Shown here: positions 1 to 64,000 of the stretch, in pieces
How positions within the stretch are numbered: the stretch's first letter is position 1
Layout of the letters: the number at the start of each line of letters is the position of its first letter
Origin: Halopiger goleimassiliensis
GTDB taxonomy: Archaea; Halobacteriota; Halobacteria; Halobacteriales; Natrialbaceae
Length of the DNA stretch: 64,000 nt
Direction: 5' to 3'
Assembly: GCF_000455345.1 (NCBI RefSeq)
Contig: NZ_HG315691.1
Coordinates: forward strand, 630,217 to 694,216
The notes under the pieces: model-generated
What the model was told of the DNA's origin: nothing
The model's database searches: none
Seen by the model: only the letters and a program-made list of their open reading frames with translations
Program-made: the position numbers and the translations under genes

Positions 1-2454
1 CAGTTGGTAGTCGACTTCGTCTCCGTCGTCGTCCATCAGGTACAGTTCCTGCGTAGCGGTGTCTCCACCCTGGAACGCGTACGTCCAGGGGGCCGGATCG
101 TCGCCGAGACTCAGGCCGAAGTCCGTGGTTGTCTCGCCGCCGGCGGGAACGGTGAGGTCGTCAGTGAACGACCCGACGCCCTGGAGGGTCCACATCAGCG
201 TTCCGTTCTGCGGTTCGTCGGCCGGGTTCGCGACCGTGATGTTCCCGGTTCGCATCTGATTGACGACCAGGTCCTCCTCGAGCACGTCGTGGTCGACGAT
301 CTCGAGCGATTCGAGGTCGGTCACTTCCTCGACGACGTCGGTCGGTCCGGTTTCGACCACCTCCGGATCGGAGTGCAGTCCCTCGAAGGTGTGCTCGAGG
401 ACGAGTTTCCCGTTCGCGCCGTCGTCGACGGTGACGTTGAGCGTCGTGTCTGCGGTCACCGGCTCTTCGAATCCGTGGGATTCGTCGAGAGGCAGTTCGG
501 TTCCGTCGAACGCGACGGAGACGTTCTCCGCGGCGACCGTCGACTCCTCGGCGAGCGCGACGGTCAGGCTCTCGAGGTGTGCGACCTCGAGCGGCAGGCT
601 GAACTCGCTGCCGGCTTCGATCTCGTCGGGTTGCTCGCCCGCGAACGCCAGCTCGAGTTCTCGCTGGACGCCGATGTCTACCGACGCCGAGTCGCCTTCC
701 TCGACGGTTACCGTCGTAGCGTTGTCGGTGTAGCCGAAGGCGTCGGTCGCGGTGAGGTCGTACGCCCCCGCCGGGACCTCGAACGCGTAGCCGTCACCCG
801 CGTACGTCGTTTCTCGGTCGGCCTGCTCGAGAGTGACGCGGGTCGGCTCCTCCACGACGTCTCCCTGATCGTCGACGACGTCGCCCGTGATCGTGGCCGA
901 CTGGTCGTCGATCGCCGCGGACGCGGCGTAGGCGTCGACGATGCCGTATCCGTATCGCGCGTCGCGAACGTCGTCGTCGAACAGCTTCGCCACCTGCTCG
1001 CCCGACACCGTTCCCGCGTCGGTTCGAACGCTGGCGCTGATGTCTTCCGGGTACGGTTTCGTGGCCGTCTCCTCGAGAACGGACTTGATCTCGGTCGGCT
1101 CGAGGCTCTCGTCCTGTGCCCGCAACAGGGCGACGACGCCGGACACGTGCGGTGCTGCCATGCTGGTTCCGCTGTACGCGTCGCTGTACTGGCCGTTCGG
1201 GACGCTACTCAAGACGTCGACGCCGGGTGCGGAGACGTCGGGCGTGACGTAGTTCTCGGGCCAGGTGTCGGGAGCGATGAACCCCCAGTCCTCGGCGGTG
1301 TCGACTTTAGCACCCGTCGAGAAGTCGGCGATCTGACGGTCGACGTCGCTCGCCCCGACGGCGGTCGAGTTGTAGACGTTCGCGGGCGTGCCTTCGGCGG
1401 TGGGGCCGTCGTTCCCGGTCGACGTCACGACGATCGTCTCCGCTTCTTCCGCGTTCTGGATCACGTCGATGTAGATGCCGGCGTAGCCGCCACCCCCGAG
1501 ACTCATGTTGACGACGTCGACGTCTTCCTCGACTGCCCACTCGATACCGGCGACGATCTGAGCCAGCGTTCCGCCGTCGTCGAGGACCTTCCCGGCGTAC
1601 AGTTCGGCCTCGGGTGCGACGCCGATGTTGATTCCGGAGTCGTCGCCGCCGAGTACCGTTCCGGCGACGTGAGTCCCGTGACCATCGAAGTCGACCGGTT
1701 CGCTGCCTTCCATCAGGTCGCCGTGCTCGTCGAACCGAGCCCAGTTGTTCTCCGCGTCGAAGTCGTCGAACTCCTGATGGTCGGCGTCCAGACCGGTGTC
1801 GAGGACGGCGACCGACGTCCCCTCGCCTTTCGTACCGTACTCGTCCCAGACCTTCGGCGCGTTGATCTGCTCGAGGCCATACGTCGTGAGGCCGTACTGG
1901 CTGTCGGCAGCCGCCGATGCCGCGGTCTCACCGCCGGAGGCCGATTCGGGTTCGACTCGCTCGACCTCGTAGTTGGGGTGCAGTTCCGTCACACCGTCGA
2001 TTCGCGTGAGGTCCTCAAGATGGTCGGCGTCGACCTCGACTAACGCGGCGTTGATAATCCAGAACTCGTTGACGATCTCCATGTCGTCGCCCAGTTCCTC
2101 GGCGTAGAACTCGAGTTGCGACTGGGTGATCTCGGCTTCCTGTTTCAGTGCCGTCTGCGAATCGGTCGTCGGCTGGACGTCCCCGGTCGCCTGGGTGTAC
2201 GTCTCCGACTCGGCAGCGTCCATCCGGACGAATACCTCGACGACGTCCGTCTGGGCTGTCGCCTGTTCGAGCTCCGACTCAACGTGAACGTCCGTTCCGG
2301 ACTGCGTCTCCAGTTCGTCGACTGTGAAATCCTGTACGTCCGTCCCCCCATTTGCACCCGCCGTTCCCCCTGCGGCGAGAGCGACCGACGAGGTCGCAAT
2401 CAACAGCGCAACTGTAACGACGAGTGCCTTTGTTAGGTACTGACTGTCTCTCAT
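1..2454 (-). CDS. Secreted subtilisin-like serine protease (partial, C-terminus outside window)
   Basis: Extracellular S8-family protease. The first 818 residues are visible; the C-terminus lies beyond base 1. Residues 1-27 form a Sec-type signal peptide (hydrophobic core after RDSQYLTK, ending near ALA) with no twin arginine. An I9-like propeptide region follows, then the catalytic domain with Asp219 (VLDTGLD), His259 (DGHGTHVAG) and Ser431 (GTSMAAPH). After the catalytic domain comes a carboxypeptidase-regulatory-like beta domain, then further beta-rich, acidic sequence. The ATG at 2454 is chosen because it directly precedes the signal peptide; a TATA-like CTTTATTAG lies upstream near 2490. 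The family is sure from the triad. Substrate and any cell anchor are not visible. Overlapping plus-strand open frames are antisense shadows. Confidence 0.93.
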   Translation of the reverse strand, partial: MRDSQYLTKALVVTVALLIATSSVALAAGGTAGANGGTDVQDFTVDELETQSGTDVHVESELEQATAQTDVVEVFVRMDAAESETYTQATGDVQPTTDSQTALKQEAEITQSQLEFYAEELGDDMEIVNEFWIINAALVEVDADHLEDLTRIDGVTELHPNYEVERVEPESASGGETAASAAADSQYGLTTYGLEQINAPKVWDEYGTKGEGTSVAVLDTGLDADHQEFDDFDAENNWARFDEHGDLMEGSEPVDFDGHGTHVAGTVLGGDDSGINIGVAPEAELYAGKVLDDGGTLAQIVAGIEWAVEEDVDVVNMSLGGGGYAGIYIDVIQNAEEAETIVVTSTGNDGPTAEGTPANVYNSTAVGASDVDRQIADFSTGAKVDTAEDWGFIAPDTWPENYVTPDVSAPGVDVLSSVPNGQYSDAYSGTSMAAPHVSGVVALLRAQDESLEPTEIKSVLEETATKPYPEDISASVRTDAGTVSGEQVAKLFDDDVRDARYGYGIVDAYAASAAIDDQSATITGDVVDDQGDVVEEPTRVTLEQADRETTYAGDGYAFEVPAGAYDLTATDAFGYTDNATTVTVEEGDSASVDIGVQRELELAFAGEQPDEIEAGSEFSLPLEVAHLESLTVALAEESTVAAENVSVAFDGTELPLDESHGFEEPVTADTTLNVTVDDGANGKLVLEHTFEGLHSDPEVVETGPTDVVEEVTDLESLEIVDHDVLEEDLVVNQMRTGNITVANPADEPQNGTLMWTLQGVGSFTDDLTVPAGGETTTDFGLSLGDDPAPWTYAFQGGDTATQELYLMDDDGDEVDYQL

Positions 2455-2724
2455 TAATACTGACAGTCCAACTGTACTATTATTCTCTAATAAAGATACC
2501 TCAAGCAGAAATACGTGATCAACTGATACTAGCGTATTGAATATTATTATGTGTATTATCGTTAATTCGAACGCTCAGTTGCCGGAGACGCCGCTCACCC
2601 TGGTGTGATCTGGACGCACGTATCACTCGGTAGAACTGCCAGTATCCGCCACAACGGAACGAAACGGTACGACGAAAAGAGTCGGCTTCCGTCCGGTTCG
2701 GAGGGGACCGAAACGAACTATCGA

Positions 2725-3468
2725 TCAGTCGCTCTGGATGCGCGGCGCGAGCATGTAGGTGACCTGGCCCTGTCCCTCGGCGAAGCCGAAGTAGATCTTG
2801 ACGGGGAACTCCTCGCCGAGCGCCAGCGTCACCTCGGCGTCGCCGGGGATCGCCTTGTTCATGTCCTTCAGGTAATCCAGCGAGAACAGCGAGTGAGCGG
2901 GGCCGACCTGCAGGTCGATCAGGTCTTCCTGGGTGAGTTCGAGGTGGACGTCGTCGGTGTCCCCCTCCGCGTCGACGTAGAAGTACTCGTCGCCCTCCTC
3001 GACGCCGAGCGCGATGTGATCGGAGACCATGTCCGCGGCCGTCACGGAGCGGTTGACGTCCTTGCCCTCGAGGACGACTTCCGCGGGGAGATCGAGGTCC
3101 GGAATGTCCGGCTCCTGGCGGATGGAGTCTGGGTCGATCAGCGCGAGCGTGTACTCGAGCCCGTCGATCTGGATGTGCAGTTTGCGGGTCTCCTCGTCGA
3201 GTTCGAGCTGGATGAGCTGGCCGGATTCGGCCATGCCGGCGATGTCCTCGAGTCGGGTGAGGTCGACGCCGATCGTCCCGCCGTCGGCCTCGTAGGATTC
3301 GAACGCGGCCGCGTCGAGCGAGAGATCGACCATCCCGACGTTGGCGGGGTCGACGGCCCGAATTTCCAGTCCCTCGGGCTCGAGGTGGATCTTGCACTCG
3401 TCGACCAGCACGCTCACCGAATCGAGCGCACTGGTGAGCGTTTCCGCGCTCACGATGGCCTTGAACAT
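2725..3468 (-). CDS. pcn: DNA polymerase sliding clamp (PCNA)
   Basis: Ring-shaped processivity factor for replicative polymerases, FEN1 and DNA ligase. The 247 residues match the usual archaeal PCNA length. The start [11 protein letters not shown], the centre-loop region with [10 protein letters not shown], and the C-terminal APRIQSD are typical of haloarchaeal clamps; the surface is strongly acidic as in halophiles. Two PCNA folds would be residues 1-120 and 125-247. The gene stands alone. On the coding strand a TATA-like CTTTTTAAG lies about 25-30 bases before the ATG, so the mRNA is probably leaderless. A single clamp gene implies a homotrimer. Confidence 0.96.
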
Positions 3469-3631
3469 ATGCGTTCCCGTACGGACGGTCGGCTTAAAAA
3501 GCCACCCTTTACGGCCGACGCGAGGGGGGAAGGGATCGCTTACACCCCGCCGATCCGATTCCGTTGCCGGTCCGGTCCCGATGTTGTTCAGTCGTCCGCC
3601 CCCGATGCTGCTCAGTCGTCCGCGATGCCGA

Positions 3632-3880
3632 TCAGTATTCGTCGCGCAATCGGATCTCCTCGTCGGTAATCTCGCCGATCGCGTCGTTGCGAAGCGGGTA
3701 CTCGCTCTGAGCGTCTGGTCCCCAGCCCAGTCGACTTTTGAGTTCGCCGCCGATCTCCTGGTTCGGCTCGACGTAGGCCGTCCCCTCCTCGTCGTTGACG
3801 TCGATCACGACGCCGATCTCGTCGCCGTTGCTGTCGATCACGCGCTTGCCGCCGTCTTCGGTGCCGATCTCCTGGCTCAT
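3632..3880 (-). CDS. Small PRC-barrel-like haloarchaeal protein
   Basis: 82-residue acidic protein of unknown function. The order [15 protein letters not shown], then TAYVEP, then [13 protein letters not shown] resembles the PRC-barrel beta fold found in RimM and reaction-centre H subunits. The same domain, with clear residue-by-residue similarity, forms the N-terminus of the protein at 8423-9238, so the two are paralogues. No catalytic residues, signal or membrane segment are visible. It lies between PCNA and another small protein, all on the minus strand, but the spacing does not suggest one operon. The ATG at 3880 gives the complete domain. Confidence 0.8.
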
Positions 3881-3984
3881 AGTCGGCCGTCCACGCTTCG
3901 AGGGGATAACTGCCGGCCCGGAGTTCGCAACCGACGGCGCGCCGGTCGCTCAACAGCCGGCGCGTTCCGCCGAGAAAGAGCCGG

Positions 3985-4254
3985 CTACGATTCGATTTTC
4001 GCCACGATCTCGCGGGCCTGTTCCTCGGCCTTCTCCTCGCCGACGGTCTTCGGGAGCAGGACGCTGGTCACCTCCCAGTCGTCCTCGCCCTCGAGTTTGC
4101 CGGTTCGGACCTCGCTGCCCGCGGAAACCGATTCGGCCGGGTTCTCCGCCCAGTCGGGCGTTCGAATCTCGTCGTACCGGTCGGGGTCCCGGAACCGGAC
4201 GTGGATGTAATCGTCCTCCGATTCTACCGCGTGGACGTCTGGTGCGTCCGCCAT
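3985..4254 (-). CDS. Conserved small haloarchaeal protein, function unknown
   Basis: 89-residue acidic protein beginning MADAPDVHAVESEDDYIHVR. I do not recognise a named family. The first two thirds look beta-rich; the C-terminal part (GEEKAEEQAREIVAKIES) is a predicted amphipathic helix. There are no cysteines, no signal peptide and no membrane segment. It is divergent from the uracil-DNA glycosylase homologue starting at 4396, with about 140 bases between them. Coding is supported by acidic halophile composition and strong third-position GC in this frame. Confidence 0.75.
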   Translation of the reverse strand: MADAPDVHAVESEDDYIHVRFRDPDRYDEIRTPDWAENPAESVSAGSEVRTGKLEGEDDWEVTSVLLPKTVGEEKAEEQAREIVAKIES

Positions 4255-4395
4255 ACGCGCCCTCCGGCGGCCGGGCGCGTAACTGACGACCTTGAATACG
4301 CCCGGTAGCGGACTCGATTGCCGCCGTCACCGTGTGGAGACGCGGCGTGCGTACGCAGGGAAAGGTTGGTTCCTGGGCCGGATGGAGTACCCGCT

Positions 4396-4962
4396 ATGAG
4401 CGACGCGGACGACGCGGCGACCGACTGGACGTTCGAGGAGGTTTTCGCCGACGCGCTCGAGGCGGTGCCCGACGAGCACCGCGATCCCGAGCGGTTCGTC
4501 CCCGGCGTCGGGCCGCTGTCGGCGGACGCGATGCTCGTCGGCGAGGCTCCGGGCGAGCAGGAGGTGAACCAGGGCGAACCGTTCGTCGGGCAGGCTGGCC
4601 ACCAACTCGATCGCGCGCTCGAGGCGATCGGCTACGACCGGCGCGACCTCTACGTCACCAACCTGGTCAAGGTGCGCCCGCCGGAAAACCGCGATCCCCG
4701 GGTTGCGGAGATCGAGGCCTGGCGGCCGGTGCTCGAGGCCGAACTCGAGCGGGTCGACCCCGCCGTCCTCGTCCCGCTGGGAAGTTTCGCGGCGCAGGAA
4801 CTGCTCGAGGCCGACGAGACGATCACCGACCTGCACGGGCGGAAAATTTCGTCCGATGGGCGTACGATCGTCCCCTGTTTCCACCCCGCGGCGGCGCTGT
4901 ACGACCGGAGCAAGGTCGCGACGATCGAAGCGGACCTCGAGACGGCGCTCGAGTTGGCTTGA
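4396..4962 (+). CDS. Uracil-DNA glycosylase superfamily protein (family 4-like) without Fe-S cysteines
   Basis: Predicted base-excision repair glycosylase acting on uracil in DNA. It has the superfamily water-activating motif region GEAPGEQE, the downstream PFVGQAG, the NLVKVRPPENR segment and the distal CFHPAAALY motif, in the order and spacing of family 4 enzymes. Canonical family 4 proteins carry four cysteines that bind a 4Fe-4S cluster: two near the N-terminus, one in KCRPP, and one shortly after. Here KCRPP reads KVRPP, the next position is Trp, and the N-terminal pair is absent; the only Cys lies beside the FHP motif. The ATG at 4396 gives 188 residues. An upstream in-frame start at 4318 adds a non-acidic stretch and is less likely. 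Confidence 0.85.
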   Translation: MSDADDAATDWTFEEVFADALEAVPDEHRDPERFVPGVGPLSADAMLVGEAPGEQEVNQGEPFVGQAGHQLDRALEAIGYDRRDLYVTNLVKVRPPENRDPRVAEIEAWRPVLEAELERVDPAVLVPLGSFAAQELLEADETITDLHGRKISSDGRTIVPCFHPAAALYDRSKVATIEADLETALELA

Positions 4963-5056
4963 CGGGGGCGCGCGGTGACCGCCGTCGGTAGCCTGGGGGT
5001 TCGGACCCTGGGGTGGGTTGTCGACGACGACCTCGTATCGCAACTACTAAACCCTA

Positions 5057-5072
5057 TTTAGGCAGACCTAAA
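5057..5072. promoter_or_regulatory. DtxR/Idr-type iron operator before the ABC permease
   Basis: Perfect 16-bp palindrome TTTAGGCAGACCTAAA ending five bases before the permease ATG. The half-sites TTAGG and CCTAA separated by four bases match the known DtxR/IdeR operator core. The same palindrome with a different centre lies before the binding-protein gene at 7098. An iron-responsive repressor bound here would cover the region between the TATA box and the start codon. The regulator itself is not in this window. Confidence 0.82.
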
Positions 5073-5077
5073 CCCAT

Positions 5078-6187
5078 ATGGACGGTTCGCACGCGGCGGG
5101 GAGTCGGAACGCGCCTCGGGAGCGCGAGCAGTGGTTGACGGGGACGCTTGCGATGTTCTGTCTGGCGAGTACGGCGATCACCCTCGCCGCCGGATTCGTC
5201 CAGATCAGTTTCGGTTCCTACTCGATGTCGTTTGCCGAGGCCTGGCGAGCACTCGCCGATCCGGAGATCGTCTTCGACGCGGACGTCTGGCGGGCGTTCG
5301 CGTTCGATACCGACCTGCCGGAGATGGATACTCCAAATCTCGTCGTCTGGACCATCCGACTGCCGCGGGTGTTCGTCGCGATCATCGCCGGGGCCACCCT
5401 GGCCGTCTCGGGTGCGATCTTCCAGGCGGTGACGCGGAACGAACTCGCGAGCCCGTTCGTCCTCGGGGTGAGTTCCGGGGCCGGATTCGTCGTGCTGGCG
5501 ACGCTGGTCGTCTTCAGCGGCTTCGCGCAGTTGCTGCCGCTGTTCGCCGCCCTGGGTGGCTCGATCGCGTTCCTGATCGTCTACCTCATCGCCTGGAAAG
5601 GCGGGACCAGCCCGGTGCGCCTCGTGCTCGCCGGCGTCATCGTCAACATGGTCTTCCAGTCGCTCCAGCAGGGGCTGTTCTTCTTCACCGACGACGTCGG
5701 CGTCGTCCAGACGGCCATCGCGTGGCTGACGGGGTCGCTGACGGGCACCGGCTGGGACGAGGTCCGGATCGCAATTTTGCCCGCCGTCTTCGCCATCGTT
5801 CTCGCCCTCGCCGGCGCACGGCAACTCAACGTCCTGATGCTCGGCGAGGACACCGCGCAGGCGCTCGGAATGCACGTCGAACGCACCCGATTCCTGCTCT
5901 CGAGCGTCGCCATTCTCGCCGCGAGTACCGCTATCGCCGTCGCCGGCATCGTCAGCTTCTTCGGACTCGTGGTGCCCCACATCGTCCGCAACGTCGTCGG
6001 CAGCGACTACCGACAGCTGATGATCGGCTGTCTGTTCGCCGGACCGGCGCTGATGGTCGCTGCAGACGTCGGTGCCCGGCTGGCGATCGAGGGAACCCAG
6101 ATGCCCGTCGGCATCGTCACCGGACTGCTCGGCGGCCCCTACTTCCTCTACCTGATGCGCAAGCAACACACCATGGGTGAGCTCTGA
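5078..6187 (+). CDS. FecCD/BtuC-type ABC transporter permease (iron-siderophore class)
   Basis: Membrane subunit of an importer for iron-siderophore, haem or cobalamin-type ligands. The 369 residues hold about ten predicted membrane segments. The FecCD pattern is clear: RLPRVFVAIIAGATLAVSG, NELASPFVLGVSSGAGF, and the coupling-helix region around ALGMHVERTR. It is the first gene of a three-gene transport unit: its stop overlaps the ATPase ATG by one base, and the binding protein follows. The ATG at 5078 sits just after an iron-type palindrome, so transcription is probably leaderless and repressed by iron. Iron as substrate is inferred from this operator; sequence alone cannot exclude cobalamin. 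Confidence 0.93.
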   Translation: MDGSHAAGSRNAPREREQWLTGTLAMFCLASTAITLAAGFVQISFGSYSMSFAEAWRALADPEIVFDADVWRAFAFDTDLPEMDTPNLVVWTIRLPRVFVAIIAGATLAVSGAIFQAVTRNELASPFVLGVSSGAGFVVLATLVVFSGFAQLLPLFAALGGSIAFLIVYLIAWKGGTSPVRLVLAGVIVNMVFQSLQQGLFFFTDDVGVVQTAIAWLTGSLTGTGWDEVRIAILPAVFAIVLALAGARQLNVLMLGEDTAQALGMHVERTRFLLSSVAILAASTAIAVAGIVSFFGLVVPHIVRNVVGSDYRQLMIGCLFAGPALMVAADVGARLAIEGTQMPVGIVTGLLGGPYFLYLMRKQHTMGEL

Positions 6188-7065
6188 TGTCACGACAGAA
6201 CCAACCCTCCGAGACCGATCCACGGATCGATGCCGAAACACGGGCCACCGACGCCGACGGCGTCGCCGTCGAGAGCGCACTCGTCGGCGACAGCCTCGAG
6301 GTCGGCTATCCGACGACCGACGAGCCGGTCGTCGAGTGCGAACGCATCGACCTGCCCAAGTCCGAGATCACCGCGCTCGTGGGTCCGAACGGCAGCGGAA
6401 AGAGTACGCTGTTGAAGTCGCTGTCGAAACACCTGGAACCCGACGCGGGCACGGTGATGCTCGACGGCCGGTCCGTCGACTCGTTCGACCGCAAGGAGTT
6501 CGCGCGCAACGTGGGCGTGCTGATGCAGGAGACCGATTCCCTCGGGAGCATCAGCGTCGAGGACCTCGTCTATCACGGCCGCTATCCCTACCGGGGGATG
6601 TTCGAGGGCGTCTCCGCGACGGACCGGGAGGCCGTCGAGCGGGCGATCGAACTCGCCGGCATCGAACACCTGCGCGACGCGGAACTCGGCCAACTGAGTG
6701 GCGGCCAGAAGCAGTTGGCCTGGATCGCGATGGTGCTGGCCCAGGACACCGACGTCCTGTTGCTCGACGAACCGACGACGTTCCTCGACGTCCACCACCA
6801 GTTCCGCGTGCTCGAGACGATCCGCGAACTCAACGAGCGCGAGGGTATCACCGTCGCCGTGGTGTTACACGACATCTCACAGGCCGTACGCTTTGCCGAC
6901 TACCTGGTGGCGATGCGCGACGGCGAACTGTACGACTGGGGGCCGCCGGAGGAGGTCGTCACCGAAGAGCTACTCGCGGACGTCTTCGGTATCGAGGCGA
7001 CCGTCATTCAGGACCCCGAACTCCAGGTGTTGCCGAAACGGTCACTGCCGAAGGATCGGACGTAA
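6187..7065 (+). CDS. ABC transporter ATPase of the iron-type importer
   Basis: Cytoplasmic ATPase driving the FecCD-type importer. Motifs are in order: Walker A GPNGSGKST, Q-loop in VLMQETDS, signature LSGGQKQLAW, Walker B DVLLLDEPTTFLD, and H-loop VLHDISQA. All are intact. The 292 residues include about 40 extra acidic, low-complexity residues before the ABC core, common in haloarchaeal FecE-like proteins. The ATG shares one base with the permease stop, so the two are translationally coupled. No separate operator is visible here, consistent with co-transcription from 5057. Confidence 0.94.
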   Translation: MSRQNQPSETDPRIDAETRATDADGVAVESALVGDSLEVGYPTTDEPVVECERIDLPKSEITALVGPNGSGKSTLLKSLSKHLEPDAGTVMLDGRSVDSFDRKEFARNVGVLMQETDSLGSISVEDLVYHGRYPYRGMFEGVSATDREAVERAIELAGIEHLRDAELGQLSGGQKQLAWIAMVLAQDTDVLLLDEPTTFLDVHHQFRVLETIRELNEREGITVAVVLHDISQAVRFADYLVAMRDGELYDWGPPEEVVTEELLADVFGIEATVIQDPELQVLPKRSLPKDRT

Positions 7066-7097
7066 TCGTCGTCGACGTTTCGGAACGCTTTTGTGTT

Positions 7098-7113
7098 TTT
7101 AGGCTGGCCTAAA
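7098..7113. promoter_or_regulatory. DtxR/Idr-type iron operator before the binding-protein gene
   Basis: Perfect palindrome TTTAGGCTGGCCTAAA, three bases before the ATG at 7117. It differs from the 5057 site only in the four central bases, which shows that the half-sites are conserved for binding. Its presence between the ATPase and the binding-protein gene implies a second iron-regulated promoter inside the transport unit. Confidence 0.82.
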
Positions 7114-7116
7114 CAT

Positions 7117-8319
7117 ATGGTCACGGATCCGAACTACACGCGGCGAACACTCCTGCGAACCGGCGCTGTCGTCGCCGGCACCGGGGTACTCGCCGGCTGT
7201 ACGAGCGAGGAAGGTAACGGCGACGGCAACGGCGACGGCGACGAAACCACCGGGAACGGTACCGGCGACGGGAACGGAAACGGAAACGGCGACGACGACA
7301 CGACCGACGAAGACACCGACGGAAACGGGGACGACGCTGGCGGACACACGGCGTCGATCGAGCCGGTCGGTACTGTCGAGTTCGACGCGGTCCCGGAGAC
7401 GTGGGTCGCCGACAACGGCACCTGGGCCGACATGGGGGTCGCGCTCGGCCAGGACCCGCCCGAGGGCCTCTGGCTGACCGGCCGGTACCACACCCAGTAC
7501 TACGACGAGATTCCCGGCCTCGAGGTCAGCAGGGACGGGATGATCGACCTCTACGACGACGGGGTCGACCTCGAGAACTTCTACGAGATCGACGCCGACG
7601 TCCACGTCATGGACCCGAACTTCATGGAGAACCGCTACTCGGACACCATCGACGAGGACGACATCGACGCCATCGAGAACCTCGGTCCGATCTTCGGCAG
7701 CACGATCTTCTCGCGGGACTACCAGTGGCGCGGCGAATACGAGTACTACACGCTGTACGAGGCGTTCGAACGGCTCGCGGACGTCTTCCAGGAGCAAGCG
7801 CGTTACGATGCGTTCGAGTCCCTTCACGACGAGTTCCAGTCACGGCTCGCGGAGCACGTCTCCGGCGAGGAACCCGAAGTCGGAGTCCTGTGGCCGATGG
7901 AAGACGACGAGTTCCTGCCGTACTCGATCGACGAGGGGACCAGTTTCAAGCACCTGAACGACCTCGGCGTCGACGACGCGATCGCGGCCGCGAACATCTC
8001 GGACTTCCACGACTCCCGGGGTCGAATCGACTACGAGGACGTCCTCGAGATCGATCCCGACGTCCTCCTCCTCCGGGGCCACGAGCACCTTACGACGACG
8101 GAGTTCGAGGAGACGGTGCTGGCCGACCTGAAAAACCACAACATCGCCAGCAACCTCACCGCCGTCCAGAACGACGACGTCTACCAGGCCGGCCCGCTCC
8201 ACCAGGGGCCGATCATCAACCTCGTCGTGACCGAACGGACCGCCCAGCAGCTCTACGACGTCGACGAGCAGTTGTTCGATCGTGAGCGCGTCGGCGAAAT
8301 CGTCACCGGCGACCTGTAG
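7117..8319 (+). CDS. Iron-type ABC transporter substrate-binding lipoprotein
   Basis: Cell-surface ligand-binding subunit, 400 residues, helical-backbone (BtuF/FhuD) type. The N-terminus has a Tat motif (RRTLLRTG), a hydrophobic stretch and a lipobox LAGC, so it is probably exported folded and lipid-anchored. A Gly/Asp/Asn-rich linker of about 40 residues follows before the folded domain. An open frame extends to GTG 7093, but that start would put translation inside the operator and add residues before the Tat signal; ATG 7117 is correct. The C-terminal lobe has the pattern YEDVLEIDPDVLLLRG typical of periplasmic binding proteins of this class. Ligand identity is inferred from the iron operators. 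Confidence 0.93.
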   Translation: MVTDPNYTRRTLLRTGAVVAGTGVLAGCTSEEGNGDGNGDGDETTGNGTGDGNGNGNGDDDTTDEDTDGNGDDAGGHTASIEPVGTVEFDAVPETWVADNGTWADMGVALGQDPPEGLWLTGRYHTQYYDEIPGLEVSRDGMIDLYDDGVDLENFYEIDADVHVMDPNFMENRYSDTIDEDDIDAIENLGPIFGSTIFSRDYQWRGEYEYYTLYEAFERLADVFQEQARYDAFESLHDEFQSRLAEHVSGEEPEVGVLWPMEDDEFLPYSIDEGTSFKHLNDLGVDDAIAAANISDFHDSRGRIDYEDVLEIDPDVLLLRGHEHLTTTEFEETVLADLKNHNIASNLTAVQNDDVYQAGPLHQGPIINLVVTERTAQQLYDVDEQLFDRERVGEIVTGDL

Positions 8320-8422
8320 ATCCCGACGTCCACGCAACCGCGTTCGGTTTTGGCACGTCCCGATCGATCGGGCTGGGAGTGCAGGCACGAAGGGCTTCCC
8401 ACGACCGGGGTAACCCACTGGT

Positions 8423-9238
8423 ATGGGTACGTTCACCCCGGACGACATCGGCAAGACCGTCGAGAGCGACGCGGGAGACGCGCTCGGTGCGGTCGTCGAG
8501 GTCGACGACGAAACCGCGTACGTCGATCCCGATCCCGGCGTCACCGACTCGATCAAGGCCGCACTCGACTGGGACGGCAGCCTCGAGACGACCGTCCTGG
8601 TCACCGACGACGCGGTCGCCGAGATCACGACCGACGCGATCCGGCTCGAGGCCGAGTTCCCCGAGGAGAGTCTCATCGGCGGTGACGCCGCGGAGGCCGA
8701 GTCGGGAACCGAGCGAGCGGATCGGCCCGACGAGTCCGACCGGCAGGATATCGGCCACGATCCGGGGGACCCGATCGCCTCGAACCCGACGGAGGCGGGC
8801 GGAGACGCGACCGGAGCCGGTGCCGGCACCGAAGCCGACGCGTCGGAGTCGATGATGGAAGACGACGAGTTCTACGACGCCCAGGAGGGCGGCGCTCGCG
8901 TCGATCCCGACGACGAGATGGCGTCGCCCGCGGAGGAGCCGCCGGACGTGGATCCCGACGAACTCGACGAGGTCGAAGACGAGGCGAGCCGAGAACTCGA
9001 GGTCGATCCGAGCGAAGTGACCGACGGGGACCCCGAAGCCGAACTCTCCCCTCGAGAAGACGTGGCGAACAGAGAGGGGGCCGACGTGCCTGCGGTGGAC
9101 CGCGAGTCGTCGGGACCGACGACCGAAGACGCGGGCGCGATCGACGCCGAGATGCCCACCGAATCCGAAGCCGGTCCGGACGTCGAGGACGACGAGGAGC
9201 CGGAGGGCGAGGAGCACGACCTGGACGAAGGGCGGTAG
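8423..9238 (+). CDS. PRC-barrel-like protein with long acidic tail
   Basis: 271 residues. Residues 1-80 are a PRC-barrel-like domain (GKTVESDAGDALGAVVEV, TAYVDPDPGV, DAVAEITTDAIRLEAEF) paralogous to the protein at 3632-3880. The remaining 190 residues are a disordered, very acidic tail rich in Asp, Glu, Pro and Ser, with no membrane segment and no sorting signal. A start ATG at 8423 gives the complete domain, with about 100 bases to the preceding transporter gene. Function is unknown; such tails in haloarchaea often reflect adaptation to high salt or a protein-interaction role, which is inference. Confidence 0.8.
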   Translation: MGTFTPDDIGKTVESDAGDALGAVVEVDDETAYVDPDPGVTDSIKAALDWDGSLETTVLVTDDAVAEITTDAIRLEAEFPEESLIGGDAAEAESGTERADRPDESDRQDIGHDPGDPIASNPTEAGGDATGAGAGTEADASESMMEDDEFYDAQEGGARVDPDDEMASPAEEPPDVDPDELDEVEDEASRELEVDPSEVTDGDPEAELSPREDVANREGADVPAVDRESSGPTTEDAGAIDAEMPTESEAGPDVEDDEEPEGEEHDLDEGR

Positions 9239-9267
9239 CGAGGCACGTCCTGCGTTCGTTCGTCGGC

Positions 9268-9519
9268 CTACGAGTCGGAGCGAATCGTCAGGATCCCGTC
9301 GTTGACCGTAACCTCGGTCGCCTCCTCCGGAACGTCGAACTCGTACTGTTCGCCGTCGACGACGACGATCGCCGTCTCCTCGAGGCGGTCGAGCGAGGGT
9401 TTGTCGCCCGTCTGGCCGAAGTCGACGGCGATGACGTGTTCGTCCGCGTAGTCGCGTTCCGTGATCGTGACCGCGTCCGTCTCGTTGGCGACGGCTTCCA
9501 GCTGCGGTGGCGGTTCCAT
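9268..9519 (-). CDS. Hsp20/alpha-crystallin-like small haloarchaeal protein
   Basis: 83-residue protein beginning MEPPPQLEAVANETDAVTI. The end, EFDVPEEATEVTVNDGILTI, has the beta-strand pattern that closes an alpha-crystallin domain (V-x-V-x-N-D-G-x-L-T-I). The N- and C-terminal extensions of true small heat-shock proteins are short or absent, so it may be a minimal Hsp20-like fold rather than an active oligomeric chaperone. The open frame extends much further upstream, but ATG 9519 is the sensible start because everything above it is antisense to the next gene. It is divergent from rlmE. Confidence 0.75.
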   Translation of the reverse strand: MEPPPQLEAVANETDAVTITERDYADEHVIAVDFGQTGDKPSLDRLEETAIVVVDGEQYEFDVPEEATEVTVNDGILTIRSDS

Positions 9520-9720
9520 GGTCGGTCGATCCGTTGGGACCGCTGTCCGTAAGCGCCGTGCAGGAAACTGCACCGTGAAGCGACTGTGGGGAACCGGACC
9601 CAACGCCGGTCGACTCCCATCCAACGAGCCTTTCCCGTTCGGCCACCTCACTGTCCGTATGAACGGACGTACGTGCCCGATTCGGGGCAGCAACGCGTCG
9701 CCATCCGCGGTGAGAGTACC

Positions 9721-10506
9721 ATGACGGGACGCGACATGTACTACAACAAGGCCAAGCAGGAGGGCTACCGTTCTCGAGCGGCCTACAAGCTCAAACAGCT
9801 GGACGACCTCGAGAACGTCCTCGAGCGCGGCGACACCGTCGTCGACCTCGGCGCGGCCCCCGGCGGCTGGCTGCAGGTCGCCGCCGAGGAGGTCGGACCC
9901 GAGGGGACCGTCATCGGGGTCGACCTCCAGCGGATCAAGCCGTTCGACGACGAGGAACTGAACGAGCACGTCGAGACGATTCGGGGCGACATGACCGAGG
10001 AGAAGACGCGCGAACGGGTCGTCGACGCCGCCGACGGGACGGTCGACGCCGTAGTGTCGGACATGGCACCCAACATGAGCGGCGAGTACTCGCTCGATCA
10101 GGCCCGATCGCTGCACCTCGCGCGCCAGGCGTTCGAGACCGCGCTCGAGTTGCTCGACACCGGCGGCGACTTCGTGGTGAAGGTCTTCGAGGGGCCGGAC
10201 GTCGACGACTTCCGCGCGGAGGTCGACGAGGAGTTCCGCTACGTTCGAGCGACCAGTCCCGACGCGTCGCGCGACGAATCCTCCGAGATCTACTTCGTCG
10301 GCAAGGACCACATCACGGCCCCCGTCCGCCCGGGGGACGAACTCGAGGTCGAGATCGTCGACGTCGGCAGCGAGGGCGACGGCATCGCGAGCGTCGACGG
10401 CTACCGGTTGTTCGTCCCCGCGACGGAGGCAGGCGAGGTCGTCGAGGTCCGCGTCGACGATGTCAAGCCGAACTTCGGGTTCGCACAGCGACTCGATCGG
10501 AACTAG
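9721..10506 (+). CDS. rlmE: 23S rRNA 2'-O-uridine methyltransferase RlmE (FtsJ) with TRAM domain
   Basis: SAM-dependent methyltransferase expected to modify a uridine in the 23S rRNA A-loop. Residues 1-200 are the FtsJ fold: YYNKAKQEGYRSRAAYKL (RNA-contact start), SAM motif VVDLGAAPGGWLQVA, catalytic Asp in VVSDMAPNMSG, and Lys in FVVKVFEG, giving the K-D-K-E pattern. Residues 205-261 are a TRAM domain, a known archaeal addition for RNA binding. The frame is open to 9586, but the ATG at 9721 starts the conserved MTGRDMYYNKAKQ. Its stop is three bases from the convergent regulator gene. Confidence 0.95.
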   Translation: MTGRDMYYNKAKQEGYRSRAAYKLKQLDDLENVLERGDTVVDLGAAPGGWLQVAAEEVGPEGTVIGVDLQRIKPFDDEELNEHVETIRGDMTEEKTRERVVDAADGTVDAVVSDMAPNMSGEYSLDQARSLHLARQAFETALELLDTGGDFVVKVFEGPDVDDFRAEVDEEFRYVRATSPDASRDESSEIYFVGKDHITAPVRPGDELEVEIVDVGSEGDGIASVDGYRLFVPATEAGEVVEVRVDDVKPNFGFAQRLDRN

Positions 10507-10509
10507 CCG

Positions 10510-10689
10510 TTACTCCTCGGCGTCCTCGAGGCGGTCGTGACGGGCGTCGATCTCGTCCAGGAGGTCCAGCGTTTTCCGGACCGACGCCCGGATCGCGTCG
10601 CTGCGGTTGACGAACTTCCCGTCGTCGCCGACGTGCTCGTCGAGATCGTCCAGCAGTTCCTGCGGGATTTCGACGCTGATCTTTGGCAT
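10510..10689 (-). CDS. Ribbon-helix-helix transcriptional regulator (CopG/NikR N-terminal type)
   Basis: 59-residue protein: MPKISVEIPQELLDDLDEHV then FVNRSDAIRASVRKTLDLLDE. This is a classic beta-strand, helix, helix dimeric DNA-binding domain; the SVEIPQ strand would lie in the major groove. No ligand domain is attached, so it probably acts as a simple dimer on its own or with a partner. No toxin gene is adjacent: the neighbours are rlmE (convergent) and tatCt. A TATA-like CTTAAG lies just upstream of the ATG on the coding strand. It is one of many such haloarchaeal regulators, target unknown. Confidence 0.88.
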   Translation of the reverse strand: MPKISVEIPQELLDDLDEHVGDDGKFVNRSDAIRASVRKTLDLLDEIDARHDRLEDAEE

Positions 10690-10828
10690 GTAGTCGTCGT
10701 TCGAAGCCCCGGGTCTTAAGCCCCGGTACGTGTTGCAGCGGTTGGACCGCGGCTCGAGGCCGTATCGGCTATGCACTACTCGGCTCCAACCGGCTGTGTC
10801 AACCTCGAGCGTGCCGATCGTTCGGGAA

Positions 10829-13153
10829 TCAGTCCCCGGTCGCGTCCGCCTCGGGGTCGGGTTCGGGAGCGGTGGTGCCGCCACCACCGCCGAAGAGCCG
10901 TCCGCCGGCGGTAAGGATGTAGAGGACAGCGAGGCCGAGCAGGTAGGTCAGCGCGATCGGAATCGCCACGAGAAACATCGTGAGGATGCCATTCGGGCTG
11001 GCGAAGGCGGCGACCGCGAAGATGGCGACGACGACGGGCCGCCAGCGCTCGAGCATCGTCCGGTAGTGGACGATGCCGCCGACGTGGAACAGCGCCATCG
11101 TGACGATCAGGTTCAGCAGGAAGCCGACGCCGATGGTCGTGTAGATCACGAGCCACGAGAAGCTGTTGATCCGGTAGGTGACCTCCATTCCGTTGACGAG
11201 GGCGTCGGTGATGAGATAGGAGATGACCGTCGGCGCGATCCAGTAGAAGCCGACGAACAGGCCCAGCGCGAACCCGGCGAAGAGCGCGAGTCCCCAGACG
11301 AGGAAGACCCGCGAGTCGCCGCTGACGAGGCCGCGTTCCCTGGCGGCCGGCCACGACCAGTACAGCACCATCGGCAGGATGGCGATGATCCCGAGGATGG
11401 TGCTCACCTTCACCATGAAGATCAACACCTCGACGGGGTGTAAGGCGATGACCAGCCCGAGATCGCTGATCAGGTCCGCCGATATCTCCTGACCCTGGAT
11501 CGACTCCTCGGTGACCTCGTCCAGGACTTCCGTCGGCACCCGATCGATGAACTGCACGAGGACGTAGCCGAACCCGCCCTGGTACAGCGCGAGGAAGGTC
11601 CCGCCCAGCACCGCCATGAAGACGCCCACGATGTAGATGGTCTTCGACGTGAGGCTGTCGACGATGAAGGCGAGGTCGTAGGCGTAGCCGCCGATGTCCT
11701 CCTCGGTCGTCTCCTCTTCCGTGAACGGATCGAGCATCCCCGCGGCCGTGCTGGCGAAGACGCTCTCGTCTTCGTCGGCCGCTCCCTCGGCTGGCGCGCC
11801 GCCGGCGTCGCTGCCCCCGACGTCGGCGCTTTCATCGGCGTTTTCGGCCCGCTCCTCGAGGGTGTCGAACCGGTCGAGGATCGCCTGGGCTTTCTCCCGG
11901 TTGTCGTCGTACATCGCCTGCCGGGAGTACTCGAGGGCCTGTTCTTCCTCCATCGCGAGGAACACCGGCGCGGGAATCTCCTCGATGTCGTCGGCGGCCA
12001 GCGTCTCGAAGTCGACGTCGTCGGGCGTCTCCGCCGAACGGAGGTCGTCTTCCCGCGGGTAGACCGGCGACTGGAGGATCTGTAGCGTGTAGACGAGCAG
12101 GGCGACGACGGCCACGACGAGGGCAACGATCAGGCCGACGGCGACGTCACCGAGGAGGCCGTACTCGGTCGCGATGGCCTGCAGGCTGCTCGGGTCCGGC
12201 CGCGCGTAGTCGGGAAACAGCGGGAAGACCGACTCCTCGAGCCGGTCGAAGCCGTCCTGGTTGACGAACGCGGCCGTCCCGAGGGCGACGACGACGATAC
12301 CGCCGACGAACTGCAGAACCCGGCGTTTGACGAGTTTGCTGCCCGTATCGAGTTCGGCGGCACCGCGGCGTCGCATGTTGGTGACGACCTTCGCGAGCCC
12401 GAGACTGAAGACGTAGAGGGCGACCAGCGGCAGGGCCCACATCAGCAGCGTGAACGGGTCCGGCGGGGAGAACATCGCGCCGAAGACGGTGATGACGACG
12501 ATGGCGTGTCGCCACTTGTCGCGGAAGGTCTCGTAGGAGACGATTTCGGTGTACGCGAGCACGCTCATCGCCAGCGGCAACTGGGCGGCGAGCCCGAACG
12601 AGATGGTCAACAGGACGATGAACTCGGTGAACTCGGTGATCCCCCAGCTCGGGTTCACCCCGGCCTCGTAGGCGACGGCCCCGAGGAACTCGAACGCGAA
12701 GGGGAAGAAGATCACGTACGCGTAGAGTAGTCCCAGCACGAACAGCGTCGCGGAGGCGAACCCGAACCCGATCTTGTACCGCGTCGAGATCGGGACGACG
12801 GAGTCGACGCCGCGTCGGCGCAACGCGCCGCGGGAGAAGTAGACGAGCGCCGGAATCGCGAGGATGATCCCCATCAAGACGCCGATCTTCGCCTGTAACA
12901 GGATGACTTCGAACGGCGTTCGCGTAATGATGGTGGTCGCGTCGGCGAGGTCGCCGTCCATATTCGTCTTGGCCGTCGCCTCGAGGAAGTCCCAGATGTA
13001 GACCCGTAGCGCGTAGAAGGTACCGACGAAGCCCAGCGTGAAGACGATAAACACCTTCTGGAGGTGATCCTGGGCGGTCGAGAACATCGCGCCGAGGGTT
13101 TCCCGCCCGGAGTTGATCGCTCGAGCGGTGTCCTCGTCGACGGCAGAACTCAT
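10829..13153 (-). CDS. tatCt: Twin-domain Sec-independent translocase TatCt
   Basis: Membrane receptor and core of the twin-arginine translocase. 774 residues, about three times the size of a normal TatC, because two TatC domains are fused. The first spans roughly residues 25-265, with further predicted membrane segments near 280 and 335; a long acidic cytoplasmic linker (about 380-490) follows, then the second TatC domain (about 505-745). Each domain carries the hydrophobic TatC helices and the loop before helix 3 (PALVYFSRGALRRRG in the first). This double architecture is known in haloarchaea, where TatCt acts beside a normal TatCo, encoded divergently at 13460. No TatA gene is present in the window. 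Confidence 0.93.
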   Translation of the reverse strand: MSSAVDEDTARAINSGRETLGAMFSTAQDHLQKVFIVFTLGFVGTFYALRVYIWDFLEATAKTNMDGDLADATTIITRTPFEVILLQAKIGVLMGIILAIPALVYFSRGALRRRGVDSVVPISTRYKIGFGFASATLFVLGLLYAYVIFFPFAFEFLGAVAYEAGVNPSWGITEFTEFIVLLTISFGLAAQLPLAMSVLAYTEIVSYETFRDKWRHAIVVITVFGAMFSPPDPFTLLMWALPLVALYVFSLGLAKVVTNMRRRGAAELDTGSKLVKRRVLQFVGGIVVVALGTAAFVNQDGFDRLEESVFPLFPDYARPDPSSLQAIATEYGLLGDVAVGLIVALVVAVVALLVYTLQILQSPVYPREDDLRSAETPDDVDFETLAADDIEEIPAPVFLAMEEEQALEYSRQAMYDDNREKAQAILDRFDTLEERAENADESADVGGSDAGGAPAEGAADEDESVFASTAAGMLDPFTEEETTEEDIGGYAYDLAFIVDSLTSKTIYIVGVFMAVLGGTFLALYQGGFGYVLVQFIDRVPTEVLDEVTEESIQGQEISADLISDLGLVIALHPVEVLIFMVKVSTILGIIAILPMVLYWSWPAARERGLVSGDSRVFLVWGLALFAGFALGLFVGFYWIAPTVISYLITDALVNGMEVTYRINSFSWLVIYTTIGVGFLLNLIVTMALFHVGGIVHYRTMLERWRPVVVAIFAVAAFASPNGILTMFLVAIPIALTYLLGLAVLYILTAGGRLFGGGGGTTAPEPDPEADATGD

Positions 13154-13459
13154 TGACTGGTTGTGGTTATCCCATATCCGGTTATCAACCTTTCGTGTCC
13201 GCTACAAACGCCGCACATCGCGCGCTCGAGGGAAAAGACCGGTTCGAACCGACTCGCGGTAGCGGACCAGGGGGGCGACGCGACGGGGGCTGACCGACGG
13301 GAGCCAACGTGTCGTATTCTACTGCGGTCAGCTCCGACTGACGGTCGCCTCGAACCCCGTACCCGGAATCTCGCCCGATCGACCGGGTGTTCTCACCCCT
13401 CTCGTTCGATGCGCGTAAGAAAAAGGCCTATAACTGGCGGCCTATCTATATCGCGTTAG
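13154..13459. other. Divergent intergenic region between tatCt and tatCo
   Basis: 306 bases holding the two divergent promoters. For tatCo a TATA-like CCTATAAC at 13427-13434 is about 29 bases before its ATG, so a leaderless message is likely. Toward tatCt, the AT-rich stretch around 13163-13195 (GGTTATC repeats) is the probable promoter. I see no gene or RNA here. Confidence 0.6.
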
Positions 13460-14533
13460 ATGTCGGACGAGTCGGCGCCGGACGAGGGTCCATCGGACCC
13501 CGAGGAGGCGGGCGAACCCGAGGAGTCGACGGTCTCGGCCGCCGACTCGAGCGACGCCGACGGTGACGCGGAGCCCGCGGACGAAGGAACCGACGGGGCG
13601 GAGGCGGACGAACCGGCGGACGACGGGACTGATGCCGACGAGGCTGCGGAGGCGGACGAGCCGGAGATCGACAGGCCGCCGGCGCTGCGCGATCAGCCCG
13701 TCGAGACCGACGGCGAGGGCGTCGTCGGCGGCGGCCACGGCTCCGAGGAGACGTCGCCGGAGTACCCCGACCCCGACGAGGACGTCGGGGGCATCTCGAC
13801 GCCGCCGGACGACGAGGAGATGCCGCTGGCCGATCACATCGAGGAGATGATCCTCCGGCTGGCGGTCGTCCTGCTGTTCGGCGCAGCCGGGACCGCCATC
13901 GGCCTGCTGTGGGCGATGGAAGCGATCGATTTCATCTGGCACGACGTCGTCCCCTACATGGAGGTGGAGGGCCGGATCCCGCCGCCGCACGTCTACCACC
14001 CGCTCGAGCCGTGGCTGACCCGGATCAAGGTCGCCGCCCTGCTCGGGATCATGGTCGCGCTCCCGACCTTCGTCTACGAGTGTTACAAGTTCATGAAGCC
14101 GGGGCTGTACCCCCACGAACGCAAGTACTACCTCGCGGCGGTCCCGACGAGCGTCGTCCTCGCGGGGATCGGGATGCTCTTCTCGTACTTCCTCGTGCTG
14201 CCGGCGCTGTTCTACTACTTCACGTACTACGCCGACGGTAGCGCGGGCATCGCGTACGCGCTCGGCGATACGTTCGACCTCGTCATCACGCTGACCGCTT
14301 TCCTCGCCATCGTCTTCCAGATTCCGCTGTTCATCATGCTCGCGATCATGATGGGCGTGACGACCCGCCGCTGGCTCGCCGCGAAGCGACTGTACTTCTG
14401 GGCGGCGTTCCTCGGCCTGTCCTTCATGTTCACGATGGACCCGACGATGATGGCACCCATCCTCGTCGCGATCACGATGATCCTGCTGTTCGAGGGGACG
14501 CTGGCGATCCTCAAGTGGGTCGGCCGGGAGTAG
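13460..14533 (+). CDS. tatCo: Sec-independent translocase TatCo
   Basis: Conventional single-domain TatC, 357 residues. Residues 1-120 are a cytoplasmic, very acidic low-complexity extension rich in Glu, Asp, Ala and Pro. The TatC core starts at MPLADHIEEMILRLAVVLLFG and has six predicted membrane helices, the motif LPTFVYECYKFMKPGLYPHERKY split by short loops, and the conserved FSYFLVLPALFYYF helix. Haloarchaea export most secreted proteins folded by this route; the binding lipoprotein at 7117 is one candidate client. It is divergent from tatCt. Confidence 0.94.
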   Translation: MSDESAPDEGPSDPEEAGEPEESTVSAADSSDADGDAEPADEGTDGAEADEPADDGTDADEAAEADEPEIDRPPALRDQPVETDGEGVVGGGHGSEETSPEYPDPDEDVGGISTPPDDEEMPLADHIEEMILRLAVVLLFGAAGTAIGLLWAMEAIDFIWHDVVPYMEVEGRIPPPHVYHPLEPWLTRIKVAALLGIMVALPTFVYECYKFMKPGLYPHERKYYLAAVPTSVVLAGIGMLFSYFLVLPALFYYFTYYADGSAGIAYALGDTFDLVITLTAFLAIVFQIPLFIMLAIMMGVTTRRWLAAKRLYFWAAFLGLSFMFTMDPTMMAPILVAITMILLFEGTLAILKWVGRE

Positions 14534-14857
14534 CCCCCTCGAGCGACGCTCTTCCTCGAACCAGTCTCCTACTTCCGTCGGTGGGATTTCGGAGCCGGTG
14601 CTATCGTGGACAGCCGTCCGTTCGATCGCCCACGTGCGACGACTTTACGGCATTATATTGTTAGTATTCCCTCGGATATCGTCGGGACCTGTGCTTTCAC
14701 ACCTGAAAACTTCCTATATGAAAACGATCAACGTTTAGTGTCCTCATATGTTCTCAATACCCGTGACTCAGTGAACTATGGGCCTGGAATTCTCTGGAGT
14801 GGTGTCCGATCGTAAAACGGGTTCGAACCGATCCCGACGGCCCGGGAGGTGGCTCCC
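14534..14857. other. AT-richer intergenic region upstream of nasA
   Basis: 324 bases. From 14640 to 14790 the sequence is clearly AT-richer than its surroundings, with TATA-like runs (CATTATATTG near 14652, CCTATATG near 14713). A small inverted repeat AAACG-n5-CGTTT lies at 14722-14736. This is the likely nitrate/ammonium-responsive promoter of nasA. The purine run GGAGG at 14845-14849 can act as a ribosome-binding site for GTG 14858. No convincing gene. Confidence 0.5.
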
Positions 14858-17005
14858 GTGACCGACTCCGTTCCGACGACGTGTATGCGGTGTGCGGTCG
14901 GCTGCGGGCACGTCCAGCGGCCGGTCGAACGGGGCTACGGCCTCGACGTCGTCCGCGGTGACGCCGCGCATCCGGTCAACAACGGCCTCGCCTGCCAGCG
15001 CGGCATCCGCGAGACCGCGGCTCCCGACGGCGAGTGGTTGGCCCGCCCGCTCGTGCGCCGCGACGGCGACCTCGTGCCGACGACCTGGGAGACCGCCCTC
15101 GAGCGTGCCGCCGAGGGCCTCTCCGCGGCCCTCGAGAGCGGCGACGGCGGCGACGGCGTCGCCGTACTGGGTAGCGGCCAGCAAACGAACGAGGCCGCCT
15201 ACGCGCTGGGGAAACTCGCCCGGGGCGGCTTCGGCACCCGCTACTACGACGCCAACACGACGCTGTGTATGGCCTCGGCCGTCACCGCGTACTACGACGC
15301 CTTCGGCAGCGACGCACCGCCGCCGACCTACGACGACGTCCCCGAGGCCGAGACCCACCTCGTCTGGGGGGCCAATCCGGCCGCGGCCCACCCCGTCCTG
15401 TTCCGGTGGATCACCCAGTCGGCCGACGAGGACGATTCCGAACTGCTCGTGGTCGACCCCATCGAGAGCGAGACCGCCGAGGTCGCCGACCACCACGTCC
15501 CCCTCGAGCCGGGCGGGGACCTCGCGCTCGCTCGAGCGGTACTCGCCCGGGTCGTCGAGACCGACCGGGTCGACGAGTCGTTCGTCGCCGAGGCAACGAC
15601 GGGCTTCGCGGAGCTGCGCGCCGAACTGCCCGACGCCGCGGCGGCCGCCGACCGCGCCGGCGTCTCGATGGCGGACGTCGACCGACTCGCGGCCGCGTTC
15701 GGGGACCCGACGCTGCTCTACTGGGGGATGGGGATCAACCAGAGCGTCAACGGGACCGCCGCCGCGGGCGCGCTGATCGACCTCTGCCTGGCGACGGGGA
15801 ACCTCCGACCCGGTTCGGGGCCGTTCTCGCTGACGGGACAGGCCAACTCGATGGGGACGCGCGTCTGTTCCTCGAAGGGCACCTGGCCGGGGCACCGGCC
15901 GTTTACCGATCCTGCCCACCGCGAGACGGTCGCCGAAGCGTGGGACGTGCCCGAGTCTCGGCTTCCCGAAAATTCCGGCCCCGGGCCGGTCGGGATCGTC
16001 GACGCGATCGACGACGAGGTCGACGCCGTCTACGCGGTCGCCACCAATCCCGTCGCCGGAATGCCCGATGCGACCCGGGTCCGGGACCGGCTCGCGGACG
16101 CCTTCCTCGTGGTGCAGGACGCCTTCCGCAGCGAGACCGTCGACCTCGCCGACGTCGTGTTGCCGGCGGCGACCTGGGGCGAATCCGAGGGGACGACGAT
16201 CAACATGGAACGGACCGTCTCGCGGGTGCGAGCGGCGACCGAGACCCCCACGGGCGTCAGGACCGACCTCGAGTTGATCCGCCACCTGGCCGACCGCACC
16301 GTTCCGGGGCTGTTCGACTCGCCGCTCGAGCCGGCGGCCGTCTTCGACGAACTCGCGGCGCTGACGGCCGGGACGCCCGCGGATCTCTCGGGGATCAGCT
16401 ACGACCGCCTCGAGGCCGAGCGCGCGGTTCGCTGGCCGGCCCCGTCGGCCGACGTCGCGGCCGGCTATCGGTACTACGAGGGGCCGGAGGGGCGCGACGA
16501 CGCGCCTGCATACGAGGGTGCCTCGGATCCCGCGGAGTCGTGGTCGTTCTACACGCCGTCCGGACGGGCGCAGTTCTCGAGCGCCGACGCCCAGCCGGTG
16601 CCCGAGCCGACCGACGAGGCGTATCCCCTGACGTTGACGACCGCACGTCGGCCCGACGCCTACAACACCGGGGTCCGAACCCGGGACGACGAACCGCCGG
16701 TCGCCCGGGTCAGTCCGGCGACGGCCGTCGCGCTCGCGAACGACATCGACGGGATCCCGGAGGACGACGCGGACGTCAGGGGGCGGGTCGTCTCGCGACG
16801 GGCGTCGGTCGAGGTCCGGATCGAGACCGACGACGCGATCCCGGACGGCGTCGTCTGGCTCCCGATTCACCACCCCGTGGTCAACGAACTGACCCTCCCC
16901 GACGTCGACCCGCGGTCGAAGGAGCCCCACTACAAGCAGTGTGCCGTCCGCCTCGCGGCACCCCGCGAGTCCGACGCGGAGGCGATCTCCGAAGCGAGCG
17001 CCTGA
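14858..17005 (+). CDS. nasA: Assimilatory nitrate reductase catalytic subunit NasA
   Basis: Molybdopterin-guanine-dinucleotide enzyme reducing nitrate to nitrite in the cytoplasm. The N-terminal 4Fe-4S site is C9-x2-C12-x3-C16-x29-C46. Cys137 in TTLCMASA is the likely molybdenum ligand. The central domains contain VWGANPAAAHP, WGMGINQSVNG and the segment LTGQANSMGTR typical of NasA, and the C-terminal MGD domain ends with WLPIHHP and NELTLP. GTG 14858 is preferred over GTG 14849 because GGAGG at 14845-14849 is then eight bases upstream. About 715 residues, as usual for archaeal NasA. The stop is about 320 bases before nasD. No nitrate transporter or MobA-like gene lies between them. Confidence 0.93.
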   Translation: MTDSVPTTCMRCAVGCGHVQRPVERGYGLDVVRGDAAHPVNNGLACQRGIRETAAPDGEWLARPLVRRDGDLVPTTWETALERAAEGLSAALESGDGGDGVAVLGSGQQTNEAAYALGKLARGGFGTRYYDANTTLCMASAVTAYYDAFGSDAPPPTYDDVPEAETHLVWGANPAAAHPVLFRWITQSADEDDSELLVVDPIESETAEVADHHVPLEPGGDLALARAVLARVVETDRVDESFVAEATTGFAELRAELPDAAAAADRAGVSMADVDRLAAAFGDPTLLYWGMGINQSVNGTAAAGALIDLCLATGNLRPGSGPFSLTGQANSMGTRVCSSKGTWPGHRPFTDPAHRETVAEAWDVPESRLPENSGPGPVGIVDAIDDEVDAVYAVATNPVAGMPDATRVRDRLADAFLVVQDAFRSETVDLADVVLPAATWGESEGTTINMERTVSRVRAATETPTGVRTDLELIRHLADRTVPGLFDSPLEPAAVFDELAALTAGTPADLSGISYDRLEAERAVRWPAPSADVAAGYRYYEGPEGRDDAPAYEGASDPAESWSFYTPSGRAQFSSADAQPVPEPTDEAYPLTLTTARRPDAYNTGVRTRDDEPPVARVSPATAVALANDIDGIPEDDADVRGRVVSRRASVEVRIETDDAIPDGVVWLPIHHPVVNELTLPDVDPRSKEPHYKQCAVRLAAPRESDAEAISEASA

Positions 17006-17323
17006 TCGGCCGGCGTCGCCTCGGCTCCGCCGATCCTGCTCCGTTACGGTTCTGCCCATCCGTTCCGCCGCCGGCCGCTCGTCTCCTGTGGCGGTGACCG
17101 CCCGCTCGCGGACCCGTTCCTTCGAACATACAGCCTAGTACAGATTATATTCCGTTGTACATTCGACGCACAATCCTAAAACACGGGGGTAATAGGACAT
17201 ACGTAAACGGTCAGCATTATATGGTTTAGGAGCATGCGATTGTACTGTGAATCGCGCAATGTTCGGAGTGGAATTCCGCAAATCCCGCGCGGATCGTTCG
17301 GTCGGAGACGGGGTGGTCGGCTG
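17006..17323. other. nasA-nasD intergenic region with own promoter
   Basis: 318 bases. AT-rich from 17120 to 17240, with a TATA-like CATTATATGG at 17214-17223. An inverted pair CCTAAA (17174-17179) and TTTAGG (17225-17230) brackets that box, and GTACA-n-TGTAC lies at 17138-17160. nasD is therefore probably transcribed on its own, with an untranslated leader of about 80 bases. An open frame extends up to ATG 17234, but that ATG is too close to the TATA box to be transcribed properly. Confidence 0.5.
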
Positions 17324-19096
17324 ATGGTGCACAAGAAAGAAGAGCAGAAGGCCGACTGCTACGGCGACGAGGTTCGCGAGCACATCGAGGAGTTCGCCGC
17401 GAACGGCGGCTTCGAGGCCATTCCCGACGACGAGGTCGACACGTGGACCACCCGCTTCAAGTTCTGGGGCGTGTTCCAGCAACGGTCCGGCCAGGAGGAG
17501 TACTTCATGATGCGGCTGACCAACGCCAGCGGCATCCTCGAGCCGGGCCAGCTTCGCCGGATCGGCGAGGTCGCCAAGGAGTACGCGAAGGGACCCGTCG
17601 AGAATCCCGAGTTCGGCAACGGCTGGATCGATCTGACGACCCGCCAGTCGATCCAGCTCCACTGGCTAAAACTCGAGGACGTCCCCGAGATCTGGGAGCA
17701 ACTCGAGGAAGTCGGCGTCCACTCGCGCTCGGCGGGCGGCGACACCATGCGTAACATCTCGGGCTGTCCGCTCCACGGGAAGGCCGAGGAGTTCGTCGAG
17801 TCCGGTCCGCTGCTCGAGCGCTTCGAGGAGGAGCTGCGCGGGGACGACGCCCTCGCGAACATGCCCCGGAAGTTCAACATCAGCGTCTCCGGTTGCCGGG
17901 TCGGCTGCGCGCAGGATTCGATCAACGACATCGGCTTCGAGCCGGCGGTCAAGGAGATCGAGGGCGAGGAGGTCAGAGGCTTCAACGTGCGCATCGGTGG
18001 CGGCCTCGGCGGCCGCAAGCCGCGTGCGGCGACGCCGCTGGACGTCTTCGTTCGCCCGGAGAACGCCTACGAGGTCGGTCGCGGCTTCGTCGAACTCTAC
18101 CACGACTACGGCAACCGCGAGAACCGCTCGAAGAACCGGGCTCGCTTCTTCGCCGAGGACTGGGGCATGGCGAAGATCCGCGAGACGCTCCAGGAGGAGT
18201 ACGTCGACTTCGAACTGCACACCGCCGGCGAGGACCTCCGCGAGGAGTACACCTACAACGCCGGCCGACCCCGCGACGAGGGACCCCACGACCACGTCGG
18301 CGTCGGCGACCAGAAGGGAGCGGGCATGAAGTACGTCGGCCTGAGCGTTCCCGTCGGCCGCCTGCCGGCGGAGGACGCCATCGAACTGGCCGATCTGGCC
18401 GACGAGTACGGCTCCGGCGAGATCCGGCTGACCCGCCGGCAGAACCCCGTCATCGTCGACGTGCCCGAGGAGGCGGTCGACGACCTGCTCGAGGAACCGT
18501 TACTCTCCGAGTATCCGCCCGAACCCAGCACGTTCGAACGCGGCGCGATGGCCTGTACCGGGACCGAGTTCTGCTCGATCGCGCTGACCGAGACGAAAGC
18601 GCGGATGGCCCGCATGCTGCGCTGGCTGAACGCGAACGTCGACCTGCCCGACGACGTCGGGAAGATCAAGATGCACTACTCCGGCTGTACGGCCGACTGC
18701 GGCCAGGCGATGACCGCCGACATCGGCCTGCAGGGCATGCGCGCCCGCAAGGACGGCGAGATGGTCGAAGCGTTCGACATCGGCGTCGGCGGTGGCGTCG
18801 GCGAGGAGCCGTCGTTCGTCGAGTGGATCCAGCAGCGCGTGCCGGCCGACGAAGCCCCCGGCGCGATCCGCAACCTGCTCGAGGCCTACGCGGCTCACCG
18901 TACGGAGGGCCAGACGTTCCGCCAGTGGGTCGAGGCGACGGGCGAGGAACAGTTGATCGAGTTCTGCGAGCCGGAGGAGACGGACTTCGAAGCGCCGTAC
19001 ATGGACGACGCCAAGCAATCCTGGTATCCCTTCGCCGAGAGCGAGTCGGCCGCGGCGGCGATCGGCGACGGCTCCGCCGCGCCGTCCGACGACTGA
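17324..19096 (+). CDS. nasD: Ferredoxin-dependent assimilatory nitrite reductase NasD
   Basis: Six-electron reduction of nitrite to ammonium using sirohaem and a 4Fe-4S cluster. 590 residues with two homologous ferredoxin-like/sirohaem half domains. The cluster ligands are Cys411 and Cys417 (CTGTEFC) and Cys455 and Cys459 (SGCTADCG), a perfect C-x5-C-n-C-x3-C pattern. The first half retains SGCPLHGK and SGCRVGCAQD, as in the family. The start MVHKKEEQKADCYG at 17324 is conserved in haloarchaeal NasD and gives a sensible 5' leader. Nitrite and sulfite reductases share this fold; pairing with nasA makes nitrite the substrate. The electron donor is probably a 2Fe-2S ferredoxin, perhaps such as that at 46122. 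Confidence 0.94.
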   Translation: MVHKKEEQKADCYGDEVREHIEEFAANGGFEAIPDDEVDTWTTRFKFWGVFQQRSGQEEYFMMRLTNASGILEPGQLRRIGEVAKEYAKGPVENPEFGNGWIDLTTRQSIQLHWLKLEDVPEIWEQLEEVGVHSRSAGGDTMRNISGCPLHGKAEEFVESGPLLERFEEELRGDDALANMPRKFNISVSGCRVGCAQDSINDIGFEPAVKEIEGEEVRGFNVRIGGGLGGRKPRAATPLDVFVRPENAYEVGRGFVELYHDYGNRENRSKNRARFFAEDWGMAKIRETLQEEYVDFELHTAGEDLREEYTYNAGRPRDEGPHDHVGVGDQKGAGMKYVGLSVPVGRLPAEDAIELADLADEYGSGEIRLTRRQNPVIVDVPEEAVDDLLEEPLLSEYPPEPSTFERGAMACTGTEFCSIALTETKARMARMLRWLNANVDLPDDVGKIKMHYSGCTADCGQAMTADIGLQGMRARKDGEMVEAFDIGVGGGVGEEPSFVEWIQQRVPADEAPGAIRNLLEAYAAHRTEGQTFRQWVEATGEEQLIEFCEPEETDFEAPYMDDAKQSWYPFAESESAAAAIGDGSAAPSDD

Positions 19097-19145
19097 TCGC
19101 CGTCGAGACGGTCTCGTCCGGTGGTCGGCCGACGACGAGACGGGT

Positions 19146-19541
19146 TTAGTCGGACGACTGGCCGTGTCCGGACTGAGCCCCGTGGGAGGACTCCTGTCGG
19201 TCGGTCGCGAGCCGTCGCCCGCGTCGGCTGGCCCGTTTGGCCGTTCGATCCGCCAACCGTACGGTGCTCCTGACGAACCGGAGGACGTTTTTCGGCCCTG
19301 TCTCCGGACCGGGTGCCCGGTACGAGACGATCAGCGACCACATCGCTGCGACCCCCAGCGAGCCGAGCGCGGAGAAGGTCATTCCCATCGTCGCGTACGT
19401 GAGCGCGTAGACCGCGCCGATGGTCATCGAGGGGACGCTCGAGCCGAGCGGTACCTGGGCAGTCGCGTCGCGGATCGTGGGGGCGAGAAAGACGATCGAG
19501 AGGGTGCTTCCGGCGAGGAAGACGAGGTCTTGCCACATCAT
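19146..19541 (-). CDS. Small haloarchaeal membrane protein, function unknown
   Basis: 131 residues. Residues 5-70 form two or three predicted membrane segments (LVFLAGSTLSIVFLAP; MTIGAVYALTYATMGMTFSALG; VAAMWSLIV). The remaining 55 residues are basic and hydrophilic, ending in a His/Ser/Gln tail, which is unusual for a halophile protein. I do not recognise a family. It is convergent with nasD, about 50 bases away, and ends in a separate transcription unit. ATG 19541 is preceded by the AT-rich stretch GGAGACGAGTAAAAAGTC, read on the opposite strand. Confidence 0.7.
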   Translation of the reverse strand: MMWQDLVFLAGSTLSIVFLAPTIRDATAQVPLGSSVPSMTIGAVYALTYATMGMTFSALGSLGVAAMWSLIVSYRAPGPETGPKNVLRFVRSTVRLADRTAKRASRRGRRLATDRQESSHGAQSGHGQSSD

Positions 19542-19715
19542 CGAAAGTCCTTACTCGGAGACGAGTAAAAAGTCTCTCGGTGTGGAAAACGGTCCGAAAC
19601 GCGAATTCTCGCGGGTAAACGACGGTCGCGATCGAACGACGGTAGTGGTCGCCGACTGGTCGTCGGTGAACGAGTATCCGGGGACTCCTCGCTCGAGGGA
19701 GCCCGCGGGGACCGG

Positions 19716-20072
19716 TCACCGGTGTTCCCGCGTCCGTTCGTAGGCGTAGTCGACGGCGTCCTCGATCGATCCGGGGCCGTCGTACCGTGCGGCGAACAGT
19801 TCCATGAAGTCCCTCGCGATCCGATCGCAGCGTTCGAACGTCAGGACCGTTCTGATGCGGATCGTCTCCGAGAAGTCGAGTCCGGGATAGGTCGTCGCCG
19901 TCAGCGCGTACCCGGGGTGGTCCTCGTCGTCGAGCGAGGCCGGCGCGACCTTCAGTCGGACGTCGCCGGATTCGTGACGATACGTTCGATACTGCATCTC
20001 TCGATCCGTGTCGGCGGGGGTGTACGTCCGACACGTCTCGGTACTCCACGCTGGCGGCACGTCCGCATCCAT
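19716..20072 (-). CDS. Haloarchaeal hypothetical protein
   Basis: 118 residues, soluble, acidic. The middle reads as alternating strands (QYRTYRHESGDVRLKVAP, HPGYALTATTYPGLDF), followed by a helix (RIARDFMELFAARYDG) and ending in a basic ERTREHR. No catalytic motif, cysteine cluster or signal. It resembles small haloarchaeal proteins I have seen without assigned function; I do not assign one. The start at 20072 is in a low-GC promoter-like region (20080-20180 contains TACTTACTACAG and TATTGTGCAATAT). Confidence 0.65.
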   Translation of the reverse strand: MDADVPPAWSTETCRTYTPADTDREMQYRTYRHESGDVRLKVAPASLDDEDHPGYALTATTYPGLDFSETIRIRTVLTFERCDRIARDFMELFAARYDGPGSIEDAVDYAYERTREHR

Positions 20073-20262
20073 CGACCACTCCTACTTACTACAGTGCTAC
20101 GTTCGTATCGTATTGTGCAATATTATCGGACGTTGGTGCAGAAATACAACTACTGGGAGGTTTGACGGTCGAAATTGGGTTATATATTGGAAGAACGTTC
20201 GGTCCTTCCCGCTCGTTCCGAACGTTTCGAGACGACGGGGGCTGCGGGGCCGCGGTCGAGCG

Positions 20263-21141
20263 TCAGTCGTCGGTTTCGGATTCGGCCGCGAACACGTTCT
20301 CGACGACGGATTCGTCTTCGGCGGGCTCGTTCTCGTCCGCCGGGCTGACGCTACCGGTCCGGTAGCCGTGGAGGTCGAGGGTGACGTGGTCGAAGCCGAG
20401 CTGCGAGAGTTCCTCGCGGACGGTCTCGACGAACTCGAGCTTGAGCGCCCGCTCGAGTTCGTCGGCCGAGACCTCGATCCGGGCGAGGCCGTCGTGGTCG
20501 CGGACGCGGAACTGGTCGAAGCCCCACTGTCGCAGCAGGGCCTCGGCCCGTTCGATCCGGGTCAGCCGTTCTTCGGTGACCTCCAGTCCCGTCGGGATTC
20601 GCGAGGAGAGACAGGCCATCGAGGGCTTGTCGGCCACCGAGAGGCCGTAGCGCTCGGCGATCTCTCGAACCTCCTCCTTGGTGACGTCGTGGGCCAGCAG
20701 CGGCGAGTGGACGTCCAGTTCCTCGACGGCCTGCAGGCCGGGGCGGTGGCCGGCACCCGGATCGTCGGCGTTGGTGCCGTCGCAGACCGTCTCGACGCCG
20801 AACTCACGGGCGGTCTCGAGCATCTCACCCAGCCGCATCGTCCGGCAGTGGTAGCAGCGGTCGTCGTCGTTTTCGACGAACCGGTCGTCCTCGAGTTCGG
20901 AGAAGGCGACGATCTCGTGGCGGATGCCGATCTCGTCGGCCACTCGCTTGGCCTCCTCGAGTTCGGCCTCGGGGAGCGTCTCGCTGCGTGCGGTACAGGC
21001 GACGGCGTCCTCGCCGAGCGCGTCGTGTGCGAGCGCGGCGACGACGCTCGAGTCGACCCCGCCGGAGAAGGCCACGAGCACGCCGTCCCGGTCGGCCAGG
21101 TCCGCGCGTGCGGCCTCGAGTTTCGCCTCGAGCGATGTCAT
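20263..21141 (-). CDS. larE: ATP-dependent sulfur transferase LarE
   Basis: PP-loop ATPase that adds sulfur to the pyridinium precursor of the nickel-pincer nucleotide cofactor of lactate racemase-type enzymes. 292 residues. The PP-loop is SGGVDSS at 26-32; CYHC (Cys96, Cys99) and Cys177 in SMACLSSR follow. Three conserved cysteines suggest the 4Fe-4S form of LarE rather than the single-cysteine sacrificial form. The C-terminal 45 residues are an acidic extension. ATG 21141 precedes MTSLEAKLEAARADL; the open frame beyond it is antisense. No larA, larB or larC is in the window, so the cofactor client is unknown. Confidence 0.9.
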   Translation of the reverse strand: MTSLEAKLEAARADLADRDGVLVAFSGGVDSSVVAALAHDALGEDAVACTARSETLPEAELEEAKRVADEIGIRHEIVAFSELEDDRFVENDDDRCYHCRTMRLGEMLETAREFGVETVCDGTNADDPGAGHRPGLQAVEELDVHSPLLAHDVTKEEVREIAERYGLSVADKPSMACLSSRIPTGLEVTEERLTRIERAEALLRQWGFDQFRVRDHDGLARIEVSADELERALKLEFVETVREELSQLGFDHVTLDLHGYRTGSVSPADENEPAEDESVVENVFAAESETDD

Positions 21142-21218
21142 AGCGCGGGATTGGGCGTCCACGGGCAAAAACGCGTTGCGTTTCTCGAGGGGGCGTCGTC
21201 GGGCCAGGGGGTGGCCGA

Positions 21219-21659
21219 TCAGTCCTGCTCGGGTGCGTCGCCCTCGAGGACGTCTTCGACCTTGTGGACGTGGTGGTCGACGGTCTTCCGGAGGACGGTC
21301 TCCGCGTCCAGGTCGGAGACGACCCCCTCGGGTCGCCAGCGGTCGGGATCGTGACCGTCGGTTCCGGTCAGTTCGGACTCGGCGAACGACGGGTCGAACG
21401 ACGCCGACACGTAGTGGGTGACGAGGTGGGCGTACTCCCAGGCGGTCCGTGGCTCGTCGAACCTGACCAGTGGCGTCCGGGTTTCCGCTTCCGTCCCCAT
21501 CTCGCGGCACAGCGAGACGGTGAAGGCGTTCGCCGCGTCGTACTCCGTTACCCGCCTGGCGTCCTCGCCGTCGACGACCGTCGGTTCGACGAAGACGCCG
21601 ACGTCGTCCCGCCGGTAGCCCTCCTCGCGGTCGTCCCAGCCGTCACGGGGCGAGACCAT
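21219..21659 (-). CDS. Haloarchaeal hypothetical protein near larE
   Basis: 146 residues, acidic and soluble. N-terminal half: DDVGVFVEPTVVDGEDARRVTEYDAANAFTV split by turns; C-terminal half includes AWEYAHLVTHYVSAS and a histidine pair in TVDHHVHKVEDVLEG. It could be a small enzyme or adaptor but carries no recognised motif. About 80 bases before larE on the same strand, so they may be co-transcribed, larE second. I do not infer a function. Confidence 0.65.
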   Translation of the reverse strand: MVSPRDGWDDREEGYRRDDVGVFVEPTVVDGEDARRVTEYDAANAFTVSLCREMGTEAETRTPLVRFDEPRTAWEYAHLVTHYVSASFDPSFAESELTGTDGHDPDRWRPEGVVSDLDAETVLRKTVDHHVHKVEDVLEGDAPEQD

Positions 21660-21764
21660 CCCGCGAATCTCGCGTCCGACGTCCTATAAATCTAGCTTCG
21701 AGCGACTGTATGGTCCCCGGGTATTCGTCCGCGTTGTGGTCCCTCGAGTCCGATGCAGGTTCCG

Positions 21765-22550
21765 TCAGGACCCGCTCCCCGCGCCCTCGATCAGCGCCTC
21801 GAGCGTCTCCAGCGCCTCGTCGGGGACGTCCGCGGCGGCCATCCGCTCGTCGAGCCACCACCGACGCTCGAGGACGACTGCCCCGTCGGTCTCGCGCACG
21901 GCTGCGAATCGCGTCCACGGTTCGAACTGGGAGGCGGCCGCCCCGCTATCGGTCGCGCGGAGTCCGCCGTCGCAGGCCTCGTACGACCGCGAGCGCCCGC
22001 TCGAGACCCACAGCAGGGCCGTCGCGACGACACACAGCGTCAGGAAGACCGCCGGGAGGCCGACGAACATCCCCACGACGGCACCCACGGCTCCGAGTCC
22101 GGCGACGACTGCCCCGACCCGCCGCCGTCGTCGCGCGACGGGATCGGGGGCCGCCGTCCACGCGGCTCGTCGCTCGCCGGCGACTCGAGCGGCGTACGCG
22201 CTCATTCCCGCGGTCCAGAGGCCGAAGCCGGCGATCACGAGGCCGAGTAGCCACAGCACCCACGAGAGCGGTACCGCGGGTGCCGACTCGCTCTCGAGGG
22301 CGACGGTCGCAACCAGCAACGGCAGGAGCGGGACGTACATCGGAAGCGCGAGGAGTCGTCGACGTCCCAGCGAGACCCACACCGACGGTCGTCCGGAAAG
22401 CGCGAGCGCCACGGCGAACCAGCCGAGCAGGCCCCCGACCACCAGCACCGGCCGTGGGAGTCCGACGGCCCAGGCGGCACCGACGGCGAGGAGTCCGCAG
22501 TAGACGCCGGCCAGGACGGCCGGGGCGTCGAGCGGTGACGCATCTGACAT
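21765..22550 (-). CDS. Membrane protein with possible PH-like C-terminal domain
   Basis: 261 residues. Six predicted membrane segments in residues 10-185, arranged in pairs (VLAGVYCGLLAVGAAWAVG, VLVVGGLLGWFAVALAL, then LALPMYVPLLPLLVATV, SWVLWLLGLVIAGFGLW, and two more after ARRRRRVGAVVAG). The last 70 residues are soluble: DGGLRATDSGAAASQFEPWTRFAAV and VVLERRWWLDE resemble a small pleckstrin-homology-like fold. ATG 22550 begins MSDASPLDAP; the longer open frame upstream reaches into the promoter of the divergent gene at 22654. Function unknown. Confidence 0.75.
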   Translation of the reverse strand: MSDASPLDAPAVLAGVYCGLLAVGAAWAVGLPRPVLVVGGLLGWFAVALALSGRPSVWVSLGRRRLLALPMYVPLLPLLVATVALESESAPAVPLSWVLWLLGLVIAGFGLWTAGMSAYAARVAGERRAAWTAAPDPVARRRRRVGAVVAGLGAVGAVVGMFVGLPAVFLTLCVVATALLWVSSGRSRSYEACDGGLRATDSGAAASQFEPWTRFAAVRETDGAVVLERRWWLDERMAAADVPDEALETLEALIEGAGSGS

Positions 22551-22653
22551 TTCGGTAACGCGATTTCGAGGAGGCCCGCAAAAGCCTGCCGGTGTGCAGT
22601 CAGACGCGGGCCGGACCGTTAAGCCGCCGTTCGTGGTAGTTCCCGCGACTATC

Positions 22654-23223
22654 ATGTCCGTATCCGAACGGCTCGACCGACTCCGACCGAGCGGCGAGCC
22701 AGGCGATCGAACCGAGACGGGCGACGACAGATCGCGGCTCGAGCACGCCGCCTACGCCTCCCTCCGCGGAATCCAGGCGGGGTTCGTCGCGACCCTCATC
22801 ATGACCGCCTTTCGGCTGCCGATCATGCGCTCGCTGCCGCCGTCGGCGAACTTCTGGTCCCAGTACGTCGCCGGCGGCGATCCGGACGATCACCCGCTCG
22901 CCGGACTGGTCCTGCACTTCGTCTACGGGATGCAGGCCGGCGCGATATTCGGCGGCCTGTTCGCGCTCCAAGACGCCGAACGGTCCATCGAGCCCGAACA
23001 GCGCGGCCTCGTCTGGGGCTCGGTCTACGGGATGGCCCTCTCCGCGTTCGGGTCACAGGTCATGCTGAAGGAACTGCTCGGCATCCGACTCGAGGGCGAC
23101 GAACTCGCGCTGTTTCACGCTGGCCACCTCGTCTACGGCCTCTCGCTCGGTGCCTGGGTCGGCTCCCGGACCGAGGGCGTCGAGGATCCCGAGGCCGAGT
23201 ACGAGTACCAGAACGGGAACTGA
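22654..23223 (+). CDS. Conserved haloarchaeal membrane protein
   Basis: 189 residues. After a 45-residue hydrophilic N-terminus, four predicted membrane segments: GIQAGFVATLIMTAFRLPIM, GLVLHFVYGMQAGAIFGGLFAL, GSVYGMALSAFGSQVM and HLVYGLSLGAWVG. Several glycine-rich helix faces and the repeated HxxYG pattern (LHFVYGM, HLVYGL) suggest an internal duplication. No transporter signature. ATG 22654 starts MSVSERLDRL; divergent from the preceding membrane gene with about 100 bases between. Function unknown. Confidence 0.75.
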   Translation: MSVSERLDRLRPSGEPGDRTETGDDRSRLEHAAYASLRGIQAGFVATLIMTAFRLPIMRSLPPSANFWSQYVAGGDPDDHPLAGLVLHFVYGMQAGAIFGGLFALQDAERSIEPEQRGLVWGSVYGMALSAFGSQVMLKELLGIRLEGDELALFHAGHLVYGLSLGAWVGSRTEGVEDPEAEYEYQNGN

Positions 23224-23346
23224 GGTGACCCTGCCGGCTCGGCTAGCATTCTCCGAACGGGTCTTACCAAAGCTTGGCAGCAGTATTACGCCGTCCCGAG
23301 ACCGGTCATAACAACCGGTTTATCGTCCCGGTAGTGGACGACACGT

Positions 23347-24171
23347 ATGGAAGTCGGCGTCGTCCTGGGAGTGATCGTGATCGGGTTCGTCCACGGCGTC
23401 CTGCCCGACCACGGCTGGCCGATCGCCGCGACCTACGCGCTGAACAAGCGGCGACGCCTGTTCTACGGCTTCCTCGCCGCGGTGATCCTCGGCGTCGGCC
23501 ACCTGATCAGCAGCGTCGTACTCGTGCTGGCGTACTTCGGGTTCAACACGTTCGCCGCGTTCGCCGAAGGCCCCTGGCTGCGGTACGTCGCCGGGACGAT
23601 CCTGATCCTGCTCGGCCTCCACGAGTACCGCTACGGCGGCCACGGACACGGAATCGACGAGCACCACGAACACGGGAGCCACCACCACGGCGACGATCAC
23701 GCGGATCACGACGAGCGAGCGCACGGCCACGATCACGACCGGGTGGACCACGGGCACACTCACGGGCACGACCACGGTGCCCACTCCGAACGCGCTCACG
23801 ATCACGGCCACGACGGCCTGCTGGCACGGCTTCGCCGTCACCTTCCGGGCGGCGGTGGCCACCAGCACCTGCGCGAAGAACACGCCGAACGCGGGCTGGT
23901 GGCCCTGGGGACGACGGCCCTGTTGCTCGGGTTCGCCCACGAGGAACCGATCCAGATCCTCGCGATCTGCGTCGGCACCGACTTTTGCCTCGAGTTGATG
24001 CTGATCTACTCGCTTGCGGTCGTCGTCGCCATCGTCGTCCCGACGCTGCTGTTGATCGCGGGGTACGAGCGCTACCGCGGACGCGTCGAGCGACTCACGC
24101 CCTACCTGCCGACGATCACCGCCGTCGCGCTCGTCGGGATGGGACTCGCGTTCATCCTGGGACTCGTCTGA
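23347..24171 (+). CDS. Nickel/cobalt transporter (NiCoT-like) with His-rich loop
   Basis: Predicted inner-membrane metal permease, 274 residues. The NiCoT signature H-x4-D-H is present at residues 16-22 (HGVLPDH), in the first helix. Three helices precede, and three follow, a large hydrophilic loop of about 75 residues packed with His and Asp (HGHGIDEHHEHGSHHHGDDH and similar). Such loops bind Ni, Co or Zn. The second half has GFAHEEPIQILAI, also typical. Regulation is not evident; the start region holds ATTACGCCG and GGTTTATCG. Export cannot be ruled out, because RcnA-like exporters share the fold and the His loop. Confidence 0.82.
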   Translation: MEVGVVLGVIVIGFVHGVLPDHGWPIAATYALNKRRRLFYGFLAAVILGVGHLISSVVLVLAYFGFNTFAAFAEGPWLRYVAGTILILLGLHEYRYGGHGHGIDEHHEHGSHHHGDDHADHDERAHGHDHDRVDHGHTHGHDHGAHSERAHDHGHDGLLARLRRHLPGGGGHQHLREEHAERGLVALGTTALLLGFAHEEPIQILAICVGTDFCLELMLIYSLAVVVAIVVPTLLLIAGYERYRGRVERLTPYLPTITAVALVGMGLAFILGLV

Positions 24172-24257
24172 AGCGTCCGCCTGCTCGAGGAATCACGGGG
24201 CGAATCCCTCGGTTTCACGCGCTCGAGGGGCGGCGATTCGGCGCGAACTCGAGGGGA

Positions 24258-26666
24258 TCACTCGCCCCGGTCGAACGACTCCGAGTCGTCGCCGGCTGTC
24301 GAATCCGCGTCTCGCTTTTCGTCCGTTTCCGTTCCGTTCTCGCCAGCGAGCACGACCGGATCCTCGCGGTCGGTCTCGGTGGCGGACTCGAGATCGGTCG
24401 ACACCTCGAAGGCCGACACGGCCCCGGCGAGCTCCCGCGCCTGCTCCGAGAGCGCCGTCGCCGCGCTCGAGACGTCGCGGATCGACGACGCCTGTTCCTC
24501 GGCGGCCGTCGCGGCCGTCTCCGCCTCGGCGGCGGTCTCCTCGCTGATCGCCGTCACGTCGTCGGTCATCGCGACGATCTGTTGGGTCGCGGCCGCCTGC
24601 TGCTGGGTCGCCGACGAAATCTCCTGGATGCCGACGTTGGTCTCCGCGGTGAACTCGGAGATCTCCTCGAGCGACCTGATCGCGTCCTCGACCTCGCTGC
24701 GGTGTGCCGCGATCCGCGCGTCCGTCTCGCGGACGACGGCGGCGACCTGCTCGGCCTGTTCGTTCACCCGCTCGAGGCGTTCTTCGATGTCGTCTGCGGC
24801 CTCTTTGGTGTCCTCGGAGAGCGATTTGACCTCCTCGGCGACGGCGGCGAAGCCCGACCCGGACCCGGAGCCGCTCTCGCGCGCGGCCTCGATGTTCGCG
24901 TTCAGCGCGAGCATGTTCGTCTCGTTCGTGATCTTCCGGATGAACGCGAGCAGGTCGTCGATGGCCTCGAGTTCCGCCTCGAGCTGATCGACCTCGTCGA
25001 CCGCGGCGTCGGCCTCGTCCTCGATGGCGTTCATCCCCTCGATGGCGTTCGAGGCCGACTCGCGGGCGGTCGAACTGGTCTCGGCCGTTCGCTCGGCGAG
25101 CGTCGCGACTTCGGAGGCAGTCGTCGCGATCTCCTCGGTCGTCGTCGAGAGGTCGTCGAGCTGGCCGTTGATCGTCGACAGCTGCTCGCTCTGGCGGTCG
25201 GCCCCGGCGGCGATCTGCTGGACCGACGACGCCACCTGTTCCGACGCCGAGCGCACCTCGACGACGTCGTCGGCCGTAGCGTCGGCCGCCTCGTCGACCG
25301 CCTCGGCGAACGCTCGGGTCGCCGCGACCGTCTCCTCGATGTCGTCGATCATCGCGTTGAACTCGGCCGCGATCGTCGCCATCGCCTCGCTCTCGTCGTC
25401 CGGCTCGAGCCGGCGCGTCAGGTCGCCGTCCGCACAGGCCCGCATCGTCTCGCCGTAGGCGTCGGCCGTCTCCTCGAGGTGCCGGGAGAACGCTTCCGAC
25501 TCGGCGCGGGCCCGCTCGGCTTCCTCGCGGGCTTGTTCGGCCCGTTCGCGCTCCCGCTCGGCTTCGGCGCGAGCCGTTTCGGCCTCCTCGAGGCGGTCGC
25601 GCAGCGAGCGGCGCATCCGGTCGATCGAACGGTGGAGATCGCCGAGTTCGTCGCTGCGGTCGGACTCGACCGGTGTCTCGAGATTCCCGTCCTCGATGGC
25701 GGCCGCCCGCTCGGAGAGGTGCCGGAGCGAGCCCGCGGTGTTCCGGCCGACGGTCACGCCGAGCAACAGCATGCTGGCGAAGACGACGCCGATCATCGCG
25801 AGGATCCGGTTCGAGATGGCCGACTGCAGCGAGTACGCCTCCGACGCCGGCACGCGGCCGGTCAGCGTCCAGTCCTGGTCGTCGGTCTCGAGCGAGGCGT
25901 AGCCGACGACGGTGTCGTCGTCGCTCTCGGCGGCGCTCGCGTCGATCGACGTCGTCCCGGTGACGTTCTCGAACGCCGCCGGATCGAGCGCGTCGTCCCC
26001 GAGCAACAGCGAGTGGTTGCCGGCGAGAACGACCGTTCCGCCGTCGTCGACCACGACGACGTCGTCGGTGGCGTCGGTGCCGATCATGTATCGCGACAGC
26101 GACTCGAGGTCGACGAGGCCGACCACCGCGTGCTCGGAGTCGCCGGGGACCTCGCTGACCACGAGCATCGCGGGCCGGCCGTCGGCCGTCTCGAACGGGT
26201 CTGAGAACGTGACCGTGGACGGTTCGTCGATGGCGGTCGCGAGCCGATCGTCGACGGCGTCAGTCAGCCGGCCCTCCTCGAGGATCCCGTCCGTGCCGGC
26301 GTCGGCGTCGACCGCCCCGGTTTCGTAGTTCACGTAGTAGGCCCCCGCGAACGACGCCCGGTCCGTCGTGCGGTGTAACGCGTCGGCGACGACGAGGTGA
26401 TCGTCGTTCCGAAACGCGGTCGACCGGGGGAGCGACTCGAAGTACCGCTCCGTCGAGTCGAACCAGGTATCGAGCCGGTTCGCGTCCTTCTGGGCGTCGG
26501 AGACGAGTTGCGATTCGACGTCTGACTGGAGTTCCGCTCCGGCGTGCGCGTAGATGCTCCCGCCGAAGGCCCCCACGAGCACCACGACGACGGCGAGTGC
26601 AACGAGAAACCGAAGCGCGTAGCGACGGCGAACGATCGGAACGAACTCCCACGGATTCAACCCCAT
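24258..26666 (-). CDS. Haloarchaeal methyl-accepting transducer (Htr-type)
   Basis: 802-residue chemoreceptor, signalling to CheA. Membrane segment 1 is at about 17-41, then an extracellular dCache-like sensor of about 240 residues with several Asp/Tyr-rich sites, then membrane segment 2 near 293-311 (ILAMIGVVFASMLLLGVTV). A HAMP domain (TAGSLRHLSERAAAIEDGN) leads to a coiled coil with ERERERAEQAREEAER and a second HAMP-like segment (RACADGDLTRRLEPDDE). The signalling domain has the hairpin tip ITNETNMLALNANIEAAR. After that the tip contains a GSGSGSG run, two residues longer than the common AGEAGRG. Ligand unknown. The end is an acidic tail (ETDEKRDADSTAGDD). Confidence 0.92.
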   Translation of the reverse strand: MGLNPWEFVPIVRRRYALRFLVALAVVVVLVGAFGGSIYAHAGAELQSDVESQLVSDAQKDANRLDTWFDSTERYFESLPRSTAFRNDDHLVVADALHRTTDRASFAGAYYVNYETGAVDADAGTDGILEEGRLTDAVDDRLATAIDEPSTVTFSDPFETADGRPAMLVVSEVPGDSEHAVVGLVDLESLSRYMIGTDATDDVVVVDDGGTVVLAGNHSLLLGDDALDPAAFENVTGTTSIDASAAESDDDTVVGYASLETDDQDWTLTGRVPASEAYSLQSAISNRILAMIGVVFASMLLLGVTVGRNTAGSLRHLSERAAAIEDGNLETPVESDRSDELGDLHRSIDRMRRSLRDRLEEAETARAEAERERERAEQAREEAERARAESEAFSRHLEETADAYGETMRACADGDLTRRLEPDDESEAMATIAAEFNAMIDDIEETVAATRAFAEAVDEAADATADDVVEVRSASEQVASSVQQIAAGADRQSEQLSTINGQLDDLSTTTEEIATTASEVATLAERTAETSSTARESASNAIEGMNAIEDEADAAVDEVDQLEAELEAIDDLLAFIRKITNETNMLALNANIEAARESGSGSGSGFAAVAEEVKSLSEDTKEAADDIEERLERVNEQAEQVAAVVRETDARIAAHRSEVEDAIRSLEEISEFTAETNVGIQEISSATQQQAAATQQIVAMTDDVTAISEETAAEAETAATAAEEQASSIRDVSSAATALSEQARELAGAVSAFEVSTDLESATETDREDPVVLAGENGTETDEKRDADSTAGDDSESFDRGE

Positions 26667-26828
26667 CGCGTCGAGAATTCGCCAGCCGTCTCATGTATGT
26701 TGGTAAGAGGGTTCCGTATCCCTACGTATCGAACCCAATCGGTACGATGGTATGCGTACCCACACTCTCGCCGGTCGTCCGGAGCGCAGTCCGAATCGCT
26801 CAAGTACGCGACCGATCTATCCCGTCTC

Positions 26829-28895
26829 GTGTCGAAGCAGGTCCAGGACGTCGAAACGATCTTCTGTCACGAGACGGGCGGCGACTACCTCGTCGTCGTC
26901 CAGCGTGACGGCAAGCGGCTGTTCCGGGCGCGACTCGTCCTCTCGGAGACGTCGGCCGGCCCTCGGCCCGCGAAGTTCCGCCTGAAACAGGGCTCGAGCG
27001 AGGAGCCCCGCCAGCCCGACGAGTTCGTCGAACTCGCCCGACGAGCGAAGCGGATCCGCATCTCCGAGCAGACCTCCCCCGAGGCGCGGGCGGAACTGCG
27101 GGGGATGCTCGCGGGCTACCAGCTCGAGGACAAAGCGAAGACGGTCCGGACCTGTCGCTACTGCGCCTCCGCGGGTCGGTACTCGCCGATTACGACCGAT
27201 ACCGCGGTCAAAGACGACGAGGACTGGATCTGCAAGGACTGTGCCCGACAGGAACTCGAGCGGCAACTCTCGTACTCGGGTGCCGGCGAGGTGACCGGTG
27301 CCGCGAAGGAACGGCTGGAGGAACTGATGCTCGAGGTGCAGGACCTCCAGCGGATCGTCAACCTGCTCAAGGGACGGCTCGATCCCGACCTGACGAAGTT
27401 CGATACCATCTCGGCGACGACCGACGAGATCGATCCCGTCCCCGTCGACTCGCTGAACCTGCACCCCGGGTTACAGGGGCTGCTCGAGGACCGTTTCGAG
27501 TCGCTGCTGCCGGTCCAGAGCCTCGCGGTGGAGAACGGCCTGTTCGACGGGGACGACCAGATGGTCGTCTCCGCCACGGCGACCGGGAAGACCCTCGTAG
27601 GGGAGATGGCTGGCATCAACCGCGTCTTAAACGGCAAGGGGAAGATGCTGTTTCTCGTGCCCCTCGTCGCGCTGGCCAACCAGAAGTACGAGGACTTCCA
27701 GGACGAGTACGGCCACCTCGTGGACGTCTCGATCCGCGTCGGCGCGAGCCGCATCAACGACGACGGCAACCGGTTCGACCCCAACGCCGACGTCATCGTC
27801 GGCACCTACGAGGGGATCGATCACGCCCTGCGGACCGGCAAGGAGATGGGCGACATCGGGACCGTCGTCATCGACGAGGTCCACACGCTGAAAGAGGAGG
27901 AGCGCGGCCACCGCCTCGACGGCCTGATCTCGCGGCTCAAGTACACCTGTGAACAACGCGCGAAGCGCCGGGAGGACTACCAGGGTGCGCAGTGGATCTA
28001 CCTCTCGGCGACCGTCGGCAACCCCGAGCACCTGGCCGAGGCCCTCGAGTCGACACTCATCGAGTTCGAGGAACGGCCGGTGCCGATCGAACGCCACGTC
28101 ACGTTCGCCGACGGCCGCGAAAAGATGCGCATCGAGAACAAACTCGTCAAACGCGAGTTCGACACCGAGTCCTCGAAGGGCTATCGCGGCCAGACGATCA
28201 TCTTCACCAACTCACGGCGACGCTGTCACGAGATTTCCCGAAAGCTCGAGTACTCCTCCGCACCCTATCACGCCGGCCTCGACTACAAGCGCCGGAAGAA
28301 CGTCGAGCGCCAGTTCGGCAACCAGGATCTGGCGGCCGTCGTGACGACCGCGGCGCTGGCCGCCGGGGTCGACTTCCCGGCTTCGCAGGTCGTCTTCGAC
28401 TCGCTGGCGATGGGCATCGAGTGGCTCTCCGTCCAGGAGTTCCACCAGATGCTCGGCCGCGCGGGTCGACCCGACTACCACGACAAGGGGACGGTGTACG
28501 TCCTCGTCGAACCCGACTGCGCCTACCACAACTCGATGGAGGCCACCGAGGACGAAGTCGCCTTCAAACTGCTCAAGGGCGAGATGGAGTCGGTGATGAC
28601 TCACTACGACGAGTCGGCGGCCGTCGAGGAGACCCTGGCGAACGTCACCGTCGGCGGCAAGGCCGCGAAGGCGCTCAACGACCGCATGATCGGCGACGTT
28701 CCCACGAAACACGCCGTCGGCAAACTGCTCGAGTACGAGTTCATCGACGGCTTCGAACCCACGCCGCTGGGTCGCGTGGTGACGGAACACTTCCTCGACC
28801 CCGGCGAGGCCTTTACCCTCCTGGACGGCATCCGGAAGGACGCCCACCCCTACGACCTCGTCGCGGACATCGAACTTCGGGACGCCGACCTGTAA
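26829..28895 (+). CDS. Superfamily 2 DEAD/DEAH-box helicase with zinc ribbon
   Basis: Ski2/Hel308-like helicase, 688 residues. Before the helicase core, residues 95-145 have a CRYC-n-CKDC zinc ribbon. Motifs: Q-like region then ATATGKT (motif I), VLVPLVALANQ region (LFLVPLVALANQK, Ia), DEVH (motif II, IDEVHTL), SAT (motif III, YLSATVGN), TNSRRRCHEIS (IV), VVTTAALAAGVDFP (V) and QMLGRAGRPDY (VI). A C-terminal winged-helix part follows (KAAKALNDRMIGDV, LGRVVTEHFLDPGEAF). The open frame runs back to 26544, but GTG 26829 starts the conserved protein (SKQVQDVETIFCHE). The upstream 95 residues are not acidic and overlap the transducer promoter. Confidence 0.9.
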   Translation: MSKQVQDVETIFCHETGGDYLVVVQRDGKRLFRARLVLSETSAGPRPAKFRLKQGSSEEPRQPDEFVELARRAKRIRISEQTSPEARAELRGMLAGYQLEDKAKTVRTCRYCASAGRYSPITTDTAVKDDEDWICKDCARQELERQLSYSGAGEVTGAAKERLEELMLEVQDLQRIVNLLKGRLDPDLTKFDTISATTDEIDPVPVDSLNLHPGLQGLLEDRFESLLPVQSLAVENGLFDGDDQMVVSATATGKTLVGEMAGINRVLNGKGKMLFLVPLVALANQKYEDFQDEYGHLVDVSIRVGASRINDDGNRFDPNADVIVGTYEGIDHALRTGKEMGDIGTVVIDEVHTLKEEERGHRLDGLISRLKYTCEQRAKRREDYQGAQWIYLSATVGNPEHLAEALESTLIEFEERPVPIERHVTFADGREKMRIENKLVKREFDTESSKGYRGQTIIFTNSRRRCHEISRKLEYSSAPYHAGLDYKRRKNVERQFGNQDLAAVVTTAALAAGVDFPASQVVFDSLAMGIEWLSVQEFHQMLGRAGRPDYHDKGTVYVLVEPDCAYHNSMEATEDEVAFKLLKGEMESVMTHYDESAAVEETLANVTVGGKAAKALNDRMIGDVPTKHAVGKLLEYEFIDGFEPTPLGRVVTEHFLDPGEAFTLLDGIRKDAHPYDLVADIELRDADL

Positions 28896-29017
28896 TCGGC
28901 GTCGGTGCCTGTATCGGCACTCGAGCACGGGGTTTCGGAACTCGAGACGGTCACCGAGGGACGGCGACCCACACCGGCAAAACAGTTATCGGGGTGTCAT
29001 TTGAATTGAGGGGCCGG

Positions 29018-29695
29018 ATGACACGTATCGACCACGTCTACCAGCTTCCGGTAACGCTCGAACCCGAGGACCAAGACATCGTCCTGCACCCGGCGGCGGT
29101 GGAAACCGATCGAGGGCTGCTCCTGCTCGATGCCGGCTGTCCGGGGATCGCCGACCAGCTCGAGGAGCACCTGACGGAGGCGGGCTTCGACTGGGACGAC
29201 GTCTGGGGCGTCGTGCTCACGCATCAAGACGTCGACCACGCCGGCGGGCTGGCTGCGGTGATAGACCGCGCCGACCCCGTCGTCTTCGCCCATCCCGATT
29301 GTGCGCCGTACGTCGACGGTCGCAAGCATCCGGTGAAGATCGACGACGATCAGGAACGCTACCCGGCCGCGCCGGTCCACGTGGAGATTCCCGAGGGGAC
29401 GACCTTCGAGACCGCCGCCGGGCCGATGGACGTGTTCTTCACCCCTGGTCACGCGCCCGGACACGTCTCGCTGTACTTCGAGGACGCGGACTTCCTCGTG
29501 TCCGGCGATGCGCTCCACGCCCCCGAGGGGGACCTCGACGGCCCCCGCTGGCCGCGCGACGAGCAGCGGGCCGTCGAGTCGATCGAGGCCCTGTCGACGC
29601 TCGAGTTCGAGCGCACCCTGTGTTACCACGGCGGATTCGTCCAGCAGGGGACGACCGCCCTCGATCGGATTTGTCGGGAGAACGCGGCCGACTAG
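29018..29695 (+). CDS. Metallo-beta-lactamase fold hydrolase
   Basis: 225-residue soluble hydrolase of the glyoxalase II/RNase Z superfamily. Metal ligands in order: H69-Q-D71-V-D73-H74 (an H-x-D-x-D-H form rather than H-x-H-x-D-H), H145 and H149 in PGHAPGH, D164 in VSGDALH, and H204. The first motif having Asp at the second His position is a known variant in some family branches. Likely a hydrolase of thioester or lactone-type small molecules; the substrate is unknown. ATG 29018 is preceded by a TATA-like CAGTTATCGG; 122 bases separate it from the helicase stop. Small intergenic space to the convergent BofA-like gene. Confidence 0.88.
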   Translation: MTRIDHVYQLPVTLEPEDQDIVLHPAAVETDRGLLLLDAGCPGIADQLEEHLTEAGFDWDDVWGVVLTHQDVDHAGGLAAVIDRADPVVFAHPDCAPYVDGRKHPVKIDDDQERYPAAPVHVEIPEGTTFETAAGPMDVFFTPGHAPGHVSLYFEDADFLVSGDALHAPEGDLDGPRWPRDEQRAVESIEALSTLEFERTLCYHGGFVQQGTTALDRICRENAAD

Positions 29696-29702
29696 GCGAC
29701 AG

Positions 29703-29960
29703 TTACGGGACGAACCCGACGCCGAACATCGACAGGAGCAACACCAGCACCGCCCCCGGAACGCCGCCGAGCGCGACGATGGCGATGGCGACCGGCGTGA
29801 CGGCGATCGAGAGGTTGAACAACGCCTGGACGACGAACAACACCAGCAAGCCGACCGCGGCGTTGACGATGAAGGGCCTGACCGTCTGGATGAGCGTGGA
29901 GGCACCCAGGACGGCGACGAGCACGAGGACCAACAGCAGGATCTCGAGTCCTGTAACCAT
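29703..29960 (-). CDS. BofA-like small membrane protein
   Basis: 85 residues, nearly all hydrophobic: three predicted membrane helices, with central motif RPFIVNAAVGLLVLFVVQAL and Gly/Pro-rich end VALGGVPGAVLVLLLSMFG. This matches the pro-sigma-K processing inhibitor BofA family, which in haloarchaea has no known sigma factor partner; the role in archaea is unknown. ATG 29960 gives the standard start MVTGLEILLL; an in-frame upstream start adds ten residues. Converges on the MBL gene with eight bases between stops, and is divergent from tRNA-Pro. Confidence 0.85.
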   Translation of the reverse strand: MVTGLEILLLVLVLVAVLGASTLIQTVRPFIVNAAVGLLVLFVVQALFNLSIAVTPVAIAIVALGGVPGAVLVLLLSMFGVGFVP

Positions 29961-30042
29961 AGCCGACCCTACCTCGAGGGAGAACAAAACCGTTCGGACC
30001 GGAACGAAACCCTTTATGAGATCCGCCCCGAAGGTCGGGTAC

Positions 30043-30115
30043 GGGATCGTGGGTTAGCTTGGTATACTTCGGGCCTTGGGTGCCCGTGACCGCGGTTCAA
30101 ATCCGCGCGATCCCA
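30043..30115 (+). tRNA. tRNA-Pro (anticodon TGG)
   Basis: Cloverleaf folds completely: acceptor GGGATCG with CGATCCC (30043-30049 and 30108-30114), discriminator A at 30115, anticodon stem CGGGC/GCCCG at 30070-30074 and 30082-30086, loop CTTGGGT with anticodon TGG at 30077-30079, T-stem CGCGG/CCGCG with loop TTCAAAT. No intron and no encoded CCA. A 20-bp exact copy of the T-loop and 3' strand occurs downstream at 30218. Confidence 0.95.
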
Positions 30116-30151
30116 TATTGCTGCTGCGAACAATCCGTGAGCAGCAGCAAT
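30116..30151. repeat. Perfect hairpin directly after tRNA-Pro
   Basis: ATTGCTGCTGC at 30116-30126, loop GAACAATCCGTGA, then GCAGCAGCAAT at 30140-30150: an 11-bp perfect stem that starts right after the tRNA discriminator base. It may end or process the tRNA precursor. The loop has the GAAC-n-GTGA form shared with other intergenic hairpins in this window. Confidence 0.8.
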
Positions 30152-30159
30152 TGGAAAGA

Positions 30160-30231
30160 GCGCGGATTTGAATGAGACCGAGGTTCTGCGAACGGCGTGA
30201 GCAGGTTCTCGGCCGTAGTTCAAATCCGCGC
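30160..30231. repeat. Foldback carrying tRNA-Pro T-arm sequence
   Basis: GCGCGGATTTGAA at 30160-30172 is the exact inverse of TTCAAATCCGCGC at 30219-30231. Inside lie the shorter stem CCGAG/CTCGG, a GTT/GTT internal loop, stem CTGC/GCAG, and the loop GAACGGCGTGA. The structure therefore holds a tRNA-derived sequence in both orientations. Confidence 0.8.
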
Positions 30232-30237
30232 GATCCC
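30218..30237 (+). repeat. Direct 20-bp copy of tRNA-Pro 3' end
   Basis: Exact copy of bases 30095-30114 of tRNA-Pro (GTTCAAATCCGCGCGATCCC), 123 bp downstream and in the same orientation. A duplicated tRNA 3' end is the classic footprint of integrase-mediated insertion, but only about 100 bases separate the copies and no integrase is present. Confidence 0.85.
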
Positions 30238-30490
30238 TTTCTCCTCGTGTTCGCCTCCGGGAGCGACGACTCCGTGCTCGCGACTGATCCGTAGCGGCCT
30301 CTCCCCTCGAGTTCACTGACGATCGGTCGTACCCGAACGACTCGAGAACCGATCCGTTCGAGGACTTCTTGGGCCGATCCGCGACCGACCGGCACAGCAA
30401 CGTATCAGGACACAAGACTTATACTGACACCGTGGCCACGATGTACCGACCCGCCCTCCAGAACCGCGGCATCGGTGCCCGTGCGGATCG
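30238..30490. other. Intergenic region before the HTTM gene
   Basis: With the repeats above, 375 bases lie between tRNA-Pro and the next gene. From 30238 on I see only GC-rich sequence with the TATA-like GACTTATACTG at 30414-30424, a plausible promoter for the gene at 30491. The open frames here lack halophile composition. Confidence 0.5.
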
Positions 30491-32101
30491 ATGCGTCGTC
30501 AATCGGTCGCCGTCGCCGCGGGGACCCCGACAGCCATGGCCACCGATCAGCGACGGAACCCCGACTGGCTCGCCGAAATGCCACAGCGACTGTGGACCCA
30601 CCTCGAGCCGGTTCGCCGCGGCGTTCGCGCCCGCCTCGAGGTCGACACGCGCGCCCTGGCGGCGATGCGGATCGCGCTCGGGACGATCATCCTCGCGGAT
30701 CTGCTCCACCGCGCGGGTTCGCTCGAGACGTACTACACGGACGCCGGCGCGTACCCGCTGGCGGCCTACGAGGCGACGTACTCCCGGTTTACCGGCCTCT
30801 CGATCCACGCCTGGTCGGGCGAGCTGTGGTTCCAGCAACTCCTGTTCGTCGTCGCCGGCGCGTTCGCGGTCGCGTTGATCCTCGGCTATCGCACGCGCAT
30901 CGTCGGGGCGATCTCGTTCGTATTGCTGTTTTCGCTGCACGCCCGCAACCCCGCGATGCTCAACGGCGCGGACCGACTGCTTCGCGTCGTCCTGTTCGTC
31001 GCGCTGTTGACGCCGCTCGGGGAGCGGTGGTCGGTCGACGCGCTCCGCCGGGGTACCGCCCGCACGACCGTCGTCGGGACCGTTACCGCCGCCGTCCTCC
31101 TCCAGCCAGTCGTCGTCTTCACCCAGAACGCGGTCCTGAAACACCAGGGCGAGACCTGGTACAGCGGCGAGGCGCTGGGGATCGCACTGACCGACGACGA
31201 GATGACGATCCTGCTGGGGAATCACCTGGCGGAGTACCCGATGCTCCTCGAGGCGCTCACCTGGGGCTGGGTGATCCTCCTCTCGGGATCGGTGGTGTTC
31301 CTGCTCGGAACGCGTGGCTGGTTGCGCGCGCTGGCCGTCGGGGCTTATCTCGGGGCGTTCGCGGGGATGGCCCTCTCGATGTCCGTGGGGCTGTTCCCGT
31401 TCGTGCTCGCCGCCTCGCTGTTGCCGTTCATCCAGCGGCCGTTCTGGGACGCCCTCGAGCGAGTCGCCCCGAATCGGCTGACCCAGTGGCGACCGAAGCG
31501 GTCGTGGCTGGGGCCACTCGAGCGGCCGCCGCTCGAGCACCGCGTGCTCGCCTCGCTCCGGGAACGCGGCTACGAGTCGCTCGCGTCGTTCGTGCCGACC
31601 TACGGCCGCTCGTTGTTGACGGTCGCCGGCGTCCTCGTCGTCGCCTGGATGTTGCTGTTCGGCGCGGCCCACGCCTCGGAGTACGACGTGCCGGACGCGA
31701 TGGACTCTCCCCACCTGGACGAACAGCGGTGGGGGCTGTACGCACCCGATCCCAGCGACTCCTACGGCTGGTTCGTGTTCGAGGCCGAACTGACGAACGG
31801 CGCGAGCGTCGACGCCTTCGACGGCGGCGAACTCACGTTCGATCGACCGCCCGACGCCGCCCAGGAGTACGAGAGTTTCCGCGAGCGGAAGTTCCTCGAG
31901 TCCGTCCGGGACTCCGGTACGGGCGACGAAACCGGTATCATCGCCCGAAGCTACGGCGAGTGGGCCTGCGAGCAGGCGGCCGAAACGCACGACGCGGCCG
32001 TCGAGGAGATCACGGTCCACCGGTTCGTCCAGCAACAGCCGATCGACGGCGAGTCCGAGGCGGAACCCAACTCCTACGTCCCGCTCGAGTGGTCCTGCTG
32101 A
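30491..32101 (+). CDS. HTTM-domain membrane protein
   Basis: 536 residues. The HTTM (horizontally transferred transmembrane) domain, related to vitamin K-dependent gamma-carboxylase, starts near residue 52 (VDTRALAAMRIALGTIILADLL) and runs to about residue 300. It has several membrane helices, the segment TYYTDAGAYPL, the SLHARNPAMLNGADRLLR stretch and the QNAVLKHQGETWYSGEAL region. More membrane segments and a C-terminal soluble domain of about 140 residues (RWGLYAPDPSDSYGWFVFEAEL) follow, which probably faces outward. Catalytic role in archaea unknown. ATG 30491 is the longest start; ATG 30536 (MATDQRRNPDW) is equally plausible. Confidence 0.83.
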   Translation: MRRQSVAVAAGTPTAMATDQRRNPDWLAEMPQRLWTHLEPVRRGVRARLEVDTRALAAMRIALGTIILADLLHRAGSLETYYTDAGAYPLAAYEATYSRFTGLSIHAWSGELWFQQLLFVVAGAFAVALILGYRTRIVGAISFVLLFSLHARNPAMLNGADRLLRVVLFVALLTPLGERWSVDALRRGTARTTVVGTVTAAVLLQPVVVFTQNAVLKHQGETWYSGEALGIALTDDEMTILLGNHLAEYPMLLEALTWGWVILLSGSVVFLLGTRGWLRALAVGAYLGAFAGMALSMSVGLFPFVLAASLLPFIQRPFWDALERVAPNRLTQWRPKRSWLGPLERPPLEHRVLASLRERGYESLASFVPTYGRSLLTVAGVLVVAWMLLFGAAHASEYDVPDAMDSPHLDEQRWGLYAPDPSDSYGWFVFEAELTNGASVDAFDGGELTFDRPPDAAQEYESFRERKFLESVRDSGTGDETGIIARSYGEWACEQAAETHDAAVEEITVHRFVQQQPIDGESEAEPNSYVPLEWSC

Positions 32102-32481
32102 GGGACTCGAACTGTTCTAGATCGAATCCGCGAGCCAGGCGGACTAGCGCGGTTCGACGACGCGTCCGTCCCGCGGGCCGTCGACTCCTGAACCTGCCCG
32201 ACTGCGAGCGTCTTCGGCCCGCTATTTTATAAGCGAAGGCGTGTAAACCTCCGTCGTGGCCACGTGATCGACGACGGCTGTCGTGCAAACGGCGGCCGGA
32301 TACAGGGATACAGGATACGGCGTGTTCGTTCCCGCCGGTCGGCGGGGACGATCGTCGAACGGTCGGTTCGACGTGGCCCGGACCGATCCGTTCAGTTCTG
32401 GCAGTCTGTGTACGTTGTCCGCGATCAGTTTCGCCGTGCTTTGCGACCATTTATACCCGATGGCTCCCGTAGAAGGGTGCA
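32102..32481. other. Intergenic region upstream of mcm
   Basis: 380 bases with no convincing gene. A TATA-like CCATTTATACC at 32448-32458 is about 28 bases before the mcm ATG at 32482, so mcm is probably leaderless. A second strong box, CTATTTTATAAGC at 32222-32234, faces either strand but has no gene in reach; it could serve a short unannotated RNA. Confidence 0.5.
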
Positions 32482-35400
32482 ATGGCGCAAGCGGGTAACG
32501 CTGAACTCGTCGACTCGTTCGAGCAGTTCTTCCGCAACTACTACGACAACGAGATCAAACAGCTCGCCCAGCGGTACCCGAACGAACAGCGCTCACTGAG
32601 CGTCGACTGGCAGGACCTCTATCGCTACGATCCCGACCTCGCGGACGACTTCCTGAACCAGCCCGAGCAACTGCAACAGTACGCCGAGGAAGCGCTCCGG
32701 CTGTACGACCTCCCGATCGACGTCAGCCTCGGACAGGCCCACGTCCGGGTCTACAACCTCCCCGATACCGACTCCCCGGAGATCCGTGAGATCCGCGCCC
32801 GCGACATGAACACGCTGGTCCAGGTCCGGGGCATCGTCCGCAAGGCCACCGACGTCCGCCCGAAGATCGAGGAGGCCGCCTTCGAGTGTCAACTCTGTGG
32901 CACGCTCACCCGCGTTCCCCAGTCCAGCGGCGACTTCCAGGAACCCCACGAGTGCCAGGGCTGTGAACGACAGGGTCCCTTCCGCGTGAACTTCGACCAG
33001 TCGGAGTTCGTCGACTCCCAGAAACTGCGCATCCAGGAGAGCCCCGAAGGACTGCGGGGCGGCGAGACGCCCCAGTCGCTGGACGTCCACGTCGAGGACG
33101 ACATTACTGGCGAGGTGACGCCGGGCGACCACGTCTCCGCGACGGGCGTGTTGCGACTCGAGCAGCAGGGCGACGGCCAGGACAAATCGCCGGTCTTCGA
33201 CTTCTACATGGAGGGGATGTCCGTCCAGATCGAGGAAGAGGAGTTCGAGGACATGGACATCACCGACGAGGACAAACAACAGATCGTCGAGATCTCGAAT
33301 CAGGACGACGTCTACGAGCGGATGGTCGCCTCCATCGCGCCCTCGATCTACGGCTACGAGCAGGAGAAGCTCGCGATGATCCTCCAGCTGTTCTCGGGCG
33401 TGACGAAGCAACTCCCCGACGGGTCGCGCATCCGCGGCGACCTGCACATGCTCCTGATCGGGGACCCGGGTACCGGAAAGAGTCAGATGCTAGGGTATAT
33501 TCAAAATATTGCACCTAGGTCGGTATATACCTCCGGTAAGGGCTCGTCGTCGGCGGGCCTCACTGCTGCGGCTGTGAGGGATGATTTCGGTGATGGACAG
33601 CAGTGGACGCTCGAAGCCGGTGCTTTAGTTCTCGCGGATCAGGGTATCGCTGCGGTCGACGAACTCGACAAGATGCGGTGTGTCACTGGGAACACATTAG
33701 TCCATACCGGTAATGGAATCATACCAATTCGTGAGCTCGCACACAGCGCGATACGAGATGGTTCGGTCGAAGAACTCGAAAACGGACGAACGATTCGAGA
33801 CGTCGATATGGAAGTCTGGACGATGGCCGAAGACGGAACCATCGTCAAGCGTGACGTTCAAGCGATTCACGAGTATGATTCCCCCGACGAACTCCACGAG
33901 GTCACGTTAGAGAGCGGAGAACAGTTAACGACGACAGCCGACCATCCATTCTTCGTCTTGGACGGCGGAAAGCGGGACGAACGCCAAGCACAGGAACTGC
34001 ACGAAGGCGACTGGGTATTCGTTCCCAAGAACATCCCATCAGAAGTGACGGATGGTGGAGTCAGCGTAATGCCCTCGTACGATACAGAACCAGAACCCCG
34101 ACAGTTGACCCCTTCACACGGGGCAATTTTGGGATACATCGCCGGTGATGGGAACGTCTTCTACGAACGCGACGAGGGCTGCTACGGGTTCCGCTTTACG
34201 AACAAAGAAGAAGAATTGTTGGCCGACTTTGAAAGGGCATGTGTCGACGCGTTCGATACACAACCGGTTCGCCATCCGAGCGAACAACGAGACGACGGCG
34301 TTGGAACGGTCCGCGTACACGGGAAAGAGTATGTCGATGAACTTCTCGAGTCTGGGACGAATCTCGAGAACTACGACGGAAAACGGCTTCCGGAGGAAGT
34401 GACTGATGCATCCCGAAAAACGAAGGCTGCATTCGTTCGTGCTCTCGCAGATTCGGAGGGGACTGTCGGCGAGCGCGCGGTTAGAATCTCTTCTTCGAGC
34501 TACGAGTTGCTGCTCGGGACGAAAATGTTATTACTCGAGTTCGGGATCTCGAGTCAGATACAAACACGAACTCGGAATGAAGGGCGCGATCTGTACGTGC
34601 TCGCGATTACGTCCGATCACTCGCTCGAAGCGTTCAAGCGACACATCAGATTCACTCTCGACCGGAAACAGCGTTCGTTAGAACGCGCCTGTGAACGGAC
34701 GACGGGAACCAGGACCATCGTAGATGTACTCCCAGAATGTGGTGGGTTGCTCGAACAAGCTCGTGGAGCGCTCCGTCTACACCAATCCGAGTGCGGTCTC
34801 GAGAGTGATGCAACGTACTGCAACCTCGAAAACGAGGATGCAAACGCGTCACTTCGTCTTTCCAAAACGATCCTCGAACGGTTCGAGGATCGAAAAGCAG
34901 AGGCAAGTGAACATCACGACGAACTTGCAACAGAGGCGTCCTGGGACCGTCTCTCCGAACTCCGTGAACGGTACCACATCTCGCAACGGGAAGTAGCCGC
35001 AGAGATGTCGATTTCCCAGCAGCAACTCTCGGCTTGCTGGGGAGGCGATGCCGACCTCCGAGAACGGGTTCGCCACCGACTTCGCGAAATCCTCGAGACA
35101 CCGGCATCGGTCGATCTCAGCCCACTTCGAGAACTGATCGAGAGCGACGTGAAGTGGCGGCGGGTAGAAACTGTTCGACAAATCGATTCGCGAGATCACA
35201 ACGACACTCGAGTTCGGGTTCTCGAACAACGCCTCGCCGATGAAATCGGTACAGGAAACGTCGATTCGGTTCGAAAACAGGCACGTTCCCTGCTCGAAGA
35301 TGACGAACCAGCCGAAACGTGGGATGAACTCCGGGGTCGGCTCGAGGCATACGGCATCTCGTTCCAGCAGATTGCTTCGGAGATGGATGTCGCAGCATCG

Positions 35401-36510
35401 ACCGTCTCGCGATGGTTCTCCGGAGCTGTCGACGTCGAAAACTTCGATACCGTTCGATCCGTCTGCGAGAAATTACTCGACGAGAAACGCCGTCGAATCT
35501 CGAACCTTCTCGAGATGATCGAACGGCGAAACCAGCCCCGAGTGTATGACCTAACGGTTGAGGGGACCCACAACTTCATCGCCAACGGCATGGTCGTTCA
35601 CAACTCCGAGGACCGCTCCGCCATGCACGAGGCCTTAGAGCAGCAGAAAATCTCGGTCTCCAAAGCGGGCATCAACGCCACCCTGAAGTCCCGCTGCTCG
35701 CTGCTGGGGGCGGCCAACCCCAAGTACGGCCGGTTCGACCAGTACGAACCCATCGGCGAGCAGATCGACTTAGAGCCCGCCCTCATCTCGCGGTTCGACC
35801 TCATCTTCACGGTCACCGACCAGCCCGACGAGGAGAAGGACAAGAACCTCGCCGAGCACATCCTTACGACCAACTACGCGGGGGAGCTGACCACACAGCG
35901 CGAGCAGATGACCTCCCTCGAGGTCGAACAGGGCGAGATCGAGGAGATGACCGAACAGGTCGATCCCGAGATCGACGCCGAACTCCTGCGGAAGTACATC
36001 GCCTACGCGAAGCAGAACTGCCACCCGCGGATGACCGAGGAGGCCCGGGAGACGATTCGGGACTTCTACGTCGATCTTCGGTCCCGAGGGACCGACGAGG
36101 ACGCCGCCGTTCCGGTCACTGCACGAAAGCTCGAGGCGCTGGTTCGACTCGCCGAGGCCAGCGCCCGCGTTCGGCTCTCGGACACGGTGGAGCAACGCGA
36201 CGCCGAGCGATCCGTCGAGATCGTCCGGTCCTGCCTGCAGGACATCGGGGTCGATCCCGAGACCGGCGAGTTCGACGCCGACATCGTCGAGGCCGGCACC
36301 TCCAAATCCCAGCGCGACCGAATCAAGAACCTCAAGGGCCTCATTCAGGACATCGAGGAGGAGTACGACGACGGCGCGCCGGTCGACATCGTCTTGGAGC
36401 GGGCCGAAGAGGTCGGCATGGACCAGTCCAAGGCCGAACACGAGATCGACAAACTCAAGCAGAAAGGCGAGGTCTACGAGCCGAGTACCGACCACCTGCG
36501 GACGACGTAA
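32482..36510 (+). CDS. mcm: Replicative helicase MCM, intein-containing precursor
   Basis: Replicative DNA helicase. The precursor is 1342 residues; removing the intein (codons 400-1041) leaves 700, a normal archaeal MCM. N-terminal domain residues 1-260 have a zinc site (CQLCGTLTRVPQ...CQGC). The AAA+ core has Walker A GDPGTGKS at 327-334, Walker B AVDEL with D393 and E394, and after the intein SEDRSAMHEALEQQ, the sensor-1 Asn in LLGAANPKYG and arginine-finger SRFDLIF. The C-terminus has a winged helix. The intein interrupts just after Walker B, DELDKMR with Cys400 next. Start ATG 32482 is right after a TATA-like box. Confidence 0.97.
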   Translation: MAQAGNAELVDSFEQFFRNYYDNEIKQLAQRYPNEQRSLSVDWQDLYRYDPDLADDFLNQPEQLQQYAEEALRLYDLPIDVSLGQAHVRVYNLPDTDSPEIREIRARDMNTLVQVRGIVRKATDVRPKIEEAAFECQLCGTLTRVPQSSGDFQEPHECQGCERQGPFRVNFDQSEFVDSQKLRIQESPEGLRGGETPQSLDVHVEDDITGEVTPGDHVSATGVLRLEQQGDGQDKSPVFDFYMEGMSVQIEEEEFEDMDITDEDKQQIVEISNQDDVYERMVASIAPSIYGYEQEKLAMILQLFSGVTKQLPDGSRIRGDLHMLLIGDPGTGKSQMLGYIQNIAPRSVYTSGKGSSSAGLTAAAVRDDFGDGQQWTLEAGALVLADQGIAAVDELDKMRCVTGNTLVHTGNGIIPIRELAHSAIRDGSVEELENGRTIRDVDMEVWTMAEDGTIVKRDVQAIHEYDSPDELHEVTLESGEQLTTTADHPFFVLDGGKRDERQAQELHEGDWVFVPKNIPSEVTDGGVSVMPSYDTEPEPRQLTPSHGAILGYIAGDGNVFYERDEGCYGFRFTNKEEELLADFERACVDAFDTQPVRHPSEQRDDGVGTVRVHGKEYVDELLESGTNLENYDGKRLPEEVTDASRKTKAAFVRALADSEGTVGERAVRISSSSYELLLGTKMLLLEFGISSQIQTRTRNEGRDLYVLAITSDHSLEAFKRHIRFTLDRKQRSLERACERTTGTRTIVDVLPECGGLLEQARGALRLHQSECGLESDATYCNLENEDANASLRLSKTILERFEDRKAEASEHHDELATEASWDRLSELRERYHISQREVAAEMSISQQQLSACWGGDADLRERVRHRLREILETPASVDLSPLRELIESDVKWRRVETVRQIDSRDHNDTRVRVLEQRLADEIGTGNVDSVRKQARSLLEDDEPAETWDELRGRLEAYGISFQQIASEMDVAASTVSRWFSGAVDVENFDTVRSVCEKLLDEKRRRISNLLEMIERRNQPRVYDLTVEGTHNFIANGMVVHNSEDRSAMHEALEQQKISVSKAGINATLKSRCSLLGAANPKYGRFDQYEPIGEQIDLEPALISRFDLIFTVTDQPDEEKDKNLAEHILTTNYAGELTTQREQMTSLEVEQGEIEEMTEQVDPEIDAELLRKYIAYAKQNCHPRMTEEARETIRDFYVDLRSRGTDEDAAVPVTARKLEALVRLAEASARVRLSDTVEQRDAERSVEIVRSCLQDIGVDPETGEFDADIVEAGTSKSQRDRIKNLKGLIQDIEEEYDDGAPVDIVLERAEEVGMDQSKAEHEIDKLKQKGEVYEPSTDHLRTT
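33679..35604 (+). mobile_element. Intein in MCM with LAGLIDADG endonuclease and duplicated HTH
   Basis: Self-splicing protein element of 642 residues. It begins with Cys400 (CVTGNTLVHTGNG, block A), block B has T-A-D-H with His488, and it ends VYDLTVEGTHNF then MVVHN at codon 1041, before Ser of the extein (blocks F and G). All splicing residues are present. The LAGLIDADG homing endonuclease has two motifs: LGYIAGDG (acid D556) and FVRALADSEG (acid D657), both intact. Between endonuclease and C-terminal splicing part lie two similar helix-turn-helix units, 126 residues apart (W821/Y831 and W947/Y957 of the precursor). Base composition is clearly lower in GC than mcm itself. Confidence 0.95.
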
Positions 36511-36669
36511 CGAGTCGACGAGCGTGTTGACCGGCAACACACCCCCGCTATTACCCCGTTCCCGATCGTGAGTGGTTCTCGGATTCGATTCGGCGGGTGT
36601 CTCGCTCGGTTGCAGTACGACCCGGTCGTAGAGCGCGGATAGCGGCGTTCTCACTCGCTCGGAGCGCCG

Positions 36670-37593
36670 TCAGGACGTCGACCCGCTGGTCTCGAGTTCG
36701 CGCAGCGTGGTGACCGTCGAGCGGATCGTCACCGGGGCGACGTCTGCGATCTCGGCCGCCGCTGCCTGCGTGACCGTCGGCCACTCTTCGCGTTCGCCGG
36801 CGGCGTAGTAGAGACAGGCCGCGGCGACGCCGCTCGGGTTGTGGCCGCCGATCGAGTTCGTCTCGTGGAGGCGCTCGACGTGTTCGCGGGCGCGGCGTTC
36901 GACGTCGGGGCCGACCTCGAGGTTCGAGGCGTACCGGGGCAGGTACTGGCCGGGGTCGATCGGTCCCGTCGGCAGCCCGAGTTCCCGATTCAGGGCGTCG
37001 TAGGCCGCCTTGAGTTCGTTCTCGTCGGCCCGGGCCACGTGCGTGATCTCCCCGATGGTTCGTGGGTTCGAACTCGTGCGACAGGTCGCGTACACGGTGG
37101 CGGCGGCGAACCCCTCGATCGAGCGCCCCGGGAGGAGGTCCTCCGACTGGGCGGAGTCGAACAGGGCACACGCCCGTTCGGCCAGCGACTCGGGAAGTGA
37201 CAGCGCCGTCGTGATGCGCCCGATTTCCGTGAACCCGTACACTTGGTTGCTCTCGGCTTTCGAGGCGATACGGCTCCGGTTGTGTTCGCGGCGGAGTCTC
37301 GCGATCCGTCGACGCTTCCGTCCGGTCATTCGGACGTCGTAGTTCGCGTTGGAGTCGGTCCCGTACCCGATCTCGGTCGAGAGTCCTCGATCGTGTCGGG
37401 ACCGCGTCAGCGGCGCGCCGGTCCGCCGACGGTCGGTGTCGCCCTCGTCGTCGAACGATCGCCACTCGGGTCCGTGATCGATCTCGGTTTCGCCTGCAAC
37501 GAGCCCACACTCCTCACAGACCGTTTCGGTTCCTTCCTGGCGAAGGTTGCCGTTGCATTCGGGACAGATTGCGGACGAGCCCTTCTCTGCCAT
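36670..37593 (-). CDS. tfb: Transcription initiation factor TFB
   Basis: Archaeal TFIIB homologue: bridges TBP-bound promoter and RNA polymerase. 307 residues. Zinc ribbon with CPEC (C10, C13) and CEEC; the B-finger/linker includes EWRSFDDEGD and TGAPLTRSRHDRGLSTEIG; two cyclin folds follow (about 110-205 and 210-300) with QVYGFTEIGRITTALSLPES and GGHNPSGVAAACLYYAAGE split by acidic turns. Haloarchaea carry several TFB paralogues, so this is one of a set and may serve a subset of promoters. The ATG at 37593 is preceded by a TATA-like TATTTAAAC on the coding-strand side. Confidence 0.95.
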   Translation of the reverse strand: MAEKGSSAICPECNGNLRQEGTETVCEECGLVAGETEIDHGPEWRSFDDEGDTDRRRTGAPLTRSRHDRGLSTEIGYGTDSNANYDVRMTGRKRRRIARLRREHNRSRIASKAESNQVYGFTEIGRITTALSLPESLAERACALFDSAQSEDLLPGRSIEGFAAATVYATCRTSSNPRTIGEITHVARADENELKAAYDALNRELGLPTGPIDPGQYLPRYASNLEVGPDVERRAREHVERLHETNSIGGHNPSGVAAACLYYAAGEREEWPTVTQAAAAEIADVAPVTIRSTVTTLRELETSGSTS

Positions 37594-37780
37594 TGGTAAT
37601 TACTTCTCGATTGTCTCTTCACTCGCTATTGTATTTAAACTGTTGGAAAAGTAACTAATGTGTAGCGTCGGTCTCCGCTGGATTTCGGAGTGATCGACCC
37701 GCGATTTCACCATCGGATCCGATAGTTGGTGGGCCGTTTTATCCCCCCACTCGACGTACGACTGCGGCGAGACCCGCTCG

Positions 37781-38566
37781 ATGACTCGATCCCGTTCCGA
37801 TCCGTATCGGTGGCGATTTCGCGGCGGATCGTCGCCGACTGCGCCCCACCCCGCGTCGATGACGTGGCGACACGGACTGTTCGTCCACTGGCCGGTCGAT
37901 GCTGACGCGCTCGCGTCACGCGTCCCGCCGGAACTGACGCTCGAGACGCGCGAGGGTAGGGCGTGGGTGAGCGTGGTGCCGTTCGTCCTCGTGGACGTCG
38001 GCATTCGGGGGTCGCCGTCGTTCACCCGACTGGCGGTCCCCGAACTTAACGTCCGGACCTACGTCCGGTATCGGGGCGATCCCGGCCTCTATTTCTTCAG
38101 TATCGACCTCGGACGCCGCCTGTTCGCGACGATGATCGCACGCGCGACGCGACTGCCCGTTTCCCCTGCCAGCATTCGGGTCAGCGCGCTCGAGGATCAC
38201 GTCGCCTTCTCGTGCGACCGGCCGCTACAGCCGTTCTCCCGATCCGCGGACGACGAACGCCGATCGGGGGCCGGTCCGCAGGCCCGGTTCGAGGCGACCT
38301 ACGAACCTGTCGGCGAGACGTTCCGGCCCGACCCGGACTCGCTCGCTCACTGGCTGGTCGAGCGGCGACGCTTCTACGCGCCCGGAGACGGCCACGTCCT
38401 GGCGGGCGAGATCGCTCACGAACCGTGGCCGCTCCAGCCGGCCGACGTGACGATCTACGAAAACACCATGCTCGAGGTCAACGGGCTGCCGTCACCGGTG
38501 GACGATCCGGTCGTCCACTATTGCAGCGAGTTGCCGATGACGGGGTCGATACCGCGTCGCGTCTGA
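37781..38566 (+). CDS. DUF2071 (YqjF-like) family protein
   Basis: 261 residues of the YqjF/DUF2071 family, an acetoacetate decarboxylase-like fold with unknown activity. Family landmarks: MTWRHGLFVHWPVDADALASRVPPEL split by turns near the N-terminus, ELNVRTYVRY, GLYFFSIDL, and near the end FYAPGDGHVLAGEIAHEPWPLQPA and a Leu-Pro ending. ATG 37781 gives an added 26-residue basic prefix; ATG 37859 (MTWRHG) starts directly at the conserved domain and may be the true start. No neighbour suggests a pathway. 24 bases to the convergent dehydrogenase-like gene. Confidence 0.85.
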   Translation: MTRSRSDPYRWRFRGGSSPTAPHPASMTWRHGLFVHWPVDADALASRVPPELTLETREGRAWVSVVPFVLVDVGIRGSPSFTRLAVPELNVRTYVRYRGDPGLYFFSIDLGRRLFATMIARATRLPVSPASIRVSALEDHVAFSCDRPLQPFSRSADDERRSGAGPQARFEATYEPVGETFRPDPDSLAHWLVERRRFYAPGDGHVLAGEIAHEPWPLQPADVTIYENTMLEVNGLPSPVDDPVVHYCSELPMTGSIPRRV

Positions 38567-38589
38567 GCCCCACCAGGGGGACGATTCGG

Positions 38590-39585
38590 CTACGCGTCGC
38601 CCACGCCGACGAGGTCGAACGCGTACCCGTCGTCGTTCTCGCGGGCCCGGTCGTAGACCACGTGGGCCGCGGCGACGTCCTGGATCGCCAGTCCCGTCGA
38701 GTCGAAGACCGTGATGCCGGTGTCGTCGGTCCGTCCGGAGAGGCTGCCGACGACGAGTTCGCCGATCTCGCCGTAGATGTCCTCGTCGGTGAGCCGTCCC
38801 TCGTGGTAGGGGACGTTGATCTCGCCGGAGTGGGTACACTGGTCGTGGTCGTCGATGACGATCGTCGCCGCCTCGAGCAGGGCGTCCGTCAGTTCGTGTT
38901 TGCCTTTCGCGTCGGCACCGATGGCGTTGACGTGCGTGTGGTCGGCGACGTCGTCGCGGCCGACGATCGGCTCTCTGACCGGCGTCACCGTCGAGAGCAC
39001 GTCGCAGTGGCCGGCCTCCGAGATGGACCCGCCGCGGACGTCGAACTCGTCGTCGTAGGCGTCGACGAACGCCTCGAGGCGTTCGTCGTCCTGATCGGCG
39101 ACGACGACCTCCTCGATCGGGCGGACCTCGCTGATCGCCTCGAGTTGGGTGTACGACTGGACGCCGGCCCCGACCAGTCCCATCGAGGTGGCGTCCTCGA
39201 CCGCGAGGTAGTCGGTCGCCACCGCGGCCGCCGCCCCGGTTCGTTTCATCGTCAGCGTCGTCCCGTCCATGATCGCGAGCGGGAAGGCGGTCTCGGGATC
39301 GGAGTAGATCATCGTCCCGAGGACGGTCGGCAGGTCGTACTCGGCGGGGTTATCGGGGTGGACGTTGACCCACTTTAGCCCCGCGGCGTCCCACTCGCCC
39401 GTATCGAGGTAGGCGGGCATCGAGCGGAAGTCCCCGTTGTACTGGGGCAACTCGATGTAGGATTTGACCGGCATCTGGGTGTCTCCGCGTTCGAACGCGC
39501 CGAAGGCCTCCTCGACGGCGTCGATGACGTCCGCGAGAACGGCGTACTCGTCGACGTCCTCGTCGTCCAGAAGAAGCGTGTGCAT
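38590..39585 (-). CDS. Ornithine cyclodeaminase/mu-crystallin family, likely alanine dehydrogenase
   Basis: NAD(P)-dependent oxidoreductase, 331 residues. The conserved core: substrate contacts in MPVKSYIELP and MPAYL, Lys in AAGLKWVN, dinucleotide fold GLVGAGVQSYTQLEAI, ADQDDERLEAF, and the conserved FDSTGLAIQDVA near the end. Archaeal members of this family with this pattern act as alanine dehydrogenase, but ornithine cyclodeaminase and imine reductase share the fold. A TATA-like TTAATT at 39611-39616 lies about 27 bases before the ATG, so it is probably leaderless. Extremely acidic surface as in halophiles. Confidence 0.87.
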   Translation of the reverse strand: MHTLLLDDEDVDEYAVLADVIDAVEEAFGAFERGDTQMPVKSYIELPQYNGDFRSMPAYLDTGEWDAAGLKWVNVHPDNPAEYDLPTVLGTMIYSDPETAFPLAIMDGTTLTMKRTGAAAAVATDYLAVEDATSMGLVGAGVQSYTQLEAISEVRPIEEVVVADQDDERLEAFVDAYDDEFDVRGGSISEAGHCDVLSTVTPVREPIVGRDDVADHTHVNAIGADAKGKHELTDALLEAATIVIDDHDQCTHSGEINVPYHEGRLTDEDIYGEIGELVVGSLSGRTDDTGITVFDSTGLAIQDVAAAHVVYDRARENDDGYAFDLVGVGDA

Positions 39586-40055
39586 GCTGGCGAATATTGC
39601 GGGAAGCTACTTAATTGGTCCTGAATCGCGACGCTGTACGGACGACTCCCTGTCGCTGTTCGACTCGCTCGAGCGGGAGTCGGACTACCGAGTCAACCGC
39701 TGGAATCCTTCTCGAGGTACGCACTCGAGAGCGGATGGTGTGGAGAACGGACGAGGTGGTGCGTGGAGACGGGAGCGCGGGTGGGACGAAGCGTGGAGCT
39801 ACGACGAATCCGAAACGGGAGATACAGAAGCTGGGCCGACTCGAGGGAAACGACGGCTCGAGCGGTGATAGGCGAAGCCTCCTCTTGCAGTTGTAGGCCG
39901 TTCGACGGGCCTTTCGTCGGCGAGTGAGCGGTTCGGAGAACCCGAACGACGCCGTTCACCGCGAGCGCCGTTTGGCGCTCGCGGGCCGACGACCGATGTG
40001 AGCGGAGAGCGCGACGGAGTCGCGCTCGAGCGAACGGAGGGAGGAGGCTTTTATA
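39586..40055. other. Intergenic region with several hairpins
   Basis: Part of a 595-base gap. Plus-strand open frames here are short, basic and lack the acidic halophile bias, so I do not call a gene. Two perfect short hairpins occur: CGCGAGCGCC-GTTT-GGCGCTCGCG at 39960-39983 and GAGCGCGAC-GGA-GTCGCGCTC at 40007-40027. The rest carries repeats of GAGCGAACGGAGGGAG type. These appear downstream of the thermosome and may add to its transcription end. Confidence 0.55.
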
Positions 40056-40104
40056 CTAAATTTTGCCGAGGGCCGCCCGTGGCGGCCCGCAGAGCAAAAT
40101 TTAG
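40056..40104 (-). terminator. Strong hairpin downstream of the thermosome gene
   Basis: Outer arms CTAAATTTTG (40056-40065) and CAAAATTTAG (40095-40104) pair perfectly; inner arms GGGCCGCC (40070-40077) and GGCGGCCC (40081-40088) pair around CGT. It lies about 75 bases past the thermosome stop and carries a T-rich tract when read in the gene direction. Archaeal termination depends mainly on T tracts, so terminator is an inference; an mRNA 3' stabiliser is the alternative. Confidence 0.6.
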
Positions 40105-40143
40105 TTCTGGCTCGCGGGTCGCGTTCGCTCCCCGCTCGTCTCA

Positions 40144-40179
40144 CGAGGTTCTCACTCGCTTCGCTCGTTCCGAACCTCG
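40144..40179 (-). repeat. Hairpin abutting the thermosome stop codon
   Basis: CGAGGTTC (40144-40151) and GAACCTCG (40172-40179) flank a 20-base loop that reads, on the gene strand, GAAC then GAGCGAAGCGA then GTGA. It ends one base from the stop of the thermosome gene. The loop matches the GAAC-n-GTGA form found in other intergenic hairpins of this window. Confidence 0.75.
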
Positions 40180-40180
40180 C

Positions 40181-41854
40181 CTACATCATGCCGCCCATGC
40201 CGCCGCCCATGCCGCCCATGCCGCCGCCCATACCGCCGCCGGCGGGCATGTCCTCGTCATCGTCGTCGTCCTCGACGGCGAGGTCGCCGGCGGCGATGAC
40301 GTCGTCGATGCGCAGCAGCATGACGGCGGCTTCGGTGGCGGACTCGATGGCCTGGGTCTTCACGCGGAGGGGCTCGTAGACGCCCTCTTCGCCCATGTCG
40401 ATGGTGTCGCCGGTGAAGGCGTCCAGGCCGGCGGCCTCGTTGCCGCCGTCGTGGTCGGCACGAAGCTCCACGAGGGAGTCGATGGGATCCAGCCCCGCGT
40501 TCTCGGCCAGCGTGCGCGGGATGACCTCGAGGGCGTCGGCGAACGCCTCGACGGCGAGCTGCTCGCGGCCGCCGACGGAGTCGGCGTAGTCACGGAGCGC
40601 GAGCGAGAGTTCGACCTCGGGCGCGCCGCCGCCGGCGACGACCTTGCCGTCCTCGATGGTCGTCCGCACGACACCGAGGGAGTCCTCGATGGCGCGGTCG
40701 ACCTCGTCGATGACGTGTTCGGTGCCGCCCCGCAGGATGAGGGTGACGGACTTGGCCTCGTCGACGTCCTCGACGAAGATGCGCTGGTCGCCGGCGATCT
40801 CCTTCTGGGCGACGGAGCCGGCGAAGCCCAGATCGTCCTCGGTCAGGTCCTCGACGCTCGTGACGGGCGTGGCACCGGTCGCGCGGGCCAGCTGGGTCTG
40901 GTCGCTGGATTTGACGCGGCGGACGGCGATGATGCCCTCCTGGGCGAGGTAGTGCTGGGCCATGTCGTCGATGCCGCCGTCGACGAAGACGACGTCGGCA
41001 CCGGCCTCGGCGATGCCCTCGGCCATCTCCTTGAGCTGTTGTTCTTCCTGCTCGAGGAACTGCTCGAGCTGCTCGGGGTCGGTGACGTTGACCTCGGCGT
41101 CGATCTCGGTCTCCTTGATCTCGAGGTCGCCGTCGATGATCGCGACCGAGGCGTCCTCGGCGAAGTAGGGCATGTTCTCGGAGACGCGCTCCTTGTCGAC
41201 GATGACGCCCTCGACGAGCTCGGAGTTCTCGATGGAGCCGCCGACGACCTTCTCGACGCTGATGTTGTCCGTGTCGACGCCGTCCTCGTCGGCAACGGCC
41301 TGGACGGCTTCGACGACGAGGTCGGCGAGCAGGTCGCGGGCGCTCTCGGCACCCTTGCCGGTCATCGCCGTGGCGGCGATCTGGTGGAGGATCTCGTCGT
41401 CGTCGGCGTCGACGTCGATGGCGATCTCCTCGAGCGCCTCGGTGGCTTCCTCGGCGGCCTCGCGGTACCCCTGTGCGAGGGTGGTCGCGTGGATGTCCTG
41501 CTCGAGGAGCTCCTCGGCCTGGCTGAGGAGTTCACCGGCGACGACGACGGCGGAGGTGGTGCCGTCGCCGACCTCGTCCTCCTGAGTCTCGGCGACTTCG
41601 ACGATCATGTCGGCCGCCGGGTGGTCGATGTCCATCTCCGACAGCAGGGTGACGCCGTCGTTCGTGACGACGACGTTGCCCGTCGAGTCGACGAGCATCT
41701 TGTCCATGCCCTTCGGCCCGAGGGTCGTCCGTACCGACTCGGCGACGGCTTTCCCGGCCTGAATGTTCATCGACTGGGCGTCCTTACCGGAGGTTCGCTG
41801 GCTGTCCTCCGAGAGAACGATAAGGGGCTGGTTGCCCATCTGCTGTTGTGCCAT
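40181..41854 (-). CDS. ths: Thermosome subunit (group II chaperonin)
   Basis: ATP-dependent protein-folding chamber subunit, 557 residues. Motifs: [14 protein letters not shown], nucleotide site [11 protein letters not shown] and [15 protein letters not shown], apical domain around [15 protein letters not shown], and [16 protein letters not shown] near the end. The C-terminus is a run of acidic residues followed by a Gly-Gly-Met repeat tail, typical of haloarchaeal thermosomes. The open frame extends 45 residues further upstream, but ATG 41854 ([13 protein letters not shown]) is the usual start and fits the TATA box at 41881-41889. Hairpins follow the stop. It is one of probably two or three thermosome genes in the genome. 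Confidence 0.96.
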
Positions 41855-41880
41855 AGTCACCAGAGGGATTGATTGTGATT

Positions 41881-41895
41881 CTATATAAGTGTTTC
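41881..41895 (-). promoter_or_regulatory. Thermosome core promoter with BRE-like CGAAAC and TATA
   Basis: On the gene strand the order is CGAAAC, then ACTTATATAG. The TATA-like part (41881-41889) is about 27-35 bases before the ATG at 41854, so transcription should start within a few bases of the start codon. CGAAA-type elements upstream of TATA are known in heat-induced haloarchaeal promoters. Confidence 0.65.
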
Positions 41896-42072
41896 GAGAG
41901 TCGGCGATACTACCTCGCTCAGAGAGGCGCTGTACGGTGGTTTTTCGACAGCGGGGGCACCGATATTTATATTCTTTCTGGAGCGCCACGTGGCGAGAAC
42001 GGACGCGAACGCCCGGCGTGTACCGGCAGATGGGGACGAGCGAGGGAGGGGAGCCGTCGCGATCTACGTCCC

Positions 42073-42636
42073 TCAGCTCGATTCCGAGGAGCCAGGGAAG
42101 CGGTGGTACTGCAGGCCCTGGTGTTTCATCTCGTTGTGGCGCTCCTCCAAGAACGAGTAGACCGCGCCGTGTGGCGCACCGTCCAGCAACATCTCGGCGG
42201 CGCTGCGAACCGCGTCGACCTGTTCGGGCGTGCCGATGATGCCGAGCGTCGAGCCGTAGATGACGACGTCCGCGCCGGTGAGTTCCTCCATGAGTTCGCG
42301 CGTGCGGCCGCCCTCGCCGATGAGCCGTCCCTTCTTGCGCTTCATGTCGTTCTTGTTGCGCGAGGCGGCGTCGATGTCGACGACGTCGAACAGCATCATA
42401 TCGTCCTCGAGCAGGCGCAGAGCGGCCTCCGGCGGGAACCCCCGACCGATCGCACGGACGATCTCCGGCCCCTTGAGCCCGCGCACGGGATCGCCGACGG
42501 TCTCGACGGCGACGGAGCCGTTCTCGGAATCGATGTCGAGTCGGACCTCTGCCTCGGCCTCGATCTCGCGCATCGTCTCGCCACCCTCGCCGATGAGAAC
42601 GCCAATACGGTCCTGCGGAATCTTCACGTGCTGCAT
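42073..42636 (-). CDS. KH-domain RNA-binding protein (Pno1/Dim2-like)
   Basis: 187 residues with two KH domains: [21 protein letters not shown] (18-base type GxxG is GEGG) and [22 protein letters not shown], both carrying the GEGG RNA-binding loop. This is the archaeal homologue of eukaryotic Pno1/Dim2, a 40S ribosomal subunit maturation factor that works with Rio kinases and the rRNA 3' end nuclease. In many archaea it neighbours rio1; here rio1 is present but about 2.5 kb away with two other genes between. ATG 42636 follows a TATA-like CCTTAACC about 29 bases upstream; the longer open frame extends into the repeat region. Confidence 0.93.
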
Positions 42637-42727
42637 ACCCAACGATACTGGCTGCGTCAGGTTAAGGCCTTGGTCCGCTAGTCGTCGCTGCAAACTGTCC
42701 TCTCTGCTCAAGACCGTATCCGCTCGA

Positions 42728-43003
42728 GAACACCACGAAAGCCCCTGCCGACGTCGACGGCTGCGACTCGCTGCGCCCCTCACTTCGTTCGTTGCTTGCG
42801 TCGTCTCGCTCGTCGACGTCGGCAGCCCCTTTCATTCCCACCCCGCGGTGGCCAGACCGACCAGCCGACACGGGTGGGAATGAAAGGGGCTGGCGCTATC
42901 CGGGAAGACGGACGACGTAAGCACTGGAGAGGCGAGCGCAGCGAGCCTCGAAGCGCGCAACGAGTCCACCGACCGGATAGCGCCAGGGGCTTTCGTGGTG
43001 TTC
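42728..43003. repeat. Nested inverted repeats forming a perfect four-way junction
   Basis: Outer arms of 20 bp (42728-42747 and 42984-43003) enclose three hairpins that abut each other and the outer stem with no spare bases: arms 42747-42758/42812-42823 (12 bp, extendable to 13), 42824-42843/42872-42891 (20 bp) and 42892-42903/42973-42984 (12 bp). All arms are perfect; the first and last share one base with the outer stem. The loops are about 53, 28 and 69 bases. The element fills the gap between the phosphoesterase stop and the KH-gene promoter. No open frame or transposase is present. Confidence 0.9.
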
Positions 43004-43054
43004 GTCGCCGCCAAAAGGCAACTTCACCCTCGAAATCCACCAACATCGGACGAA

Positions 43055-43558
43055 TCACTCGAGTACGGATCGGAATCGCACGGATTCCGATAGCGTATCG
43101 ACGATGGCGACGGTGCGGTCGTCGTCGGAGCGCGCGAGGACGTGGGCACCGGGGTTGATCACCGTCGTCCGACCCTCCTCTGCGAGTTCGCGCTGGTGGT
43201 GGTGGCCGTAGCAGACGAAGTCGTAGGTCTCGCCGGCGGCGATAGCCTCGACCTCCTCCTCGTGCTCGCCGTGGAGGACGGCGAAGGAGAGGCCGTCGAA
43301 CTCGAGACTGGCGAAGCGGCCGTGAAGTTCGCTCTCGCCGCCCAACGCGTCGAAGGCCGCCTGGAGGTTCGCGACGTCGCCGTCGTTGTTCCCGAGGACG
43401 CCGTGGAGTTCGAAGTCGCCGAAGTAGTCGATCATCAAGGGGGCGACGAAATCGCCGCAGTGGACGACGACCTCGACCCCTTCCTCCTCGAAGATCTCGA
43501 CGGCGCGTTCGATGGCGTCGACGTTGTCGTGCGTGTCGGAGACGATCCCGATGTTCAT
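43055..43558 (-). CDS. Calcineurin-like phosphoesterase (YfcE/MJ0936 type)
   Basis: 167-residue metallophosphoesterase. Metal motifs: D-x-H (SDTHDN), GDxV (HCGDFV), GNND (LGNNDGD), H in AVLHGEHE, and G-H-x-H (YGHHHQR). The complete set of binuclear metal ligands is there. The family hydrolyses phosphodiesters such as bis-pNPP; the cellular substrate is unknown. ATG 43558 starts MNIGIVSDTHD at the domain edge. Same strand as trpS (76 bases upstream), so it may be its downstream partner in one transcript. Confidence 0.92.
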   Translation of the reverse strand: MNIGIVSDTHDNVDAIERAVEIFEEEGVEVVVHCGDFVAPLMIDYFGDFELHGVLGNNDGDVANLQAAFDALGGESELHGRFASLEFDGLSFAVLHGEHEEEVEAIAAGETYDFVCYGHHHQRELAEEGRTTVINPGAHVLARSDDDRTVAIVDTLSESVRFRSVLE

Positions 43559-43633
43559 ACGCGATGGGGCGACTGCGAGCACCAAATGCGTTCGGGAGGC
43601 CGACAGGTTTCCGGTCGGCCCGAGCCGATCGGT

Positions 43634-44887
43634 TCAGTCTCGGCGCTCGAGCGACGGTACGCCCGCACGTTCGAGCGCCCGCCGTCGCTCGCCGTCCGTG
43701 AGCCGGTAGGGCTCGAGTTCCGCCTCGAGATCGCCCAGCGCGTCGCGGCGACGCTGGTGCTCGGCGAGGAAGTCGGTAATGCGTTCGATCGCGAGTTCCT
43801 TCAGTTCGCCGCTGAGCAGGTCGCCCGACCGGTAGTCGGCGGCGATGCGCTCGAGGCGGTCGTCGTCTTCCTCGAAGAAAAAGCGCAGATACTGGAAGGG
43901 GACGTCGACGGACGGATCGCCGCCGTGCTCGCGGTGGGCCTCGAGGCTGGCGCGACCGCCCGTGTAGGCGTGTTCGCGGATCGTCTCGGCAACGGTCTCC
44001 GGGTCGTCAGTGAGTTCGATCGACGGCGCGTCGCCGGAGGAACTCATCTTGCCCGGCCCCTCGAGACTCGGGAGGAATCGCCCGAGCAGAGCGCCGGGTT
44101 TCTCGACCGGCAGGGCCTCCTTCGCCGCGACGTCGCGACAGACCCGGACGTGCGGGTCCTGATCGACGGCGATGGGGACCAGCGTCGGCTGACGCCCTCC
44201 GACGAGTTGCGGGAGCAGCAGGTGGGTCGCCTGCACGGCGGGGTAGAACTGCAGGCCGACGGTATCCTGCTCGCCGTAGACGGCCTCGACGGTCGCGGGC
44301 GTGAGGTGGTTCGCGAGGCGGACCGCGAGCGGATAGATCACGTCAGCGTCGGCGGTGTCGACGACGATCCGCGTCCGCCCGGGATCGAAGCCCACCGCGA
44401 GCACGTCCCGGAGGTTCTCGCGGGTGTGCGCGCCGATCGACGCGAACGACTGGTCTTTCGCGAGGAACTTCTCGTCGTCCGAGAGCGGCACGTAGACGGT
44501 CGCGCCCGTCGCCTCCTGGAACCGCTTCGCGAGGTACAGCGGCAGGACGTGCCCGAGGTGCATCGGTCCGGAGGGGCCGCGGCCGGTGACGAGCGCGTGC
44601 GGGTCGCCGGCCGCGGCGGCCTCGAGGTAGCGATCCACGTCACGCCCGGCGTAGAACGTCCGCCGCCGGAGCAGCGGGTGGTCGGGGAAGCGGTCGATCT
44701 GCCCGTCGGTGAGGGGTTCCGCGCCGAAGCGCTCGAGGAGTTTCCCGTAGTCGACCTCGCCTTCGACGGCGTAGGGGGTGACGACGAACTCCTCGCCATC
44801 ATCGCGGTGCACGTCGGGGCCGTTGCGATCGTCGGTCGTCGAATCGGTACTGCCTGCGTCGGTGTCGTTGGTCGTGTCGTCGGACAT
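43634..44887 (-). CDS. trpS: Tryptophanyl-tRNA synthetase
   Basis: Class I aminoacyl-tRNA synthetase charging tRNA-Trp. 417 residues, archaeal/eukaryotic type. HIGH-like motif is GPSGPMHLGH; the KMSKS loop is GKMSSSG. Other landmarks: YVPLSDDEKFLAKDQSF, PIAVDQDPHVRVCRDVA, and PFQYLRFFFEEDD. The C-terminal anticodon part is ERITDFLAEHQRRR. The N-terminal 60 residues are an acidic extension with DTDAGSTDSTTDD. Haloarchaea may carry more than one TrpRS; this is a full one. Start ATG 44887; upstream 211 bases to rio1. Confidence 0.94.
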   Translation of the reverse strand: MSDDTTNDTDAGSTDSTTDDRNGPDVHRDDGEEFVVTPYAVEGEVDYGKLLERFGAEPLTDGQIDRFPDHPLLRRRTFYAGRDVDRYLEAAAAGDPHALVTGRGPSGPMHLGHVLPLYLAKRFQEATGATVYVPLSDDEKFLAKDQSFASIGAHTRENLRDVLAVGFDPGRTRIVVDTADADVIYPLAVRLANHLTPATVEAVYGEQDTVGLQFYPAVQATHLLLPQLVGGRQPTLVPIAVDQDPHVRVCRDVAAKEALPVEKPGALLGRFLPSLEGPGKMSSSGDAPSIELTDDPETVAETIREHAYTGGRASLEAHREHGGDPSVDVPFQYLRFFFEEDDDRLERIAADYRSGDLLSGELKELAIERITDFLAEHQRRRDALGDLEAELEPYRLTDGERRRALERAGVPSLERRD

Positions 44888-45098
44888 TCGTCTGGATCGC
44901 TGGGTGGCTCTCGAGCGAGACCTCGAGCCGCGAGAACGAAGGGAGCGCCCGTCGCCACGACCGACGGGTTAGGCCGCGTCGCCCGCCGCGACGACACTGT
45001 CCGCTCTCGAGGGGGGCTGCCAGCGCCACCGGCGCTCGAGAGCGGCCGACATCGTACGCGGCCGTTGGAACTCCTGCGACAAGAGCGTTACCGTCGGC

Positions 45099-45965
45099 TC
45101 AGTCCCGCGACGGGTCCGGTTCGGCCTCGGTGACGAACTCGAGCAACTCGTCGGCGTCGGTCTCGAGACCCTGCCGGGCGAAGAAACTCGCGACGTTCTC
45201 ACAGTCGCGCTCTAAGAAGTCGCGGCTGTTGGGGTGGTGTACCGTCACGGCCTGCCCGAGGTCGATGATCACGAGTTGGCCCTCGTCGAAGACGACGTTG
45301 TACTCGCTCAGGTCGCCGTGGACGATTCCCGCCGAGTAGAGGCGGCGCATGTACTCGCGCATGACCTCGTAGGCCGTCTGGGGGTTCTCTATCTGGACCT
45401 CGCCCAGGCGCTTGGCGCGGCCGTCCTCGTTGCCGATGTACTCCATCACGAGGACGTTGCGCTCGGACGCGATCGGTTCCGGGACGCGGACGCCGGCCTT
45501 CTTCGCCCGGCGGAGATTTGCGAGTTCCTTCTTCGTCCAGGCGAGGACGACGTCTTTCTTCTTCCCACCGAGGCCCTCGAACCGGGGGTCGCCCTCGAGG
45601 TAGTCGCGCATCTGCCGGAAGTTCGAGGCGTTGATCCGGTACACTTTGACCGCGACCTCGCGGTCGTCGCCCAGCGCGTGGTAGACGTTGGCCTCCTTGC
45701 CCGTCGACAGCGGGCCGCCGAAGGCCTCGACGTAGCCGTCCTGCACAAGTTTGTACAGCGCCGCGAAGGTGGCGTCGTCGAACACCGACTGCTCGACCTT
45801 GAACTGGTCGGCGTCCTTGATCCGCTCCTGGAACTGGTTGAACTCGCGGTCGCGCTTGCGGGCGATGCGGTCGGCCTCGGTGTCCGAGACGTCGATCTCC
45901 TCCCACTCGTCGCCGGGCGTCTCGGCCTCCTCGAGGTCCACGAGTCCGAATTCTCCCTCTCCCAT
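45099..45965 (-). CDS. rio1: RIO1-type serine/threonine kinase
   Basis: 288-residue atypical kinase that assists small ribosomal subunit maturation. P-loop region STGKEANVYHA, Lys in VAVKVYRI, flexible loop after it, catalytic loop IVHGDLSEYNVV with Asp, and metal-binding IDLGQAV. The RIO1 pattern ETPGDEWEE to GGPLSTGKEA and the C-terminal LERDCENVASFF are clear. In many archaea rio1 lies beside eIF1A and the KH protein; here that KH protein is 2.5 kb downstream. ATG 45965 is 156 bases from the divergent ferredoxin ATG at 46122. Confidence 0.95.
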   Translation of the reverse strand: MGEGEFGLVDLEEAETPGDEWEEIDVSDTEADRIARKRDREFNQFQERIKDADQFKVEQSVFDDATFAALYKLVQDGYVEAFGGPLSTGKEANVYHALGDDREVAVKVYRINASNFRQMRDYLEGDPRFEGLGGKKKDVVLAWTKKELANLRRAKKAGVRVPEPIASERNVLVMEYIGNEDGRAKRLGEVQIENPQTAYEVMREYMRRLYSAGIVHGDLSEYNVVFDEGQLVIIDLGQAVTVHHPNSRDFLERDCENVASFFARQGLETDADELLEFVTEAEPDPSRD

Positions 45966-46080
45966 CTACCCGCGCCTACGGGGTGCGAGCGGGTAAAGAC
46001 TGGGTACGGTTCACGTCCCGACGCAACGGACGCGCCCCACGGCTGCAGGCTTATTTCGCTGCGTCCCGTAGCCGCGGACC

Positions 46081-46125
46081 ATGTCAGGACCGTCCGATCG
46101 ACCGACTCGGAGCCGGGTACGATGA
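46081..46125 (+). CDS. Putative 14-codon leader ORF overlapping ferredoxin start
   Basis: ATG 46081 opens 14 codons and stops at TGA 46123-46125, overlapping the ferredoxin ATG in the arrangement ATGA. A TATA-like CTTATTT at 46050-46056 lies about 27 bases before ATG 46081, so a leaderless message would begin at this ORF. It has no recognisable product; it could couple or tune ferredoxin translation. Confidence 0.4.
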   Translation: MSGPSDRPTRSRVR

Positions 46126-46508
46126 CCGACCACGAGATCACCCTCGAGTGGCGCGACGGCCGCACGGAGACCGTGACGGTCTCCCCGCGGGAGTCGGTGC
46201 TCGAGGCGGCCCAGCGGACCGGCGTCCGATTGCCGTACGACTGCCGAAAGGGGACCTGTATCACCTGTGTCGGCCAGGTGCTCGAGGTCGAAGGTACGGA
46301 CGATGATTCCGATACCGACGGGGCCGACGGGTCGGCACGGCCTTCCTCCGCGGACGCGTTCACCTACCGGCGGTCACCCGCGGCGCTGACCGACGACGAG
46401 CAGGCCGACGGCTACGTCCTGCTGTGTATCGCCGTGCCGCGAGCCGACTGCCACGTCAGGGTCGGTCCACAGGTGCGCTCGGAAGTCGGTGATAGTCCCT
46501 GGAGCTGA
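46122..46508 (+). CDS. 2Fe-2S ferredoxin (plant type) with acidic insert
   Basis: Small electron-transfer protein, 128 residues. Cluster ligands are C41, C46, C49 (CRKGTCITC) and C102 (LLC), a C-x4-C-x2-C-n-C set. Between C49 and C102 is an insert of about 35 acidic and Ser-rich residues (DDDSDTDGADG), longer than plant ferredoxins. Haloarchaeal ferredoxins often carry inserts, but commonly near the N-terminus. It may serve nitrite reductase, as the only ferredoxin in the window. ATG 46122 is clear; the in-frame open frame extends upstream over rio1 as antisense. Confidence 0.9.
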   Translation: MTDHEITLEWRDGRTETVTVSPRESVLEAAQRTGVRLPYDCRKGTCITCVGQVLEVEGTDDDSDTDGADGSARPSSADAFTYRRSPAALTDDEQADGYVLLCIAVPRADCHVRVGPQVRSEVGDSPWS

Positions 46509-47019
46509 GAGTCCGCGAAGCGATAGCACCAACTGAAACGAGCTCCATGCCGATCGGGCGGCATTCGGTCGATCGATCGTCTCGAGGCTGCTCAGTCTCC
46601 GCAGCCAACCGTCCCGTATCGGTCGAACGAGAACCGGTTGCTGCAGCCGTTCGGGCGCTATCGATGTACTGGAGGGTAGAATACGTGCGAGGCGACGGTA
46701 CCGACGAACGACTTCGACTACGAGCGCTTATCCAGCGGTCGCTCGAGGGCCCATACCGATGAAGACGAGTGGCCAACGTCGCACGACCCACAGACGGATT
46801 CTGAAACGACAATATTTCCCGGCGAGTTGACGTACGACGAAATGATATCGGTAATCGAGTTCCCGATCGGAAACGGCCACCACGGAACAGACAGGGGAGA
46901 ACTGATGTACGATGGTTTCGAGTTCCAGCAGTACGGTAGTGGTCAGTCGTCGGAATCCGACGCTCGGAGTCGTCCGATCAGCCTTCCCTACGAAACTGGT
47001 CACGTGAGGTGTATCTACC
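46509..47019. other. Accessory spacer with no convincing gene
   Basis: 511 bases. The composition falls towards about half AT from 46800 on. Two short open frames exist (46547-46762 and 46827-47063); the first is basic and implausible. The second (MTYDEMISVIEFPIGNG start) has mixed composition and overlaps the next gene; it could be a remnant. I see no repeats, RNA or promoter of note. Confidence 0.45.
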
Positions 47020-47565
47020 ATGTCTGTCAGGATCAGCTACGAGATCGCGGACGAAGTCATTGATACCGAGGACATCAGAGGCGGATATCGGATCGATGTC
47101 GACGGCCGCCGCATCAACCGATACGGAAACGAAGCCGCGTTCGAATCTCCGCTCCGGTGGAAGCCCGAGTATGCGGGCGAGTACCTCCACACTGAATTCA
47201 TCGACCTGCTGTCGAAGACGACGCGGATCGCCCGAGGGAAACTCGCGATGTACGAACCTGTTACCTGTCGATTTAGCGGCACAGTCAACGAATTCGTCTT
47301 CGAGATGCTCACGGAGACACACCTCAGGATCGCGTATCGAATTTCGACCGATTCGAAACCTGCCGGTGACGTTCTTCCCGACCCCGAAAGTGCTCGCGGG
47401 TACGTTGTCACGGCGGCGGAGTTCTGCTCCGAAGTCCTGCGAGCCACAAGCGCATATTTCGACGAAATTTCTGGGTATCCGATCGAGTTCGGTCACGAGT
47501 ACCTCGAAGAATTCGAAGAAAAACTCTCCGCGCTCGAAACGGCGCTCGAGAACGTCGACGAGTGA
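47020..47565 (+). CDS. Hypothetical protein in accessory islet
   Basis: 181 residues, acidic. N-terminal: MSVRISYEIADEVIDTEDI; middle: RGKLAMYEPVTCRFSGTVNE, then an amphipathic region, and a C-terminal helix EEFEEKLSALETALENVDE. No signal, membrane segment or known catalytic motif. Codon use includes more A/T at third positions than neighbouring housekeeping genes. It is followed with overlap by the broken frame at 47562. In size and context it resembles an immunity or antitoxin-type accessory protein, but that is only inference. Confidence 0.65.
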   Translation: MSVRISYEIADEVIDTEDIRGGYRIDVDGRRINRYGNEAAFESPLRWKPEYAGEYLHTEFIDLLSKTTRIARGKLAMYEPVTCRFSGTVNEFVFEMLTETHLRIAYRISTDSKPAGDVLPDPESARGYVVTAAEFCSEVLRATSAYFDEISGYPIEFGHEYLEEFEEKLSALETALENVDE

Positions 47566-47864
47566 GTCGTTCTCGAGTACGACGGAGTATCGATGTCGAC
47601 CCCGAATCGACCGACGGTTACGTGGGTGCGGTGCTGTCGTCAAACGTATTCCACTTCTGGCGAAACGAAAAATCCAGCGAGTACCGCGCCGAGACGGGCA
47701 TCGACTTCGAAGACCGCGAGCATCCCGACTGGGACATGCCCGTGCCCGCCTTGCCGACGGACATCCATACGAGTTTCTAGCGGAACTCTTCGCAATGGAA
47801 CGAGTCGGGACGGACATCTCGGGGAACCTCGAACACCAATACGAGCAGCTATTTGATCTATGAC
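47562..47864 (+). pseudogene. Frameshifted hypothetical gene remnant
   Basis: A frame opens at GTG 47562 (overlapping the stop of the previous gene) and reads plausible halophile sequence, GYVGAVLSSNVFHFWRNEK and GIDFEDREHPDWDMPVP, to TAG 47778-47780. A neighbouring frame continues with equally plausible sequence, HPYEFLAELFAMERVG and GNLEHQYEQLFDL, to a TGA overlapping the next ATG (47860). The two parts look like one protein split by a one-base shift around 47755-47770. Function unknown. Programmed frameshift or sequencing error are alternatives. Confidence 0.55.
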
Positions 47865-48018
47865 TGACGACGATCAACCAAACGATGAACGTGAGCCCGA
47901 ACCGACAGATGTACTCGAAGAAACGGTAAAAGGACAACGAGATTCCATTGAATCCGCCAAAAAAGACCTGGGGTCTGAAGAAGATACCGAAACGAATGAT
48001 GGCTGTTGTGAAGAGTGA
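47860..48018 (+). CDS. 52-residue acidic protein ending in Cys-Cys
   Basis: ATG 47860 overlaps the TGA of the upstream fragment (ATGA), so coupling is likely. The protein begins MTDDDQPNDEREPEP and has a helix EETVKGQRDSIESAKKDLG before the end TNDGCCEE. Strongly acidic, no hydrophobic core; it could be a small partner or be disordered. The twin Cys near the terminus could bind metal or anchor. Function unknown; too short for most gene finders. Confidence 0.5.
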   Translation: MTDDDQPNDEREPEPTDVLEETVKGQRDSIESAKKDLGSEEDTETNDGCCEE

Positions 48019-48021
48019 ACG

Positions 48022-48096
48022 ATGCCGACGCAGGATGAACGAGTGGATCGGCCGGAGATTGAACTTGCTAACCGACTGAACGATGATCTACTCTAA
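48022..48096 (+). CDS. Possible 24-residue ORF
   Basis: ATG 48022 follows the previous stop by three bases and encodes MPTQDERVDRPEIELANRLN plus four more residues. Third positions and content are acceptable, and it continues the tightly packed order of this islet, but a 24-residue frame alone is weak evidence. It could be a truncated gene. Confidence 0.3.
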   Translation: MPTQDERVDRPEIELANRLNDDLL

Positions 48097-48137
48097 ACTG
48101 CTGAGACTCCTGCTGACGAAACAAGAGGTAGATATGT

Positions 48138-48476
48138 ATGACCACTGTAAGATATGATGGAAGAACGTTGACGATCGAGGATACGACGGTTAGCCTCCGA
48201 CATCCTGTAAAGGAAGCGACTCGAGTTAACGACGTAGTCGTGGTGCTACTCGACGTCCCGACCGGAACGATAGATAATCGGAACGTCATCGGAGTCTCGG
48301 AAAACGGAGCCCGGCTTTGGGAAATAGAACCGATCAGTGACGATCCAACTGCAGACCAGCCATACGTGGATTTGTCCAAAGAGAACGGTGGAATTTGGGT
48401 TGTAAACCCGATTGGAGCGCGATGCCGAGTGGACGTAGCGACGGGAACTCTGGTCGAAAAAGAAATAACGCGGTGA
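48138..48476 (+). CDS. Small immunity-like beta protein
   Basis: 112 residues, beginning MTTVRYDGRTLTIEDTTVSL. The pattern V-V-V-L-L-D-V-P, RNVIGVSENGARLWEIEP, and a C-terminal WVVNPIGARCRVDVATGTL matches single-domain beta proteins with a 'gene-name N-V-x-G-V-x-x-x-G-x-x-x-W' core, which I associate with immunity proteins beside bacterial polymorphic toxins. No toxin gene is present here. Third-position A/T use is higher than in flanking genes, as expected for an acquired gene. Function is inferred from resemblance only. Confidence 0.65.
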   Translation: MTTVRYDGRTLTIEDTTVSLRHPVKEATRVNDVVVVLLDVPTGTIDNRNVIGVSENGARLWEIEPISDDPTADQPYVDLSKENGGIWVVNPIGARCRVDVATGTLVEKEITR

Positions 48477-48937
48477 TGGACGATCTCACAGCAGCCGATC
48501 AAGGAGTAACGACCTCGTCTGTAACGCTGGTGGCACGATTACGAGCGGTTCGTGACGACGGGTACACTCGCGTCCGTCGAGTAGCCGCCGGCGTTCGCAG
48601 CGGAAAACGGAGGGAGTCGACCCGAACGGGCAGGGAAACGGAGGCGGGCGGGAAGGTACGTGATCGGGTGCCTGTGGACTGCCGAGTCGGCGGTGGGTAG
48701 CGATGATCGGTCGGGGCGTGCGGTCTCTGCGCGACCGCACCCGACGTTTGGCGGGGAGTTATAATAAACGGACCAACCGGCTCCAGCGTACTGGGAATCG
48801 CCGAAGGCAGGTCGTTCCGGTGTCGAATCCCCCCGTTCCCGATCGACGCGGATTCGACGGCTCGGGGCCGTCCGCCGCGGGCGACTGGCTAACCCCAGTA
48901 ACGTTAACGGGGCCGCGACGAAACTCTCGAGCAACGA
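48477..48937. other. Spacer before ligA, end of accessory islet
   Basis: 461 bases. Open frames here are short and basic. A TATA-like AGTTATAATAAACGG at 48757-48771 is the only strong promoter-like element; it is about 170 bases from ligA, so a long leader or a short RNA would be implied. No hairpin arms or repeats of note. Confidence 0.45.
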
Positions 48938-51031
48938 ATGTCGCTCACCCACGAGGACGCGGACGAGAACCCGTATCTCCGGGAGCCGCCGACCGACTTC
49001 CAACCGGTCGAGGAGCTCTCGGCGGAGGACGCCCGCGAGCAAGTTGAGTTGCTCCGCGAGGCGATCCGCGAGCACGACCGCCGGTACTACGTCGAGAACG
49101 ATCCCATTATCGCCGACCGGACCTACGACGCGCTCTTCTCCCGACTGCAGGCCCTCGAGGACGCCTTCGACCTCTCGCATCCGGACAGCCCCACCCGGAG
49201 CGTCGGCGGCGAACCGATCGACGCCTTCGAGACGGTCGAACACGTCGCGCCGATGCTCTCGATCGACCAGAGCGGCGAGGAGACGGACGTCCGCGAGTTC
49301 GACGACCGCGTGCGCCGCGAAGTCGGCGCGGTCGACTACGTCTGCGAGCCCAAGTTCGACGGCGTCTCGATGGAGTTCGTCTACGAGGACGGCTCCCTCG
49401 AGCGCGCGGTCACCCGCGGCGACGGCCGCGAGGGCGACGACGTGACCCGGAACGCCCGCACCATCGGCTCGGTGCCCCAGCAACTCCACGGCGACCACCC
49501 CGACTTCCTCGCCGTGCGGGGCGAGGTCTACATGCCGAAAGACGCCTTCCAGGAACACAACCGCGAGCGGATCGAACGCGGCGAGGAGCCGTTCGCCAAT
49601 CCCCGGAACGCGACCGCGGGCACGATCCGACAGCTCGATCCCTCGGTCGTCGCCGAACGGCCGCTGCAGGTCTTTTACTTCGACGTCCTCGAGTCCAGCG
49701 AGCCGTTCGACTCCCACAGCGACGCGCTCGAGCGCTTCCCCGAGTGGGGACTCCGGGTGACCGAGCACGTCGAGCGCGCGGCGGATATCGACGCGGCGAT
49801 CGACTACCGCGACCGGATGCTCGAGCTGCGGGACGACCTGAACTACGAGATCGACGGCACCGTGATCAAGGTCGACGATCGCGAGGCCCGCGAGGAACTC
49901 GGCCGGACGGCGCGTCACGACCGCTACGCCTTCGCCTACAAGTTCCCGGCTCGCGCGGAGGTGACGCCGATCGTCGACGTCGCCGTCCAGGTCGGTCGCA
50001 CGGGCCGGCTGACGCCCGTCGCCCTCCTCGAGCCGGTCGACGTCGGCGGCGTGACGGTCTCACGGGCGAGCCTGCACAACCCCGAGGAGATCGCCGAGAA
50101 GAACGTCGACGTCGGCGACACGGTCCGCGTCCAGCGCGCGGGCGACGTCATCCCCTACGTCGAGGAGGTCGTCGAAAAGGGGGCGGAGAACGAACCCGAG
50201 AGCCACTACGAACTCCCCGATCACTGTCCCGTCTGTGGCAGCGCCGTCGAGCGCGACGGTCCCATCGCCTTCTGTACCGGCGGGCTCGCCTGCGACGCGC
50301 AGCTTCGACGGTCGATCGAGTACTACGCCGGCGACGACGGCCTCGACCTCGAGGGGCTGGGTGAGAAGAGCGTCCGGCAGCTTGTCGATGCCGGCCTGCT
50401 CGAGTCCGTTGCGGACCTCTACGAACTCGAGCGCGAGGACCTCACTGCGCTCGAGGGCTGGGGCGCGACGAGCGCCGAGAACCTGTTGCACGAACTCGAG
50501 GAGAGCCGCGAACCGCCGCTTTCGGACTTCCTCTCGGCGCTCGGGATTCCCCACGTCGGGCCGACGACGGCCCGCGAACTCGCCCGCGAGTTCGGCACGT
50601 TCGAGGCGTTCCGCGAAGCCGCCGAGAACGAACCCGAACGGCTCGAGGAGGTCGACGACGTGGGCGAGACCGTCGCCGACCAGATCCACGAGTTCTTCAC
50701 CAGCGAGGCCAACGCCGAGGCGGTCGACGCCATCCTCGAGCACGTCTCGCCCCAGGAGTCGGCCCTCGAGTCCGGCGGCGACGAACTCGAGGGGCTGACC
50801 TTCGTCTTCACGGGGTCGCTCGAGGGCGTCACTCGCGGCGAGGCCCAGGAGACCGTCGAGGCCCACGGCGGGTCGGCGACGAGCAGCGTCTCGGGGAACA
50901 CGGACTACCTCGTGGTCGGCGAGAACCCGGGACAGACGAAACGCGACGACGCCGCGGCGAACGACGTCCCGATGGTCGACGAGGACGAGTTCCGGGAACT
51001 GCTGGCGGAGTACGGGGTCGACCTCGAGTGA
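48938..51031 (+). CDS. ligA: NAD-dependent DNA ligase LigA
   Basis: Bacterial-type DNA ligase using NAD. 697 residues with the complete domain order: NAD-binding Ia, adenylation domain with catalytic Lys139 (KFDG), OB fold, zinc finger with CPVC and CTGGLAC, helix-hairpin-helix repeats (LGEKSVRQLVDAGL, LGIPHVGPTTAREL) and a C-terminal BRCT domain (LEGLTFVFTGSLEG). Haloarchaea are known to have acquired this ligase from bacteria, in addition to the ATP-dependent LigA. Base composition now matches the host, so the transfer is old. Start ATG 48938 fits the family and the strand's local context. Confidence 0.96.
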   Translation: MSLTHEDADENPYLREPPTDFQPVEELSAEDAREQVELLREAIREHDRRYYVENDPIIADRTYDALFSRLQALEDAFDLSHPDSPTRSVGGEPIDAFETVEHVAPMLSIDQSGEETDVREFDDRVRREVGAVDYVCEPKFDGVSMEFVYEDGSLERAVTRGDGREGDDVTRNARTIGSVPQQLHGDHPDFLAVRGEVYMPKDAFQEHNRERIERGEEPFANPRNATAGTIRQLDPSVVAERPLQVFYFDVLESSEPFDSHSDALERFPEWGLRVTEHVERAADIDAAIDYRDRMLELRDDLNYEIDGTVIKVDDREAREELGRTARHDRYAFAYKFPARAEVTPIVDVAVQVGRTGRLTPVALLEPVDVGGVTVSRASLHNPEEIAEKNVDVGDTVRVQRAGDVIPYVEEVVEKGAENEPESHYELPDHCPVCGSAVERDGPIAFCTGGLACDAQLRRSIEYYAGDDGLDLEGLGEKSVRQLVDAGLLESVADLYELEREDLTALEGWGATSAENLLHELEESREPPLSDFLSALGIPHVGPTTARELAREFGTFEAFREAAENEPERLEEVDDVGETVADQIHEFFTSEANAEAVDAILEHVSPQESALESGGDELEGLTFVFTGSLEGVTRGEAQETVEAHGGSATSSVSGNTDYLVVGENPGQTKRDDAAANDVPMVDEDEFRELLAEYGVDLE

Positions 51032-51070
51032 CCGTCTCGGTCTCGGTGGCGGCTGTTCCGCGCGACCGAC

Positions 51071-51259
51071 TCAGCCGCGTCGATTGAGGAGCAGGACGAC
51101 GGCGATTACGGCGGCGACGATGCCGATCATCGTCGGCAGGAATCGACCGTCGCCCCACTCCCAGCCGAGGAACTGGGTCCCGACGATCGCGACGAGCACG
51201 ACGGCGAGTCCGACCGCGGTTCCGATCGAGGCCGAGTCTCGACCGATGGAGTACGTCAT
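51071..51259 (-). CDS. Small two-helix membrane protein
   Basis: 62 residues: MTYSIGRDSA then helix IGTAVGLAVVLVAIVGTQFLG, a short loop WEWGDGRF, helix LPTMIGIVAAVIAVVLLLN and an RRG end. No cysteine or charge pattern of function; typical haloarchaeal small membrane protein. ATG 51259 is chosen over an upstream ATG 51283 because it directly precedes the conserved-looking start and follows AT-rich GTTGAACGC. Function unknown. Confidence 0.7.
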   Translation of the reverse strand: MTYSIGRDSASIGTAVGLAVVLVAIVGTQFLGWEWGDGRFLPTMIGIVAAVIAVVLLLNRRG

Positions 51260-51480
51260 ACAAAAGTGTTGAACGCACAACAACTAAAGAGTAACGTCCG
51301 CCGCGCCTCGTGGCGTCACTAGAGGCGCTCGTGTCGACGTCGTTCGCTCTCAATCTCGGCGGGAACAGCGACAGACGCTCGCACTCGTATCAGCGACAAC
51401 GTTCACTCGTCGGAAACGGTGGGGTGGTAGAGACGACGAGCAGGTATGTCTCGAGTTGGCGACGGTCGCTCCGATCGCTC

Positions 51481-52464
51481 TCACGCCTCGGCGGGCAGTC
51501 GGTCCGCGACCGCCGCCAGCGACTCGAGCCCCTGCACCTCGCCCTCCCGTTCGGGCAGCGTCACGACCTCGAGGTCGGGAAACGTCTCCCGGATCTCCGC
51601 GACCCGCTCGAGGTGTCGCTCGTGCCGTGACCGACAGCGCGAACACCCCTCCTCGGGGTCCTCGAAGACCCGATTCACCACGAGTCGGTTGACCCGAACC
51701 TCGGCCTCCCGGAGCGTCTCGACGAGGCGTTCGGACTCGGCGATGGCCATCCCCTCGGGGAGGAGAACGACGCGAAACTCGGTGCGCTCGGGATCGATCA
51801 ACAGGTCGCGAGCGCGCTCGAGGCGGTCGCGAAACGCCTCGAGGCTCTCTTCTTCGTCGTCGCTCCCGGTTCCGAGCATCGACATCGGACCGAGGACGGC
51901 GGTCCGGGCGGCGTTGCCGATCCGCCTGGCCTGGCCGCGCAGCGACTGGGCGGTCTCGAGGGCCAGTCCCATCACCTCGGGCATGTCGAACAGCCGGAGG
52001 GTATGACCCGTCGGCGCGGTGTCGAAGACGACGACGTCCCAGTCGCCCTCGTCGACGTACTCGACGAGCAGGTCCAGCGCGGCGATTTCGTCGCTGCCGG
52101 CCGGTGCGCCCGAGGCGAACAGCCGGCGGACCTCCTCGTCGTCCAGTCGAATGCCGGCACTGCGGAGGTCCGTCGCGAGTGCTCGTGCCAGGTTTTCGTA
52201 CCGGTCCGCCCGTGCGTCGGGGTCGATCTCGACGGCCCAGAGGCCGCCGTCGGTGTCGTCGGTGGCGACGGCATCGGAACCGGTCCCGAGTTGCCGCGGC
52301 TCCGGCCCGAGATCGGCCTCGAGCGAATCCGACAGCGAGTGAGCGGGATCGGTCGAGACGACGAGGGTTCGCCGGCCCGCCGCGGCGAGGCCGACGGCGG
52401 TCGCCGCCGCACAGGTCGTCTTGCCGACGCCGCCCTTGCCGCCGTAGAACAGGCATCTGGTCAT
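51481..52464 (-). CDS. ArsA/Get3-like anion- or tail-anchor-type ATPase
   Basis: 327-residue P-loop ATPase of the ArsA/Get3 group. Walker A GGKGGVGKTT at 8-17, switch II VVFDTAPTGHTLR at 145-157, A-loop region; CxxC at C274 and C277 (CSRCRSRHERHL), the zinc-bridge motif of Get3 dimers. Archaeal homologues can bind tail-anchored membrane proteins; arsenite metabolism genes are not near, so a targeting role is more likely, though not shown. ATG 52464 begins MTRCLFYGGKGG. The long N-terminal frame upstream is antisense. 47 bases from the following small gene on the same strand. Confidence 0.92.
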   Translation of the reverse strand: MTRCLFYGGKGGVGKTTCAAATAVGLAAAGRRTLVVSTDPAHSLSDSLEADLGPEPRQLGTGSDAVATDDTDGGLWAVEIDPDARADRYENLARALATDLRSAGIRLDDEEVRRLFASGAPAGSDEIAALDLLVEYVDEGDWDVVVFDTAPTGHTLRLFDMPEVMGLALETAQSLRGQARRIGNAARTAVLGPMSMLGTGSDDEEESLEAFRDRLERARDLLIDPERTEFRVVLLPEGMAIAESERLVETLREAEVRVNRLVVNRVFEDPEEGCSRCRSRHERHLERVAEIRETFPDLEVVTLPEREGEVQGLESLAAVADRLPAEA

Positions 52465-52511
52465 CGACCGCGCGTACCACGCCGAGGCCCTAAGCTTTCG
52501 ACGCGTCTGCG

Positions 52512-52781
52512 TCAGATCTCCTCGTCGGGATCGTACTGCTCGGCGGTTCGCTGGGCCTCCGACGCGTAGCGCTCCCTGGTTTCCTCGTCCGAGACGGGGC
52601 TCAGGTCCTCTTCCGGAACGTCGACCGCGGCCGTCACGGCTGATCCGGTGCGAAGCGCCACCGACGAGCGCTGTCGTTGCTGGTAGCGAGAGCCGTCCGT
52701 GGTCGCGTAGACCATCGTCACTGTGTTTCGCGTATCGACGTCCCGTTCGACGAGCCAGCACCGAACCGTCGAGTCTGACAT
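52512..52781 (-). CDS. Hypothetical haloarchaeal protein
   Basis: 89 residues. N-terminal half is beta-like: STVRCWLVERDVDTRNTVTM then a hairpin; ends in an acidic, flexible tail (EEDLSPVSDEETRERYAS). No catalytic motif. It sits just upstream of the ArsA-like gene on the same strand (47 bases), so they may be co-transcribed. ATG 52781 is chosen because upstream sequence lacks a plausible longer protein. Function unknown. Confidence 0.7.
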   Translation of the reverse strand: MSDSTVRCWLVERDVDTRNTVTMVYATTDGSRYQQRQRSSVALRTGSAVTAAVDVPEEDLSPVSDEETRERYASEAQRTAEQYDPDEEI

Positions 52782-52895
52782 GGACGTCGATAGGGTATCG
52801 ACGACCGAGAACGTACCGGATCGGCGGTGAAACGACCACGACGGACAGTCCGGCGACCACGACGTACTTGTACGTCCGTGGTACAGTGAGGACCG

Positions 52896-54386
52896 ATGGA
52901 GTGGACCCAGCGCGTCGACCAGTTGCTCTACGACGGGGAGACCGAACGGCAACGGGTGTCGGTCGGGCCGGCGACGGTCGTCGTCACGAGCCACCGGGTT
53001 CTCGTCTTCAGGCCCGACGGCAATCCGCGATTTCGGGAGGTCGACCGCCCGAACGTCGGATCGGTCGGCGTCGAGTCCCGCGGCCGGCTTCGGCACCTCG
53101 TCTGGGCGACGATCCTCGGCCTGCTCGGCGTCGGCGGCGCGCTCGCCGCGACGCTGTTTAGCGTCGCCGACCTCGTTCCAGGGCTCCGGATCGACGGCGG
53201 GACGGGCGAGGTCCCCGGCGGCGATCCAACTGGCGACGTTTTCGGCGCACTCGAGACGCTGCTGACGCTGATCGATCTCTCGATCGCGGCGTTCAGCCTC
53301 GTCTTGCTCCTGGTGGCCGTCGTCTTGCTCGTTCGCTACGTCGTCTCGCGCTCGCGGCGACTGGTGATCGAGGTCCACGGCGACGAGACCGTCGAACTCC
53401 CGCTCGAGCGGACCGCACAGGGGGTCGTCTACGACCTCGAGGACGCAATTCAGCCGGGCGGTCCTGGTGGGACGGCCGTCGGAGCGGGACTGCACAGCGA
53501 CGCGACCGACCGCGGAGCCGACGATTCGAGTCCGGACCCCATCGGTTCGGGTCGGTTCGATCCCGACGGAATCGGGTCGCGATCCGACGATCCGGTCGTC
53601 TCGCGGGGCGACCGCCTCGACTCGTCGAATGCGGAGGGTCCGACCACTGCCGACCGCGGCGGCGAGCAACGGACGGCTTCGGGCGTCGATACCGAGGACT
53701 CGCCGGGCGGTTTCGCCACCGACGGTCGGGCGGACGCGGTCGGGCCACGGGCGTCCGAACAGCCGTCGTTCGACGGGGAGACTTCCGACCCGTTCGACGA
53801 TCGAGACGATCGCGAGGAGACGACTGACCCGTTCAGCGAGAGGGACGACCCCGAGGCGGCCACCGACCCGTTCGACGGTCAGGACGACGGGTTCGGAGAC
53901 ACGCTCGAGGACGACTGGCCAGCCGACACCGATCCACGCAATCCGTTCGGAGAGTCGGCCGCCGACGACGGGTTCGAGACGGGGACTGATGACCCGTTCG
54001 ACGCGGAGGCGGACGACGAATTCGAGTCGCTCGAGGACGGTCCCTTCGACGAGACGAGCACGGTCGACGAGGTCACGCTCGGGCCGGACGAGTTCACCGT
54101 CGAGACGGTCGGTCCGGTCGAGGAGTCGGCGAGCACCGATTCGACGGACGAACCCGACGGCGACGGTCCAGCCGATTCGGAGGGCGGTGAGCTGTCGGCG
54201 GACGATGGCGACGGCGACGCGGATCGGATCGACCTCGCGGAGTCGAGCGATGCGGACGAGGCAACCGAAGATCCGGACGAGGCGATCGAAGATGCGGACG
54301 AGGACGACGAGGATACCATCGACGATGGGAGTCCCGAAACCGACGTAGGCGACGAGGGAACGTCCGGCGATTCCGAAGGCGGGTAA
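52896..54386 (+). CDS. Membrane protein with long acidic DPF-repeat tail
   Basis: 496 residues. Residues 1-60 resemble a bacterial PH-like domain ([24 protein letters not shown]). Two membrane segments (about 67-92 and 125-152) follow, then a cytosolic stub and a disordered acidic tail of nearly 300 residues. In the tail, the three-residue motif D-P-F recurs with acidic spacers (about residues 290-385; [36 protein letters not shown]). The N-terminal start ATG 52896 is clear. Function unknown; the repeats suggest a binding surface for partners. Confidence 0.75.
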
Positions 54387-54454
54387 GGTCCTCGAGGGGA
54401 GGGACTGGTACCCGGTACGTCAGGCTCAAAGTCGCTGACTCCCTAGGCCCGCTG

Positions 54455-56221
54455 ATGAACGCCGAGGGGGTTCGCGAACGCGCACGATCGTTGCCGCGGG
54501 AGCCCGGCGTCTACCAGTTCCGGGACGACGGAACGACGCTGTACGTCGGGAAGGCGGTCGACCTCCGGGACCGGGTGGCCTCGTACGCCGATCCTCGTAG
54601 CGCTCGCATTCGGCGGATGGTCGACCGGGCCGACGAGATCGAGATCGCGGTCACCGACACCGAGACCCAGGCGCTGTTGCTCGAGGCGAACCTGATCAAG
54701 CGCCACCAGCCCCAGTACAACGTTCGACTGAAGGACGACAAATCGTATCCGATGGTGCAGTTGACCGAGCACGAGGCCCCGCAGATCGAGATCACGCGCG
54801 ATCCCGACGAGTCCGCGACGGTGTTCGGCCCCTACACGAACAAGGGGACCGTCGAGACGGTCGTGAAGGCGCTGCGGGAGACCTACGGCGTCCGGGGCTG
54901 TTCGGATCACAAGTACGCCGACCGGGAGAGACCCTGTCTCGACTACGAGATGGGCCTCTGCACGGCCCCCTGCACCGGCGAGATCGACCTCGAGAGCTAC
55001 GCCGAGGACGTCACCGCCGTCGAGCGATTCCTCGAGGGCGAGACGGGCATCCTCGCGGACCCGCTGCGCCGGGAGATGGAGGCCGCCGCACAGGACAAGA
55101 ACTTCGAGCGCGCCGCCAACCTCCGGGACCGTCTCGAGACCGTCGAGGCCTTCCACGGCGAGGGCGGGGAGGCCGTCCAGGCGGTGAGCGACGAGCGCGC
55201 CGTCGACGTCCTCGGGGCCGCTATCGAGGGCGGCGACGCGACCGTCGCCCGCCTGCGCGCCGAGGACGGCAAACTCGTCGACCGGGACCGACACACGCTC
55301 GAGGCACCCGGGGCGAGCGTCGAGGACGCCACCGGCGTCGAGGCGGAAGCGGGCGGCGTGCCCGCCGTGCTCGCGGCCTTCATCGTGCAGTATTACGCCG
55401 AGCGCGAGTTGCCCGACGCCCTCTTGCTGCCCGAACGCCACGGCGACGACGAGGTGGCGGCCTGGCTCGAGGCCGAGGGCGTCTCGGTGCGCGTGCCCGG
55501 CGCGGGGCGGGAGGCCAAACTCGTCGACCTCGCACTGAAAAACGCCCGGCGCAACGTCGGCGGACGCGACGAGTGTGGCATGCTCGCCGACGCGCTCGGG
55601 ATCGATTCGGCCCGCCGGATCGAGGGGTTCGACGTCAGCCACGCGCAGGGGAAGTCCGCGGTCGGTAGTAACGTGACGTTCGTGGACGGCACCGCCGAGA
55701 AGGCCGATTATCGCCGGAAGAAGCTCACCGACCAGAACGACGACTACGACAACATGCGCGCCCTGATCGAGTGGCGCGCCAGCCGCGCCGTCGAGGGCCG
55801 GGACGACCGGCCCGACCCCGACCTGCTGTTGATCGACGGCGGCGAGGGACAACTCGAGGCGGCCCGGGACGCGCTCGCGGACGTGGGCTGGGACGTGCCC
55901 GCCATCGCGCTCGCGAAGGCCGAGGAACGGGTCGTCACGCCCGACCGGGAGTTCCGGTGGCCGGACGACGCGCCACACCTCCACCTCTGCCAGCGGGTGC
56001 GCGACGAGGCCCACCGCTTCGCGGTGCAGTACCACCAGACCGTCCGCGACGAGGTCAAGACCGTGCTGGACGACGTTCCGGGCGTCGGCCCCGAGACCCG
56101 CAAACGGCTCCTGGGCCGGTTCGGCAGCGTCGAGAACGTCCGCGAGGCCAGCCTCGAGGACCTCCGGAGCGTGCCGGGCGTCGGCGAGAAGACCGCCGAG
56201 ACGCTCAAATCACGGCTTTGA
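54455..56221 (+). CDS. uvrC: Excinuclease ABC subunit UvrC
   Basis: Nuclease subunit of nucleotide excision repair, making both incisions at a lesion with UvrA and UvrB. 588 residues. N-terminal GIY-YIG nuclease ([20 protein letters not shown]), cysteine-containing segment [22 protein letters not shown] motif [14 protein letters not shown], RNase H-like C-terminal nuclease ([29 protein letters not shown]), and C-terminal helix-hairpin-helix pair ([27 protein letters not shown]). Haloarchaea have the bacterial UvrABC system. uvrA and uvrB are not in this window. ATG 54455 is immediately after a T-rich/A-rich promoter-poor stretch; 68 bases from the upstream gene. Confidence 0.96.
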
Positions 56222-56378
56222 CGCGGATAGATTCTCGCCCCGGATCGAAGCTGTCGTCGAACGGGGAACCGACCTGCGACCGAACGTCGGCAGTACCGAT
56301 GTTGTGAATACAGCGGCTATCCGTATCGGGACCAGTGACCTCGAAATACGGATACGACAGTGATCGATCGGGCCGCTC

Positions 56379-56714
56379 TCATCCGCGATGGATCAGTCCC
56401 TGTATCCGGTTTCGGACCTCGTCGGCGGAGTCGTACGTTTCGTCGTCGATCGGGGCGAGCACGTCGTCGATGGACTCCCACCCTCCCTGTGTTTCTACCT
56501 CTCGGTCGCCGTAGGCCGTCACCAGTTCCTCCGTCGTCGTCGGATACTCGTGGGTTTCGAGCGCCTCGTCGAGGCCGCCGAGTTCCTCGCCAGTGTCGTC
56601 GCGTTCCGGCTCGGCTTCGTCGGTTCGGTCGATCGCCTCCTGAAGTTCCCGCTCTCGTTGGCGTCGCTCTTCGTCGTCGGCTTGCTTGTCTCGACCCTTT
56701 TTGGTGTCTGCCAT
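56379..56714 (-). CDS. DUF5789-like haloarchaeal protein
   Basis: 111 residues, very hydrophilic. A Lys/Arg/Glu-rich first third (MADTKKGRDKQADDEERRQR) is followed by a conserved block ETHEYPTTTEELVTAYGDRE and VETQGGWESIDDVLAPI, then helix DSADEVRNRIQGLIHRG. I recognise this as a haloarchaea-specific family without known function (DUF5789-like). ATG 56714 starts MADTKKG. Convergent with uvrC, with 157 bases between. Confidence 0.8.
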   Translation of the reverse strand: MADTKKGRDKQADDEERRQRERELQEAIDRTDEAEPERDDTGEELGGLDEALETHEYPTTTEELVTAYGDREVETQGGWESIDDVLAPIDDETYDSADEVRNRIQGLIHRG

Positions 56715-56859
56715 CCTCCGCTCTACGGGAGCGAGCGGAATAACGCTTGGGCGCTCGGTGGTCTGGTCTCCTCTCGTGGACTCCGAACGGTGCTACTGAT
56801 CAGGTGATCCGCGTACGTCGAGCACGAACGACCGCCGTCGATGACTCCCGTGGCGGTTC

Positions 56860-57027
56860 TCAGAACTTCCCCGTCGCGACCATCCAGTAGCGGACGCCGA
56901 GGTAGGCGATGACGACCCCGAAGGTGCCGGCGATCAGGTAGTCGCCGGCCGTCGCGGCCGACCCCAGCGCGATCGTACAGAGCGCGATGCCGACGACGTA
57001 CATGTACCGCAGCCGGTCCCGATCCAT
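56860..57027 (-). CDS. Small membrane protein
   Basis: 55 residues: MDRDRLRYMYVVGIALCTIA helix, then DYLIAGTFGVVIAYLGVRYW helix, ending VATGKF. Two predicted membrane segments of a type common in haloarchaea. ATG 57027 is chosen; a longer frame to 57102 adds an implausible hydrophilic prefix. Function unknown. It lies before the cysteine hydrolase gene on the same strand but with 108 bases between them. Confidence 0.68.
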   Translation of the reverse strand: MDRDRLRYMYVVGIALCTIALGSAATAGDYLIAGTFGVVIAYLGVRYWMVATGKF

Positions 57028-57135
57028 ACCGCGGCCTTCGGCGGACGCGACAAAAACCTGTCCGCTCGAGTCGGCCCGGTTGTCGGTCCGCCCGCCCTCC
57101 ATCGCGTGCGGTCGCAGTCCCGCGTCCGGCAGCGA

Positions 57136-57708
57136 TCAGGCGAACGCGAGGTCGTCGCTCGTCGCCACCTCGCCGAACAGCCAGTCGGCGTGATCCAGGG
57201 CGTACTCGCGGTGGTCCTCCTCGATGTAGCCGATGCAGTCCTCGACGAGGATCGGCCTGAAGTCCCGCAGGCCGGCGCTGCCCGCGGTGTGGAGCACGCA
57301 GACGTTCGCGAGCGTGCCGCAGAACACCAGATCGCGGATGCCGCGGGCGTTCAGCCACCCCTCGAACTCCGTCTTCTGGAACGCGTCGTAGGTGTGTTTC
57401 TCGACGACGTGATCGGCGTCCTCGACCGGCAGTTCCTCGACGACCTCGGCCTCCCAGGAGCCCTCGAGGACGTGTTCGCCCCACTGCTCGAACTCGTCGT
57501 AATAGTAGGCGTCCTCGAACTGTTCGGGTGGGTGGACGTCCCGCGTGTAGACGATCGACGCCCCCGCCGCGTCGGCCCGCGCGACCAGGTCGCCGATCGG
57601 GTCGATCACGTCCTCGCTGCCGGGCGCGTACAGCGAACCGTCGGGGTGACAGAAGCCGTTTTGCATGTCCACCACCACCACCGCCGTCTGTTCGGGCTCG
57701 AGATTCAT
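57136..57708 (-). CDS. Nicotinamidase/isochorismatase-family cysteine hydrolase (PncA-like)
   Basis: 190 residues with the family triad: Asp14 (VVDMQNGF), Lys104 (VEKHTYDAF) and Cys137 (TLANVCVLHTA). The cis-peptide region GTLANVCV is intact. Metal-binding residues in RDVHPPEQ are less typical of canonical nicotinamidases (which have DWHP). The nicotinate phosphoribosyltransferase gene lies about 1.9 kb away, which supports nicotinamide deamidation in NAD salvage, but other amides are possible. ATG 57708 begins MNLEPEQTAVVVVD. Confidence 0.87.
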   Translation of the reverse strand: MNLEPEQTAVVVVDMQNGFCHPDGSLYAPGSEDVIDPIGDLVARADAAGASIVYTRDVHPPEQFEDAYYYDEFEQWGEHVLEGSWEAEVVEELPVEDADHVVEKHTYDAFQKTEFEGWLNARGIRDLVFCGTLANVCVLHTAGSAGLRDFRPILVEDCIGYIEEDHREYALDHADWLFGEVATSDDLAFA

Positions 57709-57865
57709 ACGCGAGGGTTCGGGCTGGATCGTAAAAACGTTCGTGACGCCCCCACACGCGGTCCGCAGTCGGGAACGGTGTCTGCGGGTCGCGATCCGGT
57801 ACCGCCCGGCTGTTGGATCACCGATCTTTTTGGTGTGCCACCCCTACTGGTTGGCAGTCACGAAC

Positions 57866-59560
57866 ATGCAACGCAGTCGGAGACAGGTTCTCGCTGGCGT
57901 TCTCGCGGTCGCCGTGGTCGCCCTCCTCGGCGGTGCGGTCGTCGGAACGGCGCTCTCGCTCGGCCCGGTCGGTGACGCGAACGTCGGGTCCGACCACCGG
58001 CCCGACGAGCCCTCCACGAGCGAGACCGTCGGCTACGTCGAGGGGTACTGGTACGACGACGAACTGCCCGTAGACGACCGCGACGGTGCCGTCCTCGAGG
58101 AGAGCGAACTCGAGCCGGCCGTCTACCGCTCGATGGCCCGCGTCGAGCAGGTCCGCGGGCTCACCTTCGAACGGGCGGTTCCCGTCGACGTGGTCTCTCG
58201 CGAGGAGTTCCAGGAGGAGGACGACGCTCTCTTCGCGAACCTGAGTCGCGACGAGCGCCTCCAGGAGAACGTCAACTTCGAGGCGCTCTTTATGGTCGAT
58301 CGGGACACCGACGCCGAGGACGAGGTCGAAGCCCTCTACGGCGACGCCGTCGGCGGGTACTACGATCCCGCGACCGAGGAGATCGTCCTCGTCTCGGAGA
58401 ACCCCGAGACGCCCGAGACCGACGAGGTCATCCTCGGCCACGAACTCCACCACGCGCTGCAGGACCAACATTTCGACCTCGGGAGCTTCGACCGCGAGAC
58501 GATCGACGAGGACGCCGCGAAAAACGGGCTGATCGAGGGCGACGCCACCGCCGTCGAGAACGAGTACGCCCAGCGCTGTGCCAGCGAGTGGGACTGTCTC
58601 GAGCCAACGACCACGCCCCAGACGCCGACCGGGGTCAACTGGGGGATGATGCTGATCGTTACCCACCCTTATGAGGCGGGTCCGGACTACGTCGACTACC
58701 TCCGTGAGACCGGCGGCTGGGAGGCAGTCGACGCCGCCTACGACGATCCGCCGGCGAGCAGCTCCGAAGTGATCCGGCCCGGCGAGGAGCGCGAGCCGGT
58801 CGACGTCGACGTCGCGGACCGCTCGAGCGCCGAGTGGCAGCAGTTCGAGATCGACGGCGAGGTCGCGACCGAGACGGCCGGCGAGGTCGGGATGGTCTCG
58901 ATGCTCGCCGCCGGCGCGCTGGATCCCACCAAGCCGTCGGTGATCGACGAGTCGGCGCTGGTCAACCCGGACCTGAGTACCGACTACGACCACCCCTACA
59001 CGGACGGCTGGGCCGGTGACGAACTCGTCACGTACGTCCACGAGGACGCGGCCGCGGCCGAGACGACCCGCGACGCGCTCGACCACGCCGGCTACGTCTG
59101 GCAATCCGAGTGGACGAGCGAGGCAGAGGCCGCGGAGTTCGTCGACGGCTACCTCGAGTTGCTCGACATCCACGATGCTGACGCGGTCGACGATCGCGAG
59201 GACACCTACGTGATCGAGGAGGACTACCCCGGGGCCTACGCCATCGAGTACGAGGACGAGACGGTGACGATCGTCCGCGCACCGTCGGTCGACGACCTCG
59301 AGGCCGTCCACGAGGGCGTCGGCCCGACGGGTTCGGACACCGTCGCCGAGATCGACGCCGACGCCGAGACGCACGCGGACGGAGAGTCCGACGAGAGCGA
59401 CACGGCCGACGATGACGACGCGGCAACAGACACAGCAGAGGACGGCGACGCCATCGGCACTCCGGGCTCGATCGTGCTCACCGCCGGCGTCGTGCTGGGT
59501 ACCGCAGCAGCGTTCGTGGTCTTCCGCGGCGGCCGCGGGGGACGCTCGGCGGATCGCTGA
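57866..59560 (+). CDS. Hvo_1808-type surface protein with HExxH metalloprotease motif
   Basis: 564 residues, secreted. Signal region residues 1-32 with QRSRRQVLAGVLAVAVVALLGG split around the hydrophobic core; RR could make it a Tat signal though without the full consensus. Zinc-protease motif HELHH at 192-196 (H192, E193, H196). C-terminal end: an acidic, Thr-rich linker (about 505-530), then PGS, a hydrophobic segment IVLTAGVVLGTAAAFVVF and an Arg-rich end: this layout resembles archaeosortase-type sorting sequences (PGF-CTERM-like). ATG 57866 gives a clean signal; the frame open to 57665 is antisense to the hydrolase gene. Confidence 0.85.
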   Translation: MQRSRRQVLAGVLAVAVVALLGGAVVGTALSLGPVGDANVGSDHRPDEPSTSETVGYVEGYWYDDELPVDDRDGAVLEESELEPAVYRSMARVEQVRGLTFERAVPVDVVSREEFQEEDDALFANLSRDERLQENVNFEALFMVDRDTDAEDEVEALYGDAVGGYYDPATEEIVLVSENPETPETDEVILGHELHHALQDQHFDLGSFDRETIDEDAAKNGLIEGDATAVENEYAQRCASEWDCLEPTTTPQTPTGVNWGMMLIVTHPYEAGPDYVDYLRETGGWEAVDAAYDDPPASSSEVIRPGEEREPVDVDVADRSSAEWQQFEIDGEVATETAGEVGMVSMLAAGALDPTKPSVIDESALVNPDLSTDYDHPYTDGWAGDELVTYVHEDAAAAETTRDALDHAGYVWQSEWTSEAEAAEFVDGYLELLDIHDADAVDDREDTYVIEEDYPGAYAIEYEDETVTIVRAPSVDDLEAVHEGVGPTGSDTVAEIDADAETHADGESDESDTADDDDAATDTAEDGDAIGTPGSIVLTAGVVLGTAAAFVVFRGGRGGRSADR

Positions 59561-59621
59561 GCCGTTCGCGGGCGACGACCGAGACGAGTAGCTTTTTCCT
59601 CGTCGGCGGGAAATCGAAGAT

Positions 59622-60782
59622 ATGTCAACTCCGTTCGGTACCGTCCCCGACGAGGCGATCCTCGAGGGGTCAGCGACGGACGCCTACTTCGAGCGCACCC
59701 GGGCGACGCTCGAGCACGCGGGGAAGAACCCCCGCGTCGTCGCCGAGGTGACCGCCGACCAGTTCCCGACCGGTGCCTTCGAGGTGTTCACCGGCGTCGA
59801 ATCGGTCGCCCGGCTGTTCGAGGGCCGGTCCGTCGACGTCGACGCCTTGCCCGACGGTCAGCTGTTCGACGGCGGCCCCGTCTTGCGCATCGAGGGGCCG
59901 TACCTCGCGTTCGCGGAACTCGAGACGGCCCTGCTCGGCCTGCTCTCACAGCCAAGCGGCTTCGCGACCGCCGCGCTCGAGGCGCGACTGGCCGCGCCGG
60001 AGTCGCTCGTGCTCTCCTTCGGTGCCCGACACGTCCATCCCTCGATCTCCTCGGTCGTCGAGCGAGCGTCGCTGCTGGCCGGCCTGGACGGCTTCTCCCA
60101 CGTCGCCGCGGGTGAGCTGCTCGAGCAGGAGCCAAGCGGGACGATGCCCCACGCGCTCATGTTCTGTTTCGGCGAGGGAAACCAGGCCGAGGCCTGGCGG
60201 GCGTTCGACGAGGCCGCGCCCGAGGAGACCCCCCGCATCGCGCTGGTCGACACCTTCTGGGACGAGAAAAGCGAGAGCCTGCTGGCCGCGGAGACGCTCG
60301 GCGAGGATCTGGACGGCGTCCGCATCGACACGACGAGTTCGCGCCGGGGCGATTTCCGGCACATCATCCGCGAGGTTCGCTGGGAACTGGACGCACGCGG
60401 CCACGAGGACGTCGACATCTTCTGCAGCGGCGGTCTCGGCCCGGAAGAGCTTCGGACCCTGCGGGACGTCGCCGACGGCTTCGGCGTCGGGGGACACGTC
60501 ACCAACCGTTCGCCGATCGACTTCAGCCTCGACATCGTCGAACTCGAGGGCGACCCCACCTCCAAACGGGGCAAGCTCTCGGGGGTCAAGGAGGTGTATC
60601 GCACGCCCGACGGCGGTCACCACGTCGCCCTCGCCGACCGCGACGGACCCGACGACGGACGGAACCTGCTCGAGCCGCTGGTCCGCGACGGCGAGGTCGT
60701 CCGCGAGTTCGACCTCGAGGAAGCGCGCGAGCGCTGTCTGGCCGACGCCGAGGCGGTCGGCTTCGACGACAGCTGGGGCTGA
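59622..60782 (+). CDS. Nicotinate phosphoribosyltransferase (PncB-like)
   Basis: Converts nicotinate plus PRPP to nicotinate mononucleotide. 386 residues of the archaeal type. Landmarks: GSATDAYFERTRATLEH, PSGFATAALEARLA, LSFGARHVHPS (with catalytic His), ALMFCFGEGN, RIDTTSSRRGDFR, SGGLGPEELRTL and GVGGHVTNRSPIDFSLDIVE split by acids. Together with the nicotinamidase-like gene at 57136 it forms a salvage route to NAD. ATG 59622 is preceded by TATA-poor GC-rich sequence, with CTTTTTCCTCG at 59593-59603. 21 bases to the convergent membrane gene. Confidence 0.92.
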   Translation: MSTPFGTVPDEAILEGSATDAYFERTRATLEHAGKNPRVVAEVTADQFPTGAFEVFTGVESVARLFEGRSVDVDALPDGQLFDGGPVLRIEGPYLAFAELETALLGLLSQPSGFATAALEARLAAPESLVLSFGARHVHPSISSVVERASLLAGLDGFSHVAAGELLEQEPSGTMPHALMFCFGEGNQAEAWRAFDEAAPEETPRIALVDTFWDEKSESLLAAETLGEDLDGVRIDTTSSRRGDFRHIIREVRWELDARGHEDVDIFCSGGLGPEELRTLRDVADGFGVGGHVTNRSPIDFSLDIVELEGDPTSKRGKLSGVKEVYRTPDGGHHVALADRDGPDDGRNLLEPLVRDGEVVREFDLEEARERCLADAEAVGFDDSWG

Positions 60783-60803
60783 TCGACGACGCTTCTTCTC
60801 GAC

Positions 60804-61628
60804 TTACTGGCGTCCGTTCGCCCGTCGATCGGTCTCGTCAGCTGCTGCCCCGGGCGTCGATCCGAACGGACCCAGGAACACGCGACTGAACTGGCCGACC
60901 AGTCGTGCAACGGCGTTACAGACCTGCAGCGAGACGACCAGCACCAGCAGACCGACGAGTGAGAGCCCGGCCGCTCGCGGCAGCGACGTGCCCGCCGACG
61001 CGACGACTCTCACTGCGGCCTCGAGGCCGACGAGCAGCTGGTTCCACGCGATATCGAACAGCACGACGCCGACCGGTTCCCCGAGCGCGTCCGCGAGGTG
61101 GGCCGTCCGGTCGTAGTACAGCGGTGCCGCCAGCAGTCCCACGCTGCCGGCCAGCAGCGTCGAGACCAGGGCCAGCGCGACGGCTCCGACGAGCGCTTTC
61201 GTGGCGAGAAAGCACAGCACCATGTACGTCCCGATCCCGAACACGAGCGCGCGGAGCCGCTCGCGCTCGTCGTCCGGCTCGAGGAACGGGTAGCCGGGGG
61301 AGGGGATCTCGACGCCGAGGAGTCGGCGTGCGGTCGCCCGTTCGAACGCGGCGAGGACGTGGGCGGTCCCCAGCACGGACAGCAGAATGGGGACGCCGAC
61401 CAGGACGACCGAGAGCACGAGTCCGAGCGTGAGGCCGCCGATCAACATGACCGGATAGAGGACGCCGAGCGGAATCGCGAGCAGGAGATAGAGGAGGTGC
61501 AGCCAGCTCTGCGGGCGTATCGATCGACCGATCGTCGACAGCAGGAGCCGTCCACCGCCGCCGCTGAGTCTGGAGGCGTCGCGTTCGGATTCCACAGGTA
61601 CGTCGAAACGCCCGCAGCCGACCGACAT
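60804..61628 (-). CDS. Sensor-domain membrane protein (PF13796-like)
   Basis: 274 residues with the 'putative sensor' membrane fold: LLLSTIGRSIRPQSWLHLLYLL, YPVMLIGGLTLGLVLSVVLVG, then pairs of helices with FERATARRLLGVEIP between them, VALALVSTLLAG, and VVLFDIAWNQLLVG near the end. In bacteria the domain sits before a histidine kinase; here no kinase domain follows, so it is a stand-alone form common in haloarchaea. ATG 61628 is taken; another Met at 61439 would remove the first helices. Function unknown. Confidence 0.8.
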   Translation of the reverse strand: MSVGCGRFDVPVESERDASRLSGGGGRLLLSTIGRSIRPQSWLHLLYLLLAIPLGVLYPVMLIGGLTLGLVLSVVLVGVPILLSVLGTAHVLAAFERATARRLLGVEIPSPGYPFLEPDDERERLRALVFGIGTYMVLCFLATKALVGAVALALVSTLLAGSVGLLAAPLYYDRTAHLADALGEPVGVVLFDIAWNQLLVGLEAAVRVVASAGTSLPRAAGLSLVGLLVLVVSLQVCNAVARLVGQFSRVFLGPFGSTPGAAADETDRRANGRQ

Positions 61629-61800
61629 AAGCGTGGCGAGGACACCTCGGCTTTGTACGTGGCTCTCTCGAGCGTGGCGACGATATTGGTCCCATTATGC
61701 GCTAGCAAATCCCCCAATTTATCCCCGACCGTTCCGTACAGATCACCAATTCGTGGTACCAGGGGTCGAGGAAAAAAGGAGACGATGATTGAATCCCGTG

Positions 61801-62037
61801 ATGCCTGAAGAAAACAGCGGAATCGAAGAAGGCGTCGAGTGGTTAGACGATATTGGCCAGGAGTACCCAGTAGTTTACCTGATTTACGACTTCGTAATCC
61901 CTTTCGTGGCTGTGATGCTCATGTGGGTTATTGGTGTCATTCCATTCGAGCATGCATTTGTATCCGCCTCCGCATTTTCTTTCACCTACACCTTCACAAA
62001 GCCGAGAAACATAGATGTGCTAAAAAATATGGTGTAA
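61801..62037 (+). CDS. Small low-GC membrane protein, orphan-like
   Basis: 78 residues. Two predicted membrane segments (PVVYLIYDFVIPFVAVMLMW; FEHAFVSASAFSFTYTF) and a basic C-terminal end KPRNIDVLKNMV. Codons are clearly more A/T-rich than those of neighbouring genes, and the surrounding 61690-62080 is AT-rich, suggesting foreign origin. A run of A and GGAGACG precedes ATG 61785 (only seven codons) and ATG 61801. The seven-codon frame ends inside this gene. No family recognised. Could be a virus or plasmid remnant. Confidence 0.6.
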   Translation: MPEENSGIEEGVEWLDDIGQEYPVVYLIYDFVIPFVAVMLMWVIGVIPFEHAFVSASAFSFTYTFTKPRNIDVLKNMV

Positions 62038-62210
62038 GACACCCCCGTCGGAGAGAAGAATCACATCGATATTCACATTTCGGCGGCGACTCGAGGGCTG
62101 TCAGGCACCGCTCTCGCCTCGATCGAACGTCGTAGGTCGAGAACGCCGATCGAACGTCGACGTCTCATCCCACTTCTCGTCGGCTCGAGTGGCCGCCGAC
62201 GCGCTGCCGC

Positions 62211-62810
62211 TCAGACTTCTTCGATGCTGCCGTCGGCTTCGCGCTCGCGGAAGACCTGTCCTTCGAACAGCGTGACGACGACGTCGTCGTCCTGCCAGGA
62301 ACCCGGATTCAGTTTCGCCTTCCGGCAGGTGCGATCGAGGTACTCGCGTTCGCTCCAGCCGTTCTCGACGGGGACGGTGGGGTAGAGCCACCCTCCTTCG
62401 CCGCCGTCGATGGCGACCCCGTGGGTGCCGATCTCGAGGTCGGAGAGCGGATCGTCCGTGAGGAGGACGTTCCTGACGGTACAGACCGAGACGGTGAGAT
62501 TCGGGAGCTCCGAGGGACGCACTTCGGAGCCACAGGAGTCCTCGCTCGCGGCTTCGATCGCCGCGTCGACGATGACGTGCCCGAGTTGCTCACCCGATCG
62601 GTAGCCGCCCGCACACCCCCGCAGGCTTCCCCGGCCGCGGGTCGACTCGAGGCGGACGAACGCGCCCGTTCGCTCGTAGAACGCCTCGCGCATACTGCCC
62701 GGTTGTTCACGTTGCCCGTGTTCCACGTAAGATTCGACGGCTTCGCGCGCGAGTTCGACCGCGCGTGCGCCGTCTTCGTAGGAGAGGTCGACGCCCTGTC
62801 GCTGGGACAT
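62211..62810 (-). CDS. AMMECR1-domain protein
   Basis: 199 residues, the AMMECR1 fold found in all three domains and often fused to or next to MEMO-type proteins. The signature is LRGCAGGY (canonical LRGCIG), followed by SVCTVRNVLLTDDPLSDLEIGTHGVAI and the C-terminal KAKLNPGSWQDDDVVVTLFE. Biochemical role unknown; possibly modification of a conserved substrate. ATG 62810 begins MSQRQGVDLSYEDGARA; longer frames reach into the RNase P promoter side. Divergent from RNase P RNA at 62915. Confidence 0.9.
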   Translation of the reverse strand: MSQRQGVDLSYEDGARAVELAREAVESYVEHGQREQPGSMREAFYERTGAFVRLESTRGRGSLRGCAGGYRSGEQLGHVIVDAAIEAASEDSCGSEVRPSELPNLTVSVCTVRNVLLTDDPLSDLEIGTHGVAIDGGEGGWLYPTVPVENGWSEREYLDRTCRKAKLNPGSWQDDDVVVTLFEGQVFREREADGSIEEV

Positions 62811-62914
62811 ACACCTGTACATGGGGGTTGTGCTCCTAAAACGCTTCCATTCGTTTCGAGGCTCGAACCACACCACGACCGAGGGACTTATTCGCCGAGA
62901 ACTCCTACGTGAAT

Positions 62915-63405
62915 CGGGAGAGAGAGCCCGGCTGCCGCGATGGCCGCGCCGGCAACGGCGCGGTCACCTAACGTGGTCCCTCTCGAAGAGATGCACCACG
63001 CCCAAACGTTGGGCACCTCGAAGAGGTGGCCAACGCCCGCGAGGAAAGTCCCCCCACCTGTTCGGGCAGGTGACCGGACGCAAGTCCGGAGCGGGAGACC
63101 GCTGGCTCTGGAACAGAAACGACACGTCTCGGCCCGACCGATGATGCGCGCGAACCCGACCGAGAGGAAGGGGAGTAAACCCGCCGAGGACGTGTGGTCG
63201 ACGTCCGCGGTTCGAAACCGCGAGTGACGCTCGGCGTCGCTGACCACACACAGACGGCCGAGGATCGATGGAACGGCGAACCCTCACCGGTGCAAGTCCG
63301 CGCCGTGGTAGCCCGAACGCCCCGCGACCCTCACGGGTCGCGGACGGCGCGGACGCTCAGCCGAATGCCGGGACGAACAGAAGGGGGCTTACTCCTCTCA
63401 CCCGT
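62915..63405 (+). ncRNA. rnpB: RNase P RNA (archaeal A type)
   Basis: Catalytic RNA of tRNA 5' end maturation. Conserved elements on the plus strand: GAGGAAAGTCCCCCC at 63041-63055, GGAACAGAAACGA at 63112-63124, and ACAGAAGGGGGCTTA at 63377-63391; the first and third pair to form P4. A P3-type hairpin CGTTGG...CCAACG is at about 63007-63035. GGGAGAGAG (62916-62924) pairs with CTCTCACCC (63395-63403) apart from one A-A, forming P1. A TATA-like ACTTATTCG near 62886-62894 is about 26 bases upstream of the proposed 5' end, and a TTTT run follows at 63405. The ends are approximate to a few bases; the core is sure. Confidence 0.92.
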
Positions 63406-64000
63406 TTTCACGCTCTCGAGCCGCTGCTATCGCTTCTTCCGTCCGTCTCGAGGCGTTCGGACGCGTTCGATACCAGCCCACCCATCCCACGGCGACGAGG
63501 CCGGTCGGCACGAGAGTAGCGACCACGAGGGCGGGGACGTGTCGCCGGAACGGATGAGCGACCGGTTCCGACGCGAGCGTCGCGACGGCGACGACGGCGA
63601 TCACGGTCGTCCCGGTCGCCACGAGCAACCCGTTCTCGTAGGAGGCCGACCACGACGGCAGCCATCCCTCGCCTCGCCGGGCAGCGGGGACGACCGTCGC
63701 GAGCGCAGCCCCTGTCGCCCCCGTCAGCAGCGCGACGGCAAAGTCGGTCGTCAGCGCGACCTGTCCCGCCCCGAGCGCAGCGACCGCGAGGGGAGCGATC
63801 CCGAGCGTCGCCGCCATGACGGGGCCGCCGTTCGTCAGGGCGTACGCGACCGGTGCGACCAGCATGTAGAGGACGGCAGCGGCGATCGCCAGTGCCCGGA
63901 TCTCGTCGTGGACGATGACCGCGATCCAGGTCGCCGGCACGGTTTCTTTGAGGACGACGCCGGACGTCACGAGTCCGAGCAGGACTACGACCGATCCCAT
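63398..64000 (-). CDS. Membrane protein (possibly partial at window end)
   Basis: At least 200 residues, with about six predicted membrane segments: SVVVLLGLVTSGVVL, AAAVLYMLVAPVAYAL, MAATLGIAPLAVAALGAGQVAL, FAVALLTGATGAALATVVP, GLLVATGTTVIAVVAVATL and VVATLVPTGLVAVGWVGW. A basic end (NASRRTEEAIAAARERENG) follows. The first Met is the last codon in the window (64000-63998), so the true start could lie further upstream. Its 3' end overlaps the end of RNase P RNA by a few bases. No family recognised. Confidence 0.7.
   Translation of the reverse strand: MGSVVVLLGLVTSGVVLKETVPATWIAVIVHDEIRALAIAAAVLYMLVAPVAYALTNGGPVMAATLGIAPLAVAALGAGQVALTTDFAVALLTGATGAALATVVPAARRGEGWLPSWSASYENGLLVATGTTVIAVVAVATLASEPVAHPFRRHVPALVVATLVPTGLVAVGWVGWYRTRPNASRRTEEAIAAARERENG

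Follow-up and report, generated by a model that had tools for sequence, protein, structure and literature searches.

A dispersed intergenic repeat of Halobacteriales, arranged in Halopiger goleimassiliensis as an inverted doublet with a four-way junction fold

REPINs and BIMEs are doublets of REP sequences mobilised by RAYT Y1 transposases (PMC3116915). In Haloquadratum walsbyi the repeats SMR-A and SMR-B, which are 80-110 bp long, have inverted termini unrelated to any known transposon, make no target duplication and occur in tens of copies with no known mobiliser, and SMR-A copies insert in the palindromes of PATE/IS605 elements (PMC3119063). PATEs and the ends of IS200-IS605 elements contain palindromes that possibly act as folded single strands, also with no target duplication, and PATEs have no inverted termini (PMC3119063). 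The SMR and PATE elements of Haloquadratum and the REPINs appear to be the closest described systems to a 276-bp element (positions 42728-43003) that we studied in a 64,000-nucleotide stretch of the H. goleimassiliensis genome (which we refer to as the window).

Like REPINs, the element is extragenic, occurs in many copies, folds on one strand, forms inverted doublets with a spacer and is presumably non-autonomous (compared with PMC3116915). Unlike REPINs, it has a unit of ~120 nt with a multi-part arm and copy-specific basal stems, and the H. goleimassiliensis genome gave no match in a search for RAYT and other Y1/IS200-type transposases (Y1_Tnp, PF01797), a search whose positive controls gave matches in 5 of 14 genomes; IS200/RAYT mobilisation was rejected as the mechanism in this genome. 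REP hairpins are a few tens of nucleotides in length. A short REP hairpin with a conserved 5' tetranucleotide was not found, and AACACCAC in the upstream flank is confined to Natrialbaceae and does not extend across families. The REPIN seems the nearest working likeness, yet we do not class the element as one, given the lack of a RAYT and the far larger unit. With SMRs it shares its haloarchaeal host, inverted ends, tens of copies and no visible target duplication, and it differs from them in being 276 bp long with internal arms, though a minimal armless form (L014) is close to SMR length at ~100 bp; both the likeness and the difference are drawn from the published SMR description. With MITEs it shares its intergenic position, its terminal inverted repeats (AACACCACGAAAGCCCC / GGGGCTTTCGTGGTGTT in the window element, ~20 bp in a long-form subfamily) and a presumed non-autonomy, whereas no target duplication was seen, no parent transposon came up among the plasmid matches listed for the long form, and the stems are rewritten rather than decaying. 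It resembles PATEs and IS605 ends in being palindromic, a possible folded single strand and free of visible target duplication, but it has terminal inverted repeats and its genome has no Y1_Tnp gene. Integron attC sites are hairpins folded from one strand, whose stems vary and whose recognition features are conserved; unlike them, the haloarchaeal element is dispersed and not found in cassette arrays, and no attC core-site motifs were seen in it by eye.

Structure of the window element and its half-unit

The element is flanked by a minus-strand phosphoesterase gene (43055-43585) and a minus-strand KH gene (start codon at 42636), which agrees with the placement given by an earlier, sequence-only reading of the window. 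That reading described four perfect inverted arm pairs meeting in a four-way junction; inspection of the sequence found all four pairs in place, but the boundaries it drew counted bases 42747 and 42984 each in two arms. In the cleanest parse, the helices are an 18 bp outer stem (plus-strand GAACACCACGAAAGCCCC at 42728-42745, paired with GGGGCTTTCGTGGTGTTC at 42986-43003), a 14 bp left-arm helix (42746-42759/42811-42824), a 19 bp central stem (plus-strand GCCCCTTTCATTCCCACCC at 42825-42843, paired with GGGTGGGAATGAAAGGGGC at 42872-42890) and a 13 bp right-arm helix (42891-42903/42973-42985), with zero unpaired bases at the junction, which could branch-migrate by ~2 bp because all arms begin with TG and finish with CA. 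Folded as DNA, the four-way junction is the minimum-energy structure at -102.7 kcal/mol (z -9.1; 200 shuffles, mean -64.3, sd 4.2), and it is again the minimum-energy structure as RNA (-177.4, z -12.3), values which bear out the earlier judgement that the arrangement is not a product of chance. Given z-scores of -9 to -12 and the dozens of copies that were assembled separately from many different genomes, we dismiss chance or an assembly artefact as an explanation.

The conserved object is not the four-way junction but a half-unit of ~120 nt. On one strand it reads GGGAnTGAAAGGGGC, an arm and GGGGCTTTC, and the arm consists of a copy-specific, fully paired basal stem, a near-invariant internal-loop core, a further short helix and an apical hairpin that varies. 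The core (GACGnAAGnAC ... GCGCAGCGAG) is near-invariant across the order, and both AAAGGGGC and GGGGCTTTC are invariant in an alignment of 57 sequences (A1), from which a half-unit covariance model (R1) was built. By eye the core contains tandem G.A, but its geometry does not fit a kink-turn or a hammerhead, and a likeness to these was rejected. Scanning the window with R1 returned exactly two matches, the left half-unit on the minus strand (42729-42844, 118 bits, E 1.3e-24) and the right half-unit on the plus strand (42871-43002, 120 bits, E 4.5e-25), each with its 5' end at a 26-bp spacer (42845-42870) and its 3' end outward; sequence, fold and covariance model all describe the whole of 42728-43003 as an inverted doublet. 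The spacer is partly palindromic and, in relatives, is inverted between the orthologous copies L053 and L057. As the two half-units stand head to head, each reading outward on its own strand, together they give the perfect four-way junction.

The left arm (42746-42824, minus strand) has a variable 14-bp basal stem (TGCCGACGTCGACG/CGTCGACGTCGGCA) around a conserved core, whose parts were placed by alignment A1 at 42765-42775 (3' part on the functional minus strand, plus-strand GACTCGCTGCG) and 42793-42805 (5' part, plus-strand TGCTTGCGTCGTC). In the right arm (42891-42985, plus strand) a 13-bp basal stem (TGGCGCTATCCGG/CCGGATAGCGCCA) encloses an apical hairpin and the conserved core, aligned in A1 as GACGACGTAAGCAC (42911-42924) and GCGCGCAACGAGTCC (42953-42967), and the invariant AAAGGGGC lies in the right strand of the central stem. 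Each arm is bracketed by GGGGC direct repeats, read on the plus strand as CCCC (42742-42745, part of a minus-strand GGGGC, as supported by armless relatives) and GCCCC (42825-42829) at the outer and inner feet of the left arm, and as GGGGC at the inner (42886-42890) and outer (42986-42990) feet of the right arm. Small perfect hairpins with 4-nt loops, for example GAGAGAGCTTCGCTCTCTC, accumulate within arms (L162, L175, L218).

The doublet raises the question of whether the junction itself is selected, along the lines of one alternative in the sequence-only reading; the element would then act as a DNA duplex from which a cruciform or four-way junction is extruded, for example at a nucleoid, replication or transcription-blocking site. 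The perfection of the junction, its stability as DNA and the orientation of adjacent half-units speak for such a site: all 16 of 16 pairs of half-units lying no more than 700 bp apart in four genomes are divergent (one in four expected, p 2e-10). However, copies in other haloarchaeal families are mostly single half-units, which are unable to form four arms. In these families the half-unit often has on its 5' side a second domain, conserved and folded (GGCGCGCG ... CGCGAGGG ... CGGCTGGGGAGG). In L268-L297 (G002-G004), L105-L107 and L123 this domain (GGCGCGCG..., CGCGAGGGATGAG..., CGGCTGGGGAGG) is usually found immediately 5' of the half-unit, and it also occurs with no half-unit in L097, L098 and L119; the whole is probably either a composite element of larger size or another repeat family.

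Distribution, gain and loss of copies

The window element is one copy of a dispersed, non-coding, intergenic repeat family found throughout Halobacteriales. The H. goleimassiliensis genome contains 33 matches by DNA search and 30 by R1, 17 of the latter with E <1e-18. Within the host's taxonomic family, the DNA query matched 102 of 125 genomes and R1 matched 111, with copy numbers ranging from 0 to 46 (G003 has 46 matches, G004 41 and G002 32); in the order, the DNA query matched 197 of 293 genomes. In a sample of 393 genomes of the phylum, 59 were matched, all of them in Halobacteriales, and none outside that order. Named carriers include Haloterrigena, Natronorubrum, Natrialba, Natronococcus, Haladaptatus, Halorussus and Halomarina. 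Twenty-one of 23 plasmid matches fall outside any annotated feature and are hence intergenic. No match occurred among the phage or viral contigs searched, and a phage origin was ruled out. An Rfam 15 scan of five copies with flanks at E<=1 gave nothing above the gathering score, only sub-threshold microRNA matches, and a literature search by topic and by exact core sequence strings returned, among the papers it covered, no description of the family, which is seemingly undescribed.

Individual sites are occupied in some genomes and empty in others. Upstream of the KH gene a copy is present in H. goleimassiliensis, in G107 (L130, a contig that is that of Natronorubrum texcoconense, L102), in G003 and in G004, and the site is empty in G002 and the other relatives read; at three more sites G003 has a copy where one or both of its close relatives have none. 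No target-site duplication was seen outside the termini on inspection, or in the filled and empty pairs, whose junctions are not base-resolved. H. goleimassiliensis also carries a long-form subfamily of seven copies (L009, L010, L017, L025, L179, L181, L205) with units up to 97% alike. Six of the seven (L010, L017, L025, L179, L181, L205) have inverted termini ATTTCGGGTGTGAATTGATC placed 560-700 bp apart, within five mismatches, and L009 has by eye a variant of them; these termini are absent from the window element, and the compact form to which it belongs showed no recent, identical copies. When plasmids were searched with the long form, no copy spanned 80% of it, and no transposase lay under the matches listed. 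Many Haloarcula plasmids contain intergenic stretches with ~80% identity to the arm type at the right of the long form (L025:1805-1920), so that a further arm type is widespread.

In haloarchaeal plasmids a half-unit lies ~500 bp upstream of a gene for a ~290-aa OB-fold, RPA-like ssDNA-binding protein (L146:3001-4480, L147:3001-4457, L148, L149, L150, L152, L153, L157), an association present in 8 of the 14 plasmid regions examined. It represents one orthologous plasmid locus and we therefore do not take it as a mechanism. The stretch between the half-unit and the OB-fold gene is conserved in four families and very rich in hairpins, making it a candidate second structured region.

Pairing, strand and exchange of arms

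Pairing in the basal stem is maintained across sequences that differ from copy to copy. Among 185 distinct half-units, with 144 different 11-mer stem sequences, the eleven outer arm pairs are standard in 96.2% of cases vs. 54.9% when the 3' sides are shuffled, and two-sided changes occur in 19 of the 28 pairs of the consensus fold, so that the suggestion of the sequence-only reading that structure is kept is upheld; with neighbouring half-units all divergent, neither a random arrangement of the repeats nor an absence of covariation was found. The mismatches that do occur are asymmetric between strands: on the half-unit strand the stems contain 51 G.U and 13 A.C mismatches (185 half-units), and the core column pairs 49/98 and 32/113 contain 17 and 13 G.U cells, respectively, with zero A.C. 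Since counts of covariation are inflated by the exchange of arms, and one copy is not independent of another, the strand result was also taken over grouped stems; when similar stems are grouped, 40 G.U remain vs. 11 A.C (p 6e-5). The excess of G.U over A.C means that the folded form of one strand matters, as RNA or ssDNA, since a duplex with both strands folding would not give this asymmetry; G.U tolerance fits RNA and ssDNA alike, and the data do not separate them. Strand-asymmetric mismatches are unexpected where both strands extrude, and with single half-units prevailing outside the host's taxonomic family we consider selection on a double-stranded junction improbable.

Stem sequences can be replaced wholesale whilst the surrounding DNA hardly changes. 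For example, in Haloterrigena the arms of L165 and L175 are unrelated between flanks with 98% identity over 803 bp. In another genus, the 3' flanks of L309 and L293 are 99% identical over 550 bp and their basal stems differ (GAGGTGCTCGG/CCGAGCACCTC and GAGCGTCTCGA/TCGAGACGCTC). Orthologous sites of this kind show that the exchange of entire arms accounts for much of the apparent covariation. Further orthologues have the interior or the central loop inverted (L043/L044, L053/L057), and arms are precisely absent in L050 and L053. The GGGGC repeats around arms and the precisely armless relatives fit one suggestion of the sequence-only reading, insertion at exact sites.

Upstream of cbiG, six genera have kept an element that is antisense to the cbiG operon (L209-L238). 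Several arm types alternate among its orthologues, which also include a clean compensatory pair change (L211 vs. L233), armless forms (L212, L215) and partial remnants (L210, L223, L229), and some genomes have no spacer at all there (L224, L226, L227, L235); the locus is a natural series for the study of arm exchange.

Stems rewritten far faster than their flanks, and mini-hairpins building up in arms, would also result if neutral errors of foldback replication, in which the template is switched at quasi-palindromes, were combined with gene conversion between copies that keeps the stems perfect, with neither a function nor a dedicated mobiliser. The unpaired cores (AAAGGGGC, GACGnAAGnAC and GCGCAGCGAG) are nevertheless near-invariant across the order, which templated stem repair cannot explain; this conservation weakens a purely neutral origin, to which we assign very little probability. 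A folded shape that is actively kept whilst its stem sequences are swapped suggests that a cell factor recognises the folded strand.

Transcription signals and candidate explanations

The main rival to a mobile repeat is a multi-copy family of structured non-coding RNAs, in which each half-unit would be transcribed, alone or as part of a transcript, and the window would hold two back-to-back copies. Strand-specific G.U pairs, internal loops conserved throughout the order and the cbiG-upstream copies, kept in six genera with one clean compensatory change, are all expected of such an RNA. In one genus, moreover, 28 of the 37 copies scored (28:9) have their functional strand turned toward the start of the following gene, and about a third of the copies of this genus have at their 5' border a palindrome, GTTTACAATA-N-TTGTAAAC (L268, L270, L272, L277, L279, L282, L287, L290, L294, L296), which from its sequence could be an operator or promoter. 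Against this, no A+T-rich position indicating a promoter at a fixed distance was found around 28-30 aligned copies, and there is no terminator T-run at a fixed distance (T-runs in 2 of 30 copies). Orientation to genes, from heuristic gene calls around the copies, is unbiased (11:12 in H. goleimassiliensis and 40:33 in the rest of the taxonomic family), Rfam holds no relative, and copies appear and disappear between close species. We regard an RNA gene family as unlikely, though deserving of more weight than the junction or the neutral origin. A regulatory leader of the neighbouring gene was ruled out by the unbiased orientation, except in the one genus.

The lack of a transcript signature and the unbiased orientation lead us to favour a REPIN-like repeat over a non-coding RNA, a double-stranded junction or neutral foldback, and we put at about even the chance that the element is a non-autonomous repeat of this kind, recognised as a folded single strand by a putative factor. 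The element would then be mobile, and a trans-acting recombinase, transposase or other factor would read the folded strand, most likely ssDNA exposed during replication or transfer. By recombining with one another at the inverted arms and at the conserved GGGGC/AAAG flanks, the many copies may reshuffle arms and invert interiors, and such recombination could keep the stems perfectly paired despite their change in sequence. Several observations count against a mobile repeat: no target duplication, linked mobiliser or identical recent compact copy was seen, the H. goleimassiliensis genome has no Y1/IS200-type transposase, and old copies kept in place across six genera at cbiG are unusual for a purely selfish repeat.

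A broader and more speculative possibility, which we think rather doubtful, is that the half-unit and the second domain belong to a haloarchaea-wide class of multi-domain folded-strand elements, with 1 to ~46 per genome, read by archaeal machinery other than IS200/RAYT. This machinery, or the recombination it promotes, would rewrite the stems and preserve the structure and the cores, and the class would be a structured nucleic acid of a new type, mobile or functional.

If the REPIN-like reading is true, covariation statistics on dispersed repeats call for caution, as they can mirror the exchange of arms among copies. A structured element that is uncatalogued would be present tens of times in most haloarchaeal genomes, its pairing kept and its stem sequence replaced within the time taken for a 1-2% change in the flanks, and the family would be a test case for structure kept by cassette exchange vs. 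stepwise compensatory mutation. It would also predict that archaea lacking IS200-type transposases possess a factor by which a folded strand is read.

What the first reader, a model, noticed from the sequence alone, without database searches (positions are those of the whole stretch)
46509..48480. Lower-GC islet of small and broken genes with immunity-like product
Between the ferredoxin and ligA the order is one 181-residue orphan, a frameshifted gene, a 52-residue Cys-Cys protein, a 24-codon frame and a 112-residue immunity-like protein, several overlapping in ATGA fashion. Codon use is more A/T-rich than both flanks. This fits an acquired immunity or anti-conflict island whose toxin has been lost or lies elsewhere.
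Basis: inference. Interest (0 to 1): 0.58.

Follow-up and report, generated by a model that had tools for sequence, protein, structure and literature searches.

The report
Orphan toxin-immunity islet in a haloarchaeon
A salt-loving archaeon that shows no sign of its own injection weapon appears to have kept two antidote genes against rivals' injected toxins, each still sitting behind the broken end of the toxin gene it came with, on top of a destroyed host gene.

Summary
The 112-aa protein (p112) and the 181-aa protein (p181) belong to two unnamed families. In relatives their genes follow, often with a 4-bp overlap, genes for polymorphic toxins, many carrying the eCIS_core (DUF4157) domain of injection-system cargo. 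p112 copies follow a ~130-aa uncharacterised toxin end (possibly an NADase); p181 copies follow an EndoU-like end. The "frameshifted gene" is a scrap (residues 271-329 of 467) of the host's own SBP56 gene, in its ancestral place between ferredoxin and ligA; Natrinema pallidum carries toxin/immunity scraps at the same spot. The genome has no injection-tube gene and only half of one eCIS_core domain. Best reading: orphan immunity genes retained after cassette displacement, an archaeal counterpart of bacterial orphan-immunity arrays. p112 models as a propeller fragment like the NADase immunity protein Tni2, and the family ends in Lys/Arg (23 of 27 copies), matching Tni2's C-terminal Arg in its toxin's active site. 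Protection itself is untested.

The parts
46122..46508 (+). 2Fe-2S-type ferredoxin (FD1), left flank, conserved in relatives
46749..47018 (+). 3' stump of an EndoU-like toxin C-terminal domain (no start, catalytic-His region and last strand missing)
   Evidence: Smith-Waterman 94 and 90 against toxins L102 and L110, shuffles 28-29 (sd 5), 0 of 2000 each; only hit in the six-frame 64 kb with the six-sequence profile, E 6.8e-5
47020..47565 (+). p181, intact putative immunity gene for EndoU-like toxins
   Evidence: 11 of 15 profile-found relatives have an EndoU-like toxin end within 800 bp upstream; closest relatives 39-41% identical
47601..47777 (+). scrap of the host SBP56 (selenium-binding protein 56) gene, residues 271-329 of 467, in its ancestral place
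   Evidence: Pfam PF05694 9e-10; 64% aa identity to the L061 copy, DNA hits mostly 70-84%; only SBP56 match in the genome
47860..48018 (+). 52-aa acidic Cys-Cys frame, no clear relative; its ATG overlaps the stop of an unidentified frame (47781-47862)
   Evidence: no convincing relative in 125 genomes, best E 0.016
48052..48132 (+). 3' stump of the p112-cognate toxin (includes the 24-codon frame, in-frame stop inside)
   Evidence: protein score 59 vs shuffles 30 (sd 4.9), 0 of 500; DNA 31 vs 18.8 (sd 2.4), 0 of 1000, against L025 only
48138..48476 (+). p112, intact putative immunity gene, propeller-fragment fold, C-terminal Arg
48896..48937 (+). conserved ligA leader, right border of the islet
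   Evidence: blastn to relatives' junctions
48938..51031 (+). ligA (NAD-dependent DNA ligase), right flank

Best explanation
The islet is an orphan-immunity island. Polymorphic toxin/immunity cassettes of the kind carried by haloarchaeal injection-system (eCIS_core/DUF4157) or large secreted toxins entered the gap between FD1 and ligA and destroyed the resident SBP56 gene. Later events removed nearly all of both toxins and left their 3' ends plus the intact immunity genes p181 and p112 (shown by sequence). The cell now appears to have no injection system, so these genes most likely protect it against toxins delivered by neighbours that still have them (inferred). p181 would neutralise an EndoU-like RNase. 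p112 would bind a toxin end that may be an NADase and put its C-terminal basic residue into the active site, as Tni2 does with Tne2 (inferred from fold and C-terminus).
For: Toxin-immunity adjacency in relatives: p112 12 of 28 copies, control 1 of 271 other genes, plus one tail-to-tail pair; p181 11 of 15. Both stumps beyond shuffles. SBP56 scrap in the ancestral position. Parallel toxin/immunity array at the same FD1-SBP56 gap in Natrinema pallidum (G063, L092). Own genome: 0 tube genes while 35 of 125 have one, one half eCIS_core. p112 window vs L025 dN 0.141, dS 0.791. p112 model pLDDT 85.7, aligned over 110 residues to Tni2, Z 10.2; C-terminal K/R in 23 of 27 copies against 50 of 292 neighbouring genes. 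Haloarchaeal DUF4157 toxins with neutralising downstream genes are experimentally known (PMC11566945, passages).
Against: No expression or protection data. The low dN/dS is shared with a lineage where p112 is still paired with its toxin. 15 of 28 p112 copies and 4 of 15 p181 copies have no recognised toxin end upstream or tail-to-tail. The second stump is short and aligns significantly only with L025, not with L026 or L027. Toxin end 1 has no meaningful Pfam or PDB match and its model failed, so NADase is a guess. Tni2 ties with many propeller pieces, and the p112 profile does not find it by sequence at E up to 10.
Confidence: 0.7

Rival explanations
1. Pure decay relic: whole cassettes arrived and are dying; p181 and p112 happen not to be broken yet and have no present role.
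For: Everything else in the islet is broken; no expression evidence.
Against: Both immunity frames are fully open while both toxins and SBP56 are reduced to scraps; toxin-less p112 copies recur in several other genomes, for instance L030, L032 and L035.
Confidence: 0.22
2. The cognate toxins lie elsewhere in the genome and p112/p181 are working cognate immunity genes.
Against: Only one half eCIS_core in the genome, no tube gene, and stumps of both toxins directly upstream of the two genes.
Confidence: 0.06
3. Ordinary small host genes unrelated to toxins.
For: No family library names them.
Against: Patchy occurrence, low GC3 and toxin adjacency far above control.
Confidence: 0.02

Closest known systems
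Haloarchaeal contractile injection system (T6SS-like) with DUF4157 toxin-immunity pairs, Halogeometricum borinquense (PMC11566945, passages seen)
   Same: eCIS_core/DUF4157 N-terminus, toxin C-terminus, immunity gene directly downstream in the relatives
   Different: The window has no tube gene in the genome, no intact toxin, only immunity genes and toxin stumps
T6SS orphan-immunity arrays of Vibrio cholerae formed by sequential effector displacement (PMC5361080, passages seen)
   Same: Immunity genes kept while effectors are displaced, old effector 3' ends shifted along
   Different: Archaeal, outside any secretion cluster, other protein families
rAID orphan-immunity systems of gut Bacteroidales (PMC12247911, abstract and outline seen)
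   Same: Orphan immunity genes thought to protect cells against other cells' effectors
   Different: None of the islet frames examined is a recombinase, only two immunity genes, other folds
Tne2/Tni2 NADase effector-immunity pair (PDB 6B12; PMC10539506, passages seen)
   Same: p112 model aligns over 110 residues (Z 10.2); basic C-terminal residue
   Different: No detectable sequence similarity; toxin activity not identified

Membership tests
Polymorphic toxin-immunity module | Immunity gene directly 3' of a toxin with a variable C-terminal domain | tested here: met
   In relatives: p112 12 of 28, p181 11 of 15, control 1 of 271
Polymorphic toxin-immunity module | Intact toxin gene in the window | tested here: not met
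   Only 3' stumps
Polymorphic toxin-immunity module | Immunity protein neutralises the toxin | not testable with these tools
   Needs co-expression
eCIS/haloarchaeal CIS cargo | eCIS_core (PF13699) N-terminus on the toxin | tested here: met
   L025, L026, L027, L046 carry it; absent from the window stumps
Orphan immunity gene | Related to cognate immunity proteins of other strains | tested here: met
   76%, 62% and 57% identity to copies paired with toxins
Orphan immunity gene | No cognate toxin in the same genome | tested here: inconclusive
   Half an eCIS_core only; toxin-end profiles were not run on the whole genome
rAID system | Recombinase-associated array of orphan immunity genes | tested here: not met
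   None of the islet frames scanned with Pfam is a recombinase
Tni2 immunity family | Sequence relationship to Tni2 | tested here: not met
   6B12 not listed at E up to 10 with a 19-sequence profile
Tni2 immunity family | Same fold | tested here: inconclusive
   Z 10.2 over 110 residues, but tied with many propeller pieces
Tni2 immunity family | C-terminal basic residue that can enter the toxin active site | tested here: met
   K/R last in 23 of 27 relatives and in the window copy; placement in an active site not tested
Bacterial EndoU nuclease (PF14436) | Profile match of the p181-linked toxin end above the curated cut-off | tested here: inconclusive
   L097 18.6 bits vs 25.3; the different toxin in L045 17.6 vs 27.6 for PBECR1
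TNT/Tne2-like NADase | Sequence or fold match of the p112-linked toxin end | tested here: inconclusive
   No NADase family among Pfam matches at E up to 10, no meaningful PDB match, model pLDDT 49.8

The most novel reading that the evidence does not exclude
An archaeal acquired-defence locus: a haloarchaeon without an injection system keeps orphan immunity genes captured from rivals' injected-toxin cassettes by displacement at a recurrent chromosomal site, and p112 is a half-propeller NADase inhibitor that plugs the toxin with its C-terminal Arg/Lys.
Probability: 0.4. Interest if true: 0.72.

Novelty: new variant of a known kind. Interest (0 to 1): 0.6.

Why it matters
Injected toxins between archaea were shown experimentally only recently (PMC11566945, passages). 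If p112 and p181 protect, archaea without the weapon carry stand-alone immunity, so cell-to-cell antagonism is strong enough to select for it. The locus also names two immunity families to test against two toxin ends, and shows how a cassette leaves a readable scar.

Tried and rejected
Sought a p112-cognate toxin stump by tblastn with whole toxins and a profile: nothing; it was found only by aligning the short stretch before p112. Sought the toxin-1 fold: model pLDDT 49.8, its Foldseek matches meaningless, Pfam and PDB profiles empty or chance. p52 and the frame before it: no convincing relative. p112 in plasmids: none. PADLOC, PHROGs, NCBIfam: no informative match. TNT was not listed among Pfam matches; this absence proves nothing. 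The half eCIS_core elsewhere in the genome lies between ordinary genes.

The 40 junctions were my choice among the genomes, mostly with gaps of roughly 0.7 to 15 kb; not a random sample. Of these, 33 hold SBP56 sequence, 31 of them nearly complete, one of those split into two frames. The control is from the same loci; its single hit lies in a toxin-bearing locus. The p181 half used the wrong strand for the loci whose match lies on the minus strand and was redone; I quote 107. G359 (L109), a weak match, does not look like a member but is kept in the 15.

Full report
Observation. GC drops to 0.49-0.58 against 0.65-0.70 in the flanks, and GC3 of p181, p52 and p112 (0.687, 0.358, 0.513) lies far below 43 other window genes (mean 0.873, sd 0.049). 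Toxin and immunity genes in relatives also have low GC3 (0.37-0.61, six genes).

What p112 is. No family library names it. Among 125 genomes of the family 20 have a match, this genome included. Their last ~130-150 residues are one conserved domain, also found at the ends of large proteins in L028, L034, L037 and L038. Of 28 copies in fetched loci, 12 have this domain or a related one within 700 bp upstream, against 1 of 271 other genes; L028 has it tail to tail. G028 and G029 carry tandem p112 arrays.

What p181 is. Three of 125 family genomes and 15 of 391 class genomes have it. In L046, L097 and L102 it overlaps the toxin gene by 4 bp; 11 of 15 copies have an EndoU-like end within 800 bp upstream. 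L097's end scores 18.6 bits against bacterial EndoU (cut-off 25.3). Carriers are eCIS_core proteins (L046: Pfam; L097: read from its sequence) or a large non-eCIS protein (L102).

The stumps. The open frame 46680-47060 just before p181 is the only hit of the EndoU-like profile in six frames of the 64 kb (E 6.8e-5; E 8.1e-4 with a four-sequence profile). Against the ends of L102 and L110, whose immunity proteins are 39-41% identical to p181, it scores 94 and 90 with shuffles at 28-29 (sd 5), 0 of 2000 each; L097 also exceeds all 2000 shuffles (55). L046 and L104 alone were not significant (396 and 477 of 2000). Before p112, residues from 48052 to 48132, including the 24-codon frame and its stop, align with the last residues of the L025 toxin: 59 against 30 (sd 4.9), 0 of 500; DNA 31 against 18.8 (sd 2.4), 0 of 1000. 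Against L026 and L027 they do not.

The scar. In relatives the RIO kinase-ligA junction commonly holds a transporter, FD1, SBP56 (467 aa) and a second ferredoxin. Of 40 junctions I chose, 33 hold SBP56 sequence, 31 nearly complete. The window keeps residues 271-329 of SBP56 only, at mostly 70-84% DNA identity, and the genome has no other SBP56. So the insert broke a host gene after divergence from relatives that keep it. In G063 the FD1-SBP56 gap holds GH-E nuclease scraps, ankyrin immunity genes and an eCIS scrap, a parallel insertion; in G029 the p112 cassette lies beside the RIO kinase.

The host's weapons. Tube genes (PF06841) are found in 35 of 125 genomes and none in this one; eCIS_core is in 36 of 125, here only as half a domain. 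Of the 20 p112 carriers 10 have a tube gene.

Mechanism. The p112 model (pLDDT 85.7, three sequences) is all beta and matches propeller pieces. Among the tied matches is Tni2 in complex with the NADase effector Tne2 (Z 10.2, rmsd 3.5, 110 residues, chain of 153). In Tni2 the C-terminal Arg153 sits in the toxin's active site (PMC10539506, passages). p112 relatives end in Lys/Arg in 23 of 27 copies of 60 aa or more (26 of 27 within the last two residues), against 50 of 292 neighbouring genes; copies are related, so this is not a probability. That the p112-linked toxin end is an NADase is inference only: no meaningful Pfam or PDB match and a failed model. p112 shows dN 0.141 and dS 0.791 against L025, purifying selection over a branch that includes a cognate pair.

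Known systems. Haloarchaeal DUF4157 toxins with neutralising downstream genes are established (PMC11566945); effector displacement leaving immunity arrays is described in Vibrio (PMC5361080) and orphan immunity protects in Serratia (PMC10539506). The islet is best filed as an orphan-immunity island, a variant in an archaeon without an apparent injection system; protection itself remains to be shown.

Noticed in passing
window 47781-48018: An unidentified frame ends in a stop that overlaps the ATG of the 52-aa protein (ATGA), the same layout as toxin-immunity pairs; could be a third cassette relic, no convincing relatives found.
   Followed up: partly
L092 (G063, Natrinema pallidum) between FD1 and SBP56: Array of GH-E nuclease toxin scraps alternating with ankyrin-repeat immunity genes plus an eCIS scrap at the same site as the window's islet.
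   Followed up: partly
L033 (G029) and L039 (G028): Tandem arrays of three to four divergent p112-family genes next to toxin genes.
   Followed up: partly
L064, L080, L093 (G096, G100, G050), FD1-ligA gap: Other unrelated inserts at the same junction: a 541-aa protein that looks like a potassium channel/TrkA type, TnpB-like transposase frames, and a 314-aa unknown (by eye, no family search).
   Followed up: no
G000:C1:2869801-2869938 (L054, L123): Half an eCIS_core domain, a relic of another injected-toxin gene in the same genome.
   Followed up: partly
window 32482-36510: 1342-aa frame that looks like MCM helicase, long enough to hold an intein (recalled, not tested); its GC3 (0.724) is among the lowest of the 43 genes.
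   Followed up: no
L028 8853-16427 (-): 2524-aa secreted-type protein rich in DxDxDG repeats, ending in the p112-linked toxin domain, tail to tail with a p112 gene.
   Followed up: partly
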